From NCBI RefSeq assembly GCF_013032445.1, contig NZ_WQCA01000003.1:310001-374000 (forward strand): a DNA stretch of 64,000 nucleotides, given 5' to 3'. Shown piece by piece: positions 1 through 64,000 of this stretch (its first letter is position 1; each line of letters starts with the position of its first letter). The position numbers and the translations under genes were made by a program. The notes under the pieces are model-generated. The model saw only the letters and a program-made list of their open reading frames with translations. It ran no database searches and was not told the DNA's origin. The DNA is from Ruegeria arenilitoris. Its GTDB lineage: Bacteria > Pseudomonadota > Alphaproteobacteria > Rhodobacterales > Rhodobacteraceae.

Positions 1-1458
1 CGGCAGCGCCTGCAGCACGTCCTTGCAGAACCCGTTGACGACCAGCGCCACGGCTTCTTCCTCGTCCATGCCGCGCTGACGGCAGTAGAACAGCTGATCG
101 TCGTCCACCTTGGACGTCGTCGCCTCATGCTCAACGCGCGATGAGTTGTTTTTGACCTCGATATACGGAACCGTGTGCGCCCCGCATTTATCGCCGATCA
201 GCAAGCTGTCGCACTGGGTATAGTTGCGGCTGTCCTTGGCTTTCGGGTGCATCGAGACCAAACCACGATAGGTATTCTGCGCCTTGCCAGCGCTGATGCC
301 CTTGGACACGATGCGCGACTTGGTGTTCTTGCCCAGATGGACCATCTTGGTGCCGGTGTCAGCCTGCTGCATGTTGTTTGTGATCGCGATCGAGTAGAAC
401 TCGCCCTGGCTTTCATTGCCGCGCAGGATGCAGGACGGGTATTTCCAGGTCACAGCCGAGCCGGTTTCCACCTGCGTCCACATCACCTTGGACCGGTCCC
501 CCCGACAATCGGCGCGTTTGGTCACAAAGTTGTAGATGCCGCCCTTGCCTTCTTCGTCTCCGGGGAACCAGTTCTGAACGGTCGAGTATTTCACCTCGGC
601 GTCTTCCTCGACGATGATCTCAACCACAGCAGCGTGCAGTTGCGCCGTGTCACGCTGAGGCGCAGTACAGCCTTCCAGATAGGACACGTAGGAACCCTTG
701 TCGGCGATGATCAGGGTACGCTCGAACTGGCCGGTGTTTTCCGCATTGATACGGAAATAGGTGCTCAGTTCCATCGGGCAGCGGACCCCCGGCGGGATAT
801 AGACAAAGGACCCGTCCGAGAACACGGCCGAGTTCAGCGTGGCGTAGAAGTTGTCCGACACAGGAACCACGGTGCCCAGATACTTTTGCACCAGCTCTGG
901 GTGATCCTTGATCGCCTCAGAAATCGAACAGAAGATCACACCGTGCTTGGCCAACTCGTCCTTGAAGGTCGTGCCCACGGAAACCGAGTCGAACACCGCG
1001 TCCACAGCAACCTTGCGGCCCTCGGCAGGCACATCTTCGGCACCTTCGACGCCAGCCAGAATCATCTGTTCTTTCAGCGGGATACCCAGCTTTTCGTATG
1101 TGGCCAGCAGTTTGGGGTCGACCTCATCCAAAGATTTCGGTTTTTCCTCCATCGATTTCGGACGGGCATAGTAGTACTGGTCCTGAAAGTCGATCGGCGG
1201 ATAATGCACCATCGCCCACGTCGGCTCTTCCATCTTGGTCCAGCGTTCAAAGGCCGACAGGCGCCATTCGGTCATCCACTCGGGTTCTTCGTTTTTCTCA
1301 GAGATCAGGCGGACGATATCCGGGTTTACGCCCTTGGGCGCATATTCCATCTCGATATCGGTATCCCAGCCGTATTTGTAAGTGCCAACCTCGCGAACCG
1401 CATCCACGGTTTCCTGATCGACACCTTCTTTTACCTGGGTCTGGTCCAAAGCGGCCAT
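1..1458 (-). CDS. sufB: Fe-S cluster assembly scaffold subunit SufB (3' end outside window)
   Basis: SufB is part of the cytosolic SufBCD scaffold on which [Fe-S] clusters are built with sulfur from a cysteine desulfurase. The reverse-strand frame opens with [19 protein letters not shown] and reads without a stop to the left edge, about 486 residues. Family landmarks are visible: [17 protein letters not shown] near the N-terminus, [20 protein letters not shown] in the middle, and the late [20 protein letters not shown] stretch of the beta-helix core. Only the last few residues should be missing. It lies 18 bp downstream of the cysteine desulfurase gene, in the order iscR - desulfurase - sufB expected for Rhodobacterales suf operons; sufC, sufD and sufS would follow to the left. 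The start chosen is the ATG at 1458. Confidence 0.96.
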
Positions 1459-1476
1459 ATCCTTCACTCCGTCAGA

Positions 1477-2520
1477 TCACGCGGCACGCGCGCGATGCTT
1501 TTTCTCTTTTTCAAGCCACGCTTCGGCGAAGCGCAGCACATCTTCTTCGGTCGTCAGCGGCCCAAGCGACACGCGTATCGCACTGGTAGCCGTGACCTCG
1601 TCATATCCCATTGCCGTTAGAACCGCGCTGGCGCGGACCTTACCGCTGGAACAGGCCGAGCCCGCGCTGACCGCAAACCCAGCCAAGTCCATCTGCATCA
1701 CCTGCGTTTCGCCCTTCCAGCCTGGGGTGGCGAAACACAGTGTATTGGGCAGGCGATCCTGATCTTTCCCGACAAAAATAGTAGATTTAGACCCAGCCTC
1801 AAGGGCCTTTTCTAGAATATTTCTAAATTCCCGGACCTGCTCCCACACGCCATTGGCCAGATCCCGAGCTGCCGCCTCTGCTGCAGCCCCGAACCCCGCG
1901 ATTCCAATGACATTTTCCGTGCCCGAACGACGACCCATTTCCTGGCCTCCGCCCTTGATCTGGGCAGGCAAATCCGTGCCGCGTTTCATCACAACAGCAC
2001 CGATGCCTTTCGGACCACCCAGTTTGTGGGCTGAGATCAACGCCATCTGGGTATCTATCCAGTTGAACGCGACCGGCAGCTTACCAAACGCCTGAGTCGC
2101 ATCGGTTACGGCCAGCCCCTTTGGAAGCTTCTGAACAAGTCCAGTTTCCGAGTTAGCCAATTGCAGGGTCGATGCTTCGGGTTCTGACACCTGAACCTGA
2201 CCGGATTTCGCAACAGGTAAATCCTCAGCAATCCAAGCCCTTACCGCGTCATGCTCAATCGCCGAGCCGTGCAGGTTCCGACCACCCAGTGCCAACGCCG
2301 CCCCCTCGGTCGAGCCCGAGGTAAACACGATATCCGCCCGATCGGCACCAAAAGCGGATGCAATTTGCGCCCGCGCGCGTTCAACCACCGCCTTGGCGGC
2401 GCGCCCCTCGGCATGGACCGAGGACGGGTTTCCGCACAACTCCATCGCCGCAATCATCGCATCGCGCGCCTCGGGACGCAGAGGAGTTGTCGCGTTATGA
2501 TCCAGGTAAATGCGAGTCAT
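1477..2520 (-). CDS. Cysteine desulfurase (class V aminotransferase, NifS/IscS type)
   Basis: This PLP enzyme removes sulfur from L-cysteine as an enzyme-bound persulfide and passes it to the Suf scaffold. The 347-residue protein has the N-terminal YLDHNATTPL motif, the PLP-binding lysine in SAHKLGGPKG (about K166) and the catalytic cysteine in SAGSACSSGK (about C290). It is somewhat shorter than IscS (about 400 residues) and has a short segment around the active-site Cys. It sits between iscR and sufB, all on the minus strand with short gaps, so it is most likely the first enzyme of the suf operon. Whether it or a downstream SufS is the main sulfur donor cannot be seen here. Confidence 0.93.
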   Translation of the reverse strand: MTRIYLDHNATTPLRPEARDAMIAAMELCGNPSSVHAEGRAAKAVVERARAQIASAFGADRADIVFTSGSTEGAALALGGRNLHGSAIEHDAVRAWIAEDLPVAKSGQVQVSEPEASTLQLANSETGLVQKLPKGLAVTDATQAFGKLPVAFNWIDTQMALISAHKLGGPKGIGAVVMKRGTDLPAQIKGGGQEMGRRSGTENVIGIAGFGAAAEAAARDLANGVWEQVREFRNILEKALEAGSKSTIFVGKDQDRLPNTLCFATPGWKGETQVMQMDLAGFAVSAGSACSSGKVRASAVLTAMGYDEVTATSAIRVSLGPLTTEEDVLRFAEAWLEKEKKHRARAA

Positions 2521-2577
2521 GGATTCACCTTTTTCAAAACGCGAAACCCTGAATTGCCGGATACATGCTGCATCACA

Positions 2578-3036
2578 TCACTCATCAACAATGGCAAACA
2601 GGCTGGGCACGGCAGGACACGGAGCAAGATCGTTTTTGATCACATCCGACAGCCGCGTCTGGTGCAGGAAAACATAGACATGCGCGCTGAGGCTTTCCCA
2701 CAAACGGTTGGTCAGCGATTGAGCCCGGCTTCCCGACGACGCGCCAGACGCGCCTGCGCCTTTCTGCAAGGCATCAACTGTTTCATCCACGGCTGCTAGA
2801 ACTTCAACCACGCGAATTTCCGATGCCGGACGCGCCAAACGATATCCCCCACCCGGCCCACGAACTGAAGACACCAGATCAGCGCGGCGGAGTTTGACAA
2901 AAAGTTGCTCCAGATACGGCAGCGAAATATCTTGCCGCTCCGAGATTTCCCCCAATGTCACAAGGGTATCCTGAGGTTGAGTAGCGATATCGGCCAATGC
3001 AACCATTGCATAACGACCTTTGGTCGAAAGCTTCAT
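2578..3036 (-). CDS. iscR: Rrf2-family Fe-S regulator IscR (single-cysteine type)
   Basis: IscR-like repressors sense Fe-S status and control suf/isc genes. The 152-residue protein starts MKLSTKGRYAMVALADIA, the classic Rrf2 winged-helix opening, followed by the recognition-helix region LPYLEQLFVKLRRADLV and the wing VRGPGGGYRLARP. E. coli IscR binds its cluster with three cysteines near residues 92-104. Here that segment is Ala/Gly/Ser-rich with no cysteine, and the only Cys in the protein is about C140 (LAPCPAV). The Rhodobacter sphaeroides IscR has been described as a single-cysteine Fe-S protein, so this pattern is expected in the clade rather than a defect. It heads the suf operon and probably regulates it and itself. 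Confidence 0.92.
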   Translation of the reverse strand: MKLSTKGRYAMVALADIATQPQDTLVTLGEISERQDISLPYLEQLFVKLRRADLVSSVRGPGGGYRLARPASEIRVVEVLAAVDETVDALQKGAGASGASSGSRAQSLTNRLWESLSAHVYVFLHQTRLSDVIKNDLAPCPAVPSLFAIVDE

Positions 3037-3132
3037 TGTCTACTCCTCTTGGCAGATACCGCGCGAAAACATTGACGCCGCCGCCGCCAGTGCGTATCTC
3101 CGACAGGCAGCAACTTGCGCAAAGCAACATAA

Positions 3133-3147
3133 TTAGAACCGTTCTAA
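3133..3147. promoter_or_regulatory. Perfect 15-bp palindrome, probable iron-responsive operator
   Basis: TTAGAACCGTTCTAA is a 7-1-7 perfect inverted repeat in the divergent region between iscR (start 3036) and the alpha/beta hydrolase (start 3214). It resembles the ICE/Irr-box class (TTAGAA-N3-TTCTAA) described for alphaproteobacterial iron regulation, as I recall the consensus. Its position, about 97 bp before iscR, fits an operator for the suf operon. IscR itself or another regulator could bind instead. Confidence 0.6.
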
Positions 3148-3213
3148 GGTGCCTGACGATAACCGTCAAGTATATCCCGGCGCCAAGAAGAAAAAGACAG
3201 GACCAAAGCACAC

Positions 3214-3867
3214 ATGCCCGAGGTGATTTTTCCCGGACCCGAAGGCCGCCTGGAAGGCCGTTACCACCCGCAAAAGGAAAAAGACGCACCGATCGCCATC
3301 GTGCTTCACCCGCATCCACAGTTTGGCGGGACCATGAACAACAAGGTGGTCTACAACCTGCATTATGCGTTCTACAACATGGGTTTCACCGTGTTGCGCT
3401 TTAACTTCCGTGGCGTCGGTCGCAGCCAAGGCGAATACGATCAAGGCGTGGGTGAGCTAAGCGATGCCGCTTCGGCGCTGGACTACCTGCAGTCAATGAA
3501 CAGCAACTCAAAACACTGCTGGGTCGCCGGTTTCTCTTTTGGGGCGTGGATCGGGATGCAACTTCTGATGCGCCGCCCCGAAATCACCGGCTTTATCAGC
3601 GTGTCGCCGCCGGCCAACATGTACGATTTTTCGTTCCTGGCACCCTGCCCGTCCTCTGGCCTGATCATCAATGGCTCGGCTGACCGTGTAGCGCCACCGA
3701 CAGACACGACCTCGCTGGTGAACAAACTTCACGAACAAAAAGGTATCACCATCACCCATAATGAAGTGGAAGGCGCCGACCACTTCTTCCAGGACCGTCA
3801 CATGGACACACTGATCACTGATGTCAGCGACTATGTAAAACGCCGCCTGACCGAGAACACGCGTTAA
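3214..3867 (+). CDS. Alpha/beta-hydrolase (serine hydrolase, YjfP/dienelactone-hydrolase-like)
   Basis: A 217-residue cytosolic hydrolase with the nucleophile elbow GFSFG (Ser about 108), an oxyanion-region motif LHPHPQFGGTMNN (about 31-43), the acid in NGSADRVAPP (Asp about 158) and the histidine in GADHFF (about 190). These form a complete catalytic triad, but the substrate cannot be inferred. The opening VIFPGPEGRLEGRYHP and HPHPQFGGTM are typical of a conserved proteobacterial subgroup whose members are annotated only as hydrolases. Its TAA stop overlaps the ATG of the next gene (TAATG), so it is translationally coupled to a small protein and a tandem-HD protein. Confidence 0.85.
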   Translation: MPEVIFPGPEGRLEGRYHPQKEKDAPIAIVLHPHPQFGGTMNNKVVYNLHYAFYNMGFTVLRFNFRGVGRSQGEYDQGVGELSDAASALDYLQSMNSNSKHCWVAGFSFGAWIGMQLLMRRPEITGFISVSPPANMYDFSFLAPCPSSGLIINGSADRVAPPTDTTSLVNKLHEQKGITITHNEVEGADHFFQDRHMDTLITDVSDYVKRRLTENTR

Positions 3868-4112
3868 TGTCCGACACCATCACCACCCTCGCAGCGAAGC
3901 TGGCCGAGGACACTATGAAAGTGATGGACGAAACCGGAGAAGACCGCTTCTATGTTGAAGTGGGCGATCTCTTGGGGGCGTCCTCTCAGACTTTGGAAGA
4001 AGCGTTTCTGACCGAAATCCGCGTCCGTTTGTCCGAGCGCAAAGCCCGCCAGTTTGTGATCAAACGACTTACCGAACACCGCGCGAAAACAAAGGCAATT
4101 GAAAAGAAATGA
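3867..4112 (+). CDS. Small conserved hypothetical protein (81 aa)
   Basis: An 81-residue acidic-then-basic helical protein with no recognised motif, signal peptide or membrane segment. Its start overlaps the hydrolase stop by one base and its TGA overlaps the ATG of the following HD-domain gene (ATGA), so the three genes almost certainly form one transcript. The tight coupling and a plausible reading frame with chromosomal codon use support a real gene; I do not recognise a function. Confidence 0.75.
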   Translation: MSDTITTLAAKLAEDTMKVMDETGEDRFYVEVGDLLGASSQTLEEAFLTEIRVRLSERKARQFVIKRLTEHRAKTKAIEKK

Positions 4113-5266
4113 ACTCCAGGTTGTCCGCGCAAATCGAATTCCTGAAACGCGCGGACAGCCTGAAATCGGTTGATCGCGCCAACTTCCTGCTGGATCAGTC
4201 CCGCCCTGAAAACGCGGCCGAGCATAGCTGGCAACTGGCGCTTTGGGCGCTGGTGATGCAACCCTTGGCCGATACAGATGTCAGCATCGACCGGGTCATC
4301 CGGATGTTGTTGTTGCATGATCTGGTCGAGATCATAGTTGGTGACCACCCGATCCACCTGCAAACAGACTGGCAGGCCGTCGAGCGGCTTGAAAACGCCG
4401 CCGCAGCCGAGTTGTTTGGCCTGTTGCCCACGGATCAAGCTGCGACCTGCCTTGCCTTGTGGCAGGAGTTCGAGGCCGACCAAAGCCCGGACGCGAAATT
4501 CGCCAAATATCTGGATCGTTGCCAGCCGATGTTCCAGGTCCTTTGCGCGCCCAATCCAATGCCAGAACACCGGGCAATCGTGCAGGACAACCTGAACGGT
4601 GGGCGCGCGGCCTATCTGAAGACCGAGTTTCCCGAAGCCCATGCCGCCGCCCAGAGCCTGCTGGATGGCAATCAGCCAGCTGAAACCACGTTCTCGACTC
4701 GCCTTACCTTTCTTGCAGAGACCGACCAGTTGAAATCGGTTTTCCGCGCCTCGCGCCTGCTCAGCGGTGAACGGTTCGAAAATTCGGCCGAGCATTCGTG
4801 GCATATCATGCTGTACGCTTGGATACTGGCGGAACACGCAGCACCAGGCGTTTCGATCGACCGCGCACTGAAAATGCTGTTGCTGCACGATATCGTCGAG
4901 ATCGACGCCGGAGACCATCCGATCCACGGTCAAGTCGACCACGCCGCGCAAGAAGCCGAAGAACAGGCGGCAGCCGAACGCCTGTTTGGGTTACTGCCGG
5001 ATGATCAAAAATCAGATTTTATGTCCTTGTGGTACGAATTCGAAGCCGCCGACAGCCCGGACGCCCGCTTTGCAAAGGCCATAGATCGCTTTCAGGCCCC
5101 GGTCGGCAATCTTGCCACGGGCGGTGGATCATGGACAGATTACAACGTCACCTACGCCCAGATCGAACAGCGTGTTGGCACCCCGGTACGGCGCGGAGCG
5201 CCAGGTCTGTGGGCGTGGCTTCAGCCGCAGCTTGACGCCTTTTTTGCTGCTACAACCAATTCGTAG
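4109..5266 (+). CDS. Tandem HD-domain phosphohydrolase (two HDDC2/YfbR-like domains)
   Basis: The 385-residue protein contains two similar HD domains in a row. Domain 1 has ENAAEHSW (His about 39) and MLLLHDLVEI (His-Asp about 70-71); domain 2 has ENSAEHSW (His about 229) and MLLLHDIVEI (about 260-261). The key residues are offset by exactly 190, and both halves keep the GDHPIH extension and a C-terminal ALWQEFEA / SLWYEFEA segment. Single-domain relatives (YfbR, HDDC2) are metal-dependent 5'-deoxynucleotidases, so a nucleotide phosphohydrolase is the likely activity. Both metal sites look intact. The usual family length is near 190-200 residues, so this is an internal duplication or fusion. 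Confidence 0.85.
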   Translation: MNSRLSAQIEFLKRADSLKSVDRANFLLDQSRPENAAEHSWQLALWALVMQPLADTDVSIDRVIRMLLLHDLVEIIVGDHPIHLQTDWQAVERLENAAAAELFGLLPTDQAATCLALWQEFEADQSPDAKFAKYLDRCQPMFQVLCAPNPMPEHRAIVQDNLNGGRAAYLKTEFPEAHAAAQSLLDGNQPAETTFSTRLTFLAETDQLKSVFRASRLLSGERFENSAEHSWHIMLYAWILAEHAAPGVSIDRALKMLLLHDIVEIDAGDHPIHGQVDHAAQEAEEQAAAERLFGLLPDDQKSDFMSLWYEFEAADSPDARFAKAIDRFQAPVGNLATGGGSWTDYNVTYAQIEQRVGTPVRRGAPGLWAWLQPQLDAFFAATTNS

Positions 5267-5275
5267 GCAAAAGAA

Positions 5276-5297
5276 AAAGAGGCCCAAAGGCCTCTTT
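5276..5297 (-). terminator. Rho-independent terminator
   Basis: AAAGAGGCC, loop CAAA, GGCCTCTTT: a perfect 9-bp stem. Read on the minus strand the stem is followed by TTTTCTTTTG, so it best terminates the 43-residue peptide gene at 5319-5450. It may also stop the plus-strand HD gene that ends at 5266, although the T-run on that side is weak. Confidence 0.75.
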
Positions 5298-5318
5298 CCC
5301 CCGTGTTTCAGCAGACGC

Positions 5319-5450
5319 TCAAACCTTATCACTATCTAACCGTTCAACAAACTTGGCCGCATTTTTGTCGACGGACCCCCCGCCTGCAAGCCACCCGAGC
5401 GCTACGATCAATGCCGAAACTAAAACGATATACTTGGCAAACTTCGTCAT
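5319..5450 (-). CDS. Small single-pass membrane peptide (43 aa)
   Basis: A short frame from ATG 5450 to TGA 5319 encodes 43 residues beginning MTKFAKYIVLVSALIVALGW, i.e. two lysines followed by one hydrophobic helix, then a charged tail ending LDSDKV. A strong hairpin terminator follows the stop at once on the same strand, which supports a real transcript. The ribosome-binding site is weak (GTGAG). Function unknown; it is divergent from the SMR exporter. Confidence 0.5.
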   Translation of the reverse strand: MTKFAKYIVLVSALIVALGWLAGGGSVDKNAAKFVERLDSDKV

Positions 5451-5656
5451 GAAAAACACTCACATAACAAAAACCTTTAAAAACAAATGCTTTTTATCAT
5501 GTAGGTTTGCAAAATGACAGTCAGGTTATCCTGACCTTACGACAGCTGTCAGTATCGGCTCTTTCGTTTTCACAAGGCCGGTGGCATCGAGATTTCTCTT
5601 GCCCGTGCGGCTGATTTCGTGCTCAACCTCGCAAAACTTTTGTCGAGAACCTCACC
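5451..5656. promoter_or_regulatory. Divergent intergenic region with two palindromes
   Basis: Between the small peptide gene and the SMR gene lie GTCAGG-TTAT-CCTGAC (5520-5535) and the perfect palindrome GACAGCTGTC (5541-5550), together flanked by TGACAG and CTGTCA. Such paired sites are typical of operators for a small-molecule-responsive repressor, but no regulator gene is adjacent. The loops do not match the ACGR loops of a guanidine-II riboswitch. The rest of the stretch shows nothing recognisable. Confidence 0.35.
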
Positions 5657-5992
5657 GTGCCCCATGCTTATCTGATCCTGTTTCTGGCGGTCATCGCCGA
5701 GACCATCGGTACCACGGCCCTGCAGGCCAGCCAGCAGTTCAGCCGCCTCTGGCCGTCTGTTCTGGTCGTTGTCAGCTATGGCATCGCTTTTTATCTTCTG
5801 GGTTTGACGCTGAAATTCATGCCGGTTGGCATCGTCTACGCGATCTGGTCCGGCCTTGGCATCGTGTTCATCGCGATCATCGGCTTTATCGTCTTCGGGC
5901 AAAGACTGGACTGGCCGGCGGTCCTTGGACTGACGATGATTCTGGCCGGAATTCTGATCATTCACCTGTTTTCCAAGACCGCTGGCCACTGA
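5657..5992 (+). CDS. SMR-family multidrug exporter (EmrE/Qac type)
   Basis: A 111-residue four-helix inner-membrane exporter that trades protons for cationic compounds as an antiparallel dimer. The essential glutamate of helix 1 is present in IAETIGTTAL (about E15), as are the helix-3 motif GIVYAIWSGLGIV and the FGQRLDWPA segment, which match EmrE closely. The RLWPS motif after helix 1 points to the EmrE/Qac subtype rather than the guanidine exporter Gdx. The frame begins with GTG at 5657; the nearby ATG at 5664 is out of frame. It stands alone between typA and the divergent small peptide. Confidence 0.9.
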   Translation: MPHAYLILFLAVIAETIGTTALQASQQFSRLWPSVLVVVSYGIAFYLLGLTLKFMPVGIVYAIWSGLGIVFIAIIGFIVFGQRLDWPAVLGLTMILAGILIIHLFSKTAGH

Positions 5993-6068
5993 TCACCGGT
6001 TAGGGCTGGCCTATTTGGTCAAACCGCGCTATGCGCGCGGCAACTTCCCGTTCAAAGGCTGACCTCTC

Positions 6069-7886
6069 ATGGACCTGCGCAACATCGCAATCATCGCTCA
6101 CGTGGACCACGGCAAGACGACCCTGGTGGATGAGCTGCTCAAACAATCCGGCGCGTTCCGGGAAAATCAGGCTGTGGCCGAACGCGCCATGGACAGCAAT
6201 GACCTCGAGCGCGAGCGCGGGATCACCATCCTTGCCAAGGCCACTTCGGTCGAATGGAAAGGCACGCGTATAAACATCGTCGATACCCCCGGCCACGCCG
6301 ATTTCGGTGGCGAAGTCGAGCGAATCCTCAGCATGGTCGACGGCGTTGTCCTTTTGGTTGACGCAGCCGAAGGCCCGATGCCGCAGACAAAGTTCGTGAC
6401 CTCGAAGGCGCTAGCTCTGGGCCTGCGTCCCATCGTCGTTCTGAACAAAGTCGACAAGCCCGATGCCGAACCCGACCGGGCGCTGGACGAATGTTTCGAC
6501 TTGTTCGCCAACCTTGGCGCTGACGACGACCAGCTGGATTTCCCGGCCATGTATGCCTCGGGCCGTTCGGGCTGGGCCGATATGGAGTTGGACGGACCGC
6601 GCCAGGACCTGACCGCCCTGTTCGACCTGATCGTCGATCACGTGCCTGCCCCGAAACAGGCCGACATGAAAGACGAGCCCTTCCGGATGCTGGCCACTAC
6701 GCTGGGCAGCGACCCGTTCATCGGTCGCATCCTGACCGGTCGCGTGGAAAGCGGTACGCTGAAGGCCGGTGACAGCCTCAAAGCGTTGTCGCGCGACGGC
6801 ACACTGATCGAAAACTTCCGCGCGTCGAAAATCCTGGCCTTCCGCGGTCTGGCCCAACAGCCTATCGACGTCGCCGAAGCGGGTGACATCGTCACCATCG
6901 CGGGCATGAGCAAGGCAACAGTGGCCGACTCGCTGGTGTCGCCGCAGGTTGAAGAGGCCCTGCCCGCGCAGCCGATCGATCCGCCGACCATCACCGTGAC
7001 CTTCGGCATTAACGATTCGCCCTTGGCCGGACGTGACGGCAAAAAAGTGCAGTCGCGTGTGATCCGCGACCGCCTGATGAAAGAGGCTGAATCCAACGTC
7101 GCCATCCGCATCACCGACACCCCCGGCGGTGAGGCTTTTGAGGTTGCCGGTCGCGGCGAATTGCAGATGGGCGTTCTGATCGAGAACATGCGCCGCGAAG
7201 GGTTCGAACTCAGCATCTCGCGCCCGCAGGTTCTGTTCCGTGACGAGGACGGCCAGCGCATGGAGCCCATCGAAGAGGTCACCATCGACGTGGACGATGA
7301 ATTCTCGGGCGCCGTGATCGAAAAAATTACAGGTGCACGCAAAGGCGAACTGGCCGAGATGCGCCCCGCCGGCGCTGGCAAAACCCGTATCATCGCACAT
7401 GTACCCTCTCGTGGTTTGATCGGATATCATGGCGAATTCCTGACGGACACCCGCGGCACCGGCGTGCTGAACCGCGTGTTCCACGGCTGGGCGGCCCACA
7501 AAGGCCCGATCCCTGGCCGTCGTGCAGGCGTTCTTATCTCGATGGAGAATGGTCAGGCCGTCGCCTACGCTCTGTGGAACCTGGAAGAGCGTGGCCGCAT
7601 GTTCGTTGGGCCGCAGGCTGATGTCTATCAGGGTATGGTGATCGGTGAGCATTCGCGGGATAACGACCTTGAGGTTAACCCGCTCAAGGGCAAAAAGCTG
7701 ACCAACGTACGCGCCAGCGGTTCCGACGACGCGGTCCGGCTGACCCCCCACGTTCAGTTTTCGCTGGAAGAAGCCATCGCGTATATCGACGATGACGAAC
7801 TGGTCGAAGTAACACCTAACGCAGTACGCCTGCGCAAACGGTTTCTCGATCCGCACGAACGCAAGCGCATGGCAAAATCTGCCTAG
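6069..7886 (+). CDS. typA: Ribosome-associated GTPase TypA/BipA
   Basis: A 605-residue translational GTPase of the EF-G family that acts in ribosome assembly and stress or cold response. Visible G motifs are AHVDHGKTT (G1), RERGITI (G2 region), [12 protein letters not shown] (G3) and NKVDKPDA (G4). These are followed by the beta-barrel domain II, the EF-G-like [18 protein letters not shown] region and the TypA-specific C-terminal domain ([19 protein letters not shown]). Length is standard. A clean terminator follows at 7974. Confidence 0.97.
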
Positions 7887-8186
7887 AGTTGACTGTGAAA
7901 TTGTTCACGTTTGTGAAACAATACTTCAACAGAGGCATTTTTACATCCCATTCCAAGCATTGAACGCCAGAACAGCCCGCCAATATGGCGGGCTTTCTTT
8001 TTGGTTTCAAGTCACTTTCCCCTTATAGTTGCGCATAATATAAGTCGCTCGCCTTAAGCTCCCCTTGCAATTGCGTCAAAAACTGGATGTAATTAGGGTA
8101 TAAAGATGGCACGTTTTTTTTTGTAAGCCATGTATCTCCACAGTTGTTGTGAAGAAGTTTGTAACGAGTATTGAAGGAGTGGCGCT
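7887..8186. other. Intergenic region between typA and the repeat-protein gene
   Basis: This 300-bp stretch holds the typA terminator (7974-8002) and then AT-rich sequence leading to the next gene, with a good ribosome-binding site (GAAGGAG) just before 8187. I see no further gene or clear promoter match. Confidence 0.5.
7974..8002 (+). terminator. Rho-independent terminator of typA
   Basis: AGCCCGCCA, loop ATA, TGGCGGGCT followed by TTCTTTTT: a perfect 9-bp GC-rich stem and a T-run, about 90 bp after the typA stop. Confidence 0.9.
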
Positions 8187-8984
8187 ATGCGCGTGAAATC
8201 CCGTTTATTGTCTATTGTATTTGTTTCGGCAACATTCCCACTGATTACGGCCAGTGCGGCGCTTGCGGAAAGATGTAACACCAAAACAGCTCGTCAGTCA
8301 GTATCAACTGATACACTGTGTGGTTGCACAGTCGTTGATACCCGAATGCTGCGCTATATACAGCGGCGTGCTGACTTTGAGGATATTTTGGCAAGGACTC
8401 TTGAAAGCTGTCCTGGATTCGCATCTGTTCTGACAGACATTCCAACGGCAACAACAAATTCCTCTGATCGGGATTCTGACGGAAATGGTCAAGGTGAAAA
8501 CTCTGGCGTTTTCTTCGCCAGTAGCGGAAGCGACGACAACGGCAACGATGGTGGAAACAGTAGCAGTGACAGCGGCGACAACGGCGGCGGCCGCAGCAGC
8601 GGTGAAGGCCGCAGCAGTGGTGGTGGCGGCAGCAACGGTGGCGGCGGCAATTCCGGCAGCGGCAACGGCGGCAACAATGGCGGCGGCGGCAATTCTGGCA
8701 GCGGCAACGGCGGCAACAACGGCGGCGGGGGCAATTCCGGCAGCGGAAACGGCGGCAACAATGGCGGCGACGGCAATTCCGGCAGCGGCAACGGCGGAAG
8801 CAATGGCGGCGGCGGCAATTCCGGTAGCGGCAACGGCGGCAACAATGGCGGCGGTGGCAGCTCCGGTAGTGGCAGTGGCGGAAGCAACAGCGGCGGTGAC
8901 GGTGGAAACTCGGGCGGTGCCGGTAGTGGCGGCGGTACCGGTGGCGGCAATGCCGGAGGTGCTGGCAGTGGTGGCGTATTCTAA
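8187..8984 (+). CDS. Secreted Gly/Asn/Ser-rich tandem-repeat protein
   Basis: The 265-residue product has a signal peptide (MRVKSRLLSIVFVSATF... ending ASAALA, cleavage about residue 27). A short N-terminal domain of about 60 residues follows with four cysteines (ERCNTK, LCGCTV, ESCPGF), then a long disordered tail. The tail has about six near-exact 14-residue repeats of the pattern NSGSGNGGNNGGGG, encoded by 42-bp DNA repeats at roughly 8630-8880. No anchoring or sorting signal is visible. It is probably an exported surface or matrix protein. The convergent neighbour is a LapG-like periplasmic protease. The repeats make length variation between strains likely. Confidence 0.75.
   Translation: MRVKSRLLSIVFVSATFPLITASAALAERCNTKTARQSVSTDTLCGCTVVDTRMLRYIQRRADFEDILARTLESCPGFASVLTDIPTATTNSSDRDSDGNGQGENSGVFFASSGSDDNGNDGGNSSSDSGDNGGGRSSGEGRSSGGGGSNGGGGNSGSGNGGNNGGGGNSGSGNGGNNGGGGNSGSGNGGNNGGDGNSGSGNGGSNGGGGNSGSGNGGNNGGGGSSGSGSGGSNSGGDGGNSGGAGSGGGTGGGNAGGAGSGGVF
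8630..8880 (+). repeat. 42-bp coding minisatellite
   Basis: About six tandem copies of a 42-bp unit rich in GGC codons inside the secreted repeat protein. Copies differ mainly at synonymous or Asn/Ser/Asp positions (GGNN, GGSN, GGDG). It is in frame throughout and is not a CRISPR array, since there are no unique spacers. Confidence 0.85.
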
Positions 8985-9124
8985 TTGAGAACCTGCAGAT
9001 CAATGCTGCTAAAAATTGATCGGCATAATCTGACCATCTGATTCAGAATCAATACGGCGACTGGTTTGTCGCCCTTGCTATTGTCAAATGATCGGATCCT
9101 TGGCCGAGTTTCGGCAAGATAGTT

Positions 9125-9748
9125 TTAACTACGGCTGTAAACCCCAACCCAACCGCTGGGTTTTCGAGGATTTTGCATTCGGAGGAAAAGGTATCGAGTT
9201 GCGGACCATGGTTTGATTTGATTTGTCAGGTTATCCAATACCAAATCACCGGCAGTTGACCGGTAGACAAGTACAGCATGCGCGTTACGCTGCCTGTCCA
9301 ACACGGTCGCGATCAACAACTTGCTGGGATCCACGCCTGCACGAATCAAATCGCGCTTTTTCAAGAGAGCGAAATCTTCACAATCCCCGCCTTGGGATGT
9401 CGGCAGTGCCCATCTCTCCGCAGTACGGTACTGCGACATGTCCGTAACCGTGCGTGTTGTTGCGTTAACCTGGCGGTTGATCCGCTGGACGACCCGCATT
9501 TCCTGTTGGCTTGACATAGACGCCGAGGCCTTGGACGAACAAGCCCAGTTGTATTCATGGCAAAGCCCGCGCGCTCCGGTAGGCGGCGCTGACGCTGCCG
9601 CTGCCTGGATAAAGCTGCCCTCGCTCGCACCGGCCGCAGTGCCCGCAGCAAAGGCGCTGGTCGCCAACGCAGTTACAACGAATAGTCGTCCCACGGACGT
9701 GGCCAACCGCGCATAAACGTCTCTGAAGTCAGTGCTCAACGGTTTCAT
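9125..9748 (-). CDS. Bacterial transglutaminase-like cysteine proteinase (BTLCP, LapG-like)
   Basis: A 207-residue exported protein with an N-terminal signal-like hydrophobic segment (LFVVTALATSAFAAGTAAG) and the BTLCP triad: Cys in GGDCEDFALLKK, His in NAHAVLVY and Asp in LVLDNLTNQI. LapG members are periplasmic proteases that cut LapA-type adhesins under c-di-GMP/LapD control, although neither LapA nor LapD is in view. The start at 9748 (MKPLSTDF) is preferred because AGAGGAACAGGC precedes it; a frame start at 9844 would add 32 residues without a ribosome-binding site. It is convergent with the Gly-rich repeat protein. Confidence 0.85.
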   Translation of the reverse strand: MKPLSTDFRDVYARLATSVGRLFVVTALATSAFAAGTAAGASEGSFIQAAAASAPPTGARGLCHEYNWACSSKASASMSSQQEMRVVQRINRQVNATTRTVTDMSQYRTAERWALPTSQGGDCEDFALLKKRDLIRAGVDPSKLLIATVLDRQRNAHAVLVYRSTAGDLVLDNLTNQIKPWSATRYLFLRMQNPRKPSGWVGVYSRS

Positions 9749-10102
9749 GCCTGTTCCTCTATTCCAACTATTTCCCGCGATGGCGGTAAAACGGGACCGT
9801 AGAGTGCTTTGCATCACTATCAGCGGATGGTGCCGTTTGCGCAATCAGCAGTGACGTTGCAAGCAAAAAAAGGCAGAAATTCGTCCGTCATTTGGACCAT
9901 TTCTGGCAGAAATATAGGGTTTTTGGTCAAAAAGGGAAAAACGTTATGCAGTCCTTTCACCCAATTTCCACCATAAGTATTTGATAAATTTTACTTGTTT
10001 GCAAGAATTTTAGGCCAGAAAGCCTATTATGGCGTCTGACCTTTCTATTGGCTGAAACCCGCCCAGCTAAACAGAAATTGGCGCAAGTTTGCCAATTCGG
10101 CT

Positions 10103-10390
10103 TTATTCCGTGATCTCCACCACAACCAGTTCTCGTTCGCTGGCACCACGCGCGTGATCCAACGCTTGCTGATATTCCGGGGATTCGTAGCACTCCACCG
10201 CAGCCTCAACCGAGGGGAACCGGGCCACGACATTGCGCGGCCGCTCTTTGCCTTCAAGCTGAACATAACGCGCTGCGCGGGCGATGAACTCACCCCCGTG
10301 CTTGGCAATCGCCGGACCAGCTAGCTCAGCGTACTTTCCATAGGCCTCGTTATCGGTAACGGTGACGTGGGCGATCCAGAGTGCGGGCAT
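10103..10390 (-). CDS. DUF1330 protein (dimeric alpha-beta barrel)
   Basis: A 95-residue protein beginning MPALWIAHVTVTDNEAYGKY and holding the family segments GGEFIARAARYVQLEGKERP and PSVEAAVECYESPEYQQAL, all typical of DUF1330. Fold relatives are ferredoxin-like dimers; no reaction is established. It starts one base beyond the alaS stop with GGAGGATAACATG as ribosome-binding site and start, so it is cotranscribed with alaS. Confidence 0.88.
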   Translation of the reverse strand: MPALWIAHVTVTDNEAYGKYAELAGPAIAKHGGEFIARAARYVQLEGKERPRNVVARFPSVEAAVECYESPEYQQALDHARGASERELVVVEITE

Positions 10391-10391
10391 G

Positions 10392-13061
10392 TTATCCTCC
10401 CAATACTTGTTCAGCGGCTTTGATCGCCGCATCGGAATTTGAGGCATCACGACCACCGCCCTGCGCCATGTCGGGGCGTCCGCCGCCGCCTTTGCCACCC
10501 AGTTCAACAACTGCGGCCCGAACCAGATCAACGGCCGAGACCTTGTCCGTCAGGTCCGTCGTCACACCGGCCGCAACGGCGGCCTTGCCACCGGCATCGG
10601 CAATCAACAGCACCGCGCCCGAGCCCAACCGGCTTTTGTGTTCGTCGATCAACGCGGGCAGGTCTTTACCGGAAACGCCGCTCAGCACCTGCGCCAGGAA
10701 GGGTACTCCGTTCACATCGCGGGCCTCGGCACCGCCCTGCCCTGAGCCGCCAGCCATCGCCAGATCGCGGCGCAGTTGCGCCACTTCGTTTTGCAAGGCC
10801 TTGCGTTCATCCAGCAATGACTTGACCCGGCTAACCACGTCGTCCGGCTGTGCTTTCAATTCTGACGCAATCTGACCAAGCCTTTGATCTTGCGCCGAAA
10901 GGTGGCGGAACGCCTCGTCACCGGTCAGCGCTTCGATCCGCCGCACACCGGCACTGCTGGCGCTGTCACCCAGCACGACAAAAGTGCCGATATCCCCGGT
11001 CTGACGCACATGCGTCCCGCCACACAGCTCGATCGACCATGTGTCGCCGTCGTGCCCTTTACCGGTCGGGGCCTTGCCCATCGAGACAACGCGAACCGCG
11101 TCGCCGTATTTCTCACCGAACAGGGCCTGAGCACCCAGTTCCCGCGCATCGTCCGGCGTCATGATCCGGGTTTCAACGGTCGAGTTCTGGCGGATGAACT
11201 CGTTCACCTCGCGTTCGACCTTCTGGATTTCCTTGGGGCTCAGCGCCTTGGAATGGCTGAAGTCGAACCGCAGCCGGTCTGGCGCGTTCAGCGACCCGCG
11301 CTGTGCAACGTGATCACCCAGCGTTTCACGCAGCGCCTCGTGCAGCAGGTGAGTGGCCGAGTGGTTGGCGCGGATCGCGGTACGGCGCGCGTGATCGACA
11401 GAAAGCTCGACCGAGTCACCCTTCGACAACGTTCCCTGGCTGACCGTTACACGATGCGCATAGACCTTGCCTTCGGCAAACTTACGCGTGTCTTCAACCT
11501 GCGCCACGTCCTGCATGTTCTCGAGGCGCCGGACTTCACCGGTATCGCCGACCTGACCACCGGCTTCGCCGTAGAAAGGCGTCTGGTTGACGACAACCCA
11601 GCCGGTGCCCCCCTGTTCGATCTTATCGACCAGAGCACCGTCAACTACCAGCGCGGCCACTTGCCCTTCGGCTTTTTCGGTATCGTAGCCAAGGAAATCC
11701 GTGGCTCCGGCCTCATCCAGAACGTCGAACCAAACAGCCTGATCCGCAGATTCGCCCGAACCGGCCCATGCGGCGCGCGCCTTGGCTTTTTGTTCGGCCA
11801 TGGCGGCATCGAAACCATCCGTGTCCACCGTCAGGCCCTTTTCGCGCAGCGCATCCTGCGTCAGGTCCAGCGGGAACCCGTATGTGTCGTACAGTTTGAA
11901 TGCTGCATCACCAGACAAGGCCGCACCTTCGGACAGGCCCGTGACTTCGTCATCCAGAAGCTTCAGACCTCGATCCAAGGTCTGCTTGAAGCGTGTCTCT
12001 TCCAACAGAAGGGTTTCTTCGATCAACGCCTGCGCCTGACCCAGTTCCGAATACTGCGCGCCCATCAGTTGTACTAGCGTTGGCACCAGACGGTGCATCA
12101 CCGGATCTTTCGCGCCCAACAGGTGTGCGTGGCGCATGGCCCGACGCATGATCCGGCGCAGAACATAGCCGCGCCCATCGTTGCTGGGCATCACCCCGTC
12201 CGCAATCAGGAACGAAGTCGAGCGCAAGTGATCCGCGATAACCCGATGGTGGACGTTCTGGTCTCCATATGGATCAACGCCAGTTGCGTCCGCCGACGCC
12301 TCGATCAGCGTCTTGAACAAATCGGTATCATAGTTGTCATGGCTGCCCTGCAGCAGCGCGCCGATCCGCTCCAGACCCATGCCGGTGTCGATCGACTGCA
12401 TGTCGAGTTCGACCATCGAGCCGTCCTCGAACTGTTCGTTCTGCATGAAAACGATGTTCCAGATTTCGATAAACCGGTCGCCATCTTCCTCGGCCGAACC
12501 CGGAGGGCCACCCCAGATGTGGTCGCCATGGTCATAGAAAATTTCCGTGCACGGGCCGCAAGGACCGGTCGGACCCATCTGCCAGAAGTTGTCATTGGTT
12601 GCGATGCGGATGATCCGGTCTTCGGGAACGCCAACCTTTTTCCAGATCTCAAATGCCTCGTCATCGGTGTGATAGACCGTGGTCAGCAGGCGGCTTTTAT
12701 CGATGCCGAATTCCTTGGTGATCAACTCCCACGCAAACGGGATCGCGTCCTTCTTGAAATAATCACCGAACGAGAAGTTCCCCAGCATCTCAAAGAATGT
12801 GTGATGCCGTGCGGTGTAGCCGACGTTGTCCAGGTCGTTATGTTTGCCACCGGCACGAACGCATTTCTGGGCCGTGGTCGCACGCTGATAGTCGCGGGTT
12901 TCTACTCCGGTAAACAGGTTCTTGAACTGCACCATGCCCGAGTTCACGAACATCAGCGTCGGGTCATTGCGCGGGACCAGAGGGCTGGACGCCACCACCT
13001 CATGCCCCTGCTTGGCAAAGTAGTTCAGAAAGGTCGATCGGATATCGTTCAGCGTGGGCAT
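10392..13061 (-). CDS. alaS: Alanine--tRNA ligase
   Basis: The 889-residue class II synthetase charges tRNA-Ala. Visible landmarks are the N-terminal [40 protein letters not shown] (motif 2), the editing-domain zinc motif [13 protein letters not shown] with GGTHV further on, and the C-terminal glycine-rich dimerisation region [16 protein letters not shown]. Length is normal. It is followed without a gap by a DUF1330 gene and preceded by recA on the same strand with a terminator between. Confidence 0.97.
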
Positions 13062-13152
13062 AAGCTTCTCTCAGCGCGCAATCATATTGTGTTGAAACGG
13101 GTTTATCCCCGTCCCCGCGGATAGTCCACAGCATTGGGGGTGCCGAACGAAA

Positions 13153-13177
13153 CAAGGCGGCCCATTGGACCGCCTTG
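13153..13177 (-). terminator. Terminator downstream of recA
   Basis: CAAGGCGG and CCGCCTTG form an 8-bp stem with a 9-base loop. Read on the minus strand the stem is followed by TTTCGTT. It lies 23 bp after the recA stop. Confidence 0.7.
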
Positions 13178-13199
13178 CCTTTAGAATTCTTCTATAGCC

Positions 13200-14267
13200 T
13201 TAGGCTTCGAGGATATCGTCATCTTCGGCAGCGCCCGGCGGCATGTCAAACTCCAGCCCGTGTGCAGCACGAATCTTGTCTTCAATCTCAAGCGCGGCAC
13301 GGCTGTTGTCGCGCAGGTACTGCTTGGCGTTCTCACGCCCCTGCCCGATCCGCTCGTCGCCATAGCTGAACCACGAGCCGGATTTCTCAACCACACCGGC
13401 CTTAACGCCCAGATCCAGCAGCTCACCCATTTTGCTGATGCCTTCGCCATACATAATGTCGAATTCCACCTGCTTGAACGGCGGCGCCACCTTGTTCTTT
13501 ACGACCTTGACGCGGGTCTGGTTGCCGACCACTTCATCGCGGTCCTTGATCGCACCGATCCGGCGGATGTCCAGCCGGACCGAGCTGTAGAATTTCAGCG
13601 CATTACCACCAGTCGTGGTTTCCGGGCTGCCGAACATTACGCCGATCTTCATCCGAATCTGGTTGATGAAGATGACCATGCAGTTCGAACGGCTGATCGA
13701 ACCGGTCAGTTTGCGCATCGCCTGGCTCATCAGGCGGGCCTGAACACCGACGTTGCTGTCGCCCATGTCGCCCTCAAGCTCGGATTTCGGCGTCAGCGCC
13801 GCCACCGAGTCGACCACGACCATGTTCACCGCACCCGACCGCACTAGCGTGTCGGTAATTTCAAGCGCTTGCTCGCCGGTGTCGGGCTGCGAGATCAGCA
13901 GTTCATCCAGATCAACACCCAACTTGCGGGCATATTGCGGGTCCAGCGCATGTTCCGCGTCAACGAACGCACAAACACCGCCGCGTTTCTGCTGTTCTGC
14001 AATGCAATGCAGCGTTAGAGTGGTTTTACCCGAGCTTTCAGGCCCGTAAATCTCAACAATCCGGCCCATCGGCAGACCGCCGATCCCCAGCGCAATGTCC
14101 AGACCCAGTGAACCGGTCGAGCTGGCATCAATATCCTGCTTGGCATCCTCGCCCAGCTTCATGATCGAGCCCTTGCCGAACTGCCGTTCAATCTGCGCCA
14201 ACGCGCTGTCGAGCGCCTTTTGCTTGTCTGCGTTTTTCTTGTCGCTCATCGTCAGAAGATCCGCCAT
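13200..14267 (-). CDS. recA: Recombinase RecA
   Basis: The 355-residue strand-exchange protein also triggers LexA self-cleavage. It shows Walker [10 protein letters not shown] (about 75-83), the [12 protein letters not shown] motif, Walker [11 protein letters not shown], loop L1 [14 protein letters not shown] and loop L2 region [20 protein letters not shown], and an acidic C-terminal tail. The start [11 protein letters not shown] at 14267 is preferred over the longer open frame because it gives the usual family length. An SOS-box direct repeat lies 56-70 bp upstream. Confidence 0.97.
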
Positions 14268-14322
14268 TGTCCTGTCGCCTTCCCTTTTGTCACACCCTTG
14301 AACGGGCGGCAATCGCTGCTTT

Positions 14323-14337
14323 GTTCGCCTCTTGTTC
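14323..14337. promoter_or_regulatory. LexA SOS box (GTTC-N7-GTTC)
   Basis: GTTC-GCCTCTT-GTTC upstream of recA exactly matches the direct-repeat LexA operator known for alphaproteobacteria, which differs from the CTGT-N8-ACAG box of enterics. It reads GAAC-N7-GAAC in the recA direction. Confidence 0.85.
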
Positions 14338-14459
14338 CTTATGAGACCAAAAAGAGAACATTTCAACTAAAACTTACAATACTTACTGTTCAGCAATTGT
14401 GTTAAAGAGTCGTTTACGCCAATCTGCGACAGTAACAAAGATTGGCAAAGGGCAACTAA

Positions 14460-15053
14460 ATGCTTGTTTTCTATAAGGAACGCCTTGCGTTTCTGGCCGT
14501 TCCCAAAACAGGCAGCACAGCATATCACACCGCCCTACGCGACCGCGCCGACTTTGTCGTAACCGGTCCGCCGGATCTGAAACACGCCCCAGTGCGGCGC
14601 TATGACCGTTTTTTTCAGAACATCTTTCGGAAAATGTACGACACCGAAATGGAAATCATGGCGGTCGTACGCGAACCGATCGATTGGCTGGGCAGCTGGT
14701 ACAAGTTCCGCAGCCGGGATGACCGGATCGGGCATCCACATTCCACCCGTGACCTGAGCTTTGATGACTTTGTGCAAGCCTATATGCAAAACCCCCGTCC
14801 TGAATTTGCCGATATAGGCAGCCAGAGTCAGTTCTTCCGCACCCGGAGCAACGGCTTTGGCGCCAGCCATGTCTTTAAGTATGAAAACCAGGACAAGATT
14901 CTGGATTTCCTGCAAGACCGGCTGAACATGCAGATCGACCTGAAACGGGAGAACGTCTCACCCCATCGCGAACTGCTTCTAACACCCGAGACGGAAACCA
15001 AATTTCGCAAACGGCACGCGGCCGAGTTCACCTGCCATGATGCGGCACTTTAG
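14460..15053 (+). CDS. Sulfotransferase-like protein
   Basis: A 197-residue cytosolic protein with the PAPS-binding 5' loop AVPKTGSTAYH (about 13-23) and a 3'-phosphate-binding segment VVREPIDWLGSWYKF, the standard sulfotransferase pair. This compact type is frequent next to recA/cckA in roseobacters, often annotated as hypothetical or sulfotransferase. The acceptor is unknown. Its stop overlaps the convergent cckA stop by four bases. Confidence 0.75.
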   Translation: MLVFYKERLAFLAVPKTGSTAYHTALRDRADFVVTGPPDLKHAPVRRYDRFFQNIFRKMYDTEMEIMAVVREPIDWLGSWYKFRSRDDRIGHPHSTRDLSFDDFVQAYMQNPRPEFADIGSQSQFFRTRSNGFGASHVFKYENQDKILDFLQDRLNMQIDLKRENVSPHRELLLTPETETKFRKRHAAEFTCHDAAL

Positions 15054-17347
15054 TTGATCTGCTGAAACACCGCCTCAGTCAGTTGGTTCAGCGAGAAGGG
15101 CTTGGGCAGGAAGGTGGAATTCGGGATCTCCGGGCCTGAATCGCCGAAAGCTCCCTCGGTGTAGCCGGACATGAAGATCACCCTTGTATCCGGACGCGCC
15201 TCCATCGCCTTGCGCACCCAGGTCGGCCCGTCCATGCCTGGCATGACCACATCGGTGACAAAAACGTCGACATTCAGCGCGCCGTCCTCCAGCAGACGCA
15301 GCGCCTCTTCCGCCGACTCGGCCTCGAGCACGGTATAGCCTTTCAACCGCAGCGCACGTGTCGCAAAAGCGCGTACCGGAGCCTCGTCTTCGACCAGCAA
15401 AACAACGCCTTCGCCCTTACGGGAAGTTTGCGGGTCGGCGGCGGGAATTGCGTCGCGTTGGGCTTCTGGTGAGGCGACAGACACAGGCAGATAAACGATG
15501 AATTCCGTCCCGTGCCCCTGAACGCTGTCGACAAAAATGAAACCACCCGTTTGCTTGACGATTCCGTAGACCGTCGACAACCCCAGACCGGTGCCTTCCC
15601 CGGTGCGTTTGGTCGTATAGAACGGTTCGAACACCTTTTGCTGCTTTTCCAAGGGTATACCGACGCCGCTATCGATCACCTTAACGGTGACGTACTCGCC
15701 GGGCTGAACCGTAGCGCGGTCACGCGTGAGAGGGTCGTTCAGCACCACAACCTCGGTCTCGATCCGCACCTCGCCGCCATGGGGCATAGCATCACGGGCG
15801 TTGACCACGAGGTTCATCAGCACCTGTTCCAGCTGCCGTTTATCCGCCCGAACGGGTTTCAACACCGGGTCGTGGCTAAGGATCAGGCGGACTTTCTCGC
15901 CCACCAACCGATTCAGCAAGTGGATCAAATCCGAGATCGTATCGCGAAGATCCAGCACCTCAGGCTGCAGCGTCTGTTTTCGCGAAAACGCCAGCAACTG
16001 ACTAACCAGAGCGGCCGCCCGGTTGGCGTTCTGGTTGATCTGCACAAGGTCCCCATAGTTCGGGTCATTCTGGTCATGCCGCAGCAACAGCAGGTCGCAA
16101 TGCCCCGAAATGGCCGTTAGAAGGTTGTTGAAATCATGGGCGACGCCGCCAGCCAGTTGCCCGACCGCCTGCATCTTTTGCCCCTGCACGAACTGCGCCT
16201 CGAGCGTCTTGAGTTCGGTGGCGTCGTTCAACACCGCAATCAGCTGAACCTGCCCGTCATTCACAACTCGGTTCAGCGTGACCTGAACAAACACTTCTTT
16301 GTCCTGCCGGGTCAGACGCAGGAACTCGGACCGCAGCGCCGGTTCCTGAGCCGCCGTGCGCGACAGCCAATCCAAAATCGGATAGCCGAGCCCGTGCATG
16401 ATCTGGTCGGCATTGGTTTCTCCGGGATCGATATCCCCGATCAGTTTCACCGCCAGACGGTTGGCCTCGAGAATCCTTCCGTCAGGCGCAAGGCGCACGA
16501 TGGGCACCGGCAACTCGGCAAAGGACGCGCCACTGCTGACATGCCCCACTGCCTCTGTCGGCAGCAAGAGCAGGTCACGCACGGTGCCGGACCGGTTGAG
16601 TTCGCACACGGCGGCAGAGACGGCGCCATTTGCCGTCTGGATCTGCACGATTTCGCCTTTTGGGCCAGGGGCGTTGGATAGGACATCTTGCAGCGTATGT
16701 GGCCTTTGCCCCAGCAAATGGGCCGCCGCAACGTTGACCCGCAGCAATGTACCGTTGCGACCTTCGGTTAAAACGGGAACGGCAACCTCGTCCCATTGCC
16801 CTGGGGTATCCAGATGAAACCGCCAGCAGTACTGACCATTGCCGACATCGAACACAGAAACCGGTACTGTTGATCCAACGGTCACAATGTCTTCGCGCGC
16901 TTTGCCGTAAATCTCTGCCTTCGATTGTAGCCGCAACAGAATCGCCGCTGGATTTGCGAACGTGGACTTCAGGCAGTATTCCAACCGCCCGCCCGGGGTG
17001 GCATGAAACTTGTTTCGCGCCTCAGTGTTGACGGCCAGAATTTCACCCTGAGTATTTGCGATCACACAAGGAAACAGATCCTGTTCCGCAAAAACCGCCA
17101 TAGTTTTCACCGCCTGCTGCGCCAGATAATCCACGATCTTTCCCCGCAGCACCACAAGGAAACTCGTTGCCAGCAGCGATACACCCGCCACAACAACTCC
17201 GGTGTGCCATAGCCGGGGTACAAGCCCCATAACGGGCGAAAGGCTCAACAGCACGCCGATCAAGACCAGAGGAGCTAGTCGCAAACCGGTCGGGGCATTT
17301 TGATAGGACGGATCAGAAAAAACTTCCGTAGTGTCAGTCATAAACAA
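15050..17347 (-). CDS. cckA: Cell-cycle hybrid histidine kinase CckA
   Basis: CckA is the membrane kinase/phosphatase that feeds phosphate through ChpT to CtrA. The 765-residue protein has two N-terminal membrane helices (about 25-65), PAS-like sensing regions (about 80-380), the H-box GGVAHDFNNLL (His about 404), an ATPase domain with NLVVNARDAM, DSGVGI and GTGLGLSTVYGIVKQ, and a C-terminal receiver (VFVTDVVMPGMDGP, Asp about 699; closing KPFSL). Domain order and the FLPKPFSLNQL ending match CckA. In Rhodobacterales this pathway governs motility, gene transfer agents and recombination genes more than essential division. Confidence 0.92.
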   Translation of the reverse strand: MFMTDTTEVFSDPSYQNAPTGLRLAPLVLIGVLLSLSPVMGLVPRLWHTGVVVAGVSLLATSFLVVLRGKIVDYLAQQAVKTMAVFAEQDLFPCVIANTQGEILAVNTEARNKFHATPGGRLEYCLKSTFANPAAILLRLQSKAEIYGKAREDIVTVGSTVPVSVFDVGNGQYCWRFHLDTPGQWDEVAVPVLTEGRNGTLLRVNVAAAHLLGQRPHTLQDVLSNAPGPKGEIVQIQTANGAVSAAVCELNRSGTVRDLLLLPTEAVGHVSSGASFAELPVPIVRLAPDGRILEANRLAVKLIGDIDPGETNADQIMHGLGYPILDWLSRTAAQEPALRSEFLRLTRQDKEVFVQVTLNRVVNDGQVQLIAVLNDATELKTLEAQFVQGQKMQAVGQLAGGVAHDFNNLLTAISGHCDLLLLRHDQNDPNYGDLVQINQNANRAAALVSQLLAFSRKQTLQPEVLDLRDTISDLIHLLNRLVGEKVRLILSHDPVLKPVRADKRQLEQVLMNLVVNARDAMPHGGEVRIETEVVVLNDPLTRDRATVQPGEYVTVKVIDSGVGIPLEKQQKVFEPFYTTKRTGEGTGLGLSTVYGIVKQTGGFIFVDSVQGHGTEFIVYLPVSVASPEAQRDAIPAADPQTSRKGEGVVLLVEDEAPVRAFATRALRLKGYTVLEAESAEEALRLLEDGALNVDVFVTDVVMPGMDGPTWVRKAMEARPDTRVIFMSGYTEGAFGDSGPEIPNSTFLPKPFSLNQLTEAVFQQIN

Positions 17348-17441
17348 CTCAGGTCAGTGGGCTTTCACGCAGTCAGCCCAAGTAAGGTTAATGCCCGTTT
17401 AAAAACTAGCACTCTCCTTTAAGTTGCTATGACCTGTCGCG

Positions 17442-18599
17442 CTATCGCGTCAAGTGTGATGTGAAGAATCCGTCCGTGCCGTGGGAGACAAGCCACGATT
17501 TCCGAAAAACCTCGGTCCAAACCGGATTCTTACGCAGGAAAGCATCGACAACATTTCCGTTTTCGTCGTCCAACATCGAACAAGTCGCATAGGCCAGAAT
17601 ACCACCTGGAGCGATCACCGGTGACAGCTGTGCCAGAATAGCGGCCTGAATACTCGACAATTCCTGCAGGCGGCTTTCGGTCAGCGCCCATTTCCCTGCC
17701 GGAGCCCGCCGCCACGATCCGCTGCCTGAACACGGCGCATCCGCAAGGATGATATCGAACGGGGCCCGTTGAGCGATATCTTTCGTTGCCAGAATCTCGA
17801 CCCGCGCGCCGGCCCTCTCGGCCCGTGCCGGAAGGTCCCGCATCCGTGTAGCGTTCACGTCATGGGCAAAAACCGAGACACCTTTTCGCGCGGCCAGGGC
17901 CAGAGACTTACCGCCGCCGCCCGCGCAATAATCCAGCACGCGCATCCCCGGACGCAAATCCAAGGCCGCAACAACAGCCTGACTGGCCGCATCCTGAAGC
18001 TCGACCAGCCCGTCCGCATAGGCCCGGCTTTGCGCGATCTTGCGCGCGCCTTCAGTGACCTCCAACGCTGTGTCACAGGCAGGATGAGCGGCGGTGATGA
18101 TACCGTCGGCGGCCAGCGCCTCGATTGCCTTGGGGACGTCCGCCTTGATCAGATTGACCCGCAAATGCACCGGCGCGCGGCTTTGCAGGGCCTTTGCAAC
18201 CGAAACCGCCTGATCTCCCAGCGAAGTTTCAAACCGGGGCCAGAGCCAATCGGGGATATCATACTGTTCGGCCTTGGAGGCGAAATCGCACCCGACCTCA
18301 TTATCAGTCAAAACCTCGGGCGCGTGGCGGGTGCCCGAGAACAATTCCTCCAACGACTCACCAGATGCACGCACGGCACCGATCATCAGGCCACGCCCGG
18401 TCTCGGCCCCTCCGAGCGCCGCATAAGATCGTTTGCACCGCAATGCAGTGAACACATGATCGCGGACCGCAGCCCGATCCTTGGACCCGGCGAACCGGCT
18501 GCGGCGAGCCCAGTTGGTCAGGGATTTCTCGACAGGCGCGCCCGCAAGAATCTCATCAAGGATTTCTATCGAAGCCTGAATACGTGCGGCCGGGGTCAT
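17442..18599 (-). CDS. RsmB/NOP-family rRNA (cytosine-C5) methyltransferase
   Basis: A 385-residue SAM-dependent RNA methyltransferase. The SAM-binding motif VLDYCAGGGGKSLALAA and the two catalytic cysteines in DAPCSGSGSWRR and LAYATCSMLDDENG are present, the pair that defines RNA m5C enzymes of the RsmB/RsmF/NOP2 group. The N-terminal region (WARRSRFAGSKDRAAVRD) is NusB-like, as in RsmB, although shorter. The likely target is 16S rRNA, but the exact base is not inferable. It is transcribed from the guaB side and separated from guaB by a hairpin. Confidence 0.85.
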   Translation of the reverse strand: MTPAARIQASIEILDEILAGAPVEKSLTNWARRSRFAGSKDRAAVRDHVFTALRCKRSYAALGGAETGRGLMIGAVRASGESLEELFSGTRHAPEVLTDNEVGCDFASKAEQYDIPDWLWPRFETSLGDQAVSVAKALQSRAPVHLRVNLIKADVPKAIEALAADGIITAAHPACDTALEVTEGARKIAQSRAYADGLVELQDAASQAVVAALDLRPGMRVLDYCAGGGGKSLALAARKGVSVFAHDVNATRMRDLPARAERAGARVEILATKDIAQRAPFDIILADAPCSGSGSWRRAPAGKWALTESRLQELSSIQAAILAQLSPVIAPGGILAYATCSMLDDENGNVVDAFLRKNPVWTEVFRKSWLVSHGTDGFFTSHLTR

Positions 18600-18651
18600 G
18601 ATCTCTTCCGATGCTTAAAATTTGACTATTGCCATAGCCAGAAATGCAAAA

Positions 18652-18673
18652 CGGCGCCCTGATCCGGGCGCCG
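18652..18673 (-). terminator. Hairpin downstream of guaB
   Basis: CGGCGCCC, loop TGATCC, GGGCGCCG: a perfect 8-bp stem 20 bp after the guaB stop. On the minus strand it is followed by GTTTTGC, a short T-run, so termination is plausible but may be partial. Confidence 0.65.
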
Positions 18674-18692
18674 CAAACCTTGAAACCCGGGG

Positions 18693-20144
<1,452 letters not shown>

Positions 20145-20358
20145 CTAACCCCATGCAAAAGCCCGTTTGGCGGTGACCCTATTACATGGATTTAAGGCAA
20201 GGAAAAGCCCCAGAGCTCAACTAGTTTTCTCCTGCGGGCCGTTACTGCAATAAAAAACGACGCAACCCGTACAAAACGTGCCGCTGAATGCCCTTTCCCT
20301 TTGCGCGCAAACCCATATCTTGCCCGGCATACGCGCGAATACAAAAGGCAGGCCAGAT

Positions 20359-22401
20359 ATGACCACCGAACCCCTTGTTGTCTTTACTCCCTCGGGCAAA
20401 CGCGGGCATTTCCCCGTCGGCACCCCGGTTCTAACCGCCGCCCGACAGCTGGGCGTCGATCTGGATTCGGTTTGTGGTGGGCGCGGGATTTGTTCGAAAT
20501 GTCAGATCACCCCCAGCTATGGTGAGTTTCCCAAGCACGGCGTGACCGTATCCGAGGGTGCGCTGAGCGAATGGAACGCGGTCGAGCAACGCTATGACGA
20601 CAAGCGCGGGCTGAAGCCGGGCCGTCGTCTGGGCTGTCAGGCCACCGTTCAGGGCGACATCGTGATCGACGTACCGCCCGAAAGCCAGGTGCACCGTCAG
20701 GTCGTTCGCAAGGCCGCGGCTGCACGCGCCATCATCATGGACCCGGCGACCCGTCTGTATTTCGTGGTGGTCGAAGAACCCGACATGCACTCGCCCACCG
20801 GCGATCTGGAAAGGCTTGAGCGCGCTCTGTGCGCGCAATGGGAGATTGAAGCCGTCACCGCAGACCTGTCACTGATGGCAAAGCTGCAGCCCGTTCTGCG
20901 AAAAGGCAAATGGGAGGTCACCGTAGCTGTCCACAAGGGTCACAAGGACACCGTTGGCCGCATCGTGGAAATCTGGCCCGGCCTGCATGAACGCGGACTG
21001 TACGGTCTGGCCATTGACCTAGGCTCAACCACTATCGCGGCGCACCTGACCGATCTGGAAACAGGTGAGGTCAAGGCGTCCTCGGGCCTGATGAACCCGC
21101 AAATTCGATTCGGCGAAGACCTGATGAGCCGTGTCTCTTACGCGATGATGAACCCCGGCGGTGATCAGGAGATGACCAAGGCCGTGCGCGAAGCGATCAA
21201 CGATCTGACCGTTTCCATCGCCGAAGAGGCTGGGATCGATTCCGAACTAATCGTCGAGACCGTGTTTGTCTGCAACCCGGTCATGCACCACCTGCTGCTG
21301 GGCTTGGATCCCGTTGAGCTGGGTCAGGCTCCGTTTGCGCTGGCGACCTCGGAAAGCGTATCCCTGCCCGCGCGTGAGATGGACCTGTCCAAGATGAACC
21401 CGCGCGCGCAGATCTATATTCTGCCCTGTATCGCGGGCCACGTTGGGGCTGACTGTGCCGCGGTGGCACTGTCGGAAGAACCCGGCAAGTCCGAAGACCT
21501 CGTGCTGATCGTAGACGTGGGCACCAACGCCGAGATTTTGCTGGGTAACACACAGCGCGTTCTGGCATGTTCCTCGCCCACCGGCCCGGCGTTCGAAGGT
21601 GCTCAGATCAGTTCCGGTCAGCGCGCCGCGCCCGGTGCCATTGAACGGATCGAGATCAACCCCGAGACCAAAGAACCCCGTTTCCGCGTGATAGGGTCCG
21701 AGAAATGGTCCGACGAGGAAGGCTTTGATCAGGACGTTGCCACAACCGGCATCACCGGCATTTGTGGTTCAGGCATCATCGAGGCTGTGGCCGAAATGCG
21801 TATCGCTGGCTTGCTGGACGAAAGCGGCCTGATCGGATCGGCCACACAAACTGGCACCGACCGCTGCGTGCCCGAAGGCCGCACCCACGCCTACCTGATC
21901 CACGATGCAAGCGCCGAAGGCGGCCCGCGCATCACCGTGACCCAAGGCGACATCCGCGCTATCCAGTTGGCCAAGTCGGCTCTTTACGCCGGTGCGCGGC
22001 TGCTGATGGACGTGATGGAGGTCGACAAGGTCGATCGCGTTGTTCTGGCCGGGGCGTTCGGAGCCCATATCTCGACCAAGCACGCGATGGTTCTGGGCAT
22101 GATCCCGGACGCGCCGCTGGATAAGGTCTCCAGCGCGGGCAACGCGGCAGGCACCGGCGCCCGGATCGCTCTGTGCAACAACGGAGCCCGGACCGAGATC
22201 GAACGCGTTGTGCGCGAGATTACCAAGGTCGAAACCGCTATCGAGCCCAAGTTCCAGGATCATTTCGTCGCCGCCAACGCGATACCGCACAAAACCGATC
22301 CATTCCCGGAACTGGCGCAGGTGGTCACCCTGCCCGCGCCCTCGTTCAACACCGGCGGGGATGAGGAAAAATCTGGCCGCCGTCGCCGCAGGAGGTCATA
22401 G
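20359..22401 (+). CDS. RACo-like [2Fe-2S]/ASKHA corrinoid reductive activator
   Basis: Proteins of this type use ATP and an electron from their Fe-S cluster to reactivate oxidised Co(II) corrinoid proteins. The 680-residue product has an N-terminal plant-type [2Fe-2S] ferredoxin domain with CGGRGICSKC (Cys about 39, 45, 48) and LGCQ (Cys about 93). The ASKHA ATPase-like core follows (LAIDLGSTTIAAHL, DVGTNAEILLG, GSGIIEAVAEM, VVLAGAFGAHIS). The tail ends in a run of arginines (GRRRRRRS). Starting at MTTEPLVV (20359) gives a proper ferredoxin N-terminus; an upstream start at 20278 would add 27 residues. With the pterin-binding protein at 25176-26237 it probably serves a split B12 methionine synthase. 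Confidence 0.85.
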   Translation: MTTEPLVVFTPSGKRGHFPVGTPVLTAARQLGVDLDSVCGGRGICSKCQITPSYGEFPKHGVTVSEGALSEWNAVEQRYDDKRGLKPGRRLGCQATVQGDIVIDVPPESQVHRQVVRKAAAARAIIMDPATRLYFVVVEEPDMHSPTGDLERLERALCAQWEIEAVTADLSLMAKLQPVLRKGKWEVTVAVHKGHKDTVGRIVEIWPGLHERGLYGLAIDLGSTTIAAHLTDLETGEVKASSGLMNPQIRFGEDLMSRVSYAMMNPGGDQEMTKAVREAINDLTVSIAEEAGIDSELIVETVFVCNPVMHHLLLGLDPVELGQAPFALATSESVSLPAREMDLSKMNPRAQIYILPCIAGHVGADCAAVALSEEPGKSEDLVLIVDVGTNAEILLGNTQRVLACSSPTGPAFEGAQISSGQRAAPGAIERIEINPETKEPRFRVIGSEKWSDEEGFDQDVATTGITGICGSGIIEAVAEMRIAGLLDESGLIGSATQTGTDRCVPEGRTHAYLIHDASAEGGPRITVTQGDIRAIQLAKSALYAGARLLMDVMEVDKVDRVVLAGAFGAHISTKHAMVLGMIPDAPLDKVSSAGNAAGTGARIALCNNGARTEIERVVREITKVETAIEPKFQDHFVAANAIPHKTDPFPELAQVVTLPAPSFNTGGDEEKSGRRRRRRS

Positions 22402-22424
22402 TCTCCCCAACCACGGGGGCAAAT

Positions 22425-23282
22425 ATGACGTCAGCAAACGAAGAACAGGCAGAATACTGGGGCCAGTCTGAGAACGGCGCCAAATGGCTGACCTATGAAA
22501 ACCAGCTGGACCATGCCTTTGACCCTGTTCTTGATCTGGTTCTGGATCGTGCCCGGCTTGCGCCGGGCATGACCGTTCTGGACATCGGCTGCGGTACCGG
22601 CATTAGTACGCTTGCCGCCGCCCGCAAGGTCGGGTCAAACGGTCGCGTTCTGGCGGCTGACATTTCGCAACCCTTTCTGGATAGGGCCGCCACCCGCGCC
22701 GCTGATCAGGGCCTTGGCAACCTTAATTTCCAGTTCGCCGATGCGCAGACCTTTGAATTTCCACCTGATCAGATGGATGCCGCAATCTCGCGCTTCGGTG
22801 TCATGTTCTTTGAAGATTCAGTTGCAGCTTTTGCCAATATCGCCAAGGCGCTGAAGCCCGGAGGGCAGATGACCTTCGCCGCTTGGGGACCTCTGGACGT
22901 CAACCCTTGGTTCAAATTGCCCCATATCGCCGCCGTCAAGCGTCTGGGGCATCCCCCGCGCGTGGACCGATATGCGCCCGGCCCTCTGGCGTTTCACGAT
23001 CTGGATCACGTGGCCGGTATGATGGCACAAGCCGGGCTGACGGACGTAACGGCCAAAGCAGTGACCCTGAAACTGCCGGGATACGGCGGCGTCGAGGGCT
23101 CTGCGGCCCTGTGCGCACGAGTCGGCCCTGCGGCGCGTGTGATCGCACATTTTGAGGGTGATGAAGACGACTTTGAGGCCATTCAGAGCGCTGTCGCCAA
23201 AGAGTTCCAGCGCTTTCTGTCCGACACGGGTTTTCACATTCCCGCAGTCATCAACCTGTATCAGGCGCTTCGGTCAGAATAG
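22425..23282 (+). CDS. Class I SAM-dependent methyltransferase
   Basis: The 285-residue protein has the SAM motif I VLDIGCGTGISTLAAAR, motif II LAADISQPFLDRA, FQFADAQTFEFPPDQMD and motif III ALKPGGQMTFAAWGP. It belongs to the UbiE/methyltransf_11-type group with a longer C-terminal region; the acceptor cannot be told. It starts 23 bp after the RACo-like gene on the same strand and is likely cotranscribed. Confidence 0.85.
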   Translation: MTSANEEQAEYWGQSENGAKWLTYENQLDHAFDPVLDLVLDRARLAPGMTVLDIGCGTGISTLAAARKVGSNGRVLAADISQPFLDRAATRAADQGLGNLNFQFADAQTFEFPPDQMDAAISRFGVMFFEDSVAAFANIAKALKPGGQMTFAAWGPLDVNPWFKLPHIAAVKRLGHPPRVDRYAPGPLAFHDLDHVAGMMAQAGLTDVTAKAVTLKLPGYGGVEGSAALCARVGPAARVIAHFEGDEDDFEAIQSAVAKEFQRFLSDTGFHIPAVINLYQALRSE

Positions 23283-23342
23283 CCCAGCAGAGCTACGGAC
23301 CGCACACCTGAAACAGAAAAAATCTTTTTTGATAGCTTAGCC

Positions 23343-24032
23343 CTAAAGTTCAGGAAGGTTGTTTTTGCGAAACTTGTCGGAAATGAACACAGCATTCCCG
23401 AACCGTCGCTGCCCGTTTCGGACCGAACGAAAGAAGAAACTATTGCACTTCTTATAGTTCTGCCGATCCAATTCTTTCCACAGGTTCAGAAGCAGCGTGC
23501 AGTCCTCATAATGCGGCGTGGCGGGCCATTCGAACATGATCATGTCGATCCGCTGTTCGGACAGCATCCGCTCTGCGCCCTTGAAGATATTCAGCTCAGA
23601 CCCCTTCGCATTGATCTTCATGCAAGAAACCCGGTCGATTCCGTTTTCCTCGCAGAACTGGTCTAAAGTGTTTAGCTCGACCTCAATCGAGGTATCTAAG
23701 ACGGCCTCAGGATGTTGCCCCAGTGCAGAAGCGTTCATCGAAAGCAGAGTGGACGTACCAAGTCTTGCCGTCACGGAAAATTCGGATCTGCCAGTCTGAT
23801 TGCGCAGAGCCTGCCCGACAACGATCATGTTTTTGAAGGATTGAGACCGGTCAGTGACAAAGACTGCCTGTTGAGGAAGTGGCTCAAGCAGGTATCACTA
23901 ACAATTCGGAAAACTTCGGATCAAGTGACGCGCATTCGTTCCCCGGTTGACGCCGATATCGAAAACCACACCCGAGTGATCTGCGACCGCAGGCAGCCGC
24001 GCCACTGCGCCTACCGGACCACCTTTTTCCAC
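23343..24032 (-). pseudogene. FkbM-family methyltransferase, broken by two in-frame stops
   Basis: Downstream of the break, an open 162-residue frame contains the FkbM C-terminal signature (SCMKINAKGSELNIFKGAE, MIMFEWPATPHYED). Reading upstream in the same frame gives the FkbM N-terminal motif VVFDIGVNRGTNARHLIRSF, then TAG TGA (23895-23900), then YLLEPLPQQAVFVTD, with no net frameshift. Two adjacent stop codons therefore cut the SAM-binding half from the rest. The frame could begin at GTG 24032. It lies between a methyltransferase gene and tRNA-Gly. A restart at 23828 could make a truncated product, but it would lack the SAM-binding motif. Confidence 0.75.
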
Positions 24033-24081
24033 AACACCCTAGCGCGCCGAGACAGATCAATTTTGATGTAAATCAACCATT

Positions 24082-24155
24082 TGGAGCGGGTAGCGGGAAT
24101 CGAACCCGCGCGTTCAGCTTGGGAAGCTGACAGGCTACCATTACATCATACCCGC
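24082..24155 (-). tRNA. tRNA-Gly(CCC)
   Basis: On the minus strand the sequence folds into a full cloverleaf. The acceptor stem is GCGGGTA/TACCCGC with discriminator T and an encoded CCA; the anticodon stem-loop is TCAGC-TTCCCAA-GCTGA with anticodon CCC; the T-arm contains GGTTCGATTCC. It is 74 bases including CCA. Confidence 0.95.
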
Positions 24156-24219
24156 CGCGTAGCGTTGGATAGCACCGCCCGCCGAACGACTTCAAGCGCC
24201 TATCCGAGGTGCAGGGCAA

Positions 24220-25047
24220 TTACTCGGTCCGGGCCCGCAAGCTTTCGATCAGAGACTGATCCACATCCAAGGCTTCGCAGGCCGCGTCCAGCGTCCGCCT
24301 GTCCAGATGTTGCGGGCTGAGGTCGATATCCTCGGAAAACGCATCAACGATCGCCTGCATTGCGTTGATTCTGGCGTATTTTTTATTGTTCGCCGGAATG
24401 ACGTGCCAAGGCGCGACTTCGGTTGAAGTCCGCGCCAACATTTCGTCCACGGCCACTTCAGCCTCTGCCCACCGCTCACGGTTGCGGAAATCCTCATAGG
24501 TAAGTTTCCACCGTTTCATCGGATTACGCAGACGCTCGGTGAAGCGCTCCATCTGCTCTTCCGGAGAGATGTGGAAGAATAACTTCACGATCCGGGTGCC
24601 GTCATCAACCAGCATTCGTTCGAAATCGTTGATTTCGCGATACCCGGCCCGCCAGCGTTCTTCCGGTGTGAACTTTTCAAGCCGCTCGACCAGAACGCGA
24701 CCGTACCAGCTGCGGTCAAAGGCCGAGATGGCTCCTTCAGGAGGCAACCTCTCCCAGAACCGAAGCAGGTAGTGACGGTTCAGGTAGTAGTTGCGCGGCG
24801 CGCCAATTGGCCAGACCTTGAAACTGCGCGGGTCCAGTGCCTGACTGATCCGGCGGATCGTGCCACCCTTGCCTGCCGCGTCCCAGCCTTCAAAGACCAG
24901 CACGCCTTTTACGCCATGAAAAAGAAAGGCCTGCTGAATCAGCGCCAGTTGCGCCTGGAGATCGACAAGCTTTTCGAAATAATCCTGCTTACTCAGGCGC
25001 TTGCTCAGGTCGGCATCCGCCAACTTCGGAGGGTAATGTTTGCTCAT
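24220..25047 (-). CDS. ppk2: Polyphosphate kinase 2
   Basis: A 275-residue PPK2 enzyme that transfers phosphate between polyphosphate and nucleotides. It has Walker A GWDAAGKGGTIRR, the lid-region arginines and Walker B-like AFDRSWYGRVLVERLE, plus NNKKYARINAMQAI near the C-terminus, all diagnostic. Whether it phosphorylates NDPs (class I) or NMPs cannot be settled by eye. It is separated by a strong terminator from the upstream folate operon and has its own promoter region at about 25050-25130. Confidence 0.92.
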   Translation of the reverse strand: MSKHYPPKLADADLSKRLSKQDYFEKLVDLQAQLALIQQAFLFHGVKGVLVFEGWDAAGKGGTIRRISQALDPRSFKVWPIGAPRNYYLNRHYLLRFWERLPPEGAISAFDRSWYGRVLVERLEKFTPEERWRAGYREINDFERMLVDDGTRIVKLFFHISPEEQMERFTERLRNPMKRWKLTYEDFRNRERWAEAEVAVDEMLARTSTEVAPWHVIPANNKKYARINAMQAIVDAFSEDIDLSPQHLDRRTLDAACEALDVDQSLIESLRARTE

Positions 25048-25129
25048 AAAAACACCTGATTTTTGTTGCGAGGGTCATGCTATTGTCGCAAGCCCGATTT
25101 TAGCCGGCATTGATCAGGGTCAAAACGAC

Positions 25130-25156
25130 AAAGGCCGGGCACATGGCCCGGCCTTT
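25130..25156 (-). terminator. Rho-independent terminator of the methyl-folate operon
   Basis: AAAGGCCGGGC, loop ACATG, GCCCGGCCTTT: a perfect 11-bp stem, 20 bp downstream of the pterin-binding protein stop on the minus strand. Confidence 0.85.
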
Positions 25157-25175
25157 GATCATACTGTGGCAGAGA

Positions 25176-26237
25176 TCAAGCGCGACGGCGACGTCCACCG
25201 CCGCGACGACCACCCGCACCACCGGCGGCAGCGGCCTCTTCAGGCGATTTGTTGAACTTGATCCACGCACCACCATGCGGGTCGTTGTTGGTCAGCAGGT
25301 TGGCGGCACGGATGGCCTCCATTTCCTTGCCTGCGCGCGGCAGGGTCGAACCCAGGCCGAACATCTGAACGAATGCTTCGTCGTCCATGCCCTCGGGCAG
25401 GATGATGCCAGCGGCAGCCACCGCTTCTTTTTTCTCGGCAATCTTCTTCTGCGTCACCGGCAGAGCCACCGGATTCATGATCGCCGAGGTCATGCCAGCG
25501 CCCATTGCCATCGGCAGGAAGGCGTTGTTGATGCCATGGCGGTTCGGCAGACCGAACGAGATGTTGGACGCACCGCAAGTGGTGTTCACGCCCAGCTCTT
25601 CACGCAGACGACGGACCAGGGCGAAAACCTGCTGGCCAGCGGTTGCCATGGCGCCGATCGGCATAACAAGCGGGTCAACAACGATGTCATGCGCGGGGAT
25701 TCCGAAATCTGCAGCACGCTCAACGATCTTCTTGGCTACGTCGAAACGGACATCGGGGTCTTCCGAGATACCGGTGTCGTCATTCGAGATCGCAACAACC
25801 GGAACGTTGTATTTCTTGACCAACGGCAGAACCAGTTCCAGACGCTCTTCTTCACCGGTAACCGAGTTCAGCAGCGGACGGCCCTCTGCGGCTGCCAGAC
25901 CGGCTTCCAAAGCACCCGGAACCGACGAGTCAATGCACAGCGGCACGTCGACCAGACCTTGCACCAGCTCAACGATCTTGGTCATCAGCGGCGGCTCGGT
26001 CTCGTTCGGGTTGGGGTTCGAGTTGTACACAACACCCGCGTTGATATCCAGAACGGTTGCGCCTGCTGCGACCTGCGCGACGGCGTCTTTCTCGACGGTC
26101 GAGAAATCGCCCGCTTCCAGTTCAGCGGCCAGTTTCTTACGACCAGTTGGGTTAATCCGCTCACCGATCACGCAGAACGGTTCGTCAAAGCCCAGGACGG
26201 CAGTTTTTGTTTTTGATTCTACGACTGTACGGGTCAT
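25176..26237 (-). CDS. Pterin-binding methyl-THF:corrinoid methyltransferase
   Basis: A 353-residue protein of the dihydropteroate-synthase-like fold. FCVIGERINPTGRKKLAAEL and VLDINAGVVYNSNPNPNET (pterin site), LCIDSSVPGALEAGL, LLNSVTGEEERL, AISNDDTG and DIVVDPLVMPIG match the folate-binding domain of MetH and of methyl-THF corrinoid methyltransferases. It has no corrinoid or homocysteine domain of its own. Price and colleagues described, as I recall, a methionine synthase split into three proteins in Phaeobacter; this would be the folate part. The C-terminus is an unusual Gly/Arg tail ending RRGGGRRRRA. It lies 9 bp downstream of the MetF-like gene. Confidence 0.85.
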   Translation of the reverse strand: MTRTVVESKTKTAVLGFDEPFCVIGERINPTGRKKLAAELEAGDFSTVEKDAVAQVAAGATVLDINAGVVYNSNPNPNETEPPLMTKIVELVQGLVDVPLCIDSSVPGALEAGLAAAEGRPLLNSVTGEEERLELVLPLVKKYNVPVVAISNDDTGISEDPDVRFDVAKKIVERAADFGIPAHDIVVDPLVMPIGAMATAGQQVFALVRRLREELGVNTTCGASNISFGLPNRHGINNAFLPMAMGAGMTSAIMNPVALPVTQKKIAEKKEAVAAAGIILPEGMDDEAFVQMFGLGSTLPRAGKEMEAIRAANLLTNNDPHGGAWIKFNKSPEEAAAAGGAGGRRGGGRRRRA

Positions 26238-26246
26238 GTCCGATCC

Positions 26247-27173
26247 TTAGGAGTTTACAGGCTTTGCCGAAGCGCCGCCGTTGTTGATTGCCCAGTTGGC
26301 GTTGGTCTTGATACCGCCGAGTGGGAAGAAATGCACGTTGGTGATGTTGAAATCCGGGTTGGCCGCCTTGTGGTTGGCCAGTTCGGTCAAAACATCGGTT
26401 GGCTCATAGGGCAGCAGTAGCTTGGACACGTCCATGGCGCGCTTCTGCAGAACCTTCAGCGATGGGCCAACGCCACAGGCGATGGCGAATTTGATAAGGG
26501 TCTGCAGCTTGGCCGGACCCGCGATACCGATGTGGATCGGCAAGTCGATGCCCGCTTCTTTCAGGCTGTCGGCCCATGCGATGATCGGCTTGGCGTCGAA
26601 GGCGAACTGGGTCGCCAGAGCCATTTCCGCATCAGTGGTTTCCGAGAATTGTTGTTTCCAGCGCAGCGCGTCGTCAACGTTCTTGGTCGAACCGTCAGGA
26701 TCAATGTCCTTGTTGCCCTCAGGGTGGCCCGCAACGTGCAGACGCTTGAAGCCTGCCTTGTCGAACAGACCGGTCTCCAGCAGTTGCATCGAGCTGTCGA
26801 ATTCGCCGTGTGGCTTGGCGACACCACCTGCCAGCAGCAGTGCCTGATCTACACCTGCTTCGCCCTGATACATGGAGATCCAGTTCTCCAGCGTCGCCGC
26901 ATCCTTGATGATACGCGACGGGAAGTGCGGCATGACCGGATAGCCTTCGGCCGCGATCCGCTTGGCGGTCTTGACCATGTCCTCAATCGGGGTGCCCTCG
27001 ATATGGGCGATGTAGACACGGGTGCCTTCGGGCAGCAGCGCGCGGAAGTCTTCGACTTTCTCGGCGGTACGCGGCATCACCTCGATCGAATAGCCCTGCA
27101 AAAAGGCTTCGACGGTCGGGTTCACCGGGGCCTTTTCGGCCGCGTCACGTTTCTTGAAGTTCAGCAAAGCCAT
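26247..27173 (-). CDS. Methylenetetrahydrofolate reductase-like protein
   Basis: A 308-residue TIM-barrel protein related to MetF. Features include SIEVMPRTAEKVEDF at the N-terminus, YIAHIEGTPIEDM, MPHFPSRIIKD, LLLAGGVAKPHGEFDSS, HVAGHPEGNKDID and PIHIGIAGPAKLQTLIKFA, which correspond to the MTHFR strands for flavin and folate binding. The usual SFE motif is replaced by SIEV, so it may be a divergent member. It sits upstream of the pterin-binding methyltransferase in a three-gene operon, which suggests it provides methyl-THF locally. Confidence 0.8.
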   Translation of the reverse strand: MALLNFKKRDAAEKAPVNPTVEAFLQGYSIEVMPRTAEKVEDFRALLPEGTRVYIAHIEGTPIEDMVKTAKRIAAEGYPVMPHFPSRIIKDAATLENWISMYQGEAGVDQALLLAGGVAKPHGEFDSSMQLLETGLFDKAGFKRLHVAGHPEGNKDIDPDGSTKNVDDALRWKQQFSETTDAEMALATQFAFDAKPIIAWADSLKEAGIDLPIHIGIAGPAKLQTLIKFAIACGVGPSLKVLQKRAMDVSKLLLPYEPTDVLTELANHKAANPDFNITNVHFFPLGGIKTNANWAINNGGASAKPVNS

Positions 27174-27199
27174 AGTGGCCTCCCATTAAAAACTGGGGC

Positions 27200-27496
27200 T
27201 TAAGCCCAACCGTCATTGGCGATCAGTGCCTTGATGCGTTCCTGATCGTATTCAGTTTCCAGACGCACGGCTTCTGCCTCAGCGATCTCGGACGGGTCGC
27301 CCTCAACCGCGAAAGGTTCTGCTTTGCGCCATTCGGCCAGATAGGCATCACTGTCTTTGGCGTTCACCTTCATGGCAGCTCGGTCGATCGCTTGCTCGAA
27401 CCGCTCCTCCAATTGCCGCTTTGCGCCTCGGCGACCTTTGCCGACGATGACTTGGGCGGGAATGTCGCGCCAGTATACGATGGTGACGTCAGGCAT
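27200..27496 (-). CDS. Virulence-factor (PF13769-type) small protein
   Basis: A 98-residue protein starting MPDVTIVYWRDIPAQVIVGK with the GRRGAKRQLEERFEQAIDRAAM segment typical of the family loosely called virulence factor. This family is repeatedly found beside methyl-folate genes in Rhodobacterales; no biochemical role is established. TAGGAGGAATC precedes the ATG and it heads the operon with the MetF-like and pterin-binding genes. Confidence 0.8.
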   Translation of the reverse strand: MPDVTIVYWRDIPAQVIVGKGRRGAKRQLEERFEQAIDRAAMKVNAKDSDAYLAEWRKAEPFAVEGDPSEIAEAEAVRLETEYDQERIKALIANDGWA

Positions 27497-27736
27497 TGCC
27501 TTTGATTCCTCCTAACCAGATGGGCAGTTTCTAAACTTCTATAAGGGCTCAGGTCGGTCGATTTTCGACACACGGCGTATTTCAAGCGACCTTTTTGCCT
27601 ACGATGGGATACTGGGCTTGTACTTAATTCTAACGCAAACGCGCACATCAAAATACTCATCACTTTAATGAGCGTCTTGCACGAAACAATTGCCCGACCT
27701 ATGGTCAGGGTAACTCGAAAATCGGAGGGCGTTACG

Positions 27737-28849
27737 ATGGCGCCCAAGCGTCCCAAAGGTGCGGGCGCGTTCCCCAAGGCGGTCGAAAGCCCCGCGCCGG
27801 CAAGACCCGATCCAGATGCGTTGTATGCGGCGCTGGATCTGGGAACAAATAGCTGTCGCATGTTGATAGCCCAGCCCAAGGGCAGCGGGTTCCATGTGGT
27901 TGATAGCTTCTCCAAATCCGTGCAATTGGGCGCGGGTCTGGAACGGACCGGACGGCTGTCCCGGTCCTCGATGGCGCGTACCATCCAAGCTTTGCGCATC
28001 TGCCAGCAAAAGTTGAAACGCAACAGGGTCAGACGGATGCGGCTGGTCGCTACCGAAGCCTGTCGTCGCGCGAAAAACTCACGCGATTTCATCCGGCAAG
28101 TGAAACGGGAAACCGGCCTGACATTGGAGATCATCCAACCCGAGGAAGAGGCGCGTCTGGCCGTGATCTCGTGCGCGCCACTTGTCTCGACCAAAACGGA
28201 ACAGTTGTTGGTTGTTGATATCGGCGGTGGCTCGACCGAGTTGGTGTGGATCGACATCTCGTCCGTACCACGCCGCGACCGTCCTGCTGCGATCATGCGC
28301 CTGCACAACGGATTTCACACCACTGACAGTCCTTTTCCAGCGGCCAAGGTGGTGGACTGGATCAGTGTGCCGCTGGGCGTCGCGACCTTGCGCGACCAGT
28401 TCCACGATGTCGAGGACGACTCGGCTCGCTTTGCGCTGATGAGCTGGTTTTTTGAAGAGAACCTCGCTGATTTTGCCCCATACAAAGACGAACAGGCCCG
28501 CGAAGGGTTCCAGATCGTCGGCACCAGCGGCACTGTGACGACGGTGGCGGCCTCGCATCTGGGGCTGAAGCGTTATGACCGGACCAAGGTGGACGGTCTG
28601 CGCATGACCAGTGATCAGATTGACAAAGTCATACGAGGATATTTAGAACTCGGCCCACTGGGGCGACGGCGCGATCCGCGGATTGGTGATGACCGGCAGG
28701 CCCTGATTATGTCCGGCTCAGCCATATTGCAGGCATTGCTCCGCTGCTGGCCCACCGACCGCCTTTCAGTGGCGGACCGGGGGCTGCGCGAAGGACTGCT
28801 TTATGCGCAGATGAGCGCGGATGGCGTATTGGAAGACGGACCATTCTGA
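27737..28849 (+). CDS. Ppx/GppA family phosphatase
   Basis: A 370-residue ASKHA phosphatase acting on polyphosphate or (p)ppGpp. It has [16 protein letters not shown] (phosphate 1), the [12 protein letters not shown] region, [22 protein letters not shown] (phosphate 2) and [11 protein letters not shown]. The start MAPKRPKG at 27737 is preferred because GGAGG lies about 10 bases upstream; an open frame begins at 27668 without a good site. Its stop overlaps the rlmE start (TGATG). PPK2 is about 2.7 kb away on the other strand, so synthesis and removal of polyphosphate may be encoded close together. Confidence 0.9.
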
Positions 28850-29565
28850 TGGCGAAGACACCTAGTGGCAAAAACAACTCAGGCCGTGGACAGCGCGACC
28901 TGAAGGTCAAGGTCAAGACGGCGCGCGGACGCAAGCTCAGTTCGACCCGCTGGCTCGAGCGGCAATTGAACGACCCATATGTGAAACGCGCGCAGGCAGA
29001 AGGGTATCGCGGACGCGCGGCGTATAAAATCTTGGAACTTGACGATAAGTTTCGCTTCCTCGTTCCCGGTGCGCGCGTGGTCGATCTGGGCTGCGCGCCC
29101 GGCGGTTGGTGTCAGGTTGCGGTCAAACGCGTCAATGCGCTGGGCGAAAAGTCCGGCAAACGGATCGGCACCGTTCTGGGTGTCGATCTGCAAGAGGTCG
29201 AACCCGTTGCCGGTGCGAAAACGCACGTTTTGGACTTCATGGAAGACGACGCCGACCAGAAGGTCAAAGACTGGCTGGGCGGAAAAGCCGATGTGGTGAT
29301 GTCAGACATGGCGGCAGCCTCCTCTGGGCATAAACAGACCGATCACCTGCGCATCATGGCCCTGTGTGAAACGGCGGCCTATTTTGCCTTTGACGTGTTG
29401 GAAGAAGGCGGCACGTTTGTCGCCAAGGTTCTGGCCGGGGGCGCCGAGGGCGATCTACAGAAGCTGTTAAAGCAAAAGTTCGAAAAGGTGGCCAACGTAA
29501 AACCGCCTGCGTCCCGTTCCGACAGTTCCGAGAAATTCGTGGTCGCCACTGGCTTTCGCGGCTGA
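28849..29565 (+). CDS. rlmE: 23S rRNA 2'-O-ribose U2552 methyltransferase RlmE (FtsJ/RrmJ)
   Basis: The 238-residue protein methylates U2552 in the large-subunit A loop. Family features are [17 protein letters not shown] (catalytic Lys), [15 protein letters not shown] (SAM site), [22 protein letters not shown] (catalytic Asp) and FVAKVLAGG (catalytic Lys). A lysine-rich basic N-terminal extension of about 35 residues precedes the core. It is translationally coupled to the Ppx/GppA gene. Confidence 0.93.
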
Positions 29566-29566
29566 C

Positions 29567-29755
29567 TTAGTCGTCCAACCAGTTCCGGTCTCCAGTCAGA
29601 AACTGTTCGCGCAATGACGCGGCGGCGGTGCGTTGTAGCAAAAGCGCCTCGCCGTGATTGACGTATTCTGGCTTTCTGGCCTGCAAATCCGCAATTCTCT
29701 GCCCCACCGAAAGTGGGTTTTGCAACTGCGATGTATGGACCGGTTTATCCGTCAT
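29567..29755 (-). CDS. Hypothetical protein (62 aa)
   Basis: A 62-residue polar protein starting MTDKPVHTSQLQNPL, with no membrane segment or motif I recognise. It is convergent with rlmE, one base apart, and lies upstream of nothing on its own strand. A weak AGGTGA-like ribosome-binding site precedes the start. The protein-like composition makes it plausible. Confidence 0.55.
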   Translation of the reverse strand: MTDKPVHTSQLQNPLSVGQRIADLQARKPEYVNHGEALLLQRTAAASLREQFLTGDRNWLDD

Positions 29756-29851
29756 GGGTCACCTATGGGCGCGGCGGGAAATCTGCCTTACCCATGGTTA
29801 ACGCCTAAATTTGCCGGGATCGTGACCTAAACCGGGCCAAGCGGTGCCGGT

Positions 29852-31750
29852 TCACGGGGCCAGCTGCGCCTTGATTTGCAGCAGTCCCGGGTCGTCCGGC
29901 AGAACCTCCAAACCCTCTTGCAGCACGTCCCGCGCGGCATCCGCGCCGCGGTTGATCTGCGCCAGTTGCACCAGCATGGGCCAGGCCTCAGCCCGTTGCG
30001 GATCCAGCGTGACGACCTCTCGAAAGGCCCGTTCGGCCGCCGGGGCGTTGCGGAAGGTCAGAGCCATACCGCCCAGAACAAGGTGGGTCTCGGGAAAGTC
30101 CAAACGGTTCGCGATCGCGCCCTGCCATTCTTCCATGCTCTGTGCCACCTGCACCTGCTGCTCCGGGGTAAGGGCTTCGCCGGGGATGTTCAGGAACTCT
30201 TTGGCGGCTGAGATGCGCACGTTAAGCAATGGGTCGGACAGCAGAGGTTCGAGCCGCTGAACTTGATCCGGCAAGGCGGACTGGCGTTGTAAAACCACCG
30301 CATTCGCGCGCACCAGCGGGTCAGTGTCAGACAACAAGGGGGCCGTTTGTTCCGCCAAATCTGCCGAACCGAAAGGTTGTAGCAGATAAGCTGCAGTGGC
30401 GCGGACGATGCCCAGTTGGGCAGGGTCTGTCGCAATCCCAAGCAACGCCTCCGGCCCATCAGCTCGCCCGTCCAGGGCCGCCTGAAACGCGGTCCCATAG
30501 TGCGGCATACGGTGGGGTGAGGCGGGAAACCAACCCTCGATCTGTTGAGCGGCCCATGCTTGGTCCTTAGTCTGGTGGCAATCGGTGCACGCATCTTGGC
30601 CCAGACCCAGATCGGGGCGTGGAACGCGAAAGCTGTGATCGCGCCGACGGTCGACACCCATATAGACGCGCTCGATCATGTGGCAGGATTTGCACTGCGC
30701 GCCCGCAGTGTCTTCCGGATGGTGATGATGCTCGGGTGTGTCGTATTCCTTCGCCGTCAAGGTCGGAAAGTCAGGATTGCCCGCCGGTGAGTGGCATTGC
30801 GTACACACACCGTTTCCATCGGCCTTCAGTTCAGCACTGTGTGGGTCATGACAGTTCATGCACCCGACGCCCTGCGCGTACATTTTGGATTGCAGGAACG
30901 AGCCGTAGACGTAGACCTCATCCAAAATTTGACCATCTGGGTGATAAAGACCGGGACGCAGCACCGCCAGATTATAGGCATCGTGATAAGGCGTTCCAGG
31001 GATCGGGTTGCCGTCGCCGTGCGCCTCTCGTCGGGAATGGCATCCCGCGCATTGTTGGATTTCAACCTCGGTCCGGCCCTTGCCCCAATTCACGGTGAAA
31101 CCGAATTCGCTCAGATCGGCGGCGAGCGTCTGGCCCTGCGTCCAGTCGATATGAGCCGATCCAGGGCCGTGGCAGGCCTCGCACCCGACCCCGATCTCAG
31201 ACTGTGTCGAGGCATAGCTGCGGGTCTGTGCGTCATAGTTTTTTTCAAACCCGGTCGCGTGACATTCCGCGCAGCGGGCGTTCCAGTTCTTGTAGGGGCC
31301 GGTCCAGTGCAGCCCGTCATCCGGGGGCAAATCCTGATCGGGATAAAGGTGGAACCAGCGCCGGTTATCGGTATCCCAGACGACGTCGAAACTTTGCAAT
31401 CGGCCCGGTTCGGTTTCGAACAGGTATTGCTGTAGGGGCTCGATCCCCACAACCGAATGCACACCGTATTCAGTGGTGACGCCGTCCTTTTCGGTCACGT
31501 TGGCCCGCAGACCCTCGCCGGCCACGCTGAACTCGACCGCAATGCCATCATGGTCAAACCGGGTTCCGTCAAAATCCGCGACGACATGCCCACCCTCAGC
31601 CCCGGTCCAGGCCAAGGCGTGATGAGAGGTCGCCCATGCCTCGGCCTCGGTGGTGTGGCAATCTACGCATTGATCTGAGCCCACATAGTCCGGCGTTTGG
31701 GCACATGCGAAACCCGGCAGAAGCAGCCAGAGGAAAAGCGCCGTCCTCAC
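29852..31750 (-). CDS. Exported octaheme c-type cytochrome with HEAT/TPR tail
   Basis: The 632-residue protein starts with GTG at 31750 and a signal peptide (ALFLWLLLPGFACA). Eight CxxCH haem motifs follow in the first two-thirds: CVDCH, CAECH, CEACH, CAGCH, CMNCH, CTQCH, CKSCH and CTDCH. The last third holds HEAT-like repeats and TPR-like helices (PAAERAFREVVTLDPQRAEA). Such periplasmic multihaem proteins carry electrons or act as oxidoreductases on N or S compounds; no substrate can be assigned. Its start overlaps the stop of the YihY gene (GTGA), so they form an operon. Confidence 0.85.
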   Translation of the reverse strand: MRTALFLWLLLPGFACAQTPDYVGSDQCVDCHTTEAEAWATSHHALAWTGAEGGHVVADFDGTRFDHDGIAVEFSVAGEGLRANVTEKDGVTTEYGVHSVVGIEPLQQYLFETEPGRLQSFDVVWDTDNRRWFHLYPDQDLPPDDGLHWTGPYKNWNARCAECHATGFEKNYDAQTRSYASTQSEIGVGCEACHGPGSAHIDWTQGQTLAADLSEFGFTVNWGKGRTEVEIQQCAGCHSRREAHGDGNPIPGTPYHDAYNLAVLRPGLYHPDGQILDEVYVYGSFLQSKMYAQGVGCMNCHDPHSAELKADGNGVCTQCHSPAGNPDFPTLTAKEYDTPEHHHHPEDTAGAQCKSCHMIERVYMGVDRRRDHSFRVPRPDLGLGQDACTDCHQTKDQAWAAQQIEGWFPASPHRMPHYGTAFQAALDGRADGPEALLGIATDPAQLGIVRATAAYLLQPFGSADLAEQTAPLLSDTDPLVRANAVVLQRQSALPDQVQRLEPLLSDPLLNVRISAAKEFLNIPGEALTPEQQVQVAQSMEEWQGAIANRLDFPETHLVLGGMALTFRNAPAAERAFREVVTLDPQRAEAWPMLVQLAQINRGADAARDVLQEGLEVLPDDPGLLQIKAQLAP

Positions 31751-32619
31751 GCGTCCGGCCCGTCGGGATCGTTCTGCAGGTCCATCAGCGCTCCGTTATA
31801 TTCGGCCCCCAGGATCAGGATTGCCGCGCAGAGATACAGAAAGATCAGCGCGGCCATGGCACCTGCAAGCCCGGCATAGGTGGCGCTGTACGAGGCGAAC
31901 TGAGCGATATAGACAGAAAACCCCCATCCTCCTGCCGCCCAAAGAGCCAGCGTCAGCAGCACGCCCGGCAGGATCTGCCGCAGCTTGTGACGCCCAGTCG
32001 GCAGGATCAGATGCGCCAGCACCACAACACCCGCCGGAACGGCTACGGTGAAGGTCCAGCGCAAGCGATCGACTGACAACCACTCGGATACGTTTACATC
32101 GGTCTTCTCGGAAACCAGCTTCGTGTAGACCGGCAGAATGACCTCGACCGCAGCGATGATCATAATTGTGACGCCACCGACGATCACCAATCCCAGGCAG
32201 AGCAACCGGGTTTTCCAGAACGGCCAGCTGTCATAGTCGTGATAGGCTTGGTTCATCGCCTTACGCACCGCCATTACCCCGTTAGAGGCAAAGAAGACCG
32301 CCAGCAAGCCACCCAACGTGATCACGCCAGAACCGGACTCGGCCAGAACGGAACGCAATTCAGCCACGATCGGTCCCGCCACATCTTTCGGCCATGCTCC
32401 AAAAATCAGCTCGATCAATTCATTCGTGACATAGTCCTGAGAAAGTGCACCGGCTAAGGCCACGGTAAACAGGGCAAAGGGAAACAAGGCCAGCATCAGC
32501 GACATGGCAACGTGGCTGCTCATGACAAAGCCGTTCTTGGCATCGAAACGGGTCACGGCCACCCAAAGTGCCTGTACAGGTCGACCAAAAAAGGGAATCA
32601 CGCGGGCATTCATCCCCAA
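31747..32619 (-). CDS. YihY/BrkB-family inner-membrane protein
   Basis: A 290-residue protein with about six membrane helices and YihY landmarks: FDAKNGFVMSSHVAMSLMLALFPF near the N-terminus, FASNGVMAVRKAMNQAYH, LPTGRHKLRQILPG and YSATYAGLAGAMAALIFLYL. The family was once called ribonuclease BN in error; its true role is unknown. It overlaps the start of the octaheme cytochrome gene. Confidence 0.88.
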   Translation of the reverse strand: MGMNARVIPFFGRPVQALWVAVTRFDAKNGFVMSSHVAMSLMLALFPFALFTVALAGALSQDYVTNELIELIFGAWPKDVAGPIVAELRSVLAESGSGVITLGGLLAVFFASNGVMAVRKAMNQAYHDYDSWPFWKTRLLCLGLVIVGGVTIMIIAAVEVILPVYTKLVSEKTDVNVSEWLSVDRLRWTFTVAVPAGVVVLAHLILPTGRHKLRQILPGVLLTLALWAAGGWGFSVYIAQFASYSATYAGLAGAMAALIFLYLCAAILILGAEYNGALMDLQNDPDGPDA

Positions 32620-32751
32620 AGCCTAACCCGCCTTCCCCAGCCACTGAACCGGCAAAACCGTCTGCTGCGCAAATAATCTCTGACAAACATTTGGGCGCAT
32701 TGCATAATCCAGCCCCGCTGTGCAGGATCAAACACAAGCGCAATTCTCAGG

Positions 32752-33849
32752 ATGAGCCACCCGATGACACCGGACAAAGACAAAACCGCGACGCCGACAA
32801 AGCTCAAGCTGTCTGTTGTTCGGGATGTGTCGATTGTGACGACGCTTGTGGTGCTGGGGTTATATGCCGGGGCCGCGTTTCTGATCCCGCTGACGATGGC
32901 CCTGCTGATCAATGTCCTGATTATTGCACTCAGCGACAGGATCATCGCCCTGACCCGCATGCCGGTCTGGCTGGCCAATGTCGCAGGCGTTACCGTGGTT
33001 TTGGCTGGCTTGTTCGTGATCATGTATATTCTGGGCAGTCAGGCGACCCAGTTTGCCCGCACGATCGGTGACTACGAAAACCAGTTCGACGATGCGGTCA
33101 ACCGCGTCACGGGTCTGGTGGGCAATGACGTGACCAAGTTTATCCGCGACAACCTGATCAACATCGACATGTCCTATGTCGCGCGCATTCTGCTGGGCAG
33201 CGCCACTTCACTGCTAAACCAGTTCTTTCTGATCAGCCTTTACGTCGCCTTCCTGATGGCCGAGCGACTGGCCTTCCGAAAAAAGATCCAACTGGCAGCT
33301 GGTGATCCAAAAACAGGTATCGAATTTGCCTCGATTCTGGATGCCATCACGTTCAGCCTGCAACGTTACGTCGGGGTTAAAACCATGATTAGCCTGATCA
33401 CCGCAGGCATCAGCTATTCGGTGTTCAAGCTGCTGGGGCTGGAGTTTGCTGAGACTTGGGCCGTGTTGACCTTTGCACTGAACTTCATCCCGTCCATCGG
33501 GTCGATCATCGCGGTGATCTTCCCTTCTATGATTGCATTGGTTCAGTTCGAAAGCATCGGGCCTTTCCTTGTCATTGTACTGGGTTGCGGCACCATTCAA
33601 TTCCTGATTGGCAATTTCCTGGACCCCGCCCTGTTGGGCCGGTCGCTGAACATGTCCACCTTTCTGGTCATTTTGGCGCTGATGTTCTGGACTACGATCT
33701 GGGGACTGATTGGCGCCTTCCTGAGCGTCCCGCTAACCGTCTGCATCCTGATCGTCTTCAGTCATATCCCCGCCCTTCGCCCGGTTGCGATCCTTATGTC
33801 GCTAGACGGCAGACTGGGCGAGGAAAACACCAAGCGCCCCGCAAGCTAG
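32752..33849 (+). CDS. AI-2E-family transporter (PF01594 permease)
   Basis: A 365-residue membrane protein of the YdiK/PerM/TqsA family with paired N-terminal helices, a long amphipathic middle region (about 100-150), and the C-terminal helices containing FALNFIPSIGSIIAVIFPS and FLDPALLGRSLNMSTFLVILALMFW. Members export autoinducer-2 or exchange Na+/H+; specificity is not visible. The start at 32752 has only a weak site and 32764 is an alternative. It is 3 bp from the HDAC-like gene. Confidence 0.88.
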   Translation: MSHPMTPDKDKTATPTKLKLSVVRDVSIVTTLVVLGLYAGAAFLIPLTMALLINVLIIALSDRIIALTRMPVWLANVAGVTVVLAGLFVIMYILGSQATQFARTIGDYENQFDDAVNRVTGLVGNDVTKFIRDNLINIDMSYVARILLGSATSLLNQFFLISLYVAFLMAERLAFRKKIQLAAGDPKTGIEFASILDAITFSLQRYVGVKTMISLITAGISYSVFKLLGLEFAETWAVLTFALNFIPSIGSIIAVIFPSMIALVQFESIGPFLVIVLGCGTIQFLIGNFLDPALLGRSLNMSTFLVILALMFWTTIWGLIGAFLSVPLTVCILIVFSHIPALRPVAILMSLDGRLGEENTKRPAS

Positions 33850-33852
33850 ACG

Positions 33853-34962
33853 ATGAAACAGCCTCTGTTCATCGGATCGGAGATTTATCGCAACTCAACC
33901 TATGGCTCGAAACATCCATTGGCCATTCCGCGTGTCTCCACCGTCATAGATCTGTGCCGCGCGCAGGGGTGGTTGTCATCCTCGAACTATCGCGTCAGCC
34001 CCTGCGCGAAGCCCTCGGCGCTTATGGCGTTTCACACGCCGGACTATATCGCCGCCCTGCAACAAGCCGAGCAGGATCAAGCAGTGTCCGACGAGGTCCG
34101 GCAGAAATACGCGCTGGGCACCCTGTCAAACCCCGTGTTCCCCGAGATGTACCGCCGCCCAGCCACAGCGGCCGGAGGGTCGATGCTGGGTGCCGAGTTG
34201 ATCCGCGATGGTGGCATTGTCTTCAATCCCGCAGGTGGCACGCATCATGGGCTTGCAAACAGGGCAAACGGGTTCTGCTATCTGAACGATCCGGTGCTGG
34301 CGATCCTGACCCTGCTGAATGCCGGGCTCGATCGGATCGTCTATGTCGATATTGACGCACATCACTGCGACGGAGTCGAAGCGGCCTTTCGCGGATCCAC
34401 CAAGGTTCGGATGATCTCGGTCCACGAAAACCGCAGATGGCCCTTCAGTGGCACCCTTGACGACAATGCCGGAGGGGCTGCGTTTAACATTCCCGTCCCA
34501 CGAAACCTCAATGATGATGAGTGCTATGCAATCCTTGACGAATTAATCCTGCCAGCGACCACGTCTTTCACCCCCCAGGCTATCGTGTTGCAATGCGGTG
34601 CTGATGCCGTGGCCGAGGACCCTCTGTCGCGGCTGACCCTGTCCAATAACGCCCACTGGCGCACGGTTTCCAGTCTGCGCGACTTGGCTCCGCGACTGCT
34701 TGTTTTGGGTGGCGGAGGATACAATCCATGGTCTGTTGCTCGGCTTTGGAGCGGGGTTTGGGCGACACTGAACAAGCTTGAGATACCCAAGACCCTGAAC
34801 GCAGAATCACAGAACATTCTCAGCGACCTGACCTGGAAACGCGCTGCCGGAAAACAACCACCCGTACACTGGTTCGATACGCTGCAGGACGTTCCGAACC
34901 ATGGCGAAATTCGCGCTGAGGTAAGAGCTAATCTGAACCATATTGCGGAACGGATTTCCTAG
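33853..34962 (+). CDS. Histone-deacetylase-family deacetylase (AcuC/acetylpolyamine type)
   Basis: A 369-residue zinc-dependent deacetylase-fold protein. It has the substrate-side GGTHHGL, the metal-binding VYVDIDAHHCDGVEAAF, SVHENRRWPFSGT, LQCGADAVAEDPLSRL and LGGGGYNPWSVAR, which together give the full active site. Bacterial homologues act on acetyl-CoA synthetase (AcuC) or acetylpolyamines. It follows the AI-2E permease closely. Confidence 0.9.
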   Translation: MKQPLFIGSEIYRNSTYGSKHPLAIPRVSTVIDLCRAQGWLSSSNYRVSPCAKPSALMAFHTPDYIAALQQAEQDQAVSDEVRQKYALGTLSNPVFPEMYRRPATAAGGSMLGAELIRDGGIVFNPAGGTHHGLANRANGFCYLNDPVLAILTLLNAGLDRIVYVDIDAHHCDGVEAAFRGSTKVRMISVHENRRWPFSGTLDDNAGGAAFNIPVPRNLNDDECYAILDELILPATTSFTPQAIVLQCGADAVAEDPLSRLTLSNNAHWRTVSSLRDLAPRLLVLGGGGYNPWSVARLWSGVWATLNKLEIPKTLNAESQNILSDLTWKRAAGKQPPVHWFDTLQDVPNHGEIRAEVRANLNHIAERIS

Positions 34963-35079
34963 TGGATCGGACGCAACAAGGCTGCTAGCCTCCGAACATT
35001 ACTGCACATTCTTGAACATTGCGCTTCGGCTACCCTGCCATGTCAACTTCTGACGTTCGGCCACGATTGGACCAACCAT

Positions 35080-36057
35080 ATGAATGCACTTAATCAAATA
35101 AATGAACTCAAGACTCGGATGAGTCAGGCAATCATAGGGCAGACAGAAGTAATCGACCGGTTGCTTATCGGTCTGCTTGCCAACGGCAATCTTCTGATCG
35201 AGGGTTTGCCCGGTCTGGCAAAGACCCGAGCGGTCAAAGCCATGGCGCGCAATCTGGACGCCAGTTTCAGCCGGATACAGTTCACGCCCGACCTGTTACC
35301 CTCGGACGTCACCGGAACCGAAGTGTTTCAACAAACCGATGACGGTGGCACATTCCGGTTTGACCCCGGCCCGATCTTTGCCAACATCGTTCTGGCCGAT
35401 GAAATCAACCGTGCCCCAGCCAAGGTGCAAGCCGCATTGCTGGAAGCGATGGAAGAACGTCAGGTCACTGTCTCTGGCACCACTCATAAAATGGAACCGC
35501 TGTTCATCGTGATGGCGACGCAGAACCCGATCGAACAAGAGGGCACGTACCCTTTGCCCGAAGCACAGATGGACCGGTTTCTAATGCATGTGCAGATCAC
35601 CTATCCTCCGGTCGGAGACGAAGTAGAAGTGATCCGTCTGGTTCGCGGAGAAGAGATCGCCGCCGGGTCCGGTTCAACGGGTGGGATGCCAACTCCAATC
35701 CCGCAGGATGCGGTGTTTCAGGCGCGGTCCGCGATCGGGCAGATTCACGTCTCCGACGCCATGGACAGGTACATGGCCGATTTGGTTCAAGCGACCCGAA
35801 CGCCGGAGAAATACAACGAAGAGCTTGCCAGTTGGATCGAATTTGGCGCCAGCCCGCGCGCATCTCTGGCGCTGGACAAATGCGGGCGAGCGCACGCCTG
35901 GATGAACGAGTGCGACTATGTGGACCCCGCCGACATACGCGCCATTGCCCACGACGTCTTTCGCCACCGCATCACGCTCAGCTTCGAAGCACTCGGAAAC
36001 GCAAAAACGGCGGACGATGTGATCGCTGAAATCCTGCGCCTTGTCGCGCTGCCCTGA
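35080..36057 (+). CDS. MoxR-family AAA+ ATPase
   Basis: A 325-residue AAA+ protein with Walker A EGLPGLAKTRAVK, Walker B IVLADEINRAPAKVQAALLEAMEE, sensor VMATQNPIEQEGTYPLPEAQ and the C-terminal lid. MoxR proteins act as chaperone-like ATPases on VWA-domain partners. It is the first of six genes that run in the same direction and mostly overlap, the standard MoxR/DUF58/VWA (Bat) operon. Confidence 0.93.
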   Translation: MNALNQINELKTRMSQAIIGQTEVIDRLLIGLLANGNLLIEGLPGLAKTRAVKAMARNLDASFSRIQFTPDLLPSDVTGTEVFQQTDDGGTFRFDPGPIFANIVLADEINRAPAKVQAALLEAMEERQVTVSGTTHKMEPLFIVMATQNPIEQEGTYPLPEAQMDRFLMHVQITYPPVGDEVEVIRLVRGEEIAAGSGSTGGMPTPIPQDAVFQARSAIGQIHVSDAMDRYMADLVQATRTPEKYNEELASWIEFGASPRASLALDKCGRAHAWMNECDYVDPADIRAIAHDVFRHRITLSFEALGNAKTADDVIAEILRLVALP

Positions 36058-36077
36058 GTTTAAGGAAAGAGAAGCCC

Positions 36078-37025
36078 GTGGCCCGGATTGCCACATATCC
36101 CAATGATCCGCGCATCCATGTCGATGTGGATCATTTGCTGCGGCTGGGTGTCAAATCACGCGCGATCAGCTTGCTACCGCAACAACCTGCGCGCTCGATC
36201 CTCAATGGGCGTCACGCCTCGCGCCTGCGCGGGCGCGGTTTGAACTTTGAGGAACTGCGAAACTATCTGCCCGGAGATGACATCCGCACAATCGACTGGA
36301 AAGTGACCGCCCGAACCGGAAAACCCCATGTTAGGGTCTATACTGAAGAACGCGATCGCCCTGCCCTCTTGCTGGTAGATCAACGCGTTTCGATGTTTTT
36401 CGGAACCGAGGTCTACATGAAATCTGTTGTTGCCGCAGAAGCCGCCGCTATCGCCGCCCATCGCGTTCTGGGGCAAGGAGATCGCGTTGGCGGGATCGTA
36501 TTTGGCGACTCCGAACTGGCCGAGCATCGCCCTCAACGCCGCCCCGCCGCCTTGAAACGGTTCCTATCCTCGGTCGCCGGGTTGAATTGCAGTCTGAATG
36601 CATCGCTGCGCCCCAAGCGGACCGTTTCGCTGAACGACATTCTGAAACAAGCCGCGCGGATTGCGCATACAAACGCACTGATATGTGTGTTTTCGGATTT
36701 TGACGGCCTGAATGGTGCATCGGAAAGCCTGCTGAGACGCCTGGCGCAGTCGAACGATTTAATTTTGTTCAACATATCCGATCCCAGCTCGCGCGATCCA
36801 GTCCCGGGGCTGCGTATGACCGTTTCGGATGGAGACGCGCAGATCGAACTCGACAGTTCCGAACCGGACTTGTCGGAGCGCATCAGAGCGGAACTGGAAA
36901 ACAGACTGGCGCAGCTCCGGCAATGGTCGCGCCGTTATGGTTTTCCGATTATTCCGCTGACCACAGCGGAACCGGCCCTGGATCAATTGCTGCAACAGTT
37001 CGGTCATCGCGGAGGGCAACGATGA
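36078..37025 (+). CDS. DUF58 domain protein
   Basis: A 315-residue protein with the DUF58 signature GLNFEELRNYLPGDDIRTIDW followed by ARTGKPHVRVYTEERDRP and a VWA-like core. Partners of MoxR with unknown biochemical role. It starts 20 bp after moxR and its TGA overlaps the ATG of the next gene. Confidence 0.9.
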   Translation: MARIATYPNDPRIHVDVDHLLRLGVKSRAISLLPQQPARSILNGRHASRLRGRGLNFEELRNYLPGDDIRTIDWKVTARTGKPHVRVYTEERDRPALLLVDQRVSMFFGTEVYMKSVVAAEAAAIAAHRVLGQGDRVGGIVFGDSELAEHRPQRRPAALKRFLSSVAGLNCSLNASLRPKRTVSLNDILKQAARIAHTNALICVFSDFDGLNGASESLLRRLAQSNDLILFNISDPSSRDPVPGLRMTVSDGDAQIELDSSEPDLSERIRAELENRLAQLRQWSRRYGFPIIPLTTAEPALDQLLQQFGHRGGQR

Positions 37026-37498
37026 GCGTCGATGTCGAAGGCAAATCACTTGTCGAGTTGCTGGACATGCTCGAACCTGCCCCGGCCCCCGCGCCGATAT
37101 CAATGGCGCCTCAAACTTTGGGTTGGGCGGTTTTGGCTTTGCTGTTGGTCGCGGCAATCGCTTGCGGTGTCCTCCTGTACCGACGGCACCGTAGGTTGAA
37201 TGCCTACCGCCGTTCCGCGCTCACTGATTTGCAAGCCGCAGACAACGACGTCGCCAAGGTTGCGGAAATCCTTAGGCGTACTGCACTGGCCGCATTTCCG
37301 CGCGATCAGGTGGCCAGCCTTCACGGCAGGGATTGGATTACCTTTCTGTCGCAATCCGCTGATAATATATCGATTTCCACCTCCGAGGCCCAGGCTCTTG
37401 TTGAAGCGCCTTATAGAACCACCCCACCAAATCCAAATGTAACGGAATTCGCGCGCAAATGGATCAAGGCCCATAAGGTTCAGAGAGGGCTCAAATGA
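37022..37498 (+). CDS. DUF4381 membrane protein
   Basis: A 158-residue protein with one membrane helix near residues 32-50 (LGWAVLALLLVAAIACGVLLY) followed by a basic stretch and a cytoplasmic helical domain (AEILRRTALAAFPRDQVASL, HGRDWITFL), as in DUF4381 proteins of Bat operons. ATG 37022 overlaps the DUF58 stop and its own stop overlaps the next start. Confidence 0.88.
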   Translation: MSVDVEGKSLVELLDMLEPAPAPAPISMAPQTLGWAVLALLLVAAIACGVLLYRRHRRLNAYRRSALTDLQAADNDVAKVAEILRRTALAAFPRDQVASLHGRDWITFLSQSADNISISTSEAQALVEAPYRTTPPNPNVTEFARKWIKAHKVQRGLK

Positions 37499-38478
37499 TT
37501 TCATTCGCTGCACCTTGGGCCTTTTTGCTTTTACCACTGCCCTTGCTGGTCTTTTGGTTCGCGCCTCCGCACCGAGAAAAATCGAGTTCGATCCGCATTC
37601 CTTTCTTCCGCCATGTCGCCAAAGCGGCAGGTGTTGAGCCCAAGTCTGGATCGGTCATTGCACAACGTCCTGTGCTTCAAACATCCGTGGTCGTTTTGAT
37701 CTGGCTGATGCTTGTGACAGCTCTGGCGCGTCCAGAAAAACTGGCGGACCCGATCGTGATTGAAAAGTCCGCCCGGGATGTGGTGCTCGCCCTCGACATC
37801 TCGGGATCAATGGACCAGCGCGACTTCCAGTCCACGGATGGCACCCTCAAACAACGGCTTGCGGCAGTGAAAGATGTGCTACGCAAGTTCATTGCCGAAC
37901 GTCAGGGTGACCGGATGGCGCTGATCATCTTTGGAACCCGTGCTTTTGTACAGGCGCCATTTACCGAAGACCTCAACAGTTTGAATGGGTTCTTGGATCA
38001 AACTCAAGTGGGCATGGCTGGCCCGAACACCGCTCTGGGCGACGCGATCGGTTTGGGAATTCGCACCTTTGACTCCAGCGAGGTGGATCAACGCCTAATG
38101 ATCGTTCTCAGCGACGGAGCCGATACTTCCAGCCGTATGACCCCCATCAACGCTGCTGCCATCGCCGCGGATAAGGGCGTTGTCATCTACACCATCGGCG
38201 TCGGCGATCCCAATGCCTCTGGCGAGGATCGCGTGGATTTGGACGCCCTGAAGGCCATCGCAGATCGAACCGGCGGGCAGTATTTCTTTGCAAACGATGA
38301 GGCCGCGCTTGCCGAGACCTACCAACGCATTGATGAGCAAAACCCCAGAATTGTTGAAACCCAAAGTTATCGGCCCCGAGAAAGCCTTGCGCACTATCCA
38401 CTGTTAGTCGCCCTTTTGCTTATGCTGCTCAGTTCCGCTGTTCTGCATATCACGCAACGGCGAAGGAGTGTTTCATGA
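37495..38478 (+). CDS. VWA-domain membrane protein (BatA-like)
   Basis: A 327-residue protein with N-terminal membrane helices, a VWA domain with an intact MIDAS motif DISGSMDQRD (about 101-110) and later T/D positions (GPNTALGDAIG, LSDGADTSS), and a C-terminal helix. BatA proteins act in the envelope with BatB/C/D in stress or oxygen tolerance. It overlaps both neighbours by four bases. Confidence 0.92.
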   Translation: MISFAAPWAFLLLPLPLLVFWFAPPHREKSSSIRIPFFRHVAKAAGVEPKSGSVIAQRPVLQTSVVVLIWLMLVTALARPEKLADPIVIEKSARDVVLALDISGSMDQRDFQSTDGTLKQRLAAVKDVLRKFIAERQGDRMALIIFGTRAFVQAPFTEDLNSLNGFLDQTQVGMAGPNTALGDAIGLGIRTFDSSEVDQRLMIVLSDGADTSSRMTPINAAAIAADKGVVIYTIGVGDPNASGEDRVDLDALKAIADRTGGQYFFANDEAALAETYQRIDEQNPRIVETQSYRPRESLAHYPLLVALLLMLLSSAVLHITQRRRSVS

Positions 38479-39980
38479 TGGATACTCTGACGGAATTTCA
38501 TTTCTTAAGAGCGGCTTATCTACTTTTCCTGATCCCGATCGCAGGTCTTTGGTGGGCGTCTCGCCCGAAGCGCTCGGGACAAACTAATCTGCCTTCCGGA
38601 GTAGCTCCGCACCTTGCGGCAGCTCTGCTATTGGGAGCCGAGGAAAAACGGCGTATCTATCCCATTGACGTGGCCATGTTTGCCACCGCTTTGGTCGCCA
38701 TAGCCGCTGCGGGGCCAACGTGGTCAAGAGCACAAAACCCGCTGGTGGCGGATACGGCCCCTCTGGTGATCGTTCTGAAAGTTACCGACAGCATGGAGAA
38801 CCCTGACCTAGCCCCATCCCGACTGGAGCGTGCAAAGTTCAAGATCACAGATATCATCAACGCCCGCGCAGGCGCACGAACGGCGCTGATCGCCTATGCC
38901 GGTTCACCGCACCGCGTTGCCCCCCTGACCGAAGACGCAAATATCCTGCGCCCATTGCTGGAGGGGCTGACCCCGGCTGTGATGCCTAAACAAGGTGATG
39001 CTGCGGGCGACGCTTTGACATTGGCGCAAAGCATACTGGACGAAAGCGAAACACCGGGCGCCGTCCTGTTTGTTTTGGACGATCTTGACCCATCACAGCT
39101 TGCCGAGTTTCAGAACTCAACGACACAGGTGTTCTTTTTGACCATGCTCCCCAACGGAAGTGAGATTGTTCAACTGAACAACCTGCAGAACGCTGTTGTG
39201 GTCCCATTTACCAATGATGACAGGGATATCGCACGGCTGCAGCGGCAAATCCAAACGGCTTATGTGGATGCGCTGGATGATGATGATCGACTGGACTGGC
39301 AGGATCGGGGATGGATGCTGGCATGGCCTGCGGCTCTGTTGTCGCTACTCTGGTTCCGGCGCGGCTGGGTGATCCGGTGGATCATTTTGGGGCTGTTCCT
39401 GCTGCAGCCTGCAGGCCCCGCTAGTGCAGAAGGTTGGCGGGATTGGTTCTTGGCGCCAGATCAGCAGGGTCAAATCGCAATGAACCAGAAACGTTATGCG
39501 GACGCCGCTGAGTTGTTCGAAGAACCCTATCATGAAGGCTACGCACGATTGAAAGCAGGCCAGTATCCGGAAGCAGCAGCCATCTTCGCTGAGCTGAATA
39601 CGCCCGAAGCCGCTTTTTCTGAAGGTATGGCTCGTATTCGCAACCGGGAATACCGCCCCGCTATTGCCGCCTTTCAAGAAGCATTAGGGCGACGCCCTAA
39701 CTGGCCGGAAGCACAGCATAATCTTGAAGTTGCACGAGCCATACTTGACTATGTCGAGACCACTCGGGAGCAATCCGACACCGGTGAAGAAGCCGGGATC
39801 GGAGCGGATGACACTGTGTTCGACAACGACTCCGGTCGCGGAGAGAACACAACCATTCAGGCGCAGACCGGTGACACCAAACCCCTGTCAGCAGACCAGT
39901 GGATCAGCGCGATTGATACGGACATGCAGGACTTTCTGCGCAACCGGTTCCTTCTGGAAAATCAAGAGCAGATACAATGA
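38475..39980 (+). CDS. VWA-TPR fusion protein (BatB/BatC-like) with degenerate MIDAS
   Basis: A 501-residue protein with two N-terminal helices, a VWA domain, further helices near residues 275-315, and TPR repeats (about 340-430; IRNREYRPAIAAFQEALGRR). It therefore combines BatB and BatC. The MIDAS region reads LKVTDSMENPD where BatB has LDVSRSM, so the first metal-binding Asp is Lys and the first Ser is Thr. The RLERAK motif that follows is kept. Metal binding is therefore doubtful. Confidence 0.88.
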   Translation: MMDTLTEFHFLRAAYLLFLIPIAGLWWASRPKRSGQTNLPSGVAPHLAAALLLGAEEKRRIYPIDVAMFATALVAIAAAGPTWSRAQNPLVADTAPLVIVLKVTDSMENPDLAPSRLERAKFKITDIINARAGARTALIAYAGSPHRVAPLTEDANILRPLLEGLTPAVMPKQGDAAGDALTLAQSILDESETPGAVLFVLDDLDPSQLAEFQNSTTQVFFLTMLPNGSEIVQLNNLQNAVVVPFTNDDRDIARLQRQIQTAYVDALDDDDRLDWQDRGWMLAWPAALLSLLWFRRGWVIRWIILGLFLLQPAGPASAEGWRDWFLAPDQQGQIAMNQKRYADAAELFEEPYHEGYARLKAGQYPEAAAIFAELNTPEAAFSEGMARIRNREYRPAIAAFQEALGRRPNWPEAQHNLEVARAILDYVETTREQSDTGEEAGIGADDTVFDNDSGRGENTTIQAQTGDTKPLSADQWISAIDTDMQDFLRNRFLLENQEQIQ

Positions 39981-41209
39981 GGTACGCGCTCCTTCTCATA
40001 AGCTATTTGCTTCCATGTAGTGCTTTCGCGCAGACCTCAACTGCAATCCAACCCCAAGTCACGGTGGAAGCACCAAGCGAAGATGTGATAGTCGGACAAC
40101 CCGCAATTCTGCGCATAAAGGTTCTGGTTCCGACCTTCATGCCGTCCCCTCCGATCTTTCCAACCCTGGAACAGGAAAACCTTCTCGTGCGTTTGCCCGA
40201 GCGTGCCTCGGGCCCTGTCAGCGAGTCCGTGAGCGGCGAAACATGGTCCGGCGTCCAGCGGAGCTATCGGATCTATCCTCTGGTGACAGGGACGATGGAC
40301 TTTGGCCCGCAGGAAATGATGGTCACGTTCGCGGACCCGGAATCAAACAATCCAACCCAGGTTTCCGTTCCGCTGCCACCGATCACGATAAACGCCGTGG
40401 TCCCGGATGGCGCGCGCGACCTAAATCCTCTGATTATCGCGACGGGTTTTGAACTGACACAAGAGGTTGAAGGCGCAACCGAAATGCAGGCCGGCGATGC
40501 GATCACCCGGCGGCTGACTGCGCGCATTTCGGGCACTAGCCCGATCATGATACCGCAATTAATCCCTGAAAATCATGACCCTCTGCTGCGACCTTACCCC
40601 AAAGAGCCACGTTTCAACGAAACCGAAGATCGGGGCATCCTGTCAGGCCAACGTGCCGATGAAACGGTTTACCTTGCGCAGGACGGAGGTGAAACTCAAT
40701 TGCCGTCGGTTTCGCTGCAATGGTTCAACCTGACCACGAACACCGTTGAAACCGTGGAGGTAGAGGCCGTGAACCTGAAACTGGCTGCGCCCAAACCCGG
40801 CTCACCATCTGGGGATACCATGATCAGATACCTGTTCTGGGCAGTTGTGGCCGTCGTAATCGTTTGGGCAATTCTGCGGTGGTCAATGCCACGGTATCGA
40901 AACTGGCAGGAAGCACGAGAAAAGGCGTATCGCGCGTCGCCCGATTTCGCACTCTCGCAATTGCGCCGTGCTCTGCGTGATCAGGATCTTTCGGCCGCTT
41001 ACAGTGCTCTTGAAACATGGAAGCGGCGTTGTGAAGACCCGCAAGGCTATAGCGGGCTTGAAGTGTGTCTAGCTCGAATTGGCTCAACACGCTATGGAAC
41101 TGACAAAAATCGCAAAAATCCAAACTGGTCTGGCGCAGTCGCCGCGCTTGACGCGCTCGTTTCAACGCCGAACAAGCACGCCCAGCCGCTGCCGCCATTG
41201 AACCCCTGA
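39977..41209 (+). CDS. BatD-like envelope protein
   Basis: A 410-residue protein with a signal peptide (LLLISYLLPCSAFA), beta-rich exported domains with the BatD-type segments QPQVTVEAPSEDVIVGQPAI and YRIYPLVTGTMDFGP, one membrane helix near residue 280 (YLFWAVVAVVIVWAILRW) and a cytoplasmic tail. It closes the six-gene Bat operon and is convergent with the Crp/Fnr gene. Confidence 0.85.
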   Translation: MRYALLLISYLLPCSAFAQTSTAIQPQVTVEAPSEDVIVGQPAILRIKVLVPTFMPSPPIFPTLEQENLLVRLPERASGPVSESVSGETWSGVQRSYRIYPLVTGTMDFGPQEMMVTFADPESNNPTQVSVPLPPITINAVVPDGARDLNPLIIATGFELTQEVEGATEMQAGDAITRRLTARISGTSPIMIPQLIPENHDPLLRPYPKEPRFNETEDRGILSGQRADETVYLAQDGGETQLPSVSLQWFNLTTNTVETVEVEAVNLKLAAPKPGSPSGDTMIRYLFWAVVAVVIVWAILRWSMPRYRNWQEAREKAYRASPDFALSQLRRALRDQDLSAAYSALETWKRRCEDPQGYSGLEVCLARIGSTRYGTDKNRKNPNWSGAVAALDALVSTPNKHAQPLPPLNP

Positions 41210-41212
41210 CCC

Positions 41213-41893
41213 TTAGGTCTGACAACTGGCGATCAGCGCCTGCCTGTCCTTCAACCGCACACGCCCATAGCCGAGTTCGATCAGGTCCAGATCTGCCAAA
41301 CGGTGCAGGCTGCGGTGCAATGTCGGTTGCGACACGGCGATCATCTCGGCCAGTTCGTCCTGAGACACCACGATCCAGCCATCGGATTTTGACGTACCCT
41401 CATCCAGATGAAGCAGTCGCAACACAAGCCGTTTCTCACTGCCGGTCACAGCGAGATTGGCCATAATCCGCAACGCTGTTTGCATATTCTCCTGCGTCAG
41501 CGCGTAAAAGTCGCGAACATAGTTGGGGTTGGCCTGAACCAATTTGGCGATGCGTGAGTGCGGAAAGAACAAGGCTTGCGTCTCTTGCGTGGTGACGACG
41601 CTGATCAGCCGTGGCGTGTCGGCGAAAAGGGCCAGATCCCCGATCCAGAAACCGGCACCCTCGCGGTGCAGCACGAACTCCTGCCCGTCATCCGCAGGCG
41701 CGGTGATTTGAACACCGCCGCTGAGGATGGCGAATATTCCGTTTGCCGGGTCTCCGTGGTGATACAGCGTTTCCCAAGGTTCAAAAGTTTTAGCCGATCC
41801 GCATTCGAGCAAATCGCGCCGAAACGCGTCCGAGCGGTTGCTGAACCACCCGGCCTGCTGCAAGAGCTTCAAATTATTCGCTTTGTCAAACAT
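41213..41893 (-). CDS. Crp/Fnr-family transcription regulator
   Basis: A 226-residue regulator with a cyclic-nucleotide-binding-type domain (YHHGDPANGIFAILSGGVQI) and a C-terminal Crp helix-turn-helix (QDELAEMIAVSQPTLHRSLHRLADL). The N-terminal cysteines needed for an Fnr Fe-S cluster are absent, so it is not an oxygen-sensing Fnr of the classic type. It is divergent from the arylsulfatase gene and has a perfect palindrome just before its start. Confidence 0.9.
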   Translation of the reverse strand: MFDKANNLKLLQQAGWFSNRSDAFRRDLLECGSAKTFEPWETLYHHGDPANGIFAILSGGVQITAPADDGQEFVLHREGAGFWIGDLALFADTPRLISVVTTQETQALFFPHSRIAKLVQANPNYVRDFYALTQENMQTALRIMANLAVTGSEKRLVLRLLHLDEGTSKSDGWIVVSQDELAEMIAVSQPTLHRSLHRLADLDLIELGYGRVRLKDRQALIASCQT

Positions 41894-41908
41894 TAGAAAT
41901 TTTCAATA

Positions 41909-41922
41909 TCATCATATGATGA
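41909..41922. promoter_or_regulatory. 14-bp perfect palindrome before the Crp/Fnr gene
   Basis: TCATCATATGATGA lies 16-29 bp upstream of the regulator start, in the region shared with the divergent arylsulfatase. The position fits an autoregulatory operator. It does not match the Fnr/Crp half-site TTGAT-N4-ATCAA exactly, so the regulator that binds it is not certain. Confidence 0.45.
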
Positions 41923-42092
41923 GTTTTCAATCCCTCTGATCGCCTAGTCTGAGCTTGTTCGATTCCCGGAAAGGTGAAGGTTTCGCCGTTCAGATTTCGA
42001 CCATTTTTACGAGCCATATTGGCTGATTTGAACAGCCACCAAGCAAAACACACCTCCGGGTTGTACAGACCCTTTCAGATCAGGAGCATATC

Positions 42093-43703
42093 ATGTCACC
42101 ACCACGTTCGATTGCATACAGTTGGCGCACCAAGTTGCGCCGCATTGCTGTGGCTACCGTCGCCGTCGCGTTGGCACTTCCCGCTTGGGCACAGGATCAG
42201 AAACCTAACATTCTGGTCATCTGGGGTGACGATATCGGCCAATCCAATATCTCGGCCTATACGATGGGCCTGATGGGATATCAGACACCGAACATCGACC
42301 GCGTCGCCAAGGAAGGCATGATTTTCACCGACTATTATGGTGAGCAATCCTGTACCGCTGGTCGCTCGTCCTACATCATGGGACAGTCAGTGTTCCGGAC
42401 TGGCCTGTCCAAGGTTGGTCTGCCCGGCGCTGATCTGGGGATGCAGGTCGAAGATCCAACCATTGCGGGCCTGCTGAAGGATCACGGCTATGTCACCGGT
42501 CAGTTCGGCAAGAACCACCTTGGCGACAAAGATGAACATCTTCCAACAAACCACGGATTTGATGAGTTTTTTGGAAATCTCTACCACCTGAATGCCGAGG
42601 AAGAGCCTGAAAACGAAGACTATCCGGGCGACGCTATTCTGGCGGATGGTCGCACCTTCCGCGAGGCCTACGGCCCACGCGGCGTTATCAAGTCCAAGGC
42701 CGACGGCACCATTGAGGACACCGGCCCCCTGACCCGCAAGCGCATGGAAACGGTGGACGAAGAAACCGTTGCAGCAGCGATCGACTTCATCAAGCGTGCC
42801 CACGAGCAAGGCCAGCCCTTCTATGTCTGGTGGAACGGCACCCGCATGCACTTCCGCACCCACGTCAAGGATGAAATGCGCGCGCAGGCCAACGAAATTT
42901 TCGGTGGCAGCGCGGACGAATACACGGCTGGTATGATCGAACATGACATGCATGTGGGTCAATTGCTGGACCTGCTGGATGAGCTTGGCATCGCCGACAA
43001 CACCATCGTTCACTATTCCACCGACAACGGACCGCACATGAACACGTGGCCGGACGCTGCCGCGACACCGTTCTGGGGCGAGAAGAACACCAACTGGGAA
43101 GGCGGATGGCGCGTTCCGTCGATGGTACGCTGGCCCGGTCAGATCGAGGCCGGCTCGGTCACCAATGAGATCGTGCATCACATGGACTGGCTGCCGACAT
43201 ACCTTGCCGTTGCCGGTGACCCGGACATCAAGGAAAAGCTGAAAGCTGGCTATAGCTCTTCGGGTATGGGCCGCGATTACAAGGTGCATCTGGACGGTTA
43301 CAACATCCTGCCTCTGCTGACCGGTGAGGCCACTGAAAGCCCACGTCGCGAGATTTTCTATTTCTCGGACGACGGGGACCTGACCGCACTGCGTTTCGAC
43401 GACTGGAAGCTGATCTTCCTCGAGCAGAAGGCATGGGCCACCCTGCGTGCGTGGATCGAACCCTGGACAGAATTGCGCATTCCGCTGATCGTAAACCTGC
43501 GCCGCGATCCCTATGAGCGTGCGTACCGGACGTCCAACACCTACTACGATTGGTTGCTGGATCGGGCCTATTTCCTTGTGCCCGCTCAGCAATATGTCGG
43601 CAGTTTCCTTGAAACCTTCCAGGAATTCCCGCCGCGCCAAAAAGCGGCCAGCTTCAATCTGGATCAGGTGATGGAGAAACTGGCTTCACCGACCAACAAT
43701 TAA
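42093..43703 (+). CDS. Exported arylsulfatase (type I, formylglycine-dependent)
   Basis: A 536-residue sulfatase with a signal peptide (RIAVATVAVALALPAWA, cleavage about residue 33) and alkaline-phosphatase-fold landmarks NILVIWGDDIGQSN (metal Asp pair), HGFDEFFGNLYH, YSTDNGPHMNTWPD and WEGGWRVPSMVRWPG. The modification motif is CTAGR (Cys about 87) instead of the canonical CxPxR; this CxAxR form is accepted by some maturases. No formylglycine-generating enzyme is in the window. AGGAG precedes the ATG. Confidence 0.92.
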   Translation: MSPPRSIAYSWRTKLRRIAVATVAVALALPAWAQDQKPNILVIWGDDIGQSNISAYTMGLMGYQTPNIDRVAKEGMIFTDYYGEQSCTAGRSSYIMGQSVFRTGLSKVGLPGADLGMQVEDPTIAGLLKDHGYVTGQFGKNHLGDKDEHLPTNHGFDEFFGNLYHLNAEEEPENEDYPGDAILADGRTFREAYGPRGVIKSKADGTIEDTGPLTRKRMETVDEETVAAAIDFIKRAHEQGQPFYVWWNGTRMHFRTHVKDEMRAQANEIFGGSADEYTAGMIEHDMHVGQLLDLLDELGIADNTIVHYSTDNGPHMNTWPDAAATPFWGEKNTNWEGGWRVPSMVRWPGQIEAGSVTNEIVHHMDWLPTYLAVAGDPDIKEKLKAGYSSSGMGRDYKVHLDGYNILPLLTGEATESPRREIFYFSDDGDLTALRFDDWKLIFLEQKAWATLRAWIEPWTELRIPLIVNLRRDPYERAYRTSNTYYDWLLDRAYFLVPAQQYVGSFLETFQEFPPRQKAASFNLDQVMEKLASPTNN

Positions 43704-43715
43704 CCCCTCGAAAAC

Positions 43716-43744
43716 AAAGGGTCGCCGCAATACGGCGGCCCTTT
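43716..43744 (+). terminator. Hairpin between arylsulfatase and HAD genes
   Basis: AAAGGGTCGCCG, loop CAATA, CGGCGGCCCTTT: a 12-bp stem with one G-T pair, 12 bp after the sulfatase stop. There is only a short T-run, so it may stop or merely attenuate transcription into the HAD gene. Confidence 0.65.
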
Positions 43745-43769
43745 ACCAATTGAAACAGGAACATTTCTT

Positions 43770-44744
43770 ATGAAGAACGCAGTTCTTTCCGCCGTTGTAC
43801 TTTTCGCTCCGATGGCATCGTTCGCCGACCCTCTGCCCAGCTGGGGCAACTCCGACTCCAAAAACAGGATCGTTGAATTCGTCGAGGCGGTCACAGACCC
43901 GAGTGGTTCTGACTATGTCACTCCGGCCGAACGGATTGCGGTGTTTGACAATGACGGCACACTTTGGGCTGAACAGCCCGTCTATTTTCAACTGACTTTC
44001 GCCATGGACCGCCTTGCCGAACTGGCCGAGGCCGATCCCGCGATCCTGACAACACCAACGCTAGAAGCTGCGGCAAAGGGTGACCTGCAAGCCGTTGCCG
44101 AGGGTGGTCACGACGCTCTGATCGAAGTTCTGAATGCCTCGCATTCCGGCCTGAGTGTCGAAGATTTCCAGGCATCCGTCGCCGACTGGCTGGACACCGC
44201 GCGCCATCCGGATACCGATCTGCCCTACGATCAGATGACCTATCAGCCGATGGTGGAACTGCTGCGCTATCTCAGGGATGAAGGGTTCAGCACCTATATC
44301 GTATCGGGCGGCGGTCTGCACTTTATGCGCGTTTTTGCCGAAGACGCCTATGGCATCCCGCCCGAGCAGGTTCTGGGCACCTACACAGCCACGACTTATG
44401 AAACTGGCGATGGCACACCCGCGATCGTCAAGGCCCCCGAAATTGCCTTTGTCGATGACAAAGAGGGCAAACCGATCAACATCGAACGCACGATTGGCAG
44501 GCGTCCTATTCTGGCAGGTGGAAACTCGGACGGGGATTTCGCCATGCTGGAGTGGACGACTGCGGGCGACGGTCCGCGTTTGGGTGTTCTGATCCACCAC
44601 ACCGATGCCGAACGCGAATGGGCCTATGACCGCGAAAGCCCGATCGGGAAACTGGTCGATGGGCTGGATAAAGGGCCGGATTTGGGTTGGGTCATTGTTG
44701 ATATGGCGAATGACTGGAATCGCATCTACACTGGATCGGACTAA
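43770..44744 (+). CDS. Exported HAD-superfamily phosphatase
   Basis: A 324-residue protein with a signal peptide (AVLSAVVLFAPMASFA) and the HAD motifs VFDNDGTLW (nucleophile Asp, general acid Asp), IVSGGG (motif II) and AGGNSDGDFAMLEW (motif IV). It is close to the group annotated as haloacid dehalogenase-like or acid phosphatase in marine bacteria. It follows the arylsulfatase, which suggests that both release sulfate or phosphate from outside substrates. Confidence 0.88.
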   Translation: MKNAVLSAVVLFAPMASFADPLPSWGNSDSKNRIVEFVEAVTDPSGSDYVTPAERIAVFDNDGTLWAEQPVYFQLTFAMDRLAELAEADPAILTTPTLEAAAKGDLQAVAEGGHDALIEVLNASHSGLSVEDFQASVADWLDTARHPDTDLPYDQMTYQPMVELLRYLRDEGFSTYIVSGGGLHFMRVFAEDAYGIPPEQVLGTYTATTYETGDGTPAIVKAPEIAFVDDKEGKPINIERTIGRRPILAGGNSDGDFAMLEWTTAGDGPRLGVLIHHTDAEREWAYDRESPIGKLVDGLDKGPDLGWVIVDMANDWNRIYTGSD

Positions 44745-44767
44745 GACACTCAGAGACCGATAACCTC

Positions 44768-46180
44768 ATGTGGACAATTCTTTTTTCCGCGTTCGTCTTC
44801 TTTCTGTACGTGACGGCAGCGGTTTTTTCGATACGGGCGGCGCAAACCGCCCGCACACCACAGGGGGCCGTCGGATGGGTGGTTCTTTTGATCTCGGCCC
44901 CGTTTGTCGGTGTGCCTCTATACTTGTTTCTGGGACACCATCGCTTCCGGGGCTACCGCATTGCCCGCAAGCACAGCGAAAAGGTTGTTGAAGGCATCAA
45001 GAGTTTTGCTGATTTCTCAAAACCAAATCTGGACTCAATGCCCGTCAACCCCCGCCCGTTCGAGACGCTGGCGCATCTGCCGGTTTCACGTGGAAACGGG
45101 GCTGAGTTATTGATTGACGGTCAAGCGACGTTTGACTCCATTTTCCAGGCAATCGATGCCGCGCAGAATTATGTTCTGATCCAGTTCTACATCGTCCGGG
45201 ATGACGCGCTGGGGAAACAACTCAAAGACAAGCTGATCGCCGCAACGAAACGTGGTGTCTCGGTGCGCTTCATGACCGACGCGGTGGGCAGCTATGGCTT
45301 GCCGACGGCCTATCTGGACGAATTGCGGGCCGCTGGGATCGAGATCGCCAATCCGCGTGACCGTCGAGGACCTCAATACCGCTTTCAACTCAACTACCGA
45401 AATCACCGCAAAACCGTGATCATCGATGGAGAGACGGGATATATCGGCGGGCATAATGTGGGGGTGGAGTATCTGGGCCAAGACGCTCATTTCGGTCATT
45501 GGCGCGACACGCATATCAAGATGACGGGTCATGTCGTACGGCAGTTACAGCTGATTTTCACTGAGGACTGGCACTGGGCCCATGAAGAAGACCTGATCGA
45601 ACAACTGGATTGGGCGGGGTCGGAATCCGAGCAGGACATGAACGCTCTGATCGTCGCAACTGGCCCCGGTGATGACACCGAGACAGGCGCGATGATGTTC
45701 TTTGCCGCCATCACCGAAGCAAAAGAAAGGTTGTGGATCGCCTCACCCTATTTTGTGCCTGACATCGACATCATGACCGCACTGCAACACGCCGCCCTGC
45801 GCGGTGTGGACGTGCGCATTCTGGTGCCCGAAGTGATCGACCACCGCCTGCCCTGGCTCGCCGCCTTCGCCTATTTCGATGAAATCACGGACTGCGGCGC
45901 GCGGGTGTTTAGATACACCGACGGCTTCATGCACCAGAAAGCCTTTGTGGTCGACGACACGCTGGCCGCTGTGGGAACGACCAATCTGGACAACCGCTCT
46001 TTCCGCCTGAACTTCGAAGCAATGGCCCTGTTCTTTGACCCAAGAGCGGCTCAGGCCGTAGACAAGATGCTGCGTTCCGATTTTGAGAAAAGCTATGAAC
46101 TGACCAAAAAGCTGCCCGACCAACCGGCTTATATCCGGTTTGGGTCCCCCCTTGCCCGGCTGTTCGCACCGATCCTTTAG
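44768..46180 (+). CDS. cls: Cardiolipin synthase (phospholipase D family)
   Basis: A 470-residue membrane enzyme with two N-terminal helices (PLDN-type, about 1-55), then two PLD domains with the HKD motifs HRKTVIIDGETGYIGGHN and HQKAFVVDDTLAAVGTTN. It joins two phosphatidylglycerol molecules to make cardiolipin. It ends in a four-base overlap with the convergent channel gene. Confidence 0.93.
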   Translation: MWTILFSAFVFFLYVTAAVFSIRAAQTARTPQGAVGWVVLLISAPFVGVPLYLFLGHHRFRGYRIARKHSEKVVEGIKSFADFSKPNLDSMPVNPRPFETLAHLPVSRGNGAELLIDGQATFDSIFQAIDAAQNYVLIQFYIVRDDALGKQLKDKLIAATKRGVSVRFMTDAVGSYGLPTAYLDELRAAGIEIANPRDRRGPQYRFQLNYRNHRKTVIIDGETGYIGGHNVGVEYLGQDAHFGHWRDTHIKMTGHVVRQLQLIFTEDWHWAHEEDLIEQLDWAGSESEQDMNALIVATGPGDDTETGAMMFFAAITEAKERLWIASPYFVPDIDIMTALQHAALRGVDVRILVPEVIDHRLPWLAAFAYFDEITDCGARVFRYTDGFMHQKAFVVDDTLAAVGTTNLDNRSFRLNFEAMALFFDPRAAQAVDKMLRSDFEKSYELTKKLPDQPAYIRFGSPLARLFAPIL

Positions 46181-46626
46181 GACATCAGTTCTTCTTTGAA
46201 GACCTGGGTCATAAGCGCGACCATAAAGGCGGTGGACAACCCGAAGGCCAACAAGCCTGTAACCGATGCAAATGCGCCGAATATGCGCAGCGGCTCCCCA
46301 AGAACGATGTCGCCGTAGCCCAGTGTCGTAAACGTCACCAATGAGAAATACAGTGCCGAGTTCCAGTCGGGCAGCACGTCTCCCAGCACCCAGACAATCG
46401 CCCAAAGCCATACCTGAAACGTGTGGATCGCGACGATAAAGACGAGGGCTATACAGATCGGGGCAGCGATTGAAACGAACCTTTTGCTGTTTTCCAATCG
46501 CAGAGATGCGACCCTTACAACCTGCGTGCACCAGGTCAGAAAGATAATCTCGATCAAAAAACAGATGCCCAGATAGATGCTGCCCCAAAGGATCTGCTGC
46601 GTTAACGTCATCAATTCGCTTATCAT
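46177..46626 (-). CDS. Two-helix potassium-channel-like protein
   Basis: A 149-residue membrane protein with the K+ selectivity filter TLGYGD (about 101-106) between helices in an Ion_trans_2-type pore, preceded by two further N-terminal helices. No voltage sensor or ligand-binding domain is visible. It is convergent with cls, overlapping by four bases. Confidence 0.85.
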   Translation of the reverse strand: MISELMTLTQQILWGSIYLGICFLIEIIFLTWCTQVVRVASLRLENSKRFVSIAAPICIALVFIVAIHTFQVWLWAIVWVLGDVLPDWNSALYFSLVTFTTLGYGDIVLGEPLRIFGAFASVTGLLAFGLSTAFMVALMTQVFKEELMS

Positions 46627-46769
46627 GTTTTGGCCCGAAGAAGTTCCACCACAATGGCGACTTACCCGGCAAAGGACAAGGCTGCGACGAATGGAAACGA
46701 ATGCGGCTCGGCGCTGGACTCTGCCACGCAGCGGCGCACATTGTTGCGGGCACAGTCAGAGGTTTTTGC

Positions 46770-47417
46770 ATGTTGCTGATGATCGACAGGGTCCAGAAAT
46801 CCTATCCGGGTGGACGTCCGGTTTTGCGGGACGTGTCGCTGAGCCTCGACCAGGGGCAGACGTTGGCCCTGACCGGGGAAAGCGGCAGCGGCAAGAGCAC
46901 GCTGCTCAATCTGGCGGCGGCATTGGACAGTTTTGATGGCGGCGAGATCACGTTGGACGGCACCACCTTGTCACCGCTGGATGACGCCGGGCGTGCCGAG
47001 CTTCGCCGTCAAAGCGTTTCGCTGGTGTTTCAACAATTTAACCTGATCCCCTCGCTGACGGTCGCGCAGAACTTGTCTTTCCACGCCCGACTGGCAGGCC
47101 GTGAGGATGCTGATTGGACCGGGCAACTGGCCGATCGGTTGGGCCTGTCCGATTTGCTGGCTCGCTTCCCCGAGAGCCTCTCGGGCGGGCAGCAACAGCG
47201 CGTCGCCATCGGACGCGCCATGGCCGCACGGCCAAAACTGCTATTGGCGGATGAACCCACCGGCAATCTGGACGAAACCGCCAGCGCCAATGTACTGGAC
47301 CTGATGCTGGCGCTGGTGGCCGATACCGGGGCCGCCCTTCTGCTGGTCACCCACTCGCGGGAGATAGCGCGGCGGCTGGACCAGCACGCGCATCTGGCCG
47401 GTGGCCACATTACATGA
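46770..47417 (+). CDS. ABC transporter ATP-binding protein (LolD/MacB type)
   Basis: A 215-residue ATPase with Walker A GESGSGKST, Q-loop VFQQFNLIPSL, signature LSGGQQQR, Walker B LLLADEPTGNLD and the H-loop VTHS. The start at 46770 (MLLMIDRVQKSYPGG) is the simplest; an open frame reaches 46701. Its stop overlaps the permease start by four bases. The pair forms an FtsX-type exporter or mechanotransmission system. Confidence 0.9.
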   Translation: MLLMIDRVQKSYPGGRPVLRDVSLSLDQGQTLALTGESGSGKSTLLNLAAALDSFDGGEITLDGTTLSPLDDAGRAELRRQSVSLVFQQFNLIPSLTVAQNLSFHARLAGREDADWTGQLADRLGLSDLLARFPESLSGGQQQRVAIGRAMAARPKLLLADEPTGNLDETASANVLDLMLALVADTGAALLLVTHSREIARRLDQHAHLAGGHIT

Positions 47418-49828
47418 CAGGCGCGGTCATACAGGCCCTGCTGTCGCATTGGCGGCGCCACAAACTACAACTGGTCACCATGCTGATCGGAATTGCTCTG
47501 GCCACGGGGTTGTGGTCAGCCGTACAGGCGATCAACGCCGAGGCGCGGGCCAGTTATCAGCGCGCCAACGATCAGCTTGCGCTGGGCCTGCATGACGAAT
47601 TGCGCAACCCGTCCGGCCCGATCCCGATTGCGCGCTATGTCGATCTGCGCCGATCTGGGTGGCAGGTGGCGGCAATTCTTGAGGGGCCACTGCGCCTGAA
47701 CGGGCGCACGGTGCAAGTGATGGGCGTCGATATGGTGGCCTACCCTGCCCTTCCCGCCGTGACGCAGATCGAACAATCCGAAACGCCCCCTGATCCGGCC
47801 GAAATACTGACCGCGCCCGGCCGTCTGCTGGTATCCCCCAAACTGGCCGAGGTGCTCAGAGCACAAGACAGCCTTCCCCCGATCTTGCAGTCAGACGCAG
47901 TGCCGCCCGACCTGATCCTTACCGATATCGGTGTGGCTGAGGTGCTGCTGGAGAAACCCGGCCAGATCTCGCGCCTGCTGGTGCTGCCCGATCAGCCGCG
48001 CGGCATCCCTCGGCTGGCAGACATCGCGCCAGAACTGGAACGTATTGAGGCCTCGTCCCGACTGGACACGGCCCAGTTGACGGACAGCTTTCACCTGAAC
48101 CTGACGGCCTTTGGCCTGCTGTCCTTTGCCGTCGGGTTGTTCATCGTGCACGGCACCGTCGGGCTGGCCTTTGCCCAACGGCGGGCTATGGTCCGCACCT
48201 TGCGGGCGCTTGGTGTGTCGATGCGGCGGCTGGTCTGGATGATCATGGCTGAACTGACCCTGCTGGCCTTGGTCGGCGGCACGTTGGGGCTGATCCTTGG
48301 CTTCTTTCTGGCCGGAGCCTTGCTGCCAGATGTCGCCGCCACCCTGCGCGGGCTGTACGGTGCACCGGTCGACGGGCAGATGAACCTACAGCCGCAATGG
48401 GTTCTGGCTGGGCTGGCCATGGCATTGGCTGGCACTTTTCTGGCCAGCGGTCAGGCCCTGTTTCGCCTGTCGCGTATGCCTCTGCTGACGGGGGCTGGCC
48501 TGCAGGCATGGCGTGGCTCGGCAATCGGGCACCGCACTAGTGGGCTTTTCGGGCTGATCCTGATCGCAGGCGGCTTTACCGTCGGATACGCGTTCGATGG
48601 GTTAATCGCAGGATTTGCTATGGTGGGCGGCATCCTGACCGGAGCCGCTCTGATCCTGCCCTATCTTCTATCGCTGGCCCTTTCAGCGTTCCAGCGCGGC
48701 GCAAGCGGGCCGATTGCGCAATGGGTCTGGGCCGACATGCGCGCACAATTGCCCGGCCTGTCGCTGGCCCTAATGGCGTTGCTGCTGGCCTTGGCGGCAA
48801 ATATCGGCGTCGGAACAATGGTGTCCAGCTTTCGGTTGACCTTCACCGGCTGGCTGGATCAGCGCCTAACCTCTGAGCTTTATTTGACGGCCGCCGACAA
48901 CCAGCAAGGCCAACAGATAGCGCGATGGCTGAGCCCGCAAGTGGACGCAGTGCTGCCGATCCGCAGCGTTGAACTGGCACATGAAACGGGGCCGCTCTTT
49001 TTATACGGGATCGTGGACCACCAAACCTATCGCGATCACTGGCCGATCATCGCGTCGTCGGAAGGTGTATGGGATCGCCTTCACGCAGGAGAGGCCGCTC
49101 TGATCAACGAACAACTCGCCCGTCGTGCGAACCTGTGGCCCGGAGACGCGCTGACCCTCAGAGAGGATCATACCCTGACCATAGCGGGCGTCTATTCGGA
49201 TTACGGAAACCCAACCGGTCAGGCAATCGTGTCGATGCCTCAATTGGACCAGATCGCGCCGGGGGCCGGCAATCGCCGGTTTGGTATCCGTATTGCACCT
49301 GAGCGCGCGACCGATATGGCACAAGCTCTGCGTGACCAATTTGACTTGCCCCGCCAGGCCGTTGTGCAGCAGGCGGCGATGAAAGCGCAATCTCTGGCAA
49401 TCTTTGAAAAGACTTTTGTTGTAACATCGGCGTTGAACATCCTGACCCTGGGCGTCGCCGGGTTCGCCATCCTGACTAGCCTGCTGACTCTTTGGACTCA
49501 GCGCTTGCCGCAGATTGCGCCGGTCTGGGCGCTGGGGCTGACCCGAGCGCGACTCGCGCAGCTGGAGCTTTTGCGTAGTGTGCTGCTAGCCGCGCTGACC
49601 GCGGTACTGGCTTTGCCACTGGGTTTAGTTCTGGCCTGGGCTCTGTTGGCTGTGATCAATGTGCAGGCCTTTGGCTGGCGGCTGCCGATGTATCTGTTCC
49701 CTACAGATTGGGCCTATCTCTTCGCCCTGACCCTGCTGGCCGCCTTTGTCGCCGCCGCCCTGCCCGCGTTGCGCCTGTTGCGTCTGCCGCCTGCCGATTT
49801 GCTGAGGGTTTTTGCCAATGAACGTTAA
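47414..49828 (+). CDS. FtsX-family ABC permease (eight-helix, duplicated)
   Basis: An 804-residue permease with two FtsX domains: an N-terminal helix, large periplasmic region, three helices (about 240-370), further helices (about 375-470), a second periplasmic region and a closing three-helix FtsX unit. This matches DUF214/AttFG-type permeases. It lies between its ATPase and an AttH-like lipocalin, the layout of att-type operons. Confidence 0.9.
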   Translation: MTGAVIQALLSHWRRHKLQLVTMLIGIALATGLWSAVQAINAEARASYQRANDQLALGLHDELRNPSGPIPIARYVDLRRSGWQVAAILEGPLRLNGRTVQVMGVDMVAYPALPAVTQIEQSETPPDPAEILTAPGRLLVSPKLAEVLRAQDSLPPILQSDAVPPDLILTDIGVAEVLLEKPGQISRLLVLPDQPRGIPRLADIAPELERIEASSRLDTAQLTDSFHLNLTAFGLLSFAVGLFIVHGTVGLAFAQRRAMVRTLRALGVSMRRLVWMIMAELTLLALVGGTLGLILGFFLAGALLPDVAATLRGLYGAPVDGQMNLQPQWVLAGLAMALAGTFLASGQALFRLSRMPLLTGAGLQAWRGSAIGHRTSGLFGLILIAGGFTVGYAFDGLIAGFAMVGGILTGAALILPYLLSLALSAFQRGASGPIAQWVWADMRAQLPGLSLALMALLLALAANIGVGTMVSSFRLTFTGWLDQRLTSELYLTAADNQQGQQIARWLSPQVDAVLPIRSVELAHETGPLFLYGIVDHQTYRDHWPIIASSEGVWDRLHAGEAALINEQLARRANLWPGDALTLREDHTLTIAGVYSDYGNPTGQAIVSMPQLDQIAPGAGNRRFGIRIAPERATDMAQALRDQFDLPRQAVVQQAAMKAQSLAIFEKTFVVTSALNILTLGVAGFAILTSLLTLWTQRLPQIAPVWALGLTRARLAQLELLRSVLLAALTAVLALPLGLVLAWALLAVINVQAFGWRLPMYLFPTDWAYLFALTLLAAFVAAALPALRLLRLPPADLLRVFANER

Positions 49829-50858
49829 AGCCTGGCTGTGTGCTCTGTTCCTACTGCTCCCCTACGCCCTGCACGCGCAGGGTTATGCCGGGCTTGGTGG
49901 CTCGGCTGACGGGTTTGACATCCCGCAAACCGGATATCAGTTTGAATTCCCCCGCGATCACGGCCCGCATCCCGGCTTTCGGATCGAATGGTGGTACCTG
50001 ACGGCCAACTTGATCGGTGAGGATGGGCGCGAGTACGGTATTCAGTGGACCCTATTTCGATCCGCGCTGAAACCGTTTGAGGCCGAAGGCTGGCAAAGCC
50101 CGCAACTATGGATGGGTCACGCCGCCGTAACCACGCCTGAATCGCACTATTTCGCAGAACGTCTGTCGCGCGGCGGGATCGGTCAGGCCGGCGTAACTGC
50201 CTCCCCCTTCAAGGCCTGGATCGACGAATGGCACATGCGAGGAGCGGACCCTAGCACGGTGACTCTTTCGGCCAGCGGTGCAGAGTTTGGCTATGACCTA
50301 AGTCTGAACGCCCAAGGCCCGCTGGTATTTCATGGTGACGACGGATACTCGGTCAAATCCGCGGATGGACAAGCAAGCTATTATTATTCTCAGCCCTTCT
50401 ACACGGTCGAAGGCGTGCTGCACCTACCCGAGGGCGATGTTGCCGTCACCGGTCAAGGCTGGCTGGACCGCGAGTGGTCCTCGCAACCACTGGCGTCAGA
50501 TCAGAGCGGCTGGGATTGGTTCTCGCTCAGCTTTGATGACGGAGACAAGCTGATGGCCTTCCGCCTGCGCGGCGAACGCGGAGATTTCACGGCGGCCACA
50601 TGGATCGCGCGGGACGGAACCGAGACGGCCCTGCCGGATGGATCGGTTTCCTTTACACCACTGGACACTGCGCGCGTAGCGGACCGGGACGTGCCCGTCC
50701 AATGGCAGGTGATCTTGCCGGACCGAGACTTGGACGTCGAAGTCTCGGCCATCACCCACGGCGCGTGGATGGGCACAAGCTTTGAGTATTGGGAAGGCCC
50801 CGTCATCGTCTCCGGTAGCCACCAAGGGCGCGGATACCTTGAGATGACGGGGTACTGA
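49818..50858 (+). CDS. AttH-like lipocalin (CrtC-fold) exported protein
   Basis: A 346-residue protein with a signal peptide (LCALFLLLPYALHA), the HPGFRIEWWYLTANL motif, HAAVTTPESHYFAERLSRGG and GQGWLDREWSSQPLASDQSGWDW, all typical of AttH/hydroxyneurosporene-synthase-like lipocalins. The start at 49818 lies inside the 3' end of the permease gene. The family may bind lipids or hydrophobic compounds handled by the ABC partner. Confidence 0.88.
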   Translation: MNVKAWLCALFLLLPYALHAQGYAGLGGSADGFDIPQTGYQFEFPRDHGPHPGFRIEWWYLTANLIGEDGREYGIQWTLFRSALKPFEAEGWQSPQLWMGHAAVTTPESHYFAERLSRGGIGQAGVTASPFKAWIDEWHMRGADPSTVTLSASGAEFGYDLSLNAQGPLVFHGDDGYSVKSADGQASYYYSQPFYTVEGVLHLPEGDVAVTGQGWLDREWSSQPLASDQSGWDWFSLSFDDGDKLMAFRLRGERGDFTAATWIARDGTETALPDGSVSFTPLDTARVADRDVPVQWQVILPDRDLDVEVSAITHGAWMGTSFEYWEGPVIVSGSHQGRGYLEMTGY

Positions 50859-50860
50859 CC

Positions 50861-51292
50861 CTAGCGTACGACGTAGACCGACACGGTCGAGTGGCGCACA
50901 ACCCGCGCCGCGTTCGGCCCCAGCAGATAGTCCTTGAGGTCCGGCTTATGCGCGCCGATCACGATCAGATCACTGCCCGCACTTTCGGCGGTCTTCAGAA
51001 TTTCCTGATACGCCGTCCCGGTTGCGACCACGTGGCGAATCTTGGCGTTCCGCTCGTCCCCAAGGGCCGAGATGCACAATTCAGACAGTTTGACCTGAGC
51101 CTCTTCTAACGCCTTTTCGTGGAAGTCGGCCTGAAAGAAACCCGACACCCAGCTTTCGCCAAAATCAGGCAGGACAGTCACCACATCCAGCTGGGCGTTG
51201 TCCTGATCGGCCAAAGCCGCCGCTGTTTTCAGGACGTTCACATCCAGATCGCCATTGCTGATATCGACGGCGCAGAGAACAGAGTTTGTCAT
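50861..51292 (-). CDS. Universal stress protein (UspA family)
   Basis: A 143-residue protein with the Usp fold: LCAVDISNGDLDV at the N-terminus and the nucleotide loop VIGAHKPDLKDYLLGPNAARVVRHSTVSVYVVR. The GxxG(9)GS/T motif is in altered form (GAHKPDL...GPNAARVVRHS). Its start overlaps the TRAP permease stop by four bases. A Usp protein (TeaD) is known to regulate the TeaABC TRAP system in Halomonas, so the same role is likely here. Confidence 0.9.
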   Translation of the reverse strand: MTNSVLCAVDISNGDLDVNVLKTAAALADQDNAQLDVVTVLPDFGESWVSGFFQADFHEKALEEAQVKLSELCISALGDERNAKIRHVVATGTAYQEILKTAESAGSDLIVIGAHKPDLKDYLLGPNAARVVRHSTVSVYVVR

Positions 51293-53901
51293 GCGGTCAC
51301 CTCTTCTTGTCTGGCAGCACGGCCGCGTTGCAGGAAGGCAATCAGACCCAGCAGAATCATTGCCGGGATATAGATCAGCTGTTTGGGAGGCTGACTGGAC
51401 GGAAGGCTGACCGAGGACAGGCGCACGGCCTCGTCGCCGTAGTAATCGAACATATCCAGCTCATCCGCGACAGGCGTGCCGAACATCGGTTCTTCCAGTT
51501 TGATCAGACCGTCCTCTTCCAACAGCAACAAACCCATGGCATCGACCCGCGCTTCGCCACCCTCTTCATTACCAACGGTCACGACGACAGTCGTGTCCGT
51601 CATCTCGAGCGTGTCAAAATCCGGGCCGCTGACAACCAGACGCACCTCGGAGCCTGGTGGCGTTTGCCCAATGGTCTCAACAAAGGCTGCTGGCTCAACG
51701 GACGTGTATGGCGGCGCGATGCGATCCATGAAGTAGTCCGGTCGGAACAAGGCGAAAGCAACGGCGATCAGAGCGATGCTTTCATAGATACGGCTATGGG
51801 TTACGAAATAACCCATTGTTCCCGCTGTGAAGACAAGGATCGCTATTGTTGCAAATATCGCAACTATTATTCCCTCGACCCAGGTTACATCAATCAACAA
51901 CAGGTCAGTGTTGAAGATGAACACAAACGGCAGAGCGACGGTCCGTAGGCTGTAGAAGAACGCTGTGAAACCGGTCTTGATCGCATCGCCGCCTGACACA
52001 GCCGCCGCAGCAAAACTTGCCAGCCCGACAGGTGGCGTCACATCCGCCATGATCCCAAAGTAGAAGACGAACAGGTGCACGGCGATCAACGGCACGATCA
52101 ACCCACTCTGCGCGCCCAGTTCGACGACCACACCGGCCATCAGCGAGCTGACCACGATATAGTTCGCCGTAGTCGGCAGGCCCATACCGAGGATCAGGCT
52201 GAGCAGGCCAACCATCACCAGCATCAGGATCAGGTTGCCGCCCGACAGGAACTCGACCAGATCGGCCATGACCTGCCCGACACCGGTCAGGGTTACGGTG
52301 CCCACGATCACCCCCGCAGTGGCCGTGGCCAAAGCGATCCCGATCATGTTGCGCGCGCCATCAATCAGGCCCTGCCACAGGTCGGCGACCCCATCGATGA
52401 AGTTATCATTCAGATTGCTCTGCCCACGGAACAGCGCCTTGAGAGGCTTTTGCGTCAGCAGGATCACGAACAACAGCGCCGTTGCCCAGAAGGCCGACAG
52501 ACCCGGCGACTTCTGCTCGATCATCAGGAAGTAGACCAGAACGATGATCGGCAGCAGATAGTGCAGACCCGCTTTGTAGATCTCTGCGATAACCGGCAGT
52601 TCCACCTCTTTGGCATTCGGGTCATCCGGCTCAAGATCCGGCACCTGCGCGGCCAGATACAGCAGCGCCACGTAGACCGCACAGACGATCAGGCTCAGGA
52701 TCAGGCCCGCAGAGGATGGCGCCCAGCTGGTGACCGCCTCGACCGGGAATTGCGAGCCGTAGCACAGACCTGCGAACACGAGGAAGAATGACAGCATCCC
52801 AACAACGGTGCGCGCCAGATGTACCTCGCGGTTGCCGAGCGTCGGCATGTTCCGCTTCACGGCTTCAAGGTGCACGATATAGACCAGCGCGATGTAGGAA
52901 ATCGCGGCTGGCAGGAAGGCGTGGGTAATCACCTCAACGTAAGAGATGCCCACATATTCCACCATCAGGAAGGCCGCAGCACCCATCACCGGCGGCATGA
53001 TCTGACCGTTCACGGATGAGGCGACCTCGACCGATCCCGCCTGTTCACTGCTGAACCCGACGCGTTTCATCAGTGGAATGGTGAAGGTACCGGTGGTTAC
53101 AACGTTGGCAATCGACGAGCCTGAGATCAGACCGGTCGCCGCCGAGCCGACAACCGCGGCCTTGGCCGGGCCACCCCGCAGGTGACCCAAAGCGCCAAAG
53201 GCCATCTTGATGAAGTAGTTCCCCGCCCCGGCCTTATCCAGCAACGCCCCGAACAGAACGAACAAGAATACGAATTTGGTTGAAACACCCAAGGCGATGC
53301 CGAACACACCCTCGGAAGTGATCCACATATGGCTCATGGCCTTTTTCAGGCTTGCGCCTTTCCAGCGGATCACCTCGGGCACCCATTCGGATGCACCGAA
53401 GAAGACATAAGCAAGGAAAATCGTTGCGATGATTGCCATGGCTGGGCCAAGCGCACGGCGCGCGGCCTCGAACAGCAACAGCAAACCACCCAGCGCGACC
53501 CATTTGTCGGTGTCGTCAGCCAGCCCCCCCGCGTTCACGATCTTGTCGTAGAAGAAATACCCGTACAGCGCCACAAAGGCGCCAAGCGCACCCATGATCC
53601 AGTCCTGAACGGGGATGTAATTCCGAGGGCTAGATTTCAGCGCAGGATACGCCGCAAAGGCCAGGAACATCGCAAAGGCCAAATGGATCTGGCGCGAGTT
53701 GTTCACGACGCTGCCCGGCAGCACAACGTTGGAGACCGGCGAGGCCAGCACCACCTGAAACACTGACCAGAGCGCGGCCACTACGGCTAGAAAAATCCCG
53801 ACATTACCGACCGGGTTTCGCCCGCCCGCATCGGAGGAGGCTACAAGCTCCTGTAGCTCTTCTTCGGATAGCGGTCGGTTGGATTGTGTGTCGGAACTCA
53901 T
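51289..53901 (-). CDS. TRAP transporter fused permease (TAXI family, DctQM + DUF3394)
   Basis: An 870-residue inner-membrane protein combining the small four-helix and large twelve-helix TRAP permeases. Landmarks are ALLDKAGAGNYFIKMAFG, GGPAKAAVVGSAATGLISGS, ANVVTTGTFTIPLMKRVG and VNGQIMPPVMGAAAFLMVEY. A soluble C-terminal region of about 130 residues (TVVVTVGNEEGGEARVDAMG) is the DUF3394-type extension, ending in one more helix. It takes up an organic substrate with the TAXI binding protein encoded upstream. Confidence 0.93.
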   Translation of the reverse strand: MSSDTQSNRPLSEEELQELVASSDAGGRNPVGNVGIFLAVVAALWSVFQVVLASPVSNVVLPGSVVNNSRQIHLAFAMFLAFAAYPALKSSPRNYIPVQDWIMGALGAFVALYGYFFYDKIVNAGGLADDTDKWVALGGLLLLFEAARRALGPAMAIIATIFLAYVFFGASEWVPEVIRWKGASLKKAMSHMWITSEGVFGIALGVSTKFVFLFVLFGALLDKAGAGNYFIKMAFGALGHLRGGPAKAAVVGSAATGLISGSSIANVVTTGTFTIPLMKRVGFSSEQAGSVEVASSVNGQIMPPVMGAAAFLMVEYVGISYVEVITHAFLPAAISYIALVYIVHLEAVKRNMPTLGNREVHLARTVVGMLSFFLVFAGLCYGSQFPVEAVTSWAPSSAGLILSLIVCAVYVALLYLAAQVPDLEPDDPNAKEVELPVIAEIYKAGLHYLLPIIVLVYFLMIEQKSPGLSAFWATALLFVILLTQKPLKALFRGQSNLNDNFIDGVADLWQGLIDGARNMIGIALATATAGVIVGTVTLTGVGQVMADLVEFLSGGNLILMLVMVGLLSLILGMGLPTTANYIVVSSLMAGVVVELGAQSGLIVPLIAVHLFVFYFGIMADVTPPVGLASFAAAAVSGGDAIKTGFTAFFYSLRTVALPFVFIFNTDLLLIDVTWVEGIIVAIFATIAILVFTAGTMGYFVTHSRIYESIALIAVAFALFRPDYFMDRIAPPYTSVEPAAFVETIGQTPPGSEVRLVVSGPDFDTLEMTDTTVVVTVGNEEGGEARVDAMGLLLLEEDGLIKLEEPMFGTPVADELDMFDYYGDEAVRLSSVSLPSSQPPKQLIYIPAMILLGLIAFLQRGRAARQEEVTA

Positions 53902-53945
53902 AAAGATGTCTCCCCGTCAGGCGGCCTTTTTTGGCCTTATTCACC

Positions 53946-53992
53946 GCCCGTTCAAACCGGGCTTGGGTGGCAGGGCGCCCGAAGGCACCCTG
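53946..53992 (-). promoter_or_regulatory. Two stem-loops between the TAXI binding-protein and permease genes
   Basis: Hairpin CAGGGCGCC-CGAA-GGCACCCTG (53971-53992, one G-T pair) and hairpin GCCCG-N7-CGGGC (53946-53962) lie just after the binding-protein stop. There is no T-run. Such intercistronic structures commonly protect the binding-protein message and reduce read-through, giving more binding protein than permease. Confidence 0.55.
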
Positions 53993-54005
53993 CTTCAGGT
54001 CAAGC

Positions 54006-54974
54006 TTACTGTAGCCAGCCTTTTTCTTTGTAGTACTTCTCGGCACCCGGATGCAGCGGTGCCGACAGGCCGTCCGCGATCATTTCTTCCGGCTTCAGAT
54101 TTGCAAACGCAGGGTGCAGCTTTTTGAAGTCGTCGAAGTTTTCGAAGACCGAGCTGACAACCGCGTAAACCGCGTCTTCCGACACGTCCGCCGAGGTCAC
54201 AAAGGTCGCGCCCACACCGAAGGTAGTGGTGTCGCCGTCAGACCCACGATACATGCCGCCCGGAATGGTCGCGGTGCGGTAGTACGAGTTGCCGTCGATC
54301 AGTCCGCTGATCGCGTCACCGGTCACGTTCACCAGAACCGAGTCACATGCGGTGGTGGCTTCCTGGATCGAACCCGACGGGTGACCCACAGTGTAGATCA
54401 TCGCATCGATCTGGTTGTCGCACAGAGCAGCCGACTGCTCAGCCGCTTTCAGCTCGGACGCCAGTTCGAAATCATCGATGGTCCAACCCATCGCTTCCAG
54501 AACAACGTCCATGGTGCCGCGCTGACCGGAACCGGGGTTACCGATGTTCACGCGCTTGCCTTTGAGGTCCTCAAAGCTACTGATGCCGGAATCGGCACGG
54601 GCCACAACGGTGAACGGCTCGGGGTGTACCGAGAAGACCGCGCGCAGGTTTTCGAAAGGGCCGGCCTCTTCGAATTTCGAGGTACCGTTAAACGCATGGT
54701 ACTGCCAGTCGGACTGCGCCACACCGAACTCCAGCTCGCCTTCGCGGATGGTGTTGATGTTGTAGACGGAACCGCCGGTCGACTCGACCGAACAGCGCAC
54801 GCCGTGCTCTTTACGGCCCTTGTTAACCAGACGGCAGATCGCGCCACCGGTCGGATAGTACACACCGGTCACACCGCCGGTGCCGATGGTGATGAATTCC
54901 TCTGCATACGCTGCCGGAGCCATAAGGGCTGCGGTGACGACCGCGCCGAGGCTGAGCTTGCTGCTGTTTTTCAT
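54006..54974 (-). CDS. TAXI-family TRAP transporter solute-binding protein
   Basis: A 322-residue periplasmic binding protein with a signal peptide ([17 protein letters not shown]) and TAXI motifs [63 protein letters not shown] and [17 protein letters not shown]. The start at 54974 (MKNSSKLSL) gives the normal signal peptide. It is the first gene of a three-gene operon with the fused permease and a Usp protein. Ligands of this group include glutamate and other carboxylates; not resolved here. Confidence 0.93.
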
Positions 54975-55381
54975 TTTTGAGAACTCCCAATTCTTTTTGT
55001 GGATGGGAAACCGCCCGGCGGCCCCACCCAGGGACCCTGCCGGTACGCCAAGCGCGCCCGTCATGCAACAGGCTCAAGCGTCTGAAATTCCAAAATCTCC
55101 CAACATCTTCGACGTTTCATTCAGACACTCAACTTGTCAACCCCCGGTCCGGGCTACAGCGCCCCAAGTCGCAAATCTGAGGGTTATTTTCAAAGTTTCC
55201 CCCTGAATCTCGAAGAGATCACCGGGAAATCCGCATTGTGTTGAAGGCCGGCGGACGGGTGACGCAACAATTCTTTTGAATGTTTGCACGTGGGCCATTA
55301 GTCTTGACCAAATTTTCACAACCACTGGTAACCGTCGGTCTACAAAGGGATTTGCGCCGACATCATCTAAAAGGACCCGTG

Positions 55382-56875
55382 ATGAAGCGCCCGTCGCCCA
55401 GCCCGTTGCTTGTCATCGCCCTTGCGATAAGCGCAGCGATTGCGGCCTGGGGTATTGCCGACCCGCAGGGGTTGGGACGACTTGCATCAGAAGCCGTGGC
55501 AACACAGTTCAGCAGCCGCGGCTGGTTCATCATGTTAGAGGTCAGCGGCCTGCTTTTTGTGGCGCTGTACCTTGCCTTGTCACGCTTTGGCGACATCCGC
55601 CTTGGCCCGAATGACGCTGAGCCCGAATTCTCTACGCCCAGTTGGATTGCCATGCTGTTCGCCGCCGGGATGGGTGTCGGTTTGCTGTTCTATGGCGTGG
55701 CCGAACCTCTGACCCATTTCGAAGTTCTGCGCCAGTTTAACCCCGACGCTGAGGCTGCCAGCTACGGCCTGTTCGTTACCTATCTGAACTGGGGCTTCCA
55801 CGCCTGGGCGATCTACGCAATCGTCGGGCTGGTCATCGCCTATTTCGCCTATCGCCGACACCGCACCTTGCTGCTGAGCGCCCCGCTGACCGAGGCGCTG
55901 GGCGAAGCGCGCTGGATCAAGGCCATGGGGTGGATGTTCGATCTGCTGTCTATCGTTGCTATTGCCGTGGGTCTGGCGGGATCGATGGCGATGGGCGTGT
56001 TTCAGATACAGACCGGACTGGCGGGTCTGATCGGGGTTGAAACGCCCGGAGTTCTGACGATGCCTGTGTTTGCTGCACTCTGCATTGCGTTCATCATCCC
56101 CCTGCGGCGGGACCTTGGTGAAGGGATGTCCCTTTTGTCCAATGCCGCCATGCTGATAGCCGTCGGGATGATGGTTTACCTCCTGATCCTCGGCCCAACC
56201 TCGTTTCTGATGAATGACATTGTCTCGGGTTTCGGGCGGTATCTGTTTGGCGTTCTGCCCGCCGGGTTTTCCACGGCAGAGTTTTTTGACGACATCCTCA
56301 TCGACTGGTTTCACGGTTGGACACTGAATTACATGATCTGGTGGCTGGCCTGGTCTCCCTTTGTGGGCATCTTCATCGCACGCATCTCGCGCGGGCGTAC
56401 CATCCGAGAGTTCCTGATCGGTGTCATCGTCGCCCCAACCCTGTTCTCGATCCTGTGGTTCGGTATCTTTGGTGGGTTGGGTTTCTTCGATGCGCTGCGG
56501 CAGGAAGGTGCCCTGTCCGCCGTCAATGCCGAGAATCTTGACGCAACAACCTTCGCCCTGCTTGCCAAGTTCCCACTTGGTGGTCTGACACAAACTGCAA
56601 CAATTCTGGCTGCGTTTCTGTTTGTCGTAACCAGCGTCGTCAGCGCCGGGTTCACCCTGGCAATGATTGGAACGGGCGGCGACGACAATCCGTCCCCCAA
56701 GGTTCGAACGGTCTGGGGGGTGATTCTGGGCGCGTTGGGCTTAGCCATGATACTGGTGGGAGATATTTCATTGGTCAGGTCGATCATCGCACTGTCGGCC
56801 ATGGCCTTCGTGTTCATCGTACCGGTCCTCGTGATCTGCCTGTTCAAAAGCCTTGCGCGAGAGGACAGAACATGA
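55382..56875 (+). CDS. BCCT-family transporter
   Basis: A 497-residue secondary transporter with about twelve helices. Family motifs include WIAMLFAAGMGVGLLFYGVA, AEPLTHFEV, LNWGFHAWAIYAIVGL, NYMIWWLAWSPFVGIFIARI and SRGRTIREFLIGV. BCCT proteins import betaine, choline, carnitine or DMSP; marine members often take up DMSP or betaine. The start MKRPSPSPLLV at 55382 matches family length. The stop overlaps the start of a 30-residue membrane peptide. Confidence 0.92.
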   Translation: MKRPSPSPLLVIALAISAAIAAWGIADPQGLGRLASEAVATQFSSRGWFIMLEVSGLLFVALYLALSRFGDIRLGPNDAEPEFSTPSWIAMLFAAGMGVGLLFYGVAEPLTHFEVLRQFNPDAEAASYGLFVTYLNWGFHAWAIYAIVGLVIAYFAYRRHRTLLLSAPLTEALGEARWIKAMGWMFDLLSIVAIAVGLAGSMAMGVFQIQTGLAGLIGVETPGVLTMPVFAALCIAFIIPLRRDLGEGMSLLSNAAMLIAVGMMVYLLILGPTSFLMNDIVSGFGRYLFGVLPAGFSTAEFFDDILIDWFHGWTLNYMIWWLAWSPFVGIFIARISRGRTIREFLIGVIVAPTLFSILWFGIFGGLGFFDALRQEGALSAVNAENLDATTFALLAKFPLGGLTQTATILAAFLFVVTSVVSAGFTLAMIGTGGDDNPSPKVRTVWGVILGALGLAMILVGDISLVRSIIALSAMAFVFIVPVLVICLFKSLAREDRT

Positions 56876-56964
56876 GTGGCGACTTCATCGACACCCTGCT
56901 GAACCTCAGCGTTTTTGCCTATATCGGGTTTCTGATCTGGCTGAGCCTTCGACGCAATCGGTAA
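56872..56964 (+). CDS. 30-residue membrane peptide coupled to BCCT transporter
   Basis: An ATGA overlap links this short frame to the BCCT gene. The product begins MSGDFIDTLLNLSVFAYIGF, continues as one hydrophobic helix and ends LSLRRNR, giving an acidic N-terminus and a basic C-terminus as in many single-pass small proteins. The coupling and protein-like pattern suggest an accessory subunit. It is too short for standard gene finders. Confidence 0.55.
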   Translation: MSGDFIDTLLNLSVFAYIGFLIWLSLRRNR

Positions 56965-56995
56965 ACATACCGCGTCTGAACGTCATTTTTGGAGG

Positions 56996-57052
56996 TGGTG
57001 CCCAAGGAGAGACTCGAACTCTCACGATGTTGCCATCGGGGGATTTTGAATC
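56996..57052 (-). tRNA. 3' fragment of tRNA-Leu(CAA), probable attachment-site remnant
   Basis: On the minus strand the fragment reads from the anticodon loop TTCAAAA to an encoded CCA. It has the anticodon 3' stem TCCCC, a long variable arm (CGATG-GCAA-CATCG), a perfect T-arm (GAGAG-TTCGAGT-CTCTC) and the 3' acceptor strand. The 5' half (acceptor strand, D-arm and 5' anticodon stem) is missing; the sequence at 57053 onward does not pair. Integrative elements that use the 3' half of a tRNA gene leave exactly this remnant at their distal end. Confidence 0.85.
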
Positions 57053-57243
57053 TCTTTCTCTCGGTCGGGGTTAATTTTAGAGCTCGGGAAATATCTAGCG
57101 TTTCCAGTTTCTTACGCCTTAAACCCTAAGCCCAATCAACACCTTTTTCTGTCACCTTGCCACCTATTGTTACCTAGGGCGTCACTAAAGGAATTTTTAT
57201 CCCCTTCGCCATGTAACTCATTGACAAAACTTGAGGAAACCAA

Positions 57244-57342
57244 ATGGTCACTTCGCAAACCACCGAAGATGGTTCGAGTATCACCCTTACTGTAACAGAA
57301 TCCGGGTGGTCAACCCGTACATGTAAGGGTGAGTCAGATTGA
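57244..57342 (+). CDS. Possible small protein (32 aa)
   Basis: An ATG preceded by TTGAGGAAACCA, a good ribosome-binding site, opens a 32-codon frame starting MVTSQTTEDGSSITLTVTES. It is on the strand opposite to the other island genes and its TGA overlaps the TTG of a following frame. I recognise no family. The 57053-57243 stretch upstream shows no gene. Confidence 0.35.
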   Translation: MVTSQTTEDGSSITLTVTESGWSTRTCKGESD

Positions 57343-57497
57343 CTCAGCTTGAGGAATGGCAAGTTGAACTGGAAGAAGCGTCGAACTACCGAGGCTACAA
57401 CCGAACAGTGGACTTGAGTTTCCCTTTGGCCACTGTAGGTTTTGGGAGGGTTTGTGGAAGGACCCTCCTTGGTATCGAGCATCGAACAACTGAATAG
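57339..57497 (+). CDS. Possible small protein (52 aa)
   Basis: A frame starting at a TTG that overlaps the previous stop (TTGA) encodes 52 residues beginning LTQLEEWQVELEEASNYRGY with protein-like composition. It may be translationally coupled to the frame before it. Together they could be the remains of a longer phage gene. Confidence 0.3.
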   Translation: MTQLEEWQVELEEASNYRGYNRTVDLSFPLATVGFGRVCGRTLLGIEHRTTE

Positions 57498-57557
57498 AGC
57501 CCCATACCAAATGAACGAGCAGACATGTGAATTTGCGCAGGAGCTCACTCAATCGGG

Positions 57558-58487
57558 TCAGCCTGGACTCGGTGTGTCGAGTACCTGATGGCGATTAATA
57601 TATGCTTGATATTTAGCAGTCAGTTTAGGCATTGGTGCTATGCGTTGAGCTCGTTGAGCACACGCCATGTAAGTTTTGTTTGAAATAGACTCTCGGAGCC
57701 AATTTGGGTTCTTGGCCTTTTCAGGAGTAAAGAGTCTCATAGCTTCCAAAACCTCCGGCGAAGTCATAATCTCTTTTTGGTATGCTTCGTTGAACTTATC
57801 GAGAGCTTCCCTCATCTGTTCCGCGTATTCGGGTTCTTGATCAATGAAGTAAACGGACTGAGAAAAGTCCTCTTTTGGTTGTCTTACATGACTTCCATCC
57901 CAGTAAGCTGCGGTTGAAAATTGAACGGAAAAAAGTTCAGAACCCTGTCCGGGGTCAAGCCTAACCGCACTATGATCATCTTCTAGGTCGATCACCTCAT
58001 CTCGGTGGTAGAGGTTGAGGATGTACAAAGCAGCCATTCCAGCCAACAGATGACGCAAACTGGCAAAATGGAACGCTTCCTCTCGATTGTGTTTGAGATT
58101 TTGGTACGCGTTGTTCCATGAGAACGTTTTTGTTTGCTTTCCGGTTCTAATCGTATCCTTGACAAAAGGGAGGTAAAGTTTCTCGCTGCAAAAACAGTTG
58201 GGATGGGACAGAATTGCGACCTTCTTATCTAGTTTCCAATCTCTAACAAATCGCTTGATCGCTACATCATCAAATTTTGAATTGGCCGCCACGTGCTCAT
58301 CGAAGTCCCTGCGGTATATAGACTTTGATATTGCCTCTATTTCAGCCCCAATGCGAATGATCAAATCGGCAATTTCGGACGAATATACGTCCAATTGATC
58401 ATCACACACGTGGATGCTGTGGGTTAAGTTGTCTACACTTTGTTCAAGCCTTCGGTAGATAGGCCAGTATTGATTGACAGATGGCAT
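57558..58487 (-). CDS. HEPN-like hypothetical protein (309 aa)
   Basis: A 309-residue soluble protein; MPSVNQYWPIYRRLEQ at 58487 is chosen over a longer frame to 58589 because that extension looks unlike protein. The middle contains EIADLIIRIGAEIEAISKSIY and, later, HNREEAFHFASLRHLLAGMA followed by ALYILNLYHRDE. This recalls the helical arrangement of a family of HEPN-type proteins seen in defence contexts, with a charged H-N-R-E-E/H cluster. The assignment is by pattern memory only. Cysteines occur in a cluster FCSEK. It is the last gene before the broken tRNA. Confidence 0.55.
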   Translation of the reverse strand: MPSVNQYWPIYRRLEQSVDNLTHSIHVCDDQLDVYSSEIADLIIRIGAEIEAISKSIYRRDFDEHVAANSKFDDVAIKRFVRDWKLDKKVAILSHPNCFCSEKLYLPFVKDTIRTGKQTKTFSWNNAYQNLKHNREEAFHFASLRHLLAGMAALYILNLYHRDEVIDLEDDHSAVRLDPGQGSELFSVQFSTAAYWDGSHVRQPKEDFSQSVYFIDQEPEYAEQMREALDKFNEAYQKEIMTSPEVLEAMRLFTPEKAKNPNWLRESISNKTYMACAQRAQRIAPMPKLTAKYQAYINRHQVLDTPSPG

Positions 58488-58593
58488 GATTGTTTTTGTC
58501 TCTTCAAGATGAGTCAGCAGTATTGGACAAACTCCGCAAACCAAAAAGCAAAACCTGCTTTTGTTCGCAAGGTTGAACCTACCGATCAATTTG

Positions 58594-59070
58594 TCACCCC
58601 AGGTTACTCAAGGTATCCTCGTACAACTCCAAGTCCTCCCCCGGCACACTCGCCAAAAACTCTAAGACCCCACTCTCTAAACCATCCTCAAACGCTTGGC
58701 CCAATCGCCGCTTCTCCGCGTCCGTCTTAGAGCAAGGGTAAACCAGCCCGACAATGTTCTGATACATGTGCCGCGCCCTAATCTTCTCGTCGCGGTAGAA
58801 GAACCGCATGTAGCCATCAATGACGTTGCACAACATGCCGGATCGTTTGTTGGACTCTCGGTTCTGAGGCCACCTGTTCAGTTCCTTGTTGGCTTGGCCG
58901 AAAAGTTCAGGGCCAAGGATCGACAAAGCGTCATCTGGCAGTGCATCCAGAGAAGCCCTTAGAGACTCGCTGAGAGGGGTTAGGCGTTGAGTGATAGGTG
59001 GGGAGTCTGGTGTGGCTTTGGGTGGCTCTGATTCCGCTGAGGTGCACTCAGGCGTCAATTCAGTTTTCAT
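58594..59070 (-). CDS. Hypothetical protein (158 aa)
   Basis: A 158-residue protein with a Pro/Ser/Thr-rich disordered N-terminus (about 1-35) and a helical C-terminal domain (LGPELFGQANKELNRWPQNR, NVIDGYMRFFYRDEKIRARH). No signal or membrane segment. I do not recognise it. It lies between the HEPN-like gene and the hydrolase fusion on the same strand and may belong to the same module. Confidence 0.6.
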   Translation of the reverse strand: MKTELTPECTSAESEPPKATPDSPPITQRLTPLSESLRASLDALPDDALSILGPELFGQANKELNRWPQNRESNKRSGMLCNVIDGYMRFFYRDEKIRARHMYQNIVGLVYPCSKTDAEKRRLGQAFEDGLESGVLEFLASVPGEDLELYEDTLSNLG

Positions 59071-59201
59071 TTTTTACCTAATTATTATTTTGGTATCAAT
59101 CAGATGCAGCCGTGTAGACTGCAACCTAACTTGTTGAAAAATGTTGATCGCGCTCTGGCACAGAAGCAGAAACGAAGTATTACTCTTCACAATTAGTAGT
59201 T

Positions 59202-60629
59202 TTACAACGCCCCAAGTCTGTCGCAGATTGCCCCTGGCTTCATAATTTCCTGCCAATGATCTAATAGTTCGGTGCGCTGCGGATCTGGCAAACCTGAGAA
59301 GCTTAGAGAATAGATTTCATCGTGCCTTGCTTGAAACGCTTTGAGGTTAATCGGACAAGGATCAAATTTTTTCAGTTCCGCTATAGATAGCTGTTCAAAA
59401 CGAATTCCGATTGCATTGTACCAATCGGAATGGCTGAAATCCACGTTCTTAAGGTTCGCGTCGTAAAAGGTGGCATAGCGGAGTCTTGCTTTAGAAAAAT
59501 CTACAGAAGCCAATTCTGCATCATCAAAGTACGCACCTACTAAAAACGAATCTTCAAAGCTTATACTTCTGATGGTCAAATTAGAAAAATCCATGAATGG
59601 CAAGTCGAGACCTGAAAGAGAATGTTCACTGAAGTATTCTCTCAGCACTCCTGACGAATGGGCTTTCAGTACCTTAAGCACTTCTCGGTTGAGTAGACGC
59701 ATGTCGTGGTAGTCAAAGCTACTCTTACCTCCAATTCGCAGAAATTGATCAGCTAGCCAGTAGTTTAACTTTTCCTTTTCTGGTTTTTCCTGAACCAACA
59801 TCAGTGAATCCAACTCTTCCAGTCGCGCTTTCGCAGCCAAGTACTCACCGTTCCCAATCTCACTTGAGATTTTCTTCTGAAGCCTTTGTGCATCTCCATC
59901 GAAGTTAACTTGTTCCAAGGCAAGAAACCCCAAGGCTACGAAAGACAAGGCGATCAAGTACCGAATTGGAAACTGAAGGAGCTGAAACTTCACAGATACC
60001 GAAACTTCCTTGGCATCTGCAGGACCTGGTAAGATCACGTCGTCTTGTAAAAAACTGACCCAGAATCTTTCGACGAAGTCTGACTCAAAGAACTCACTGT
60101 GACCTATTCGATGGAAACGATCCGACACCTGCGCCGATCCAACGCCGAATGTTCCGGACGCGCCGTATCCCCATGTCATCGACTGAGCCATTACAGGCCA
60201 CACGTCAAGTGTCCCGCATTCGTTAACGATGCCCTTGCGTGTTTCTGTGGCATCTATTTGCTGAGATATCCTTGGCCAGTCGAAGCTTTTTGGTACAACA
60301 GCTCCACAGAGAATTAAGCGGGATAGTCTGATATCTGGATTCTCAAGTAGTACTCGCGTGATTGCATACGTCCCGAAGCTATGTGCTATCAAAATAAGTG
60401 GCCGATCAGGATAGTCTGCAATTACCGATCTAATCTGCTTTTCTAAGTAACGCACGGGTTGGCCACGCAACCATGAAAGCGGAAGAAGAAACCTAATTAG
60501 GTCGAAATAACCATACTTTAATGGAATTACTGAGCATTCAAATTTCTCCGAAAATATCGAGGCAATTCTAGACTGCCAACGCGCTGCTGTGCGTATCCCA
60601 TGAACCAACACAACAACGGGGTTTTCCAC
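59202..60629 (-). CDS. Serine hydrolase - transmembrane - pentapeptide-repeat fusion
   Basis: A 475-residue protein starting at GTG 60629 with GGGAGG upstream. Residues 1-200 form an alpha/beta-hydrolase: VVVLVHGIRTAARW (oxyanion region), LIAHSFGTY (Ser about 84), with Asp about 142 (GTLDVWP) and His about 177 (GHSEFF) as likely partners. Residues about 222-240 are one membrane helix (PIRYLIALSFVALGFLALEQ). A helical stretch follows (about 245-330), then pentapeptide repeats at about 338-402 (LSGLDLPFMDFSNLTI, AELASVDFSKARLRYATFYD). The order suggests an anchored lipase or esterase with a protein-binding repeat. Function unknown; a defence effector is possible. Confidence 0.8.
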   Translation of the reverse strand: MENPVVVLVHGIRTAARWQSRIASIFSEKFECSVIPLKYGYFDLIRFLLPLSWLRGQPVRYLEKQIRSVIADYPDRPLILIAHSFGTYAITRVLLENPDIRLSRLILCGAVVPKSFDWPRISQQIDATETRKGIVNECGTLDVWPVMAQSMTWGYGASGTFGVGSAQVSDRFHRIGHSEFFESDFVERFWVSFLQDDVILPGPADAKEVSVSVKFQLLQFPIRYLIALSFVALGFLALEQVNFDGDAQRLQKKISSEIGNGEYLAAKARLEELDSLMLVQEKPEKEKLNYWLADQFLRIGGKSSFDYHDMRLLNREVLKVLKAHSSGVLREYFSEHSLSGLDLPFMDFSNLTIRSISFEDSFLVGAYFDDAELASVDFSKARLRYATFYDANLKNVDFSHSDWYNAIGIRFEQLSIAELKKFDPCPINLKAFQARHDEIYSLSFSGLPDPQRTELLDHWQEIMKPGAICDRLGAL

Positions 60630-60774
60630 TAACTACCTCCCTCCCGGCGACCAAAGTAAGGTTATTTCGGTAAATTCAGTTTGCCAACTGTCGCTTTCAT
60701 GGTTGCTCAGTTCACTCCAAACTGGACCCAAGTCCCTCCCCCAAAAAGGACCAAAGCTTTACCGGCATCGCTTC

Positions 60775-61020
60775 TTAACAATTTACGTCCACCGGATAGT
60801 CCAACTGCTCTTCCGGAATCTGGTGATGATAGGAAGTCGCCGGAACCCTAGGGTCAATAGGTTGGACCTTATGTTCCTTCATCAGTTTAGCCGCCGTTGA
60901 AAGGTCGGTACCGGTGGCGGTACCTTCCTTGATTTTTGCAATCAGTTCCCGAACGAGTAACCCGTTGAGTTCTTCGAGTTCACCTTGGGTGGCGTTCTTG
61001 ATGCTGTCCTCAGCCATCAT
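60775..61020 (-). CDS. Small-terminase-like protein (podovirus DNA maturase A type)
   Basis: An 81-residue helical protein whose core LNGLLVRELIAKIKEGTATGTDLSTAAKLMKEH has the pattern of T7-like and marine podovirus small terminase proteins (LLA..L..KI..G.AT..DL..A...L). It starts within the stop region of the upstream gene (ATGATGGCTGA). No large terminase is in the window. The match is by pattern and needs a profile search. Confidence 0.45.
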   Translation of the reverse strand: MMAEDSIKNATQGELEELNGLLVRELIAKIKEGTATGTDLSTAAKLMKEHKVQPIDPRVPATSYHHQIPEEQLDYPVDVNC

Positions 61021-61777
61021 AGGGTTCCCACAGGCTATCAAATGCTTCGACAGCTTGATCTCGGGTCAATTGCCCCGTCGCTGCTTTGAACCAGATGTTC
61101 CGAACAGTGGCTTGTTGGTCGAGTGTTCCGGTCTCTGCAAGATCGACAAGGAAATCGATCCGCTCCATTTCCAGACCATCGCCGTTCTCAAGAAACTGCT
61201 GCATCACTTGACCGCCAACGTCTTGCATCTCGGAGTACGTCTCTTGGAAACGCTGAGGCGTCATGCCCATTTCTGAGTTCAGAAAGGAAAGCCCTCTTTC
61301 ACTGAGTTCCCCATTCATAACGATATCATTGCCCAAAACATCCAGCACTTTTCCGCTATCTTCACCAAATGCCAGCTTAAGTTGGTCATCTAGCAAGATT
61401 GCCTCTGCGGGTCGGTCATCCACAGGCTCGGCCTCGGGTGTTTGCTCAGCGCCAGCACGGAAATCCTCTTGAGGTGAAGAGAATTCGGAGCCCTGAATCA
61501 GCCCTAGCGATTGAGCCATCTCATATGTGACTTCCATATTGCCGATCATAAGGATGTCATTCGGTTGATAGTCGCCTCCGGCATGAACTCGCGATCCATT
61601 GCGGGACACAATGTCAGGGTTGTTGTTGGCGACATTGTCAGGGATGTAGGTTGAAGCCTCATTAAAGTAGCCCTTGGCCCGGTTCTCAGCAGTCACATCC
61701 CGAACCGAAGTTCTCAGGTCATCCGAGTTCATCAGGTTAGATGTAGGTGCTACTTCGTTGTCAGTATTGAGTGTCAT
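61010..61777 (-). CDS. Hypothetical phage-like protein (255 aa)
   Basis: A 255-residue acidic protein with low-complexity N-terminal half, PEAEPVDDRPAEAIL in the middle and a helical C-terminus (LNSEMGMTPQRFQETYSEMQ, ERIDFLVDLAETGTLDQQAT, AATGQLTRDQAVEAFDSLW). The composition and place beside a small-terminase-like gene recall phage scaffolding or head-assembly proteins, but no family is recognised. Start and stop both touch neighbouring genes. Confidence 0.6.
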   Translation of the reverse strand: MTLNTDNEVAPTSNLMNSDDLRTSVRDVTAENRAKGYFNEASTYIPDNVANNNPDIVSRNGSRVHAGGDYQPNDILMIGNMEVTYEMAQSLGLIQGSEFSSPQEDFRAGAEQTPEAEPVDDRPAEAILLDDQLKLAFGEDSGKVLDVLGNDIVMNGELSERGLSFLNSEMGMTPQRFQETYSEMQDVGGQVMQQFLENGDGLEMERIDFLVDLAETGTLDQQATVRNIWFKAATGQLTRDQAVEAFDSLWEPYDG

Positions 61778-62670
61778 TAAGTATTTCTTTCGTTTGTAGA
61801 ATTGTCTTTTGGTAGGCCAAGGGCCTCGTAAGCCTTCTCAAGAAGGCGGGTGTCGGACTGCCATGCTATGCCCATCGCATGATCGACAGCGGCATGGAGT
61901 TCCTGTCCAATGGCACGGACAATGGGTCCTGCCTTGAATGGATTGAGCGTGACCTTGGTGGTCACCCGTTCTGTGATAGGTCGGGGTCTGTTTTGGACAG
62001 GATCATCCGAGACATACCAAGGTTTCTCCCAACGGATGATTTTCTCTTCCGTCTTGCTCTTGGTGAAACCTGAATTGGCCAGCACGAATTTCCCTGCCCA
62101 TGTATTTACAAAGTGGTTCCGCGCTTTGACTGCCCCGCCTTTACCGTTTGGCATCTGCCAGAGGAACTCTGACCAGAGACGACAAGCCATGTACCTGACC
62201 ATCGCATCTGACAGGGAGTTCTTTTCCCGGTGGACGTAGTTGGAAAGTATCACCCAGGCTTTGGCCTTTTGAGTGTATCCCATGTCGCCCTCTAACCGAA
62301 AGAACGGCAGAGCAAATGCAGGGTTGTGTGTGATGATGCGCTGGGCTGAACCCCAAGAGGATTTGAAGGATCGCTTGGCAAAGTCGGTGGTGAGATGGTC
62401 GTCTTGCAGCCAAGCCTTGATTGCGCCTTCGATGGATCGGAGTTCACCTTGGGTCGGCAATCGTCCTGTTGGGTGACCATACCTTCGGTTTCGCTGATAG
62501 TGTCCCCGGCAATAGCAAGACACCATTAGTCGCTTGTGGTCACAGCCAGGTACCGCGCAGGTCTTGGCTTGGTTCTTCAACTGATAGGCTATTCGTCGTT
62601 GCCTAAGCGCTTCGCGTGAAGCCTTGCTCCGCTTCCCTGCCGGGATGGTAGACAGGGGTAGCTTAGCCAC
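61777..62670 (-). CDS. Zinc-finger-like phage-type protein (297 aa)
   Basis: Start chosen at GTG 62670, which overlaps the stop of the upstream gene by eight bases (GTGGCTAA). The N-terminal part has CAVPGCDHKRLMVSCYCRGH followed by YQRNRRYGHPTGR. This is the C-x4-C...C-x-C-x2-H then Y-x-R-x4-G pattern found in phage zinc-binding and HNH-associated proteins. The rest (about 60-297) is basic and helical without a clear catalytic motif. A DNA-binding or replication role is possible. Confidence 0.6.
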   Translation of the reverse strand: MAKLPLSTIPAGKRSKASREALRQRRIAYQLKNQAKTCAVPGCDHKRLMVSCYCRGHYQRNRRYGHPTGRLPTQGELRSIEGAIKAWLQDDHLTTDFAKRSFKSSWGSAQRIITHNPAFALPFFRLEGDMGYTQKAKAWVILSNYVHREKNSLSDAMVRYMACRLWSEFLWQMPNGKGGAVKARNHFVNTWAGKFVLANSGFTKSKTEEKIIRWEKPWYVSDDPVQNRPRPITERVTTKVTLNPFKAGPIVRAIGQELHAAVDHAMGIAWQSDTRLLEKAYEALGLPKDNSTNERNT

Positions 62671-62956
62671 CCTCAGGCTCTTTCTTGAGAAATAACGAGT
62701 TGAGCAACAGTTTCCCATTGTCCAATCTCACGGCGCTTTCGGTCACCACAGAGACACCTACGCTCTCAAGAGCCTTTCGACCCTCGCTGCCCTCTGGGTA
62801 AACAAAGGCTTTCATACCGACGCGCCAAAAGGACTTCGACAATTTGAGGTCATTGCGAACTTGAAGTGGATGATAGGGACCGGCTTTGGCCAGAGAGAAG
62901 TAGTCGACCAAGACAGGGATGATTGACGAGAAGTTTGAAACGTATTCCATTACCAT
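62663..62956 (-). CDS. Hypothetical protein (97-100 aa)
   Basis: A short protein with a hydrophobic N-terminal third (YVSNFSSIIPVLVDYFSLAK) and a mixed C-terminal part ending LLLNSLFLKKEPEGG. The start may be ATG 62956 or TTG 62965, the latter overlapping the upstream stop (TTGA). No family recognised. It overlaps the next gene at the GTGGCTAA junction. Confidence 0.5.
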   Translation of the reverse strand: MVMEYVSNFSSIIPVLVDYFSLAKAGPYHPLQVRNDLKLSKSFWRVGMKAFVYPEGSEGRKALESVGVSVVTESAVRLDNGKLLLNSLFLKKEPEGG

Positions 62957-62961
62957 TCCGA

Positions 62962-63144
62962 TCAACCCTTCTGGGCCTTAGCGGTAGTGATCTTGGCTGA
63001 TAGGACGCTCTCATCAATGTTGCCCGAGAGATAGAGATCACGAGCTAGGTTCAAATCATTTAAGGTCTCAGGCTTGAGTTCATTCCCTCCGTTCGACAGT
63101 ATTTCGTTGACCTGTTGGACAACATGGTCAGTTGATTTTGTCAT
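62962..63144 (-). CDS. Hypothetical protein (60 aa)
   Basis: A 60-residue charged helical protein starting MTKSTDHVVQQVNEILSNGG, from ATG 63144 (a GTG at 63171 is possible). No family recognised. It overlaps the following gene and lies in the leftward run of small island genes. Confidence 0.5.
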   Translation of the reverse strand: MTKSTDHVVQQVNEILSNGGNELKPETLNDLNLARDLYLSGNIDESVLSAKITTAKAQKG

Positions 63145-63326
63145 AAAAATATTTCCAATTAGTTTGTACACTTAATTGGGCTCCACCTTGTAAGGATGGT
63201 CCATTTAAGTGATTGTATTTAATTATGTATTTTGAGTTTTGAGGCCCGAACCGAGCCTCAACTTTGAGCAACTAAAGGTGCTATCGGGTAACCTTGAGTT
63301 TTGTCACGCTTCGAAACAGCGCCATT

Positions 63327-63743
63327 TCAACCGTGGGTGGAGAGGTGTTTGTACCAATTTGGAGGCTCGACACCTAAAAAGGTATTTGTCGACTCTACCT
63401 CCGCACTCAACTGCTCTAGGGCGTGTCTGGCGTACTTTGGTAGGTTGAGAATGGCGCGAGCAACTGGTTCGTCTCTTTCGAGATTCAGCATCGTTTGCCA
63501 TTCGCGGATCGCTGCATTGGCAGACGTACAAAAGTGCCGAGTGTTCCACTCAGGACCAGCCGCCTTGTTTATCCGCCTTTGTAGGAGGTACTGGATACTT
63601 TCACCACAGACAGCGACCCTATGCTTCCCCTCTGTGTGAAGCACGTACGCATAGTTCGGGTGTGTTTCTCGGGTTTCAACGTTTTGTAACGTTGGCGCAA
63701 AGGAAACCTGTTCAGGTTCCATAGGTTTAATTCTTTTTGTCAT
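63327..63743 (-). CDS. Hypothetical protein (138 aa)
   Basis: A basic protein from ATG 63743 (MTKRIKPMEPEQVSFAP). A TTG at 63809 that overlaps the upstream stop could add 22 residues. It contains YAYVLHTEGKHRVAVCGESI and QRRINKAAGPEWNTRHFCTS. No motif is recognised; it might be a regulator or DNA-binding protein near the integrase. Confidence 0.5.
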   Translation of the reverse strand: MTKRIKPMEPEQVSFAPTLQNVETRETHPNYAYVLHTEGKHRVAVCGESIQYLLQRRINKAAGPEWNTRHFCTSANAAIREWQTMLNLERDEPVARAILNLPKYARHALEQLSAEVESTNTFLGVEPPNWYKHLSTHG

Positions 63744-63805
63744 ATGTCGTTTGATTTCAGAAATGGTATGACCCGCTAACTGGCGGGGAATGAGAGCCTT
63801 ACGGA

Positions 63806-64000
63806 TCAAAGGAATGATAGGTCAGAAGAGAGCGGCTCAGAGCGCAGGTGGAGGTAGGTATAGGTGTCAGTCGCCTCCATACTCAGGAAACGGGACAACT
63901 GGCTTCCACCTGCGGCCTCAGCGGCTCCTTGGTAGAAGCTTGTGTAGTTGGTGGGGTGCTTTTGGTAACTTCGTGAATACTGGTAGATACCTAGAGTTAA
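63806..64000 (-). CDS. C-terminal end of a possible tyrosine recombinase (partial)
   Basis: A frame open from the right edge to TGA 63806 encodes 64 residues. The end, AAGGSQLSRFLSMEATDTYT followed by YLHLRSE, recalls the tyrosine-recombinase C-terminus (L-x-x-x-L-G-H-x-S-x-x-T-x-x-Y-x-H-L) with a tyrosine at the expected place, though the G-H pair is replaced. An integrase here would fit the broken tRNA-Leu at the other end of the island. Only about 64 residues are visible. Confidence 0.35.
   Translation of the reverse strand, partial: LTLGIYQYSRSYQKHPTNYTSFYQGAAEAAGGSQLSRFLSMEATDTYTYLHLRSEPLSSDLSFL

Follow-up and report, generated by a model that had tools for sequence, protein, structure and literature searches.

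A 15.4-kb element inserted at tRNA-Leu(CAA) in Ruegeria, very probably one of a sparse family of tRNA-borne elements, is a putative satellite of T7-like phages

What leaves a chromosome with only the 3' half of a tRNA gene? On the minus strand of the window, the whole 64,000-nucleotide stretch analysed here (C23:310001-374000 of our 5.24-Mb genome G000, in 82 contigs), positions 56996-57052 read as tRNA-Leu(CAA) from the anticodon loop (TTCAAAATC, anticodon CAA) to CCA. ARAGORN called no complete tRNA at 56996-57052, the sole tRNA of the window being tRNA-Gly at 24082, and an Rfam scan of 56500-64000 returned nothing at E<=0.1. Both the minus-strand reading and the ARAGORN result bear out the broken tRNA of the initial annotation. 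That annotation explained the fragment as the junction left by an element that had integrated into the 3' half of the tRNA gene and supplied its own copy, and it predicted, beyond position 64000, an intact tRNA-Leu(CAA), a direct repeat of about 57 bp and, with an integrase at the far end, an element of 8-10 kb. The features at the junction are as follows.

55280..56875, plus strand: host chromosome, left flank; a gene that we take, from its sequence, to be a BCCT-type transporter, matched near tRNA-Leu(CAA) at 6 of the 29 loci from relatives, of which 5 have no insertion
56991..57052, minus strand: displaced 3' half of tRNA-Leu(CAA), distal attachment site, 62-bp direct repeat; identical copy at C23:382404-382465
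57053..64000, no strand: left 6.9 kb of the element, delimited by repeats and GC; the remainder is C23:374001-382403

At 62 bp (56991-57052, extending five bases past the CCA), the repeated block is longer than the 57 bp foreseen, and the predicted second copy was found at 100% identity as the last bases of contig C23, giving a direct repeat of the 3' part of the tRNA at both ends of the element. Identity over 62 bp within a 5.24-Mb genome is not chance. The first 55 bases of contig C11 (C11:1-55) match 55 bp of the same repeat, and merging C23 and C11 at this overlap yields an intact 86-base tRNA-Leu(CAA). Because the intact tRNA spans the contig break, we infer that the two contigs join there, which completes the tRNA foreseen past the end of the window. 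With one copy of the repeat counted, the element measures 15,413 bp, so that the predicted size was too small. Its GC content is 0.475 vs 0.579 in window positions 1-56990, as expected from the AT-richer DNA described to the right of the fragment. An integrase does lie at the far end: a tyrosine integrase (L009:14582-15709, minus strand, where L009 position + 56499 = window position; Pfam Phage_integrase E 1e-11) is found just downstream of the intact tRNA, with 195 bp between the listed open reading frame and the repeat.

Further support for an insertion comes from the genus. tRNA-Leu(CAA) was matched in all 54 genus genomes searched (own included), and we compared the loci of 29 of the 53 same-genus relatives together with our own (30 loci; the stretches of G014 and G028 were added later). 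ARAGORN finds tRNA-Leu(CAA) in all 30, and in all 30 (29 relatives plus our own) it is adjoined by a gene that, judging from its sequence, is presumably DedA-like, a constancy that favours the inferred join of C23 and C11. On the other side of the tRNA, five of the 29 relatives have the BCCT-type gene, 123 to ~340 bp away, with no insertion; this is the empty site, and it identifies the DNA to the left of our fragment as chromosome, as had been proposed. A sixth relative, G044, has an insertion and a tRNA fragment between tRNA-Leu(CAA) and the BCCT-type gene, and in the remaining 23 loci the compared stretch (up to 1.5 kb) does not contain this gene. Repeats, intact tRNA, integrase and empty site thus agree with the proposed integration into the tRNA 3' half with replacement of the lost part. 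Positions 56991-57052 are almost certainly the chromosome's original tRNA-Leu(CAA) 3' half, displaced by integration of the 15.4-kb element. The element would have recombined into tRNA-Leu(CAA), its own 3' half rebuilding the tRNA at the integrase end, and the same integrase would presumably act in excision.

Within the window the element carries the following genes.

57558..58589, minus strand: 343-aa protein with no assigned function; no Pfam match, PHROG 19461 (unknown function) E 2e-4
58594..59070, minus strand: p158; tblastn 37-76%, also in R. arenilitoris HKCCD9148, R. profundi, G099 and G319
59202..60629, minus strand: cargo, pentapeptide repeats and an alpha/beta-hydrolase-like part, by Pfam; hydrolase matches below cut-offs
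60775..61017, minus strand: p88, probable small-terminase (DNA maturase A) homologue; hhalign 97%, TerS HMM E 5e-10, PF11123 E 7e-5, below cut-off
61010..61777, minus strand: p255, core gene, candidate scaffold-like protein; relatives compared
61777..62718, minus strand: p313, core gene with a Cys/His cluster; PHROG 5351 (HNH endonuclease) over 35 aa, E 5e-4
62663..62965, minus strand: p100, core gene, from locus comparison
62962..63171, minus strand: p69, small ORF overlapping the start of p100, from the ORF list
63327..63809, minus strand: p160, small gene; R. profundi has a match of 37% across 84 aa

Relatives of the integrase are rare, being found in 5 of 54 genus genomes at E<=1e-40 and, at E<=1e-60, in 4 of the 394 that represent the family, which we take to be Rhodobacteraceae; p313 has relatives (E<=1e-5) in 3 of the 54 and 5 of the 394 (own included throughout). 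A scan of genome contigs gave four p313 loci with named hosts: Ruegeria arenilitoris HKCCD9148, R. profundi ZGT108, Actibacterium pelagium JN33 and Wenxinia marina DSM 24838. The related integrases are 62-83% identical and lie at tRNA-Leu(CAG), Leu(GAG), Thr, Val or Tyr genes. Both ends could be located in six elements, which span 7.9-15.5 kb, and the five relatives among them have tRNA-derived far-end repeats of 44-107 bp:

R. arenilitoris HKCCD9148: tRNA-Thr(TGT), 44-bp repeat, 15.5 kb
R. profundi: tRNA-Leu(GAG), 58-bp repeat, 8.4 kb
G038: tRNA-Val(TAC), 69-bp repeat (98.6%), 8.2 kb
A. pelagium: tRNA-Tyr(GTA), 107-bp repeat (99%), 7.9 kb
W. marina: tRNA-Leu(CAG), 89-bp repeat at both ends, 11.3-kb contig

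In W. marina the 89-bp repeat also closes contig C38 and opens contig C39, which fits an integrated element. A further copy, in G099, stands at tRNA-Tyr and is apparently divided between contigs C24 and C55; G022 has an interrupted integrase at tRNA-Val, with no far tRNA repeat within 19.9 kb. A tree built from nine integrases (one a fragment) joins those of the two tRNA-Tyr sites with each other and likewise those of the two tRNA-Val sites, each pair at 100/100, and places the integrases of the Leu(CAA), Leu(GAG) and Thr sites in one group with moderate internal support; target sites have therefore switched between close relatives. On these comparisons the element very probably belongs to a sparse family of tRNA-borne elements, which the initial annotation does not mention, nor does it mention the terminase-like gene described below.

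The integrase of our own copy is unusual at its start. Across the initial 45 codons of the conserved reading, its frame (L009:14582-15844) offers no ATG, GTG or TTG, and the first listed start is a TTG further on; an ATG opens the integrases of R. profundi and A. pelagium. Our integrase may be disabled, or may start in an unusual way. Judging from its orientation, it would be transcribed toward the tRNA, possibly by read-through from the tRNA.

The order p100-p313-p255-p88 is found in five of nine loci (G000, R. arenilitoris HKCCD9148, R. profundi, W. marina and A. pelagium), with identities to our copy of 42-82% for p313, 37-66% for p255 and 41-88% for p88. G099 has p313, p88 and p158, with p255 and p100 not found in the locus comparison, and G319, whose stretch bears no integrase, has p255, p88, p158 and, where the contig ends, a partial p313. 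The same nine-locus comparison found none of the four genes beside the integrase relatives of G038 and G022. The order thus spans five species and three genera at 37-88% identity from p313 to p88 while the cargo varies, and its retention despite differing cargo suggests selection on the operon. A phage-type helicase is present in the elements of R. profundi, R. arenilitoris HKCCD9148, G038 and W. marina (L077:4546-5898, L076:10638-12020, L078:5072-6451 and L045:6882-8402, the last of these in W. marina). The R. profundi helicase matches PHROG 2467 (unknown function) at E 2e-42, and the helicase matches 55 phage records, including 23 Bacillus and 15 Acinetobacter phages, at 26-28% among the 20 matches listed. 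This helicase family is common to SPbeta-like and other phages. Our element lacks the helicase, and no replication gene of its own (primase or helicase) was recognised. Taken with the integrase, which has no ordinary start at its usual beginning, this copy may be partly disabled.

Relatives of the remaining genes were sought outside these genomes. No plasmid or phage DNA is related to the first half of the element (L009:520-8300), and tblastn with p313 found no relative in either. Searches with p313 or p255 gave nothing related in phage records, and p313, p255 and integrase patterns gave nothing related in viral contigs.

p88 is the gene that links the family to phages. In tblastn at E up to 10 it matched six phage records, none significantly: the widest match was to the gene annotated as small terminase in Rhizobium phage RHph_I20 (E 8; 44% over 63 aa by BLASTP), and the best E (0.1) belonged to Xanthomonas phage SB4, at the gene directly upstream of its large terminase. 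Both phages are Autographiviridae (T7-like phages). PHROG 891 (terminase small subunit) matches five of six p88 members at E up to 1 (best 0.002), and PHROG 1683 (unknown), which looks unrelated, also matches three and does about as well (E 0.002). Pfam PF11123 (DNA_Packaging_2) matches at E 7e-5 with 23.2 bits, under its curated cut-off of 27.5, and the unrelated-looking T4 rIIA.1-like family PF24210 matches about as well (E 4e-4). Profile comparisons were clearer. When a profile of six p88 sequences was compared with 1524 stop-to-stop ORFs from five phages (all of CRP-118; parts of RHph_I20, SB4, CRP-804 and CRP-403), it ranked their five small-terminase genes first at E 3.7e-12 to 2.1e-5, the next ORF being at 1.1; four of the five are annotated as small terminase and that of SB4 is the gene just upstream of the large terminase. 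As the phages were chosen by searches with p88 or RHph_I20, their choice is not independent of p88; the ranking within them is. By hhalign, p88 aligned with 16 phage small terminases at 97.0% with a score of 59.6, compared with 26.1 for the best of 200 column shuffles and 12.7-14.2 for the profiles of p313, p255 and the helicase. In the reverse direction, a profile of the 16, which were hand-picked from records (118 at E<=0.1, 56 at E<=0.01), ranked p88 of the five core-bearing elements first among 886 ORFs of six elements (E 4.8e-10 to 1.7e-5; next 1.9), the W. marina row being the larger part of a split p88. We conclude from these profiles that p88 is in all likelihood homologous to the Autographiviridae small terminase. 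The W. marina p88 (L045:10370-10593) is split by a frameshift, and for this reason was excluded from the p88 alignment. A PDB sequence search with the p88 profile returned one chain, an alpha solenoid protein, at E 0.02.

p255 was considered as a possible scaffold-like protein. AlphaFold gave poor models (mean pLDDT 66.4 for p255 and 56.5 for p313), and Foldseek with p255 found no match at E<=0.001 in viral and PDB libraries. Against nine T7-like scaffolds hhalign scored 26.9 (6.8% probability), and one of 150 shuffles reached 27.1; against two scaffolds it gave 0.5%. The scaffold of CRP-118 ranked first for p255 among the 1524 ORFs, yet at E 2.7, and a scaffold HMM run on the 886 element ORFs returned p255 of R. 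profundi as its sole row, yet at E 4.1. One of eight scaffold relatives was kept out of the scaffold alignment because its gene is annotated in pieces. p255 may be scaffold-like.

What kind of element carries a T7-type small-terminase homologue? The element is small (15.4 kb), integrated, and has no large terminase, capsid or tail genes of its own by Pfam, PHROG and BLASTP; in the available part of a review (PMC11389934), terminase genes are taken to suggest mobilization by phages. Roseobacter phages CRP-118, CRP-403 and CRP-804 are Autographiviridae with DNA maturase A, and their hosts are recorded as Paracoccaceae; for these reasons a T7-like roseophage is our natural guess for the helper. 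Infection by such a phage would trigger excision and replication, the latter driven in some members by their own helicase, a step that would not apply to our copy. p88 would then recruit the large terminase of the helper, so that satellite DNA would be packaged into helper virions; we propose this route because of the homology of p88 and the absence of other phage morphogenesis genes. On balance we favour the view that the element is a phage satellite of a T7-like helper or the descendant of one, perhaps partly disabled. We regard as evenly poised the fuller proposal of an undescribed Rhodobacteraceae satellite family that parasitizes Autographiviridae with its own small terminase, perhaps a scaffold-like p255, and interchangeable anti-phage cargo (with a PD-T7-4 match in one member). 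Our genome itself has no clear T7-like large terminase, with a weak match alone at E 4e-4 and 19 bits, and the Pfam and NCBIfam scans found no AlpA-like regulator.

The cargo fits both the satellite that we favour and an ordinary tRNA-borne defence island. Our element encodes an ATPase that is OLD/GajA-like and matches TOPRIM weakly (GajA, at E 5e-19, is among the 134 PADLOC families that it matches) and a KAP NTPase (PADLOC PifA E 4e-51). R. arenilitoris HKCCD9148 has a 1066-aa protein with SIR2-like, NB-ARC and TPR matches (best PADLOC E 4e-8), R. profundi an Mrr-type restriction enzyme (mREase_IV E 2e-79), W. marina an N6 methylase and a type I specificity subunit, and G099 a CARF protein (E 2e-28) and an ORC-CDC6-like ATPase. 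In A. pelagium a PD-T7-4 match (L046:16895-17698, E 1e-78) shares the element with the T7-like small-terminase homologue, and G038 has a resolvase and a 355-aa protein without a defence match. Among the proteins chosen for the PADLOC scan, which covered selected cargo only (one protein of G038; the cargo of G022 and G319 was left out), a defence-family match was found in six of seven elements. The cargo appears mostly anti-phage-like, with a putative defence role, and would shield the host cell from other phages. An island of this kind could spread by general transduction, natural transformation or vesicles, its small-terminase homologue having been captured with no role in packaging. Transfer and packaging are presumed rather than evident from the sequence, and two relatives have the integrase without the operon, both of which suit such an island; the p100-p313-p255-p88 order, kept across five species and three genera with differing cargo, speaks against it, and we consider it rather unlikely.

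Two other origins were considered. A T7-like prophage that had decayed to an integrase and a terminase gene would explain why BLASTP of 273 phage ORFs (>=100 aa; from stretches of CRP-118, RHph_I20, CRP-804 and CRP-403) against the 886 element ORFs gave as its best row, of five at E<=0.01, our MarR-like regulator with the ORF of the annotated MarR-family regulator of CRP-118 (E 2e-6, 21%), a phage annotated with an integrase as well; the other four rows are short and weak (E 0.002-0.007). The same comparison at E<=0.01 found no T7-like large terminase, RNA polymerase, DNA polymerase, capsid or tail match in any of the six elements, and it seems unlikely that independent decays would all retain one operon, which makes this origin highly improbable. 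We give just as little credence to an integrative mobilizable element hitching on conjugation: size and tRNA integration are compatible with it, but Pfam and NCBIfam scans of ten ORFs of at least 130 aa revealed no relaxase or mobilization protein.

Among known systems, the satellite that we favour is functionally closest to PICIs and PICMIs. Many PICIs encode a small terminase that redirects packaging, and tycheposons use tRNA sites. Like PICIs, the present elements have an integrase, small size and few structural genes; they differ in an Autographiviridae-type small terminase, Rhodobacteraceae hosts and tRNA target sites, and are known here from their genes. Tycheposons and VEIMEs, marine integrated elements proposed as satellites, can be likened to them by description only, from the available parts of PMC10803314 and PMC11389934. 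As portrayed in the available part of PMC10803314, PICMIs are also small, marine, defence-carrying satellites of virulent phages that lack capsid-remodelling genes, none of which were recognised here; the described PICMI115, 6.1 kb long and with int, alpA and a primase among its genes, has repeats of 17 bp at fis. The present elements differ in size (7.9-15.5 kb), in their tRNA sites and, in bearers of the core operon, in the small-terminase homologue. We claim membership in neither PICIs nor PICMIs, the PICMI features of that source (fis site, 6 kb, alpA, primase) being absent here. We regard the element as a putative satellite that represents a new family; on the evidence so far it would work like a satellite. 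Replication genes of their own are usual in phage satellites rather than strictly defining; because none was recognised in our copy, it is called putative and is not filed as a member. Charybdis elements are smaller, at 4.6 kb, with an archaeal putative host (from the available part of PMC12324425). The CRP phages, which carry p88 relatives and are possible helpers by host group, are themselves 41-kb phages, CRP-118 being annotated with a large terminase (DNA maturase B), capsid and RNA polymerase.

To our knowledge, the known satellite families (PICI, P4, PLE, PICMI) exploit helpers other than T7-like phages. This helper range also draws on the available part of the introduction of PMC10803314. 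Among the titles and opening lines of abstracts on satellites of Ruegeria, roseobacters or Rhodobacter and on satellites with T7-like phages or Autographiviridae, in a library with few subscription papers, we found no description of these elements. If the satellite reading is true, satellites adapted to T7-like phages, in a bacterial group common in the sea, would extend the range of helpers, and the elements would be a possible route for the spread of defence genes among marine bacteria. The system is testable, with isolated Ruegeria hosts, sequenced Autographiviridae roseophages and a single candidate hijack gene.

tRNA-Leu(CAA) seems to be a hot spot that serves other islands as well. A second, partial copy of its 3' half (E<=1e-10) is present in G000 and in four further genomes, G002, G024, G028 and G044, so the site seems to have been used repeatedly. 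The second fragment lies at 29 kb in G002:C20, 45 kb in G024:C19, 2.6 kb in G028:C11 and 0.7 kb in G044:C11. In G028 the DedA-side match is the 5' part only, ARAGORN placing the complete tRNA-Leu(CAA) at L048:3673-3756 instead. R. profundi ZGT108 has, beside tRNA-Leu(CAA), two integrase pieces that are 89-90% identical to our integrase and are a decayed earlier insertion. Within this remnant (L080:4254-4761), a 107-aa piece is 97% identical to the strain's own Leu(GAG) integrase and 90% to ours, and the N-terminal 63-aa piece is 89% identical to our Leu(CAA) integrase and 75% to its own Leu(GAG) integrase; the remnant looks like a mosaic.
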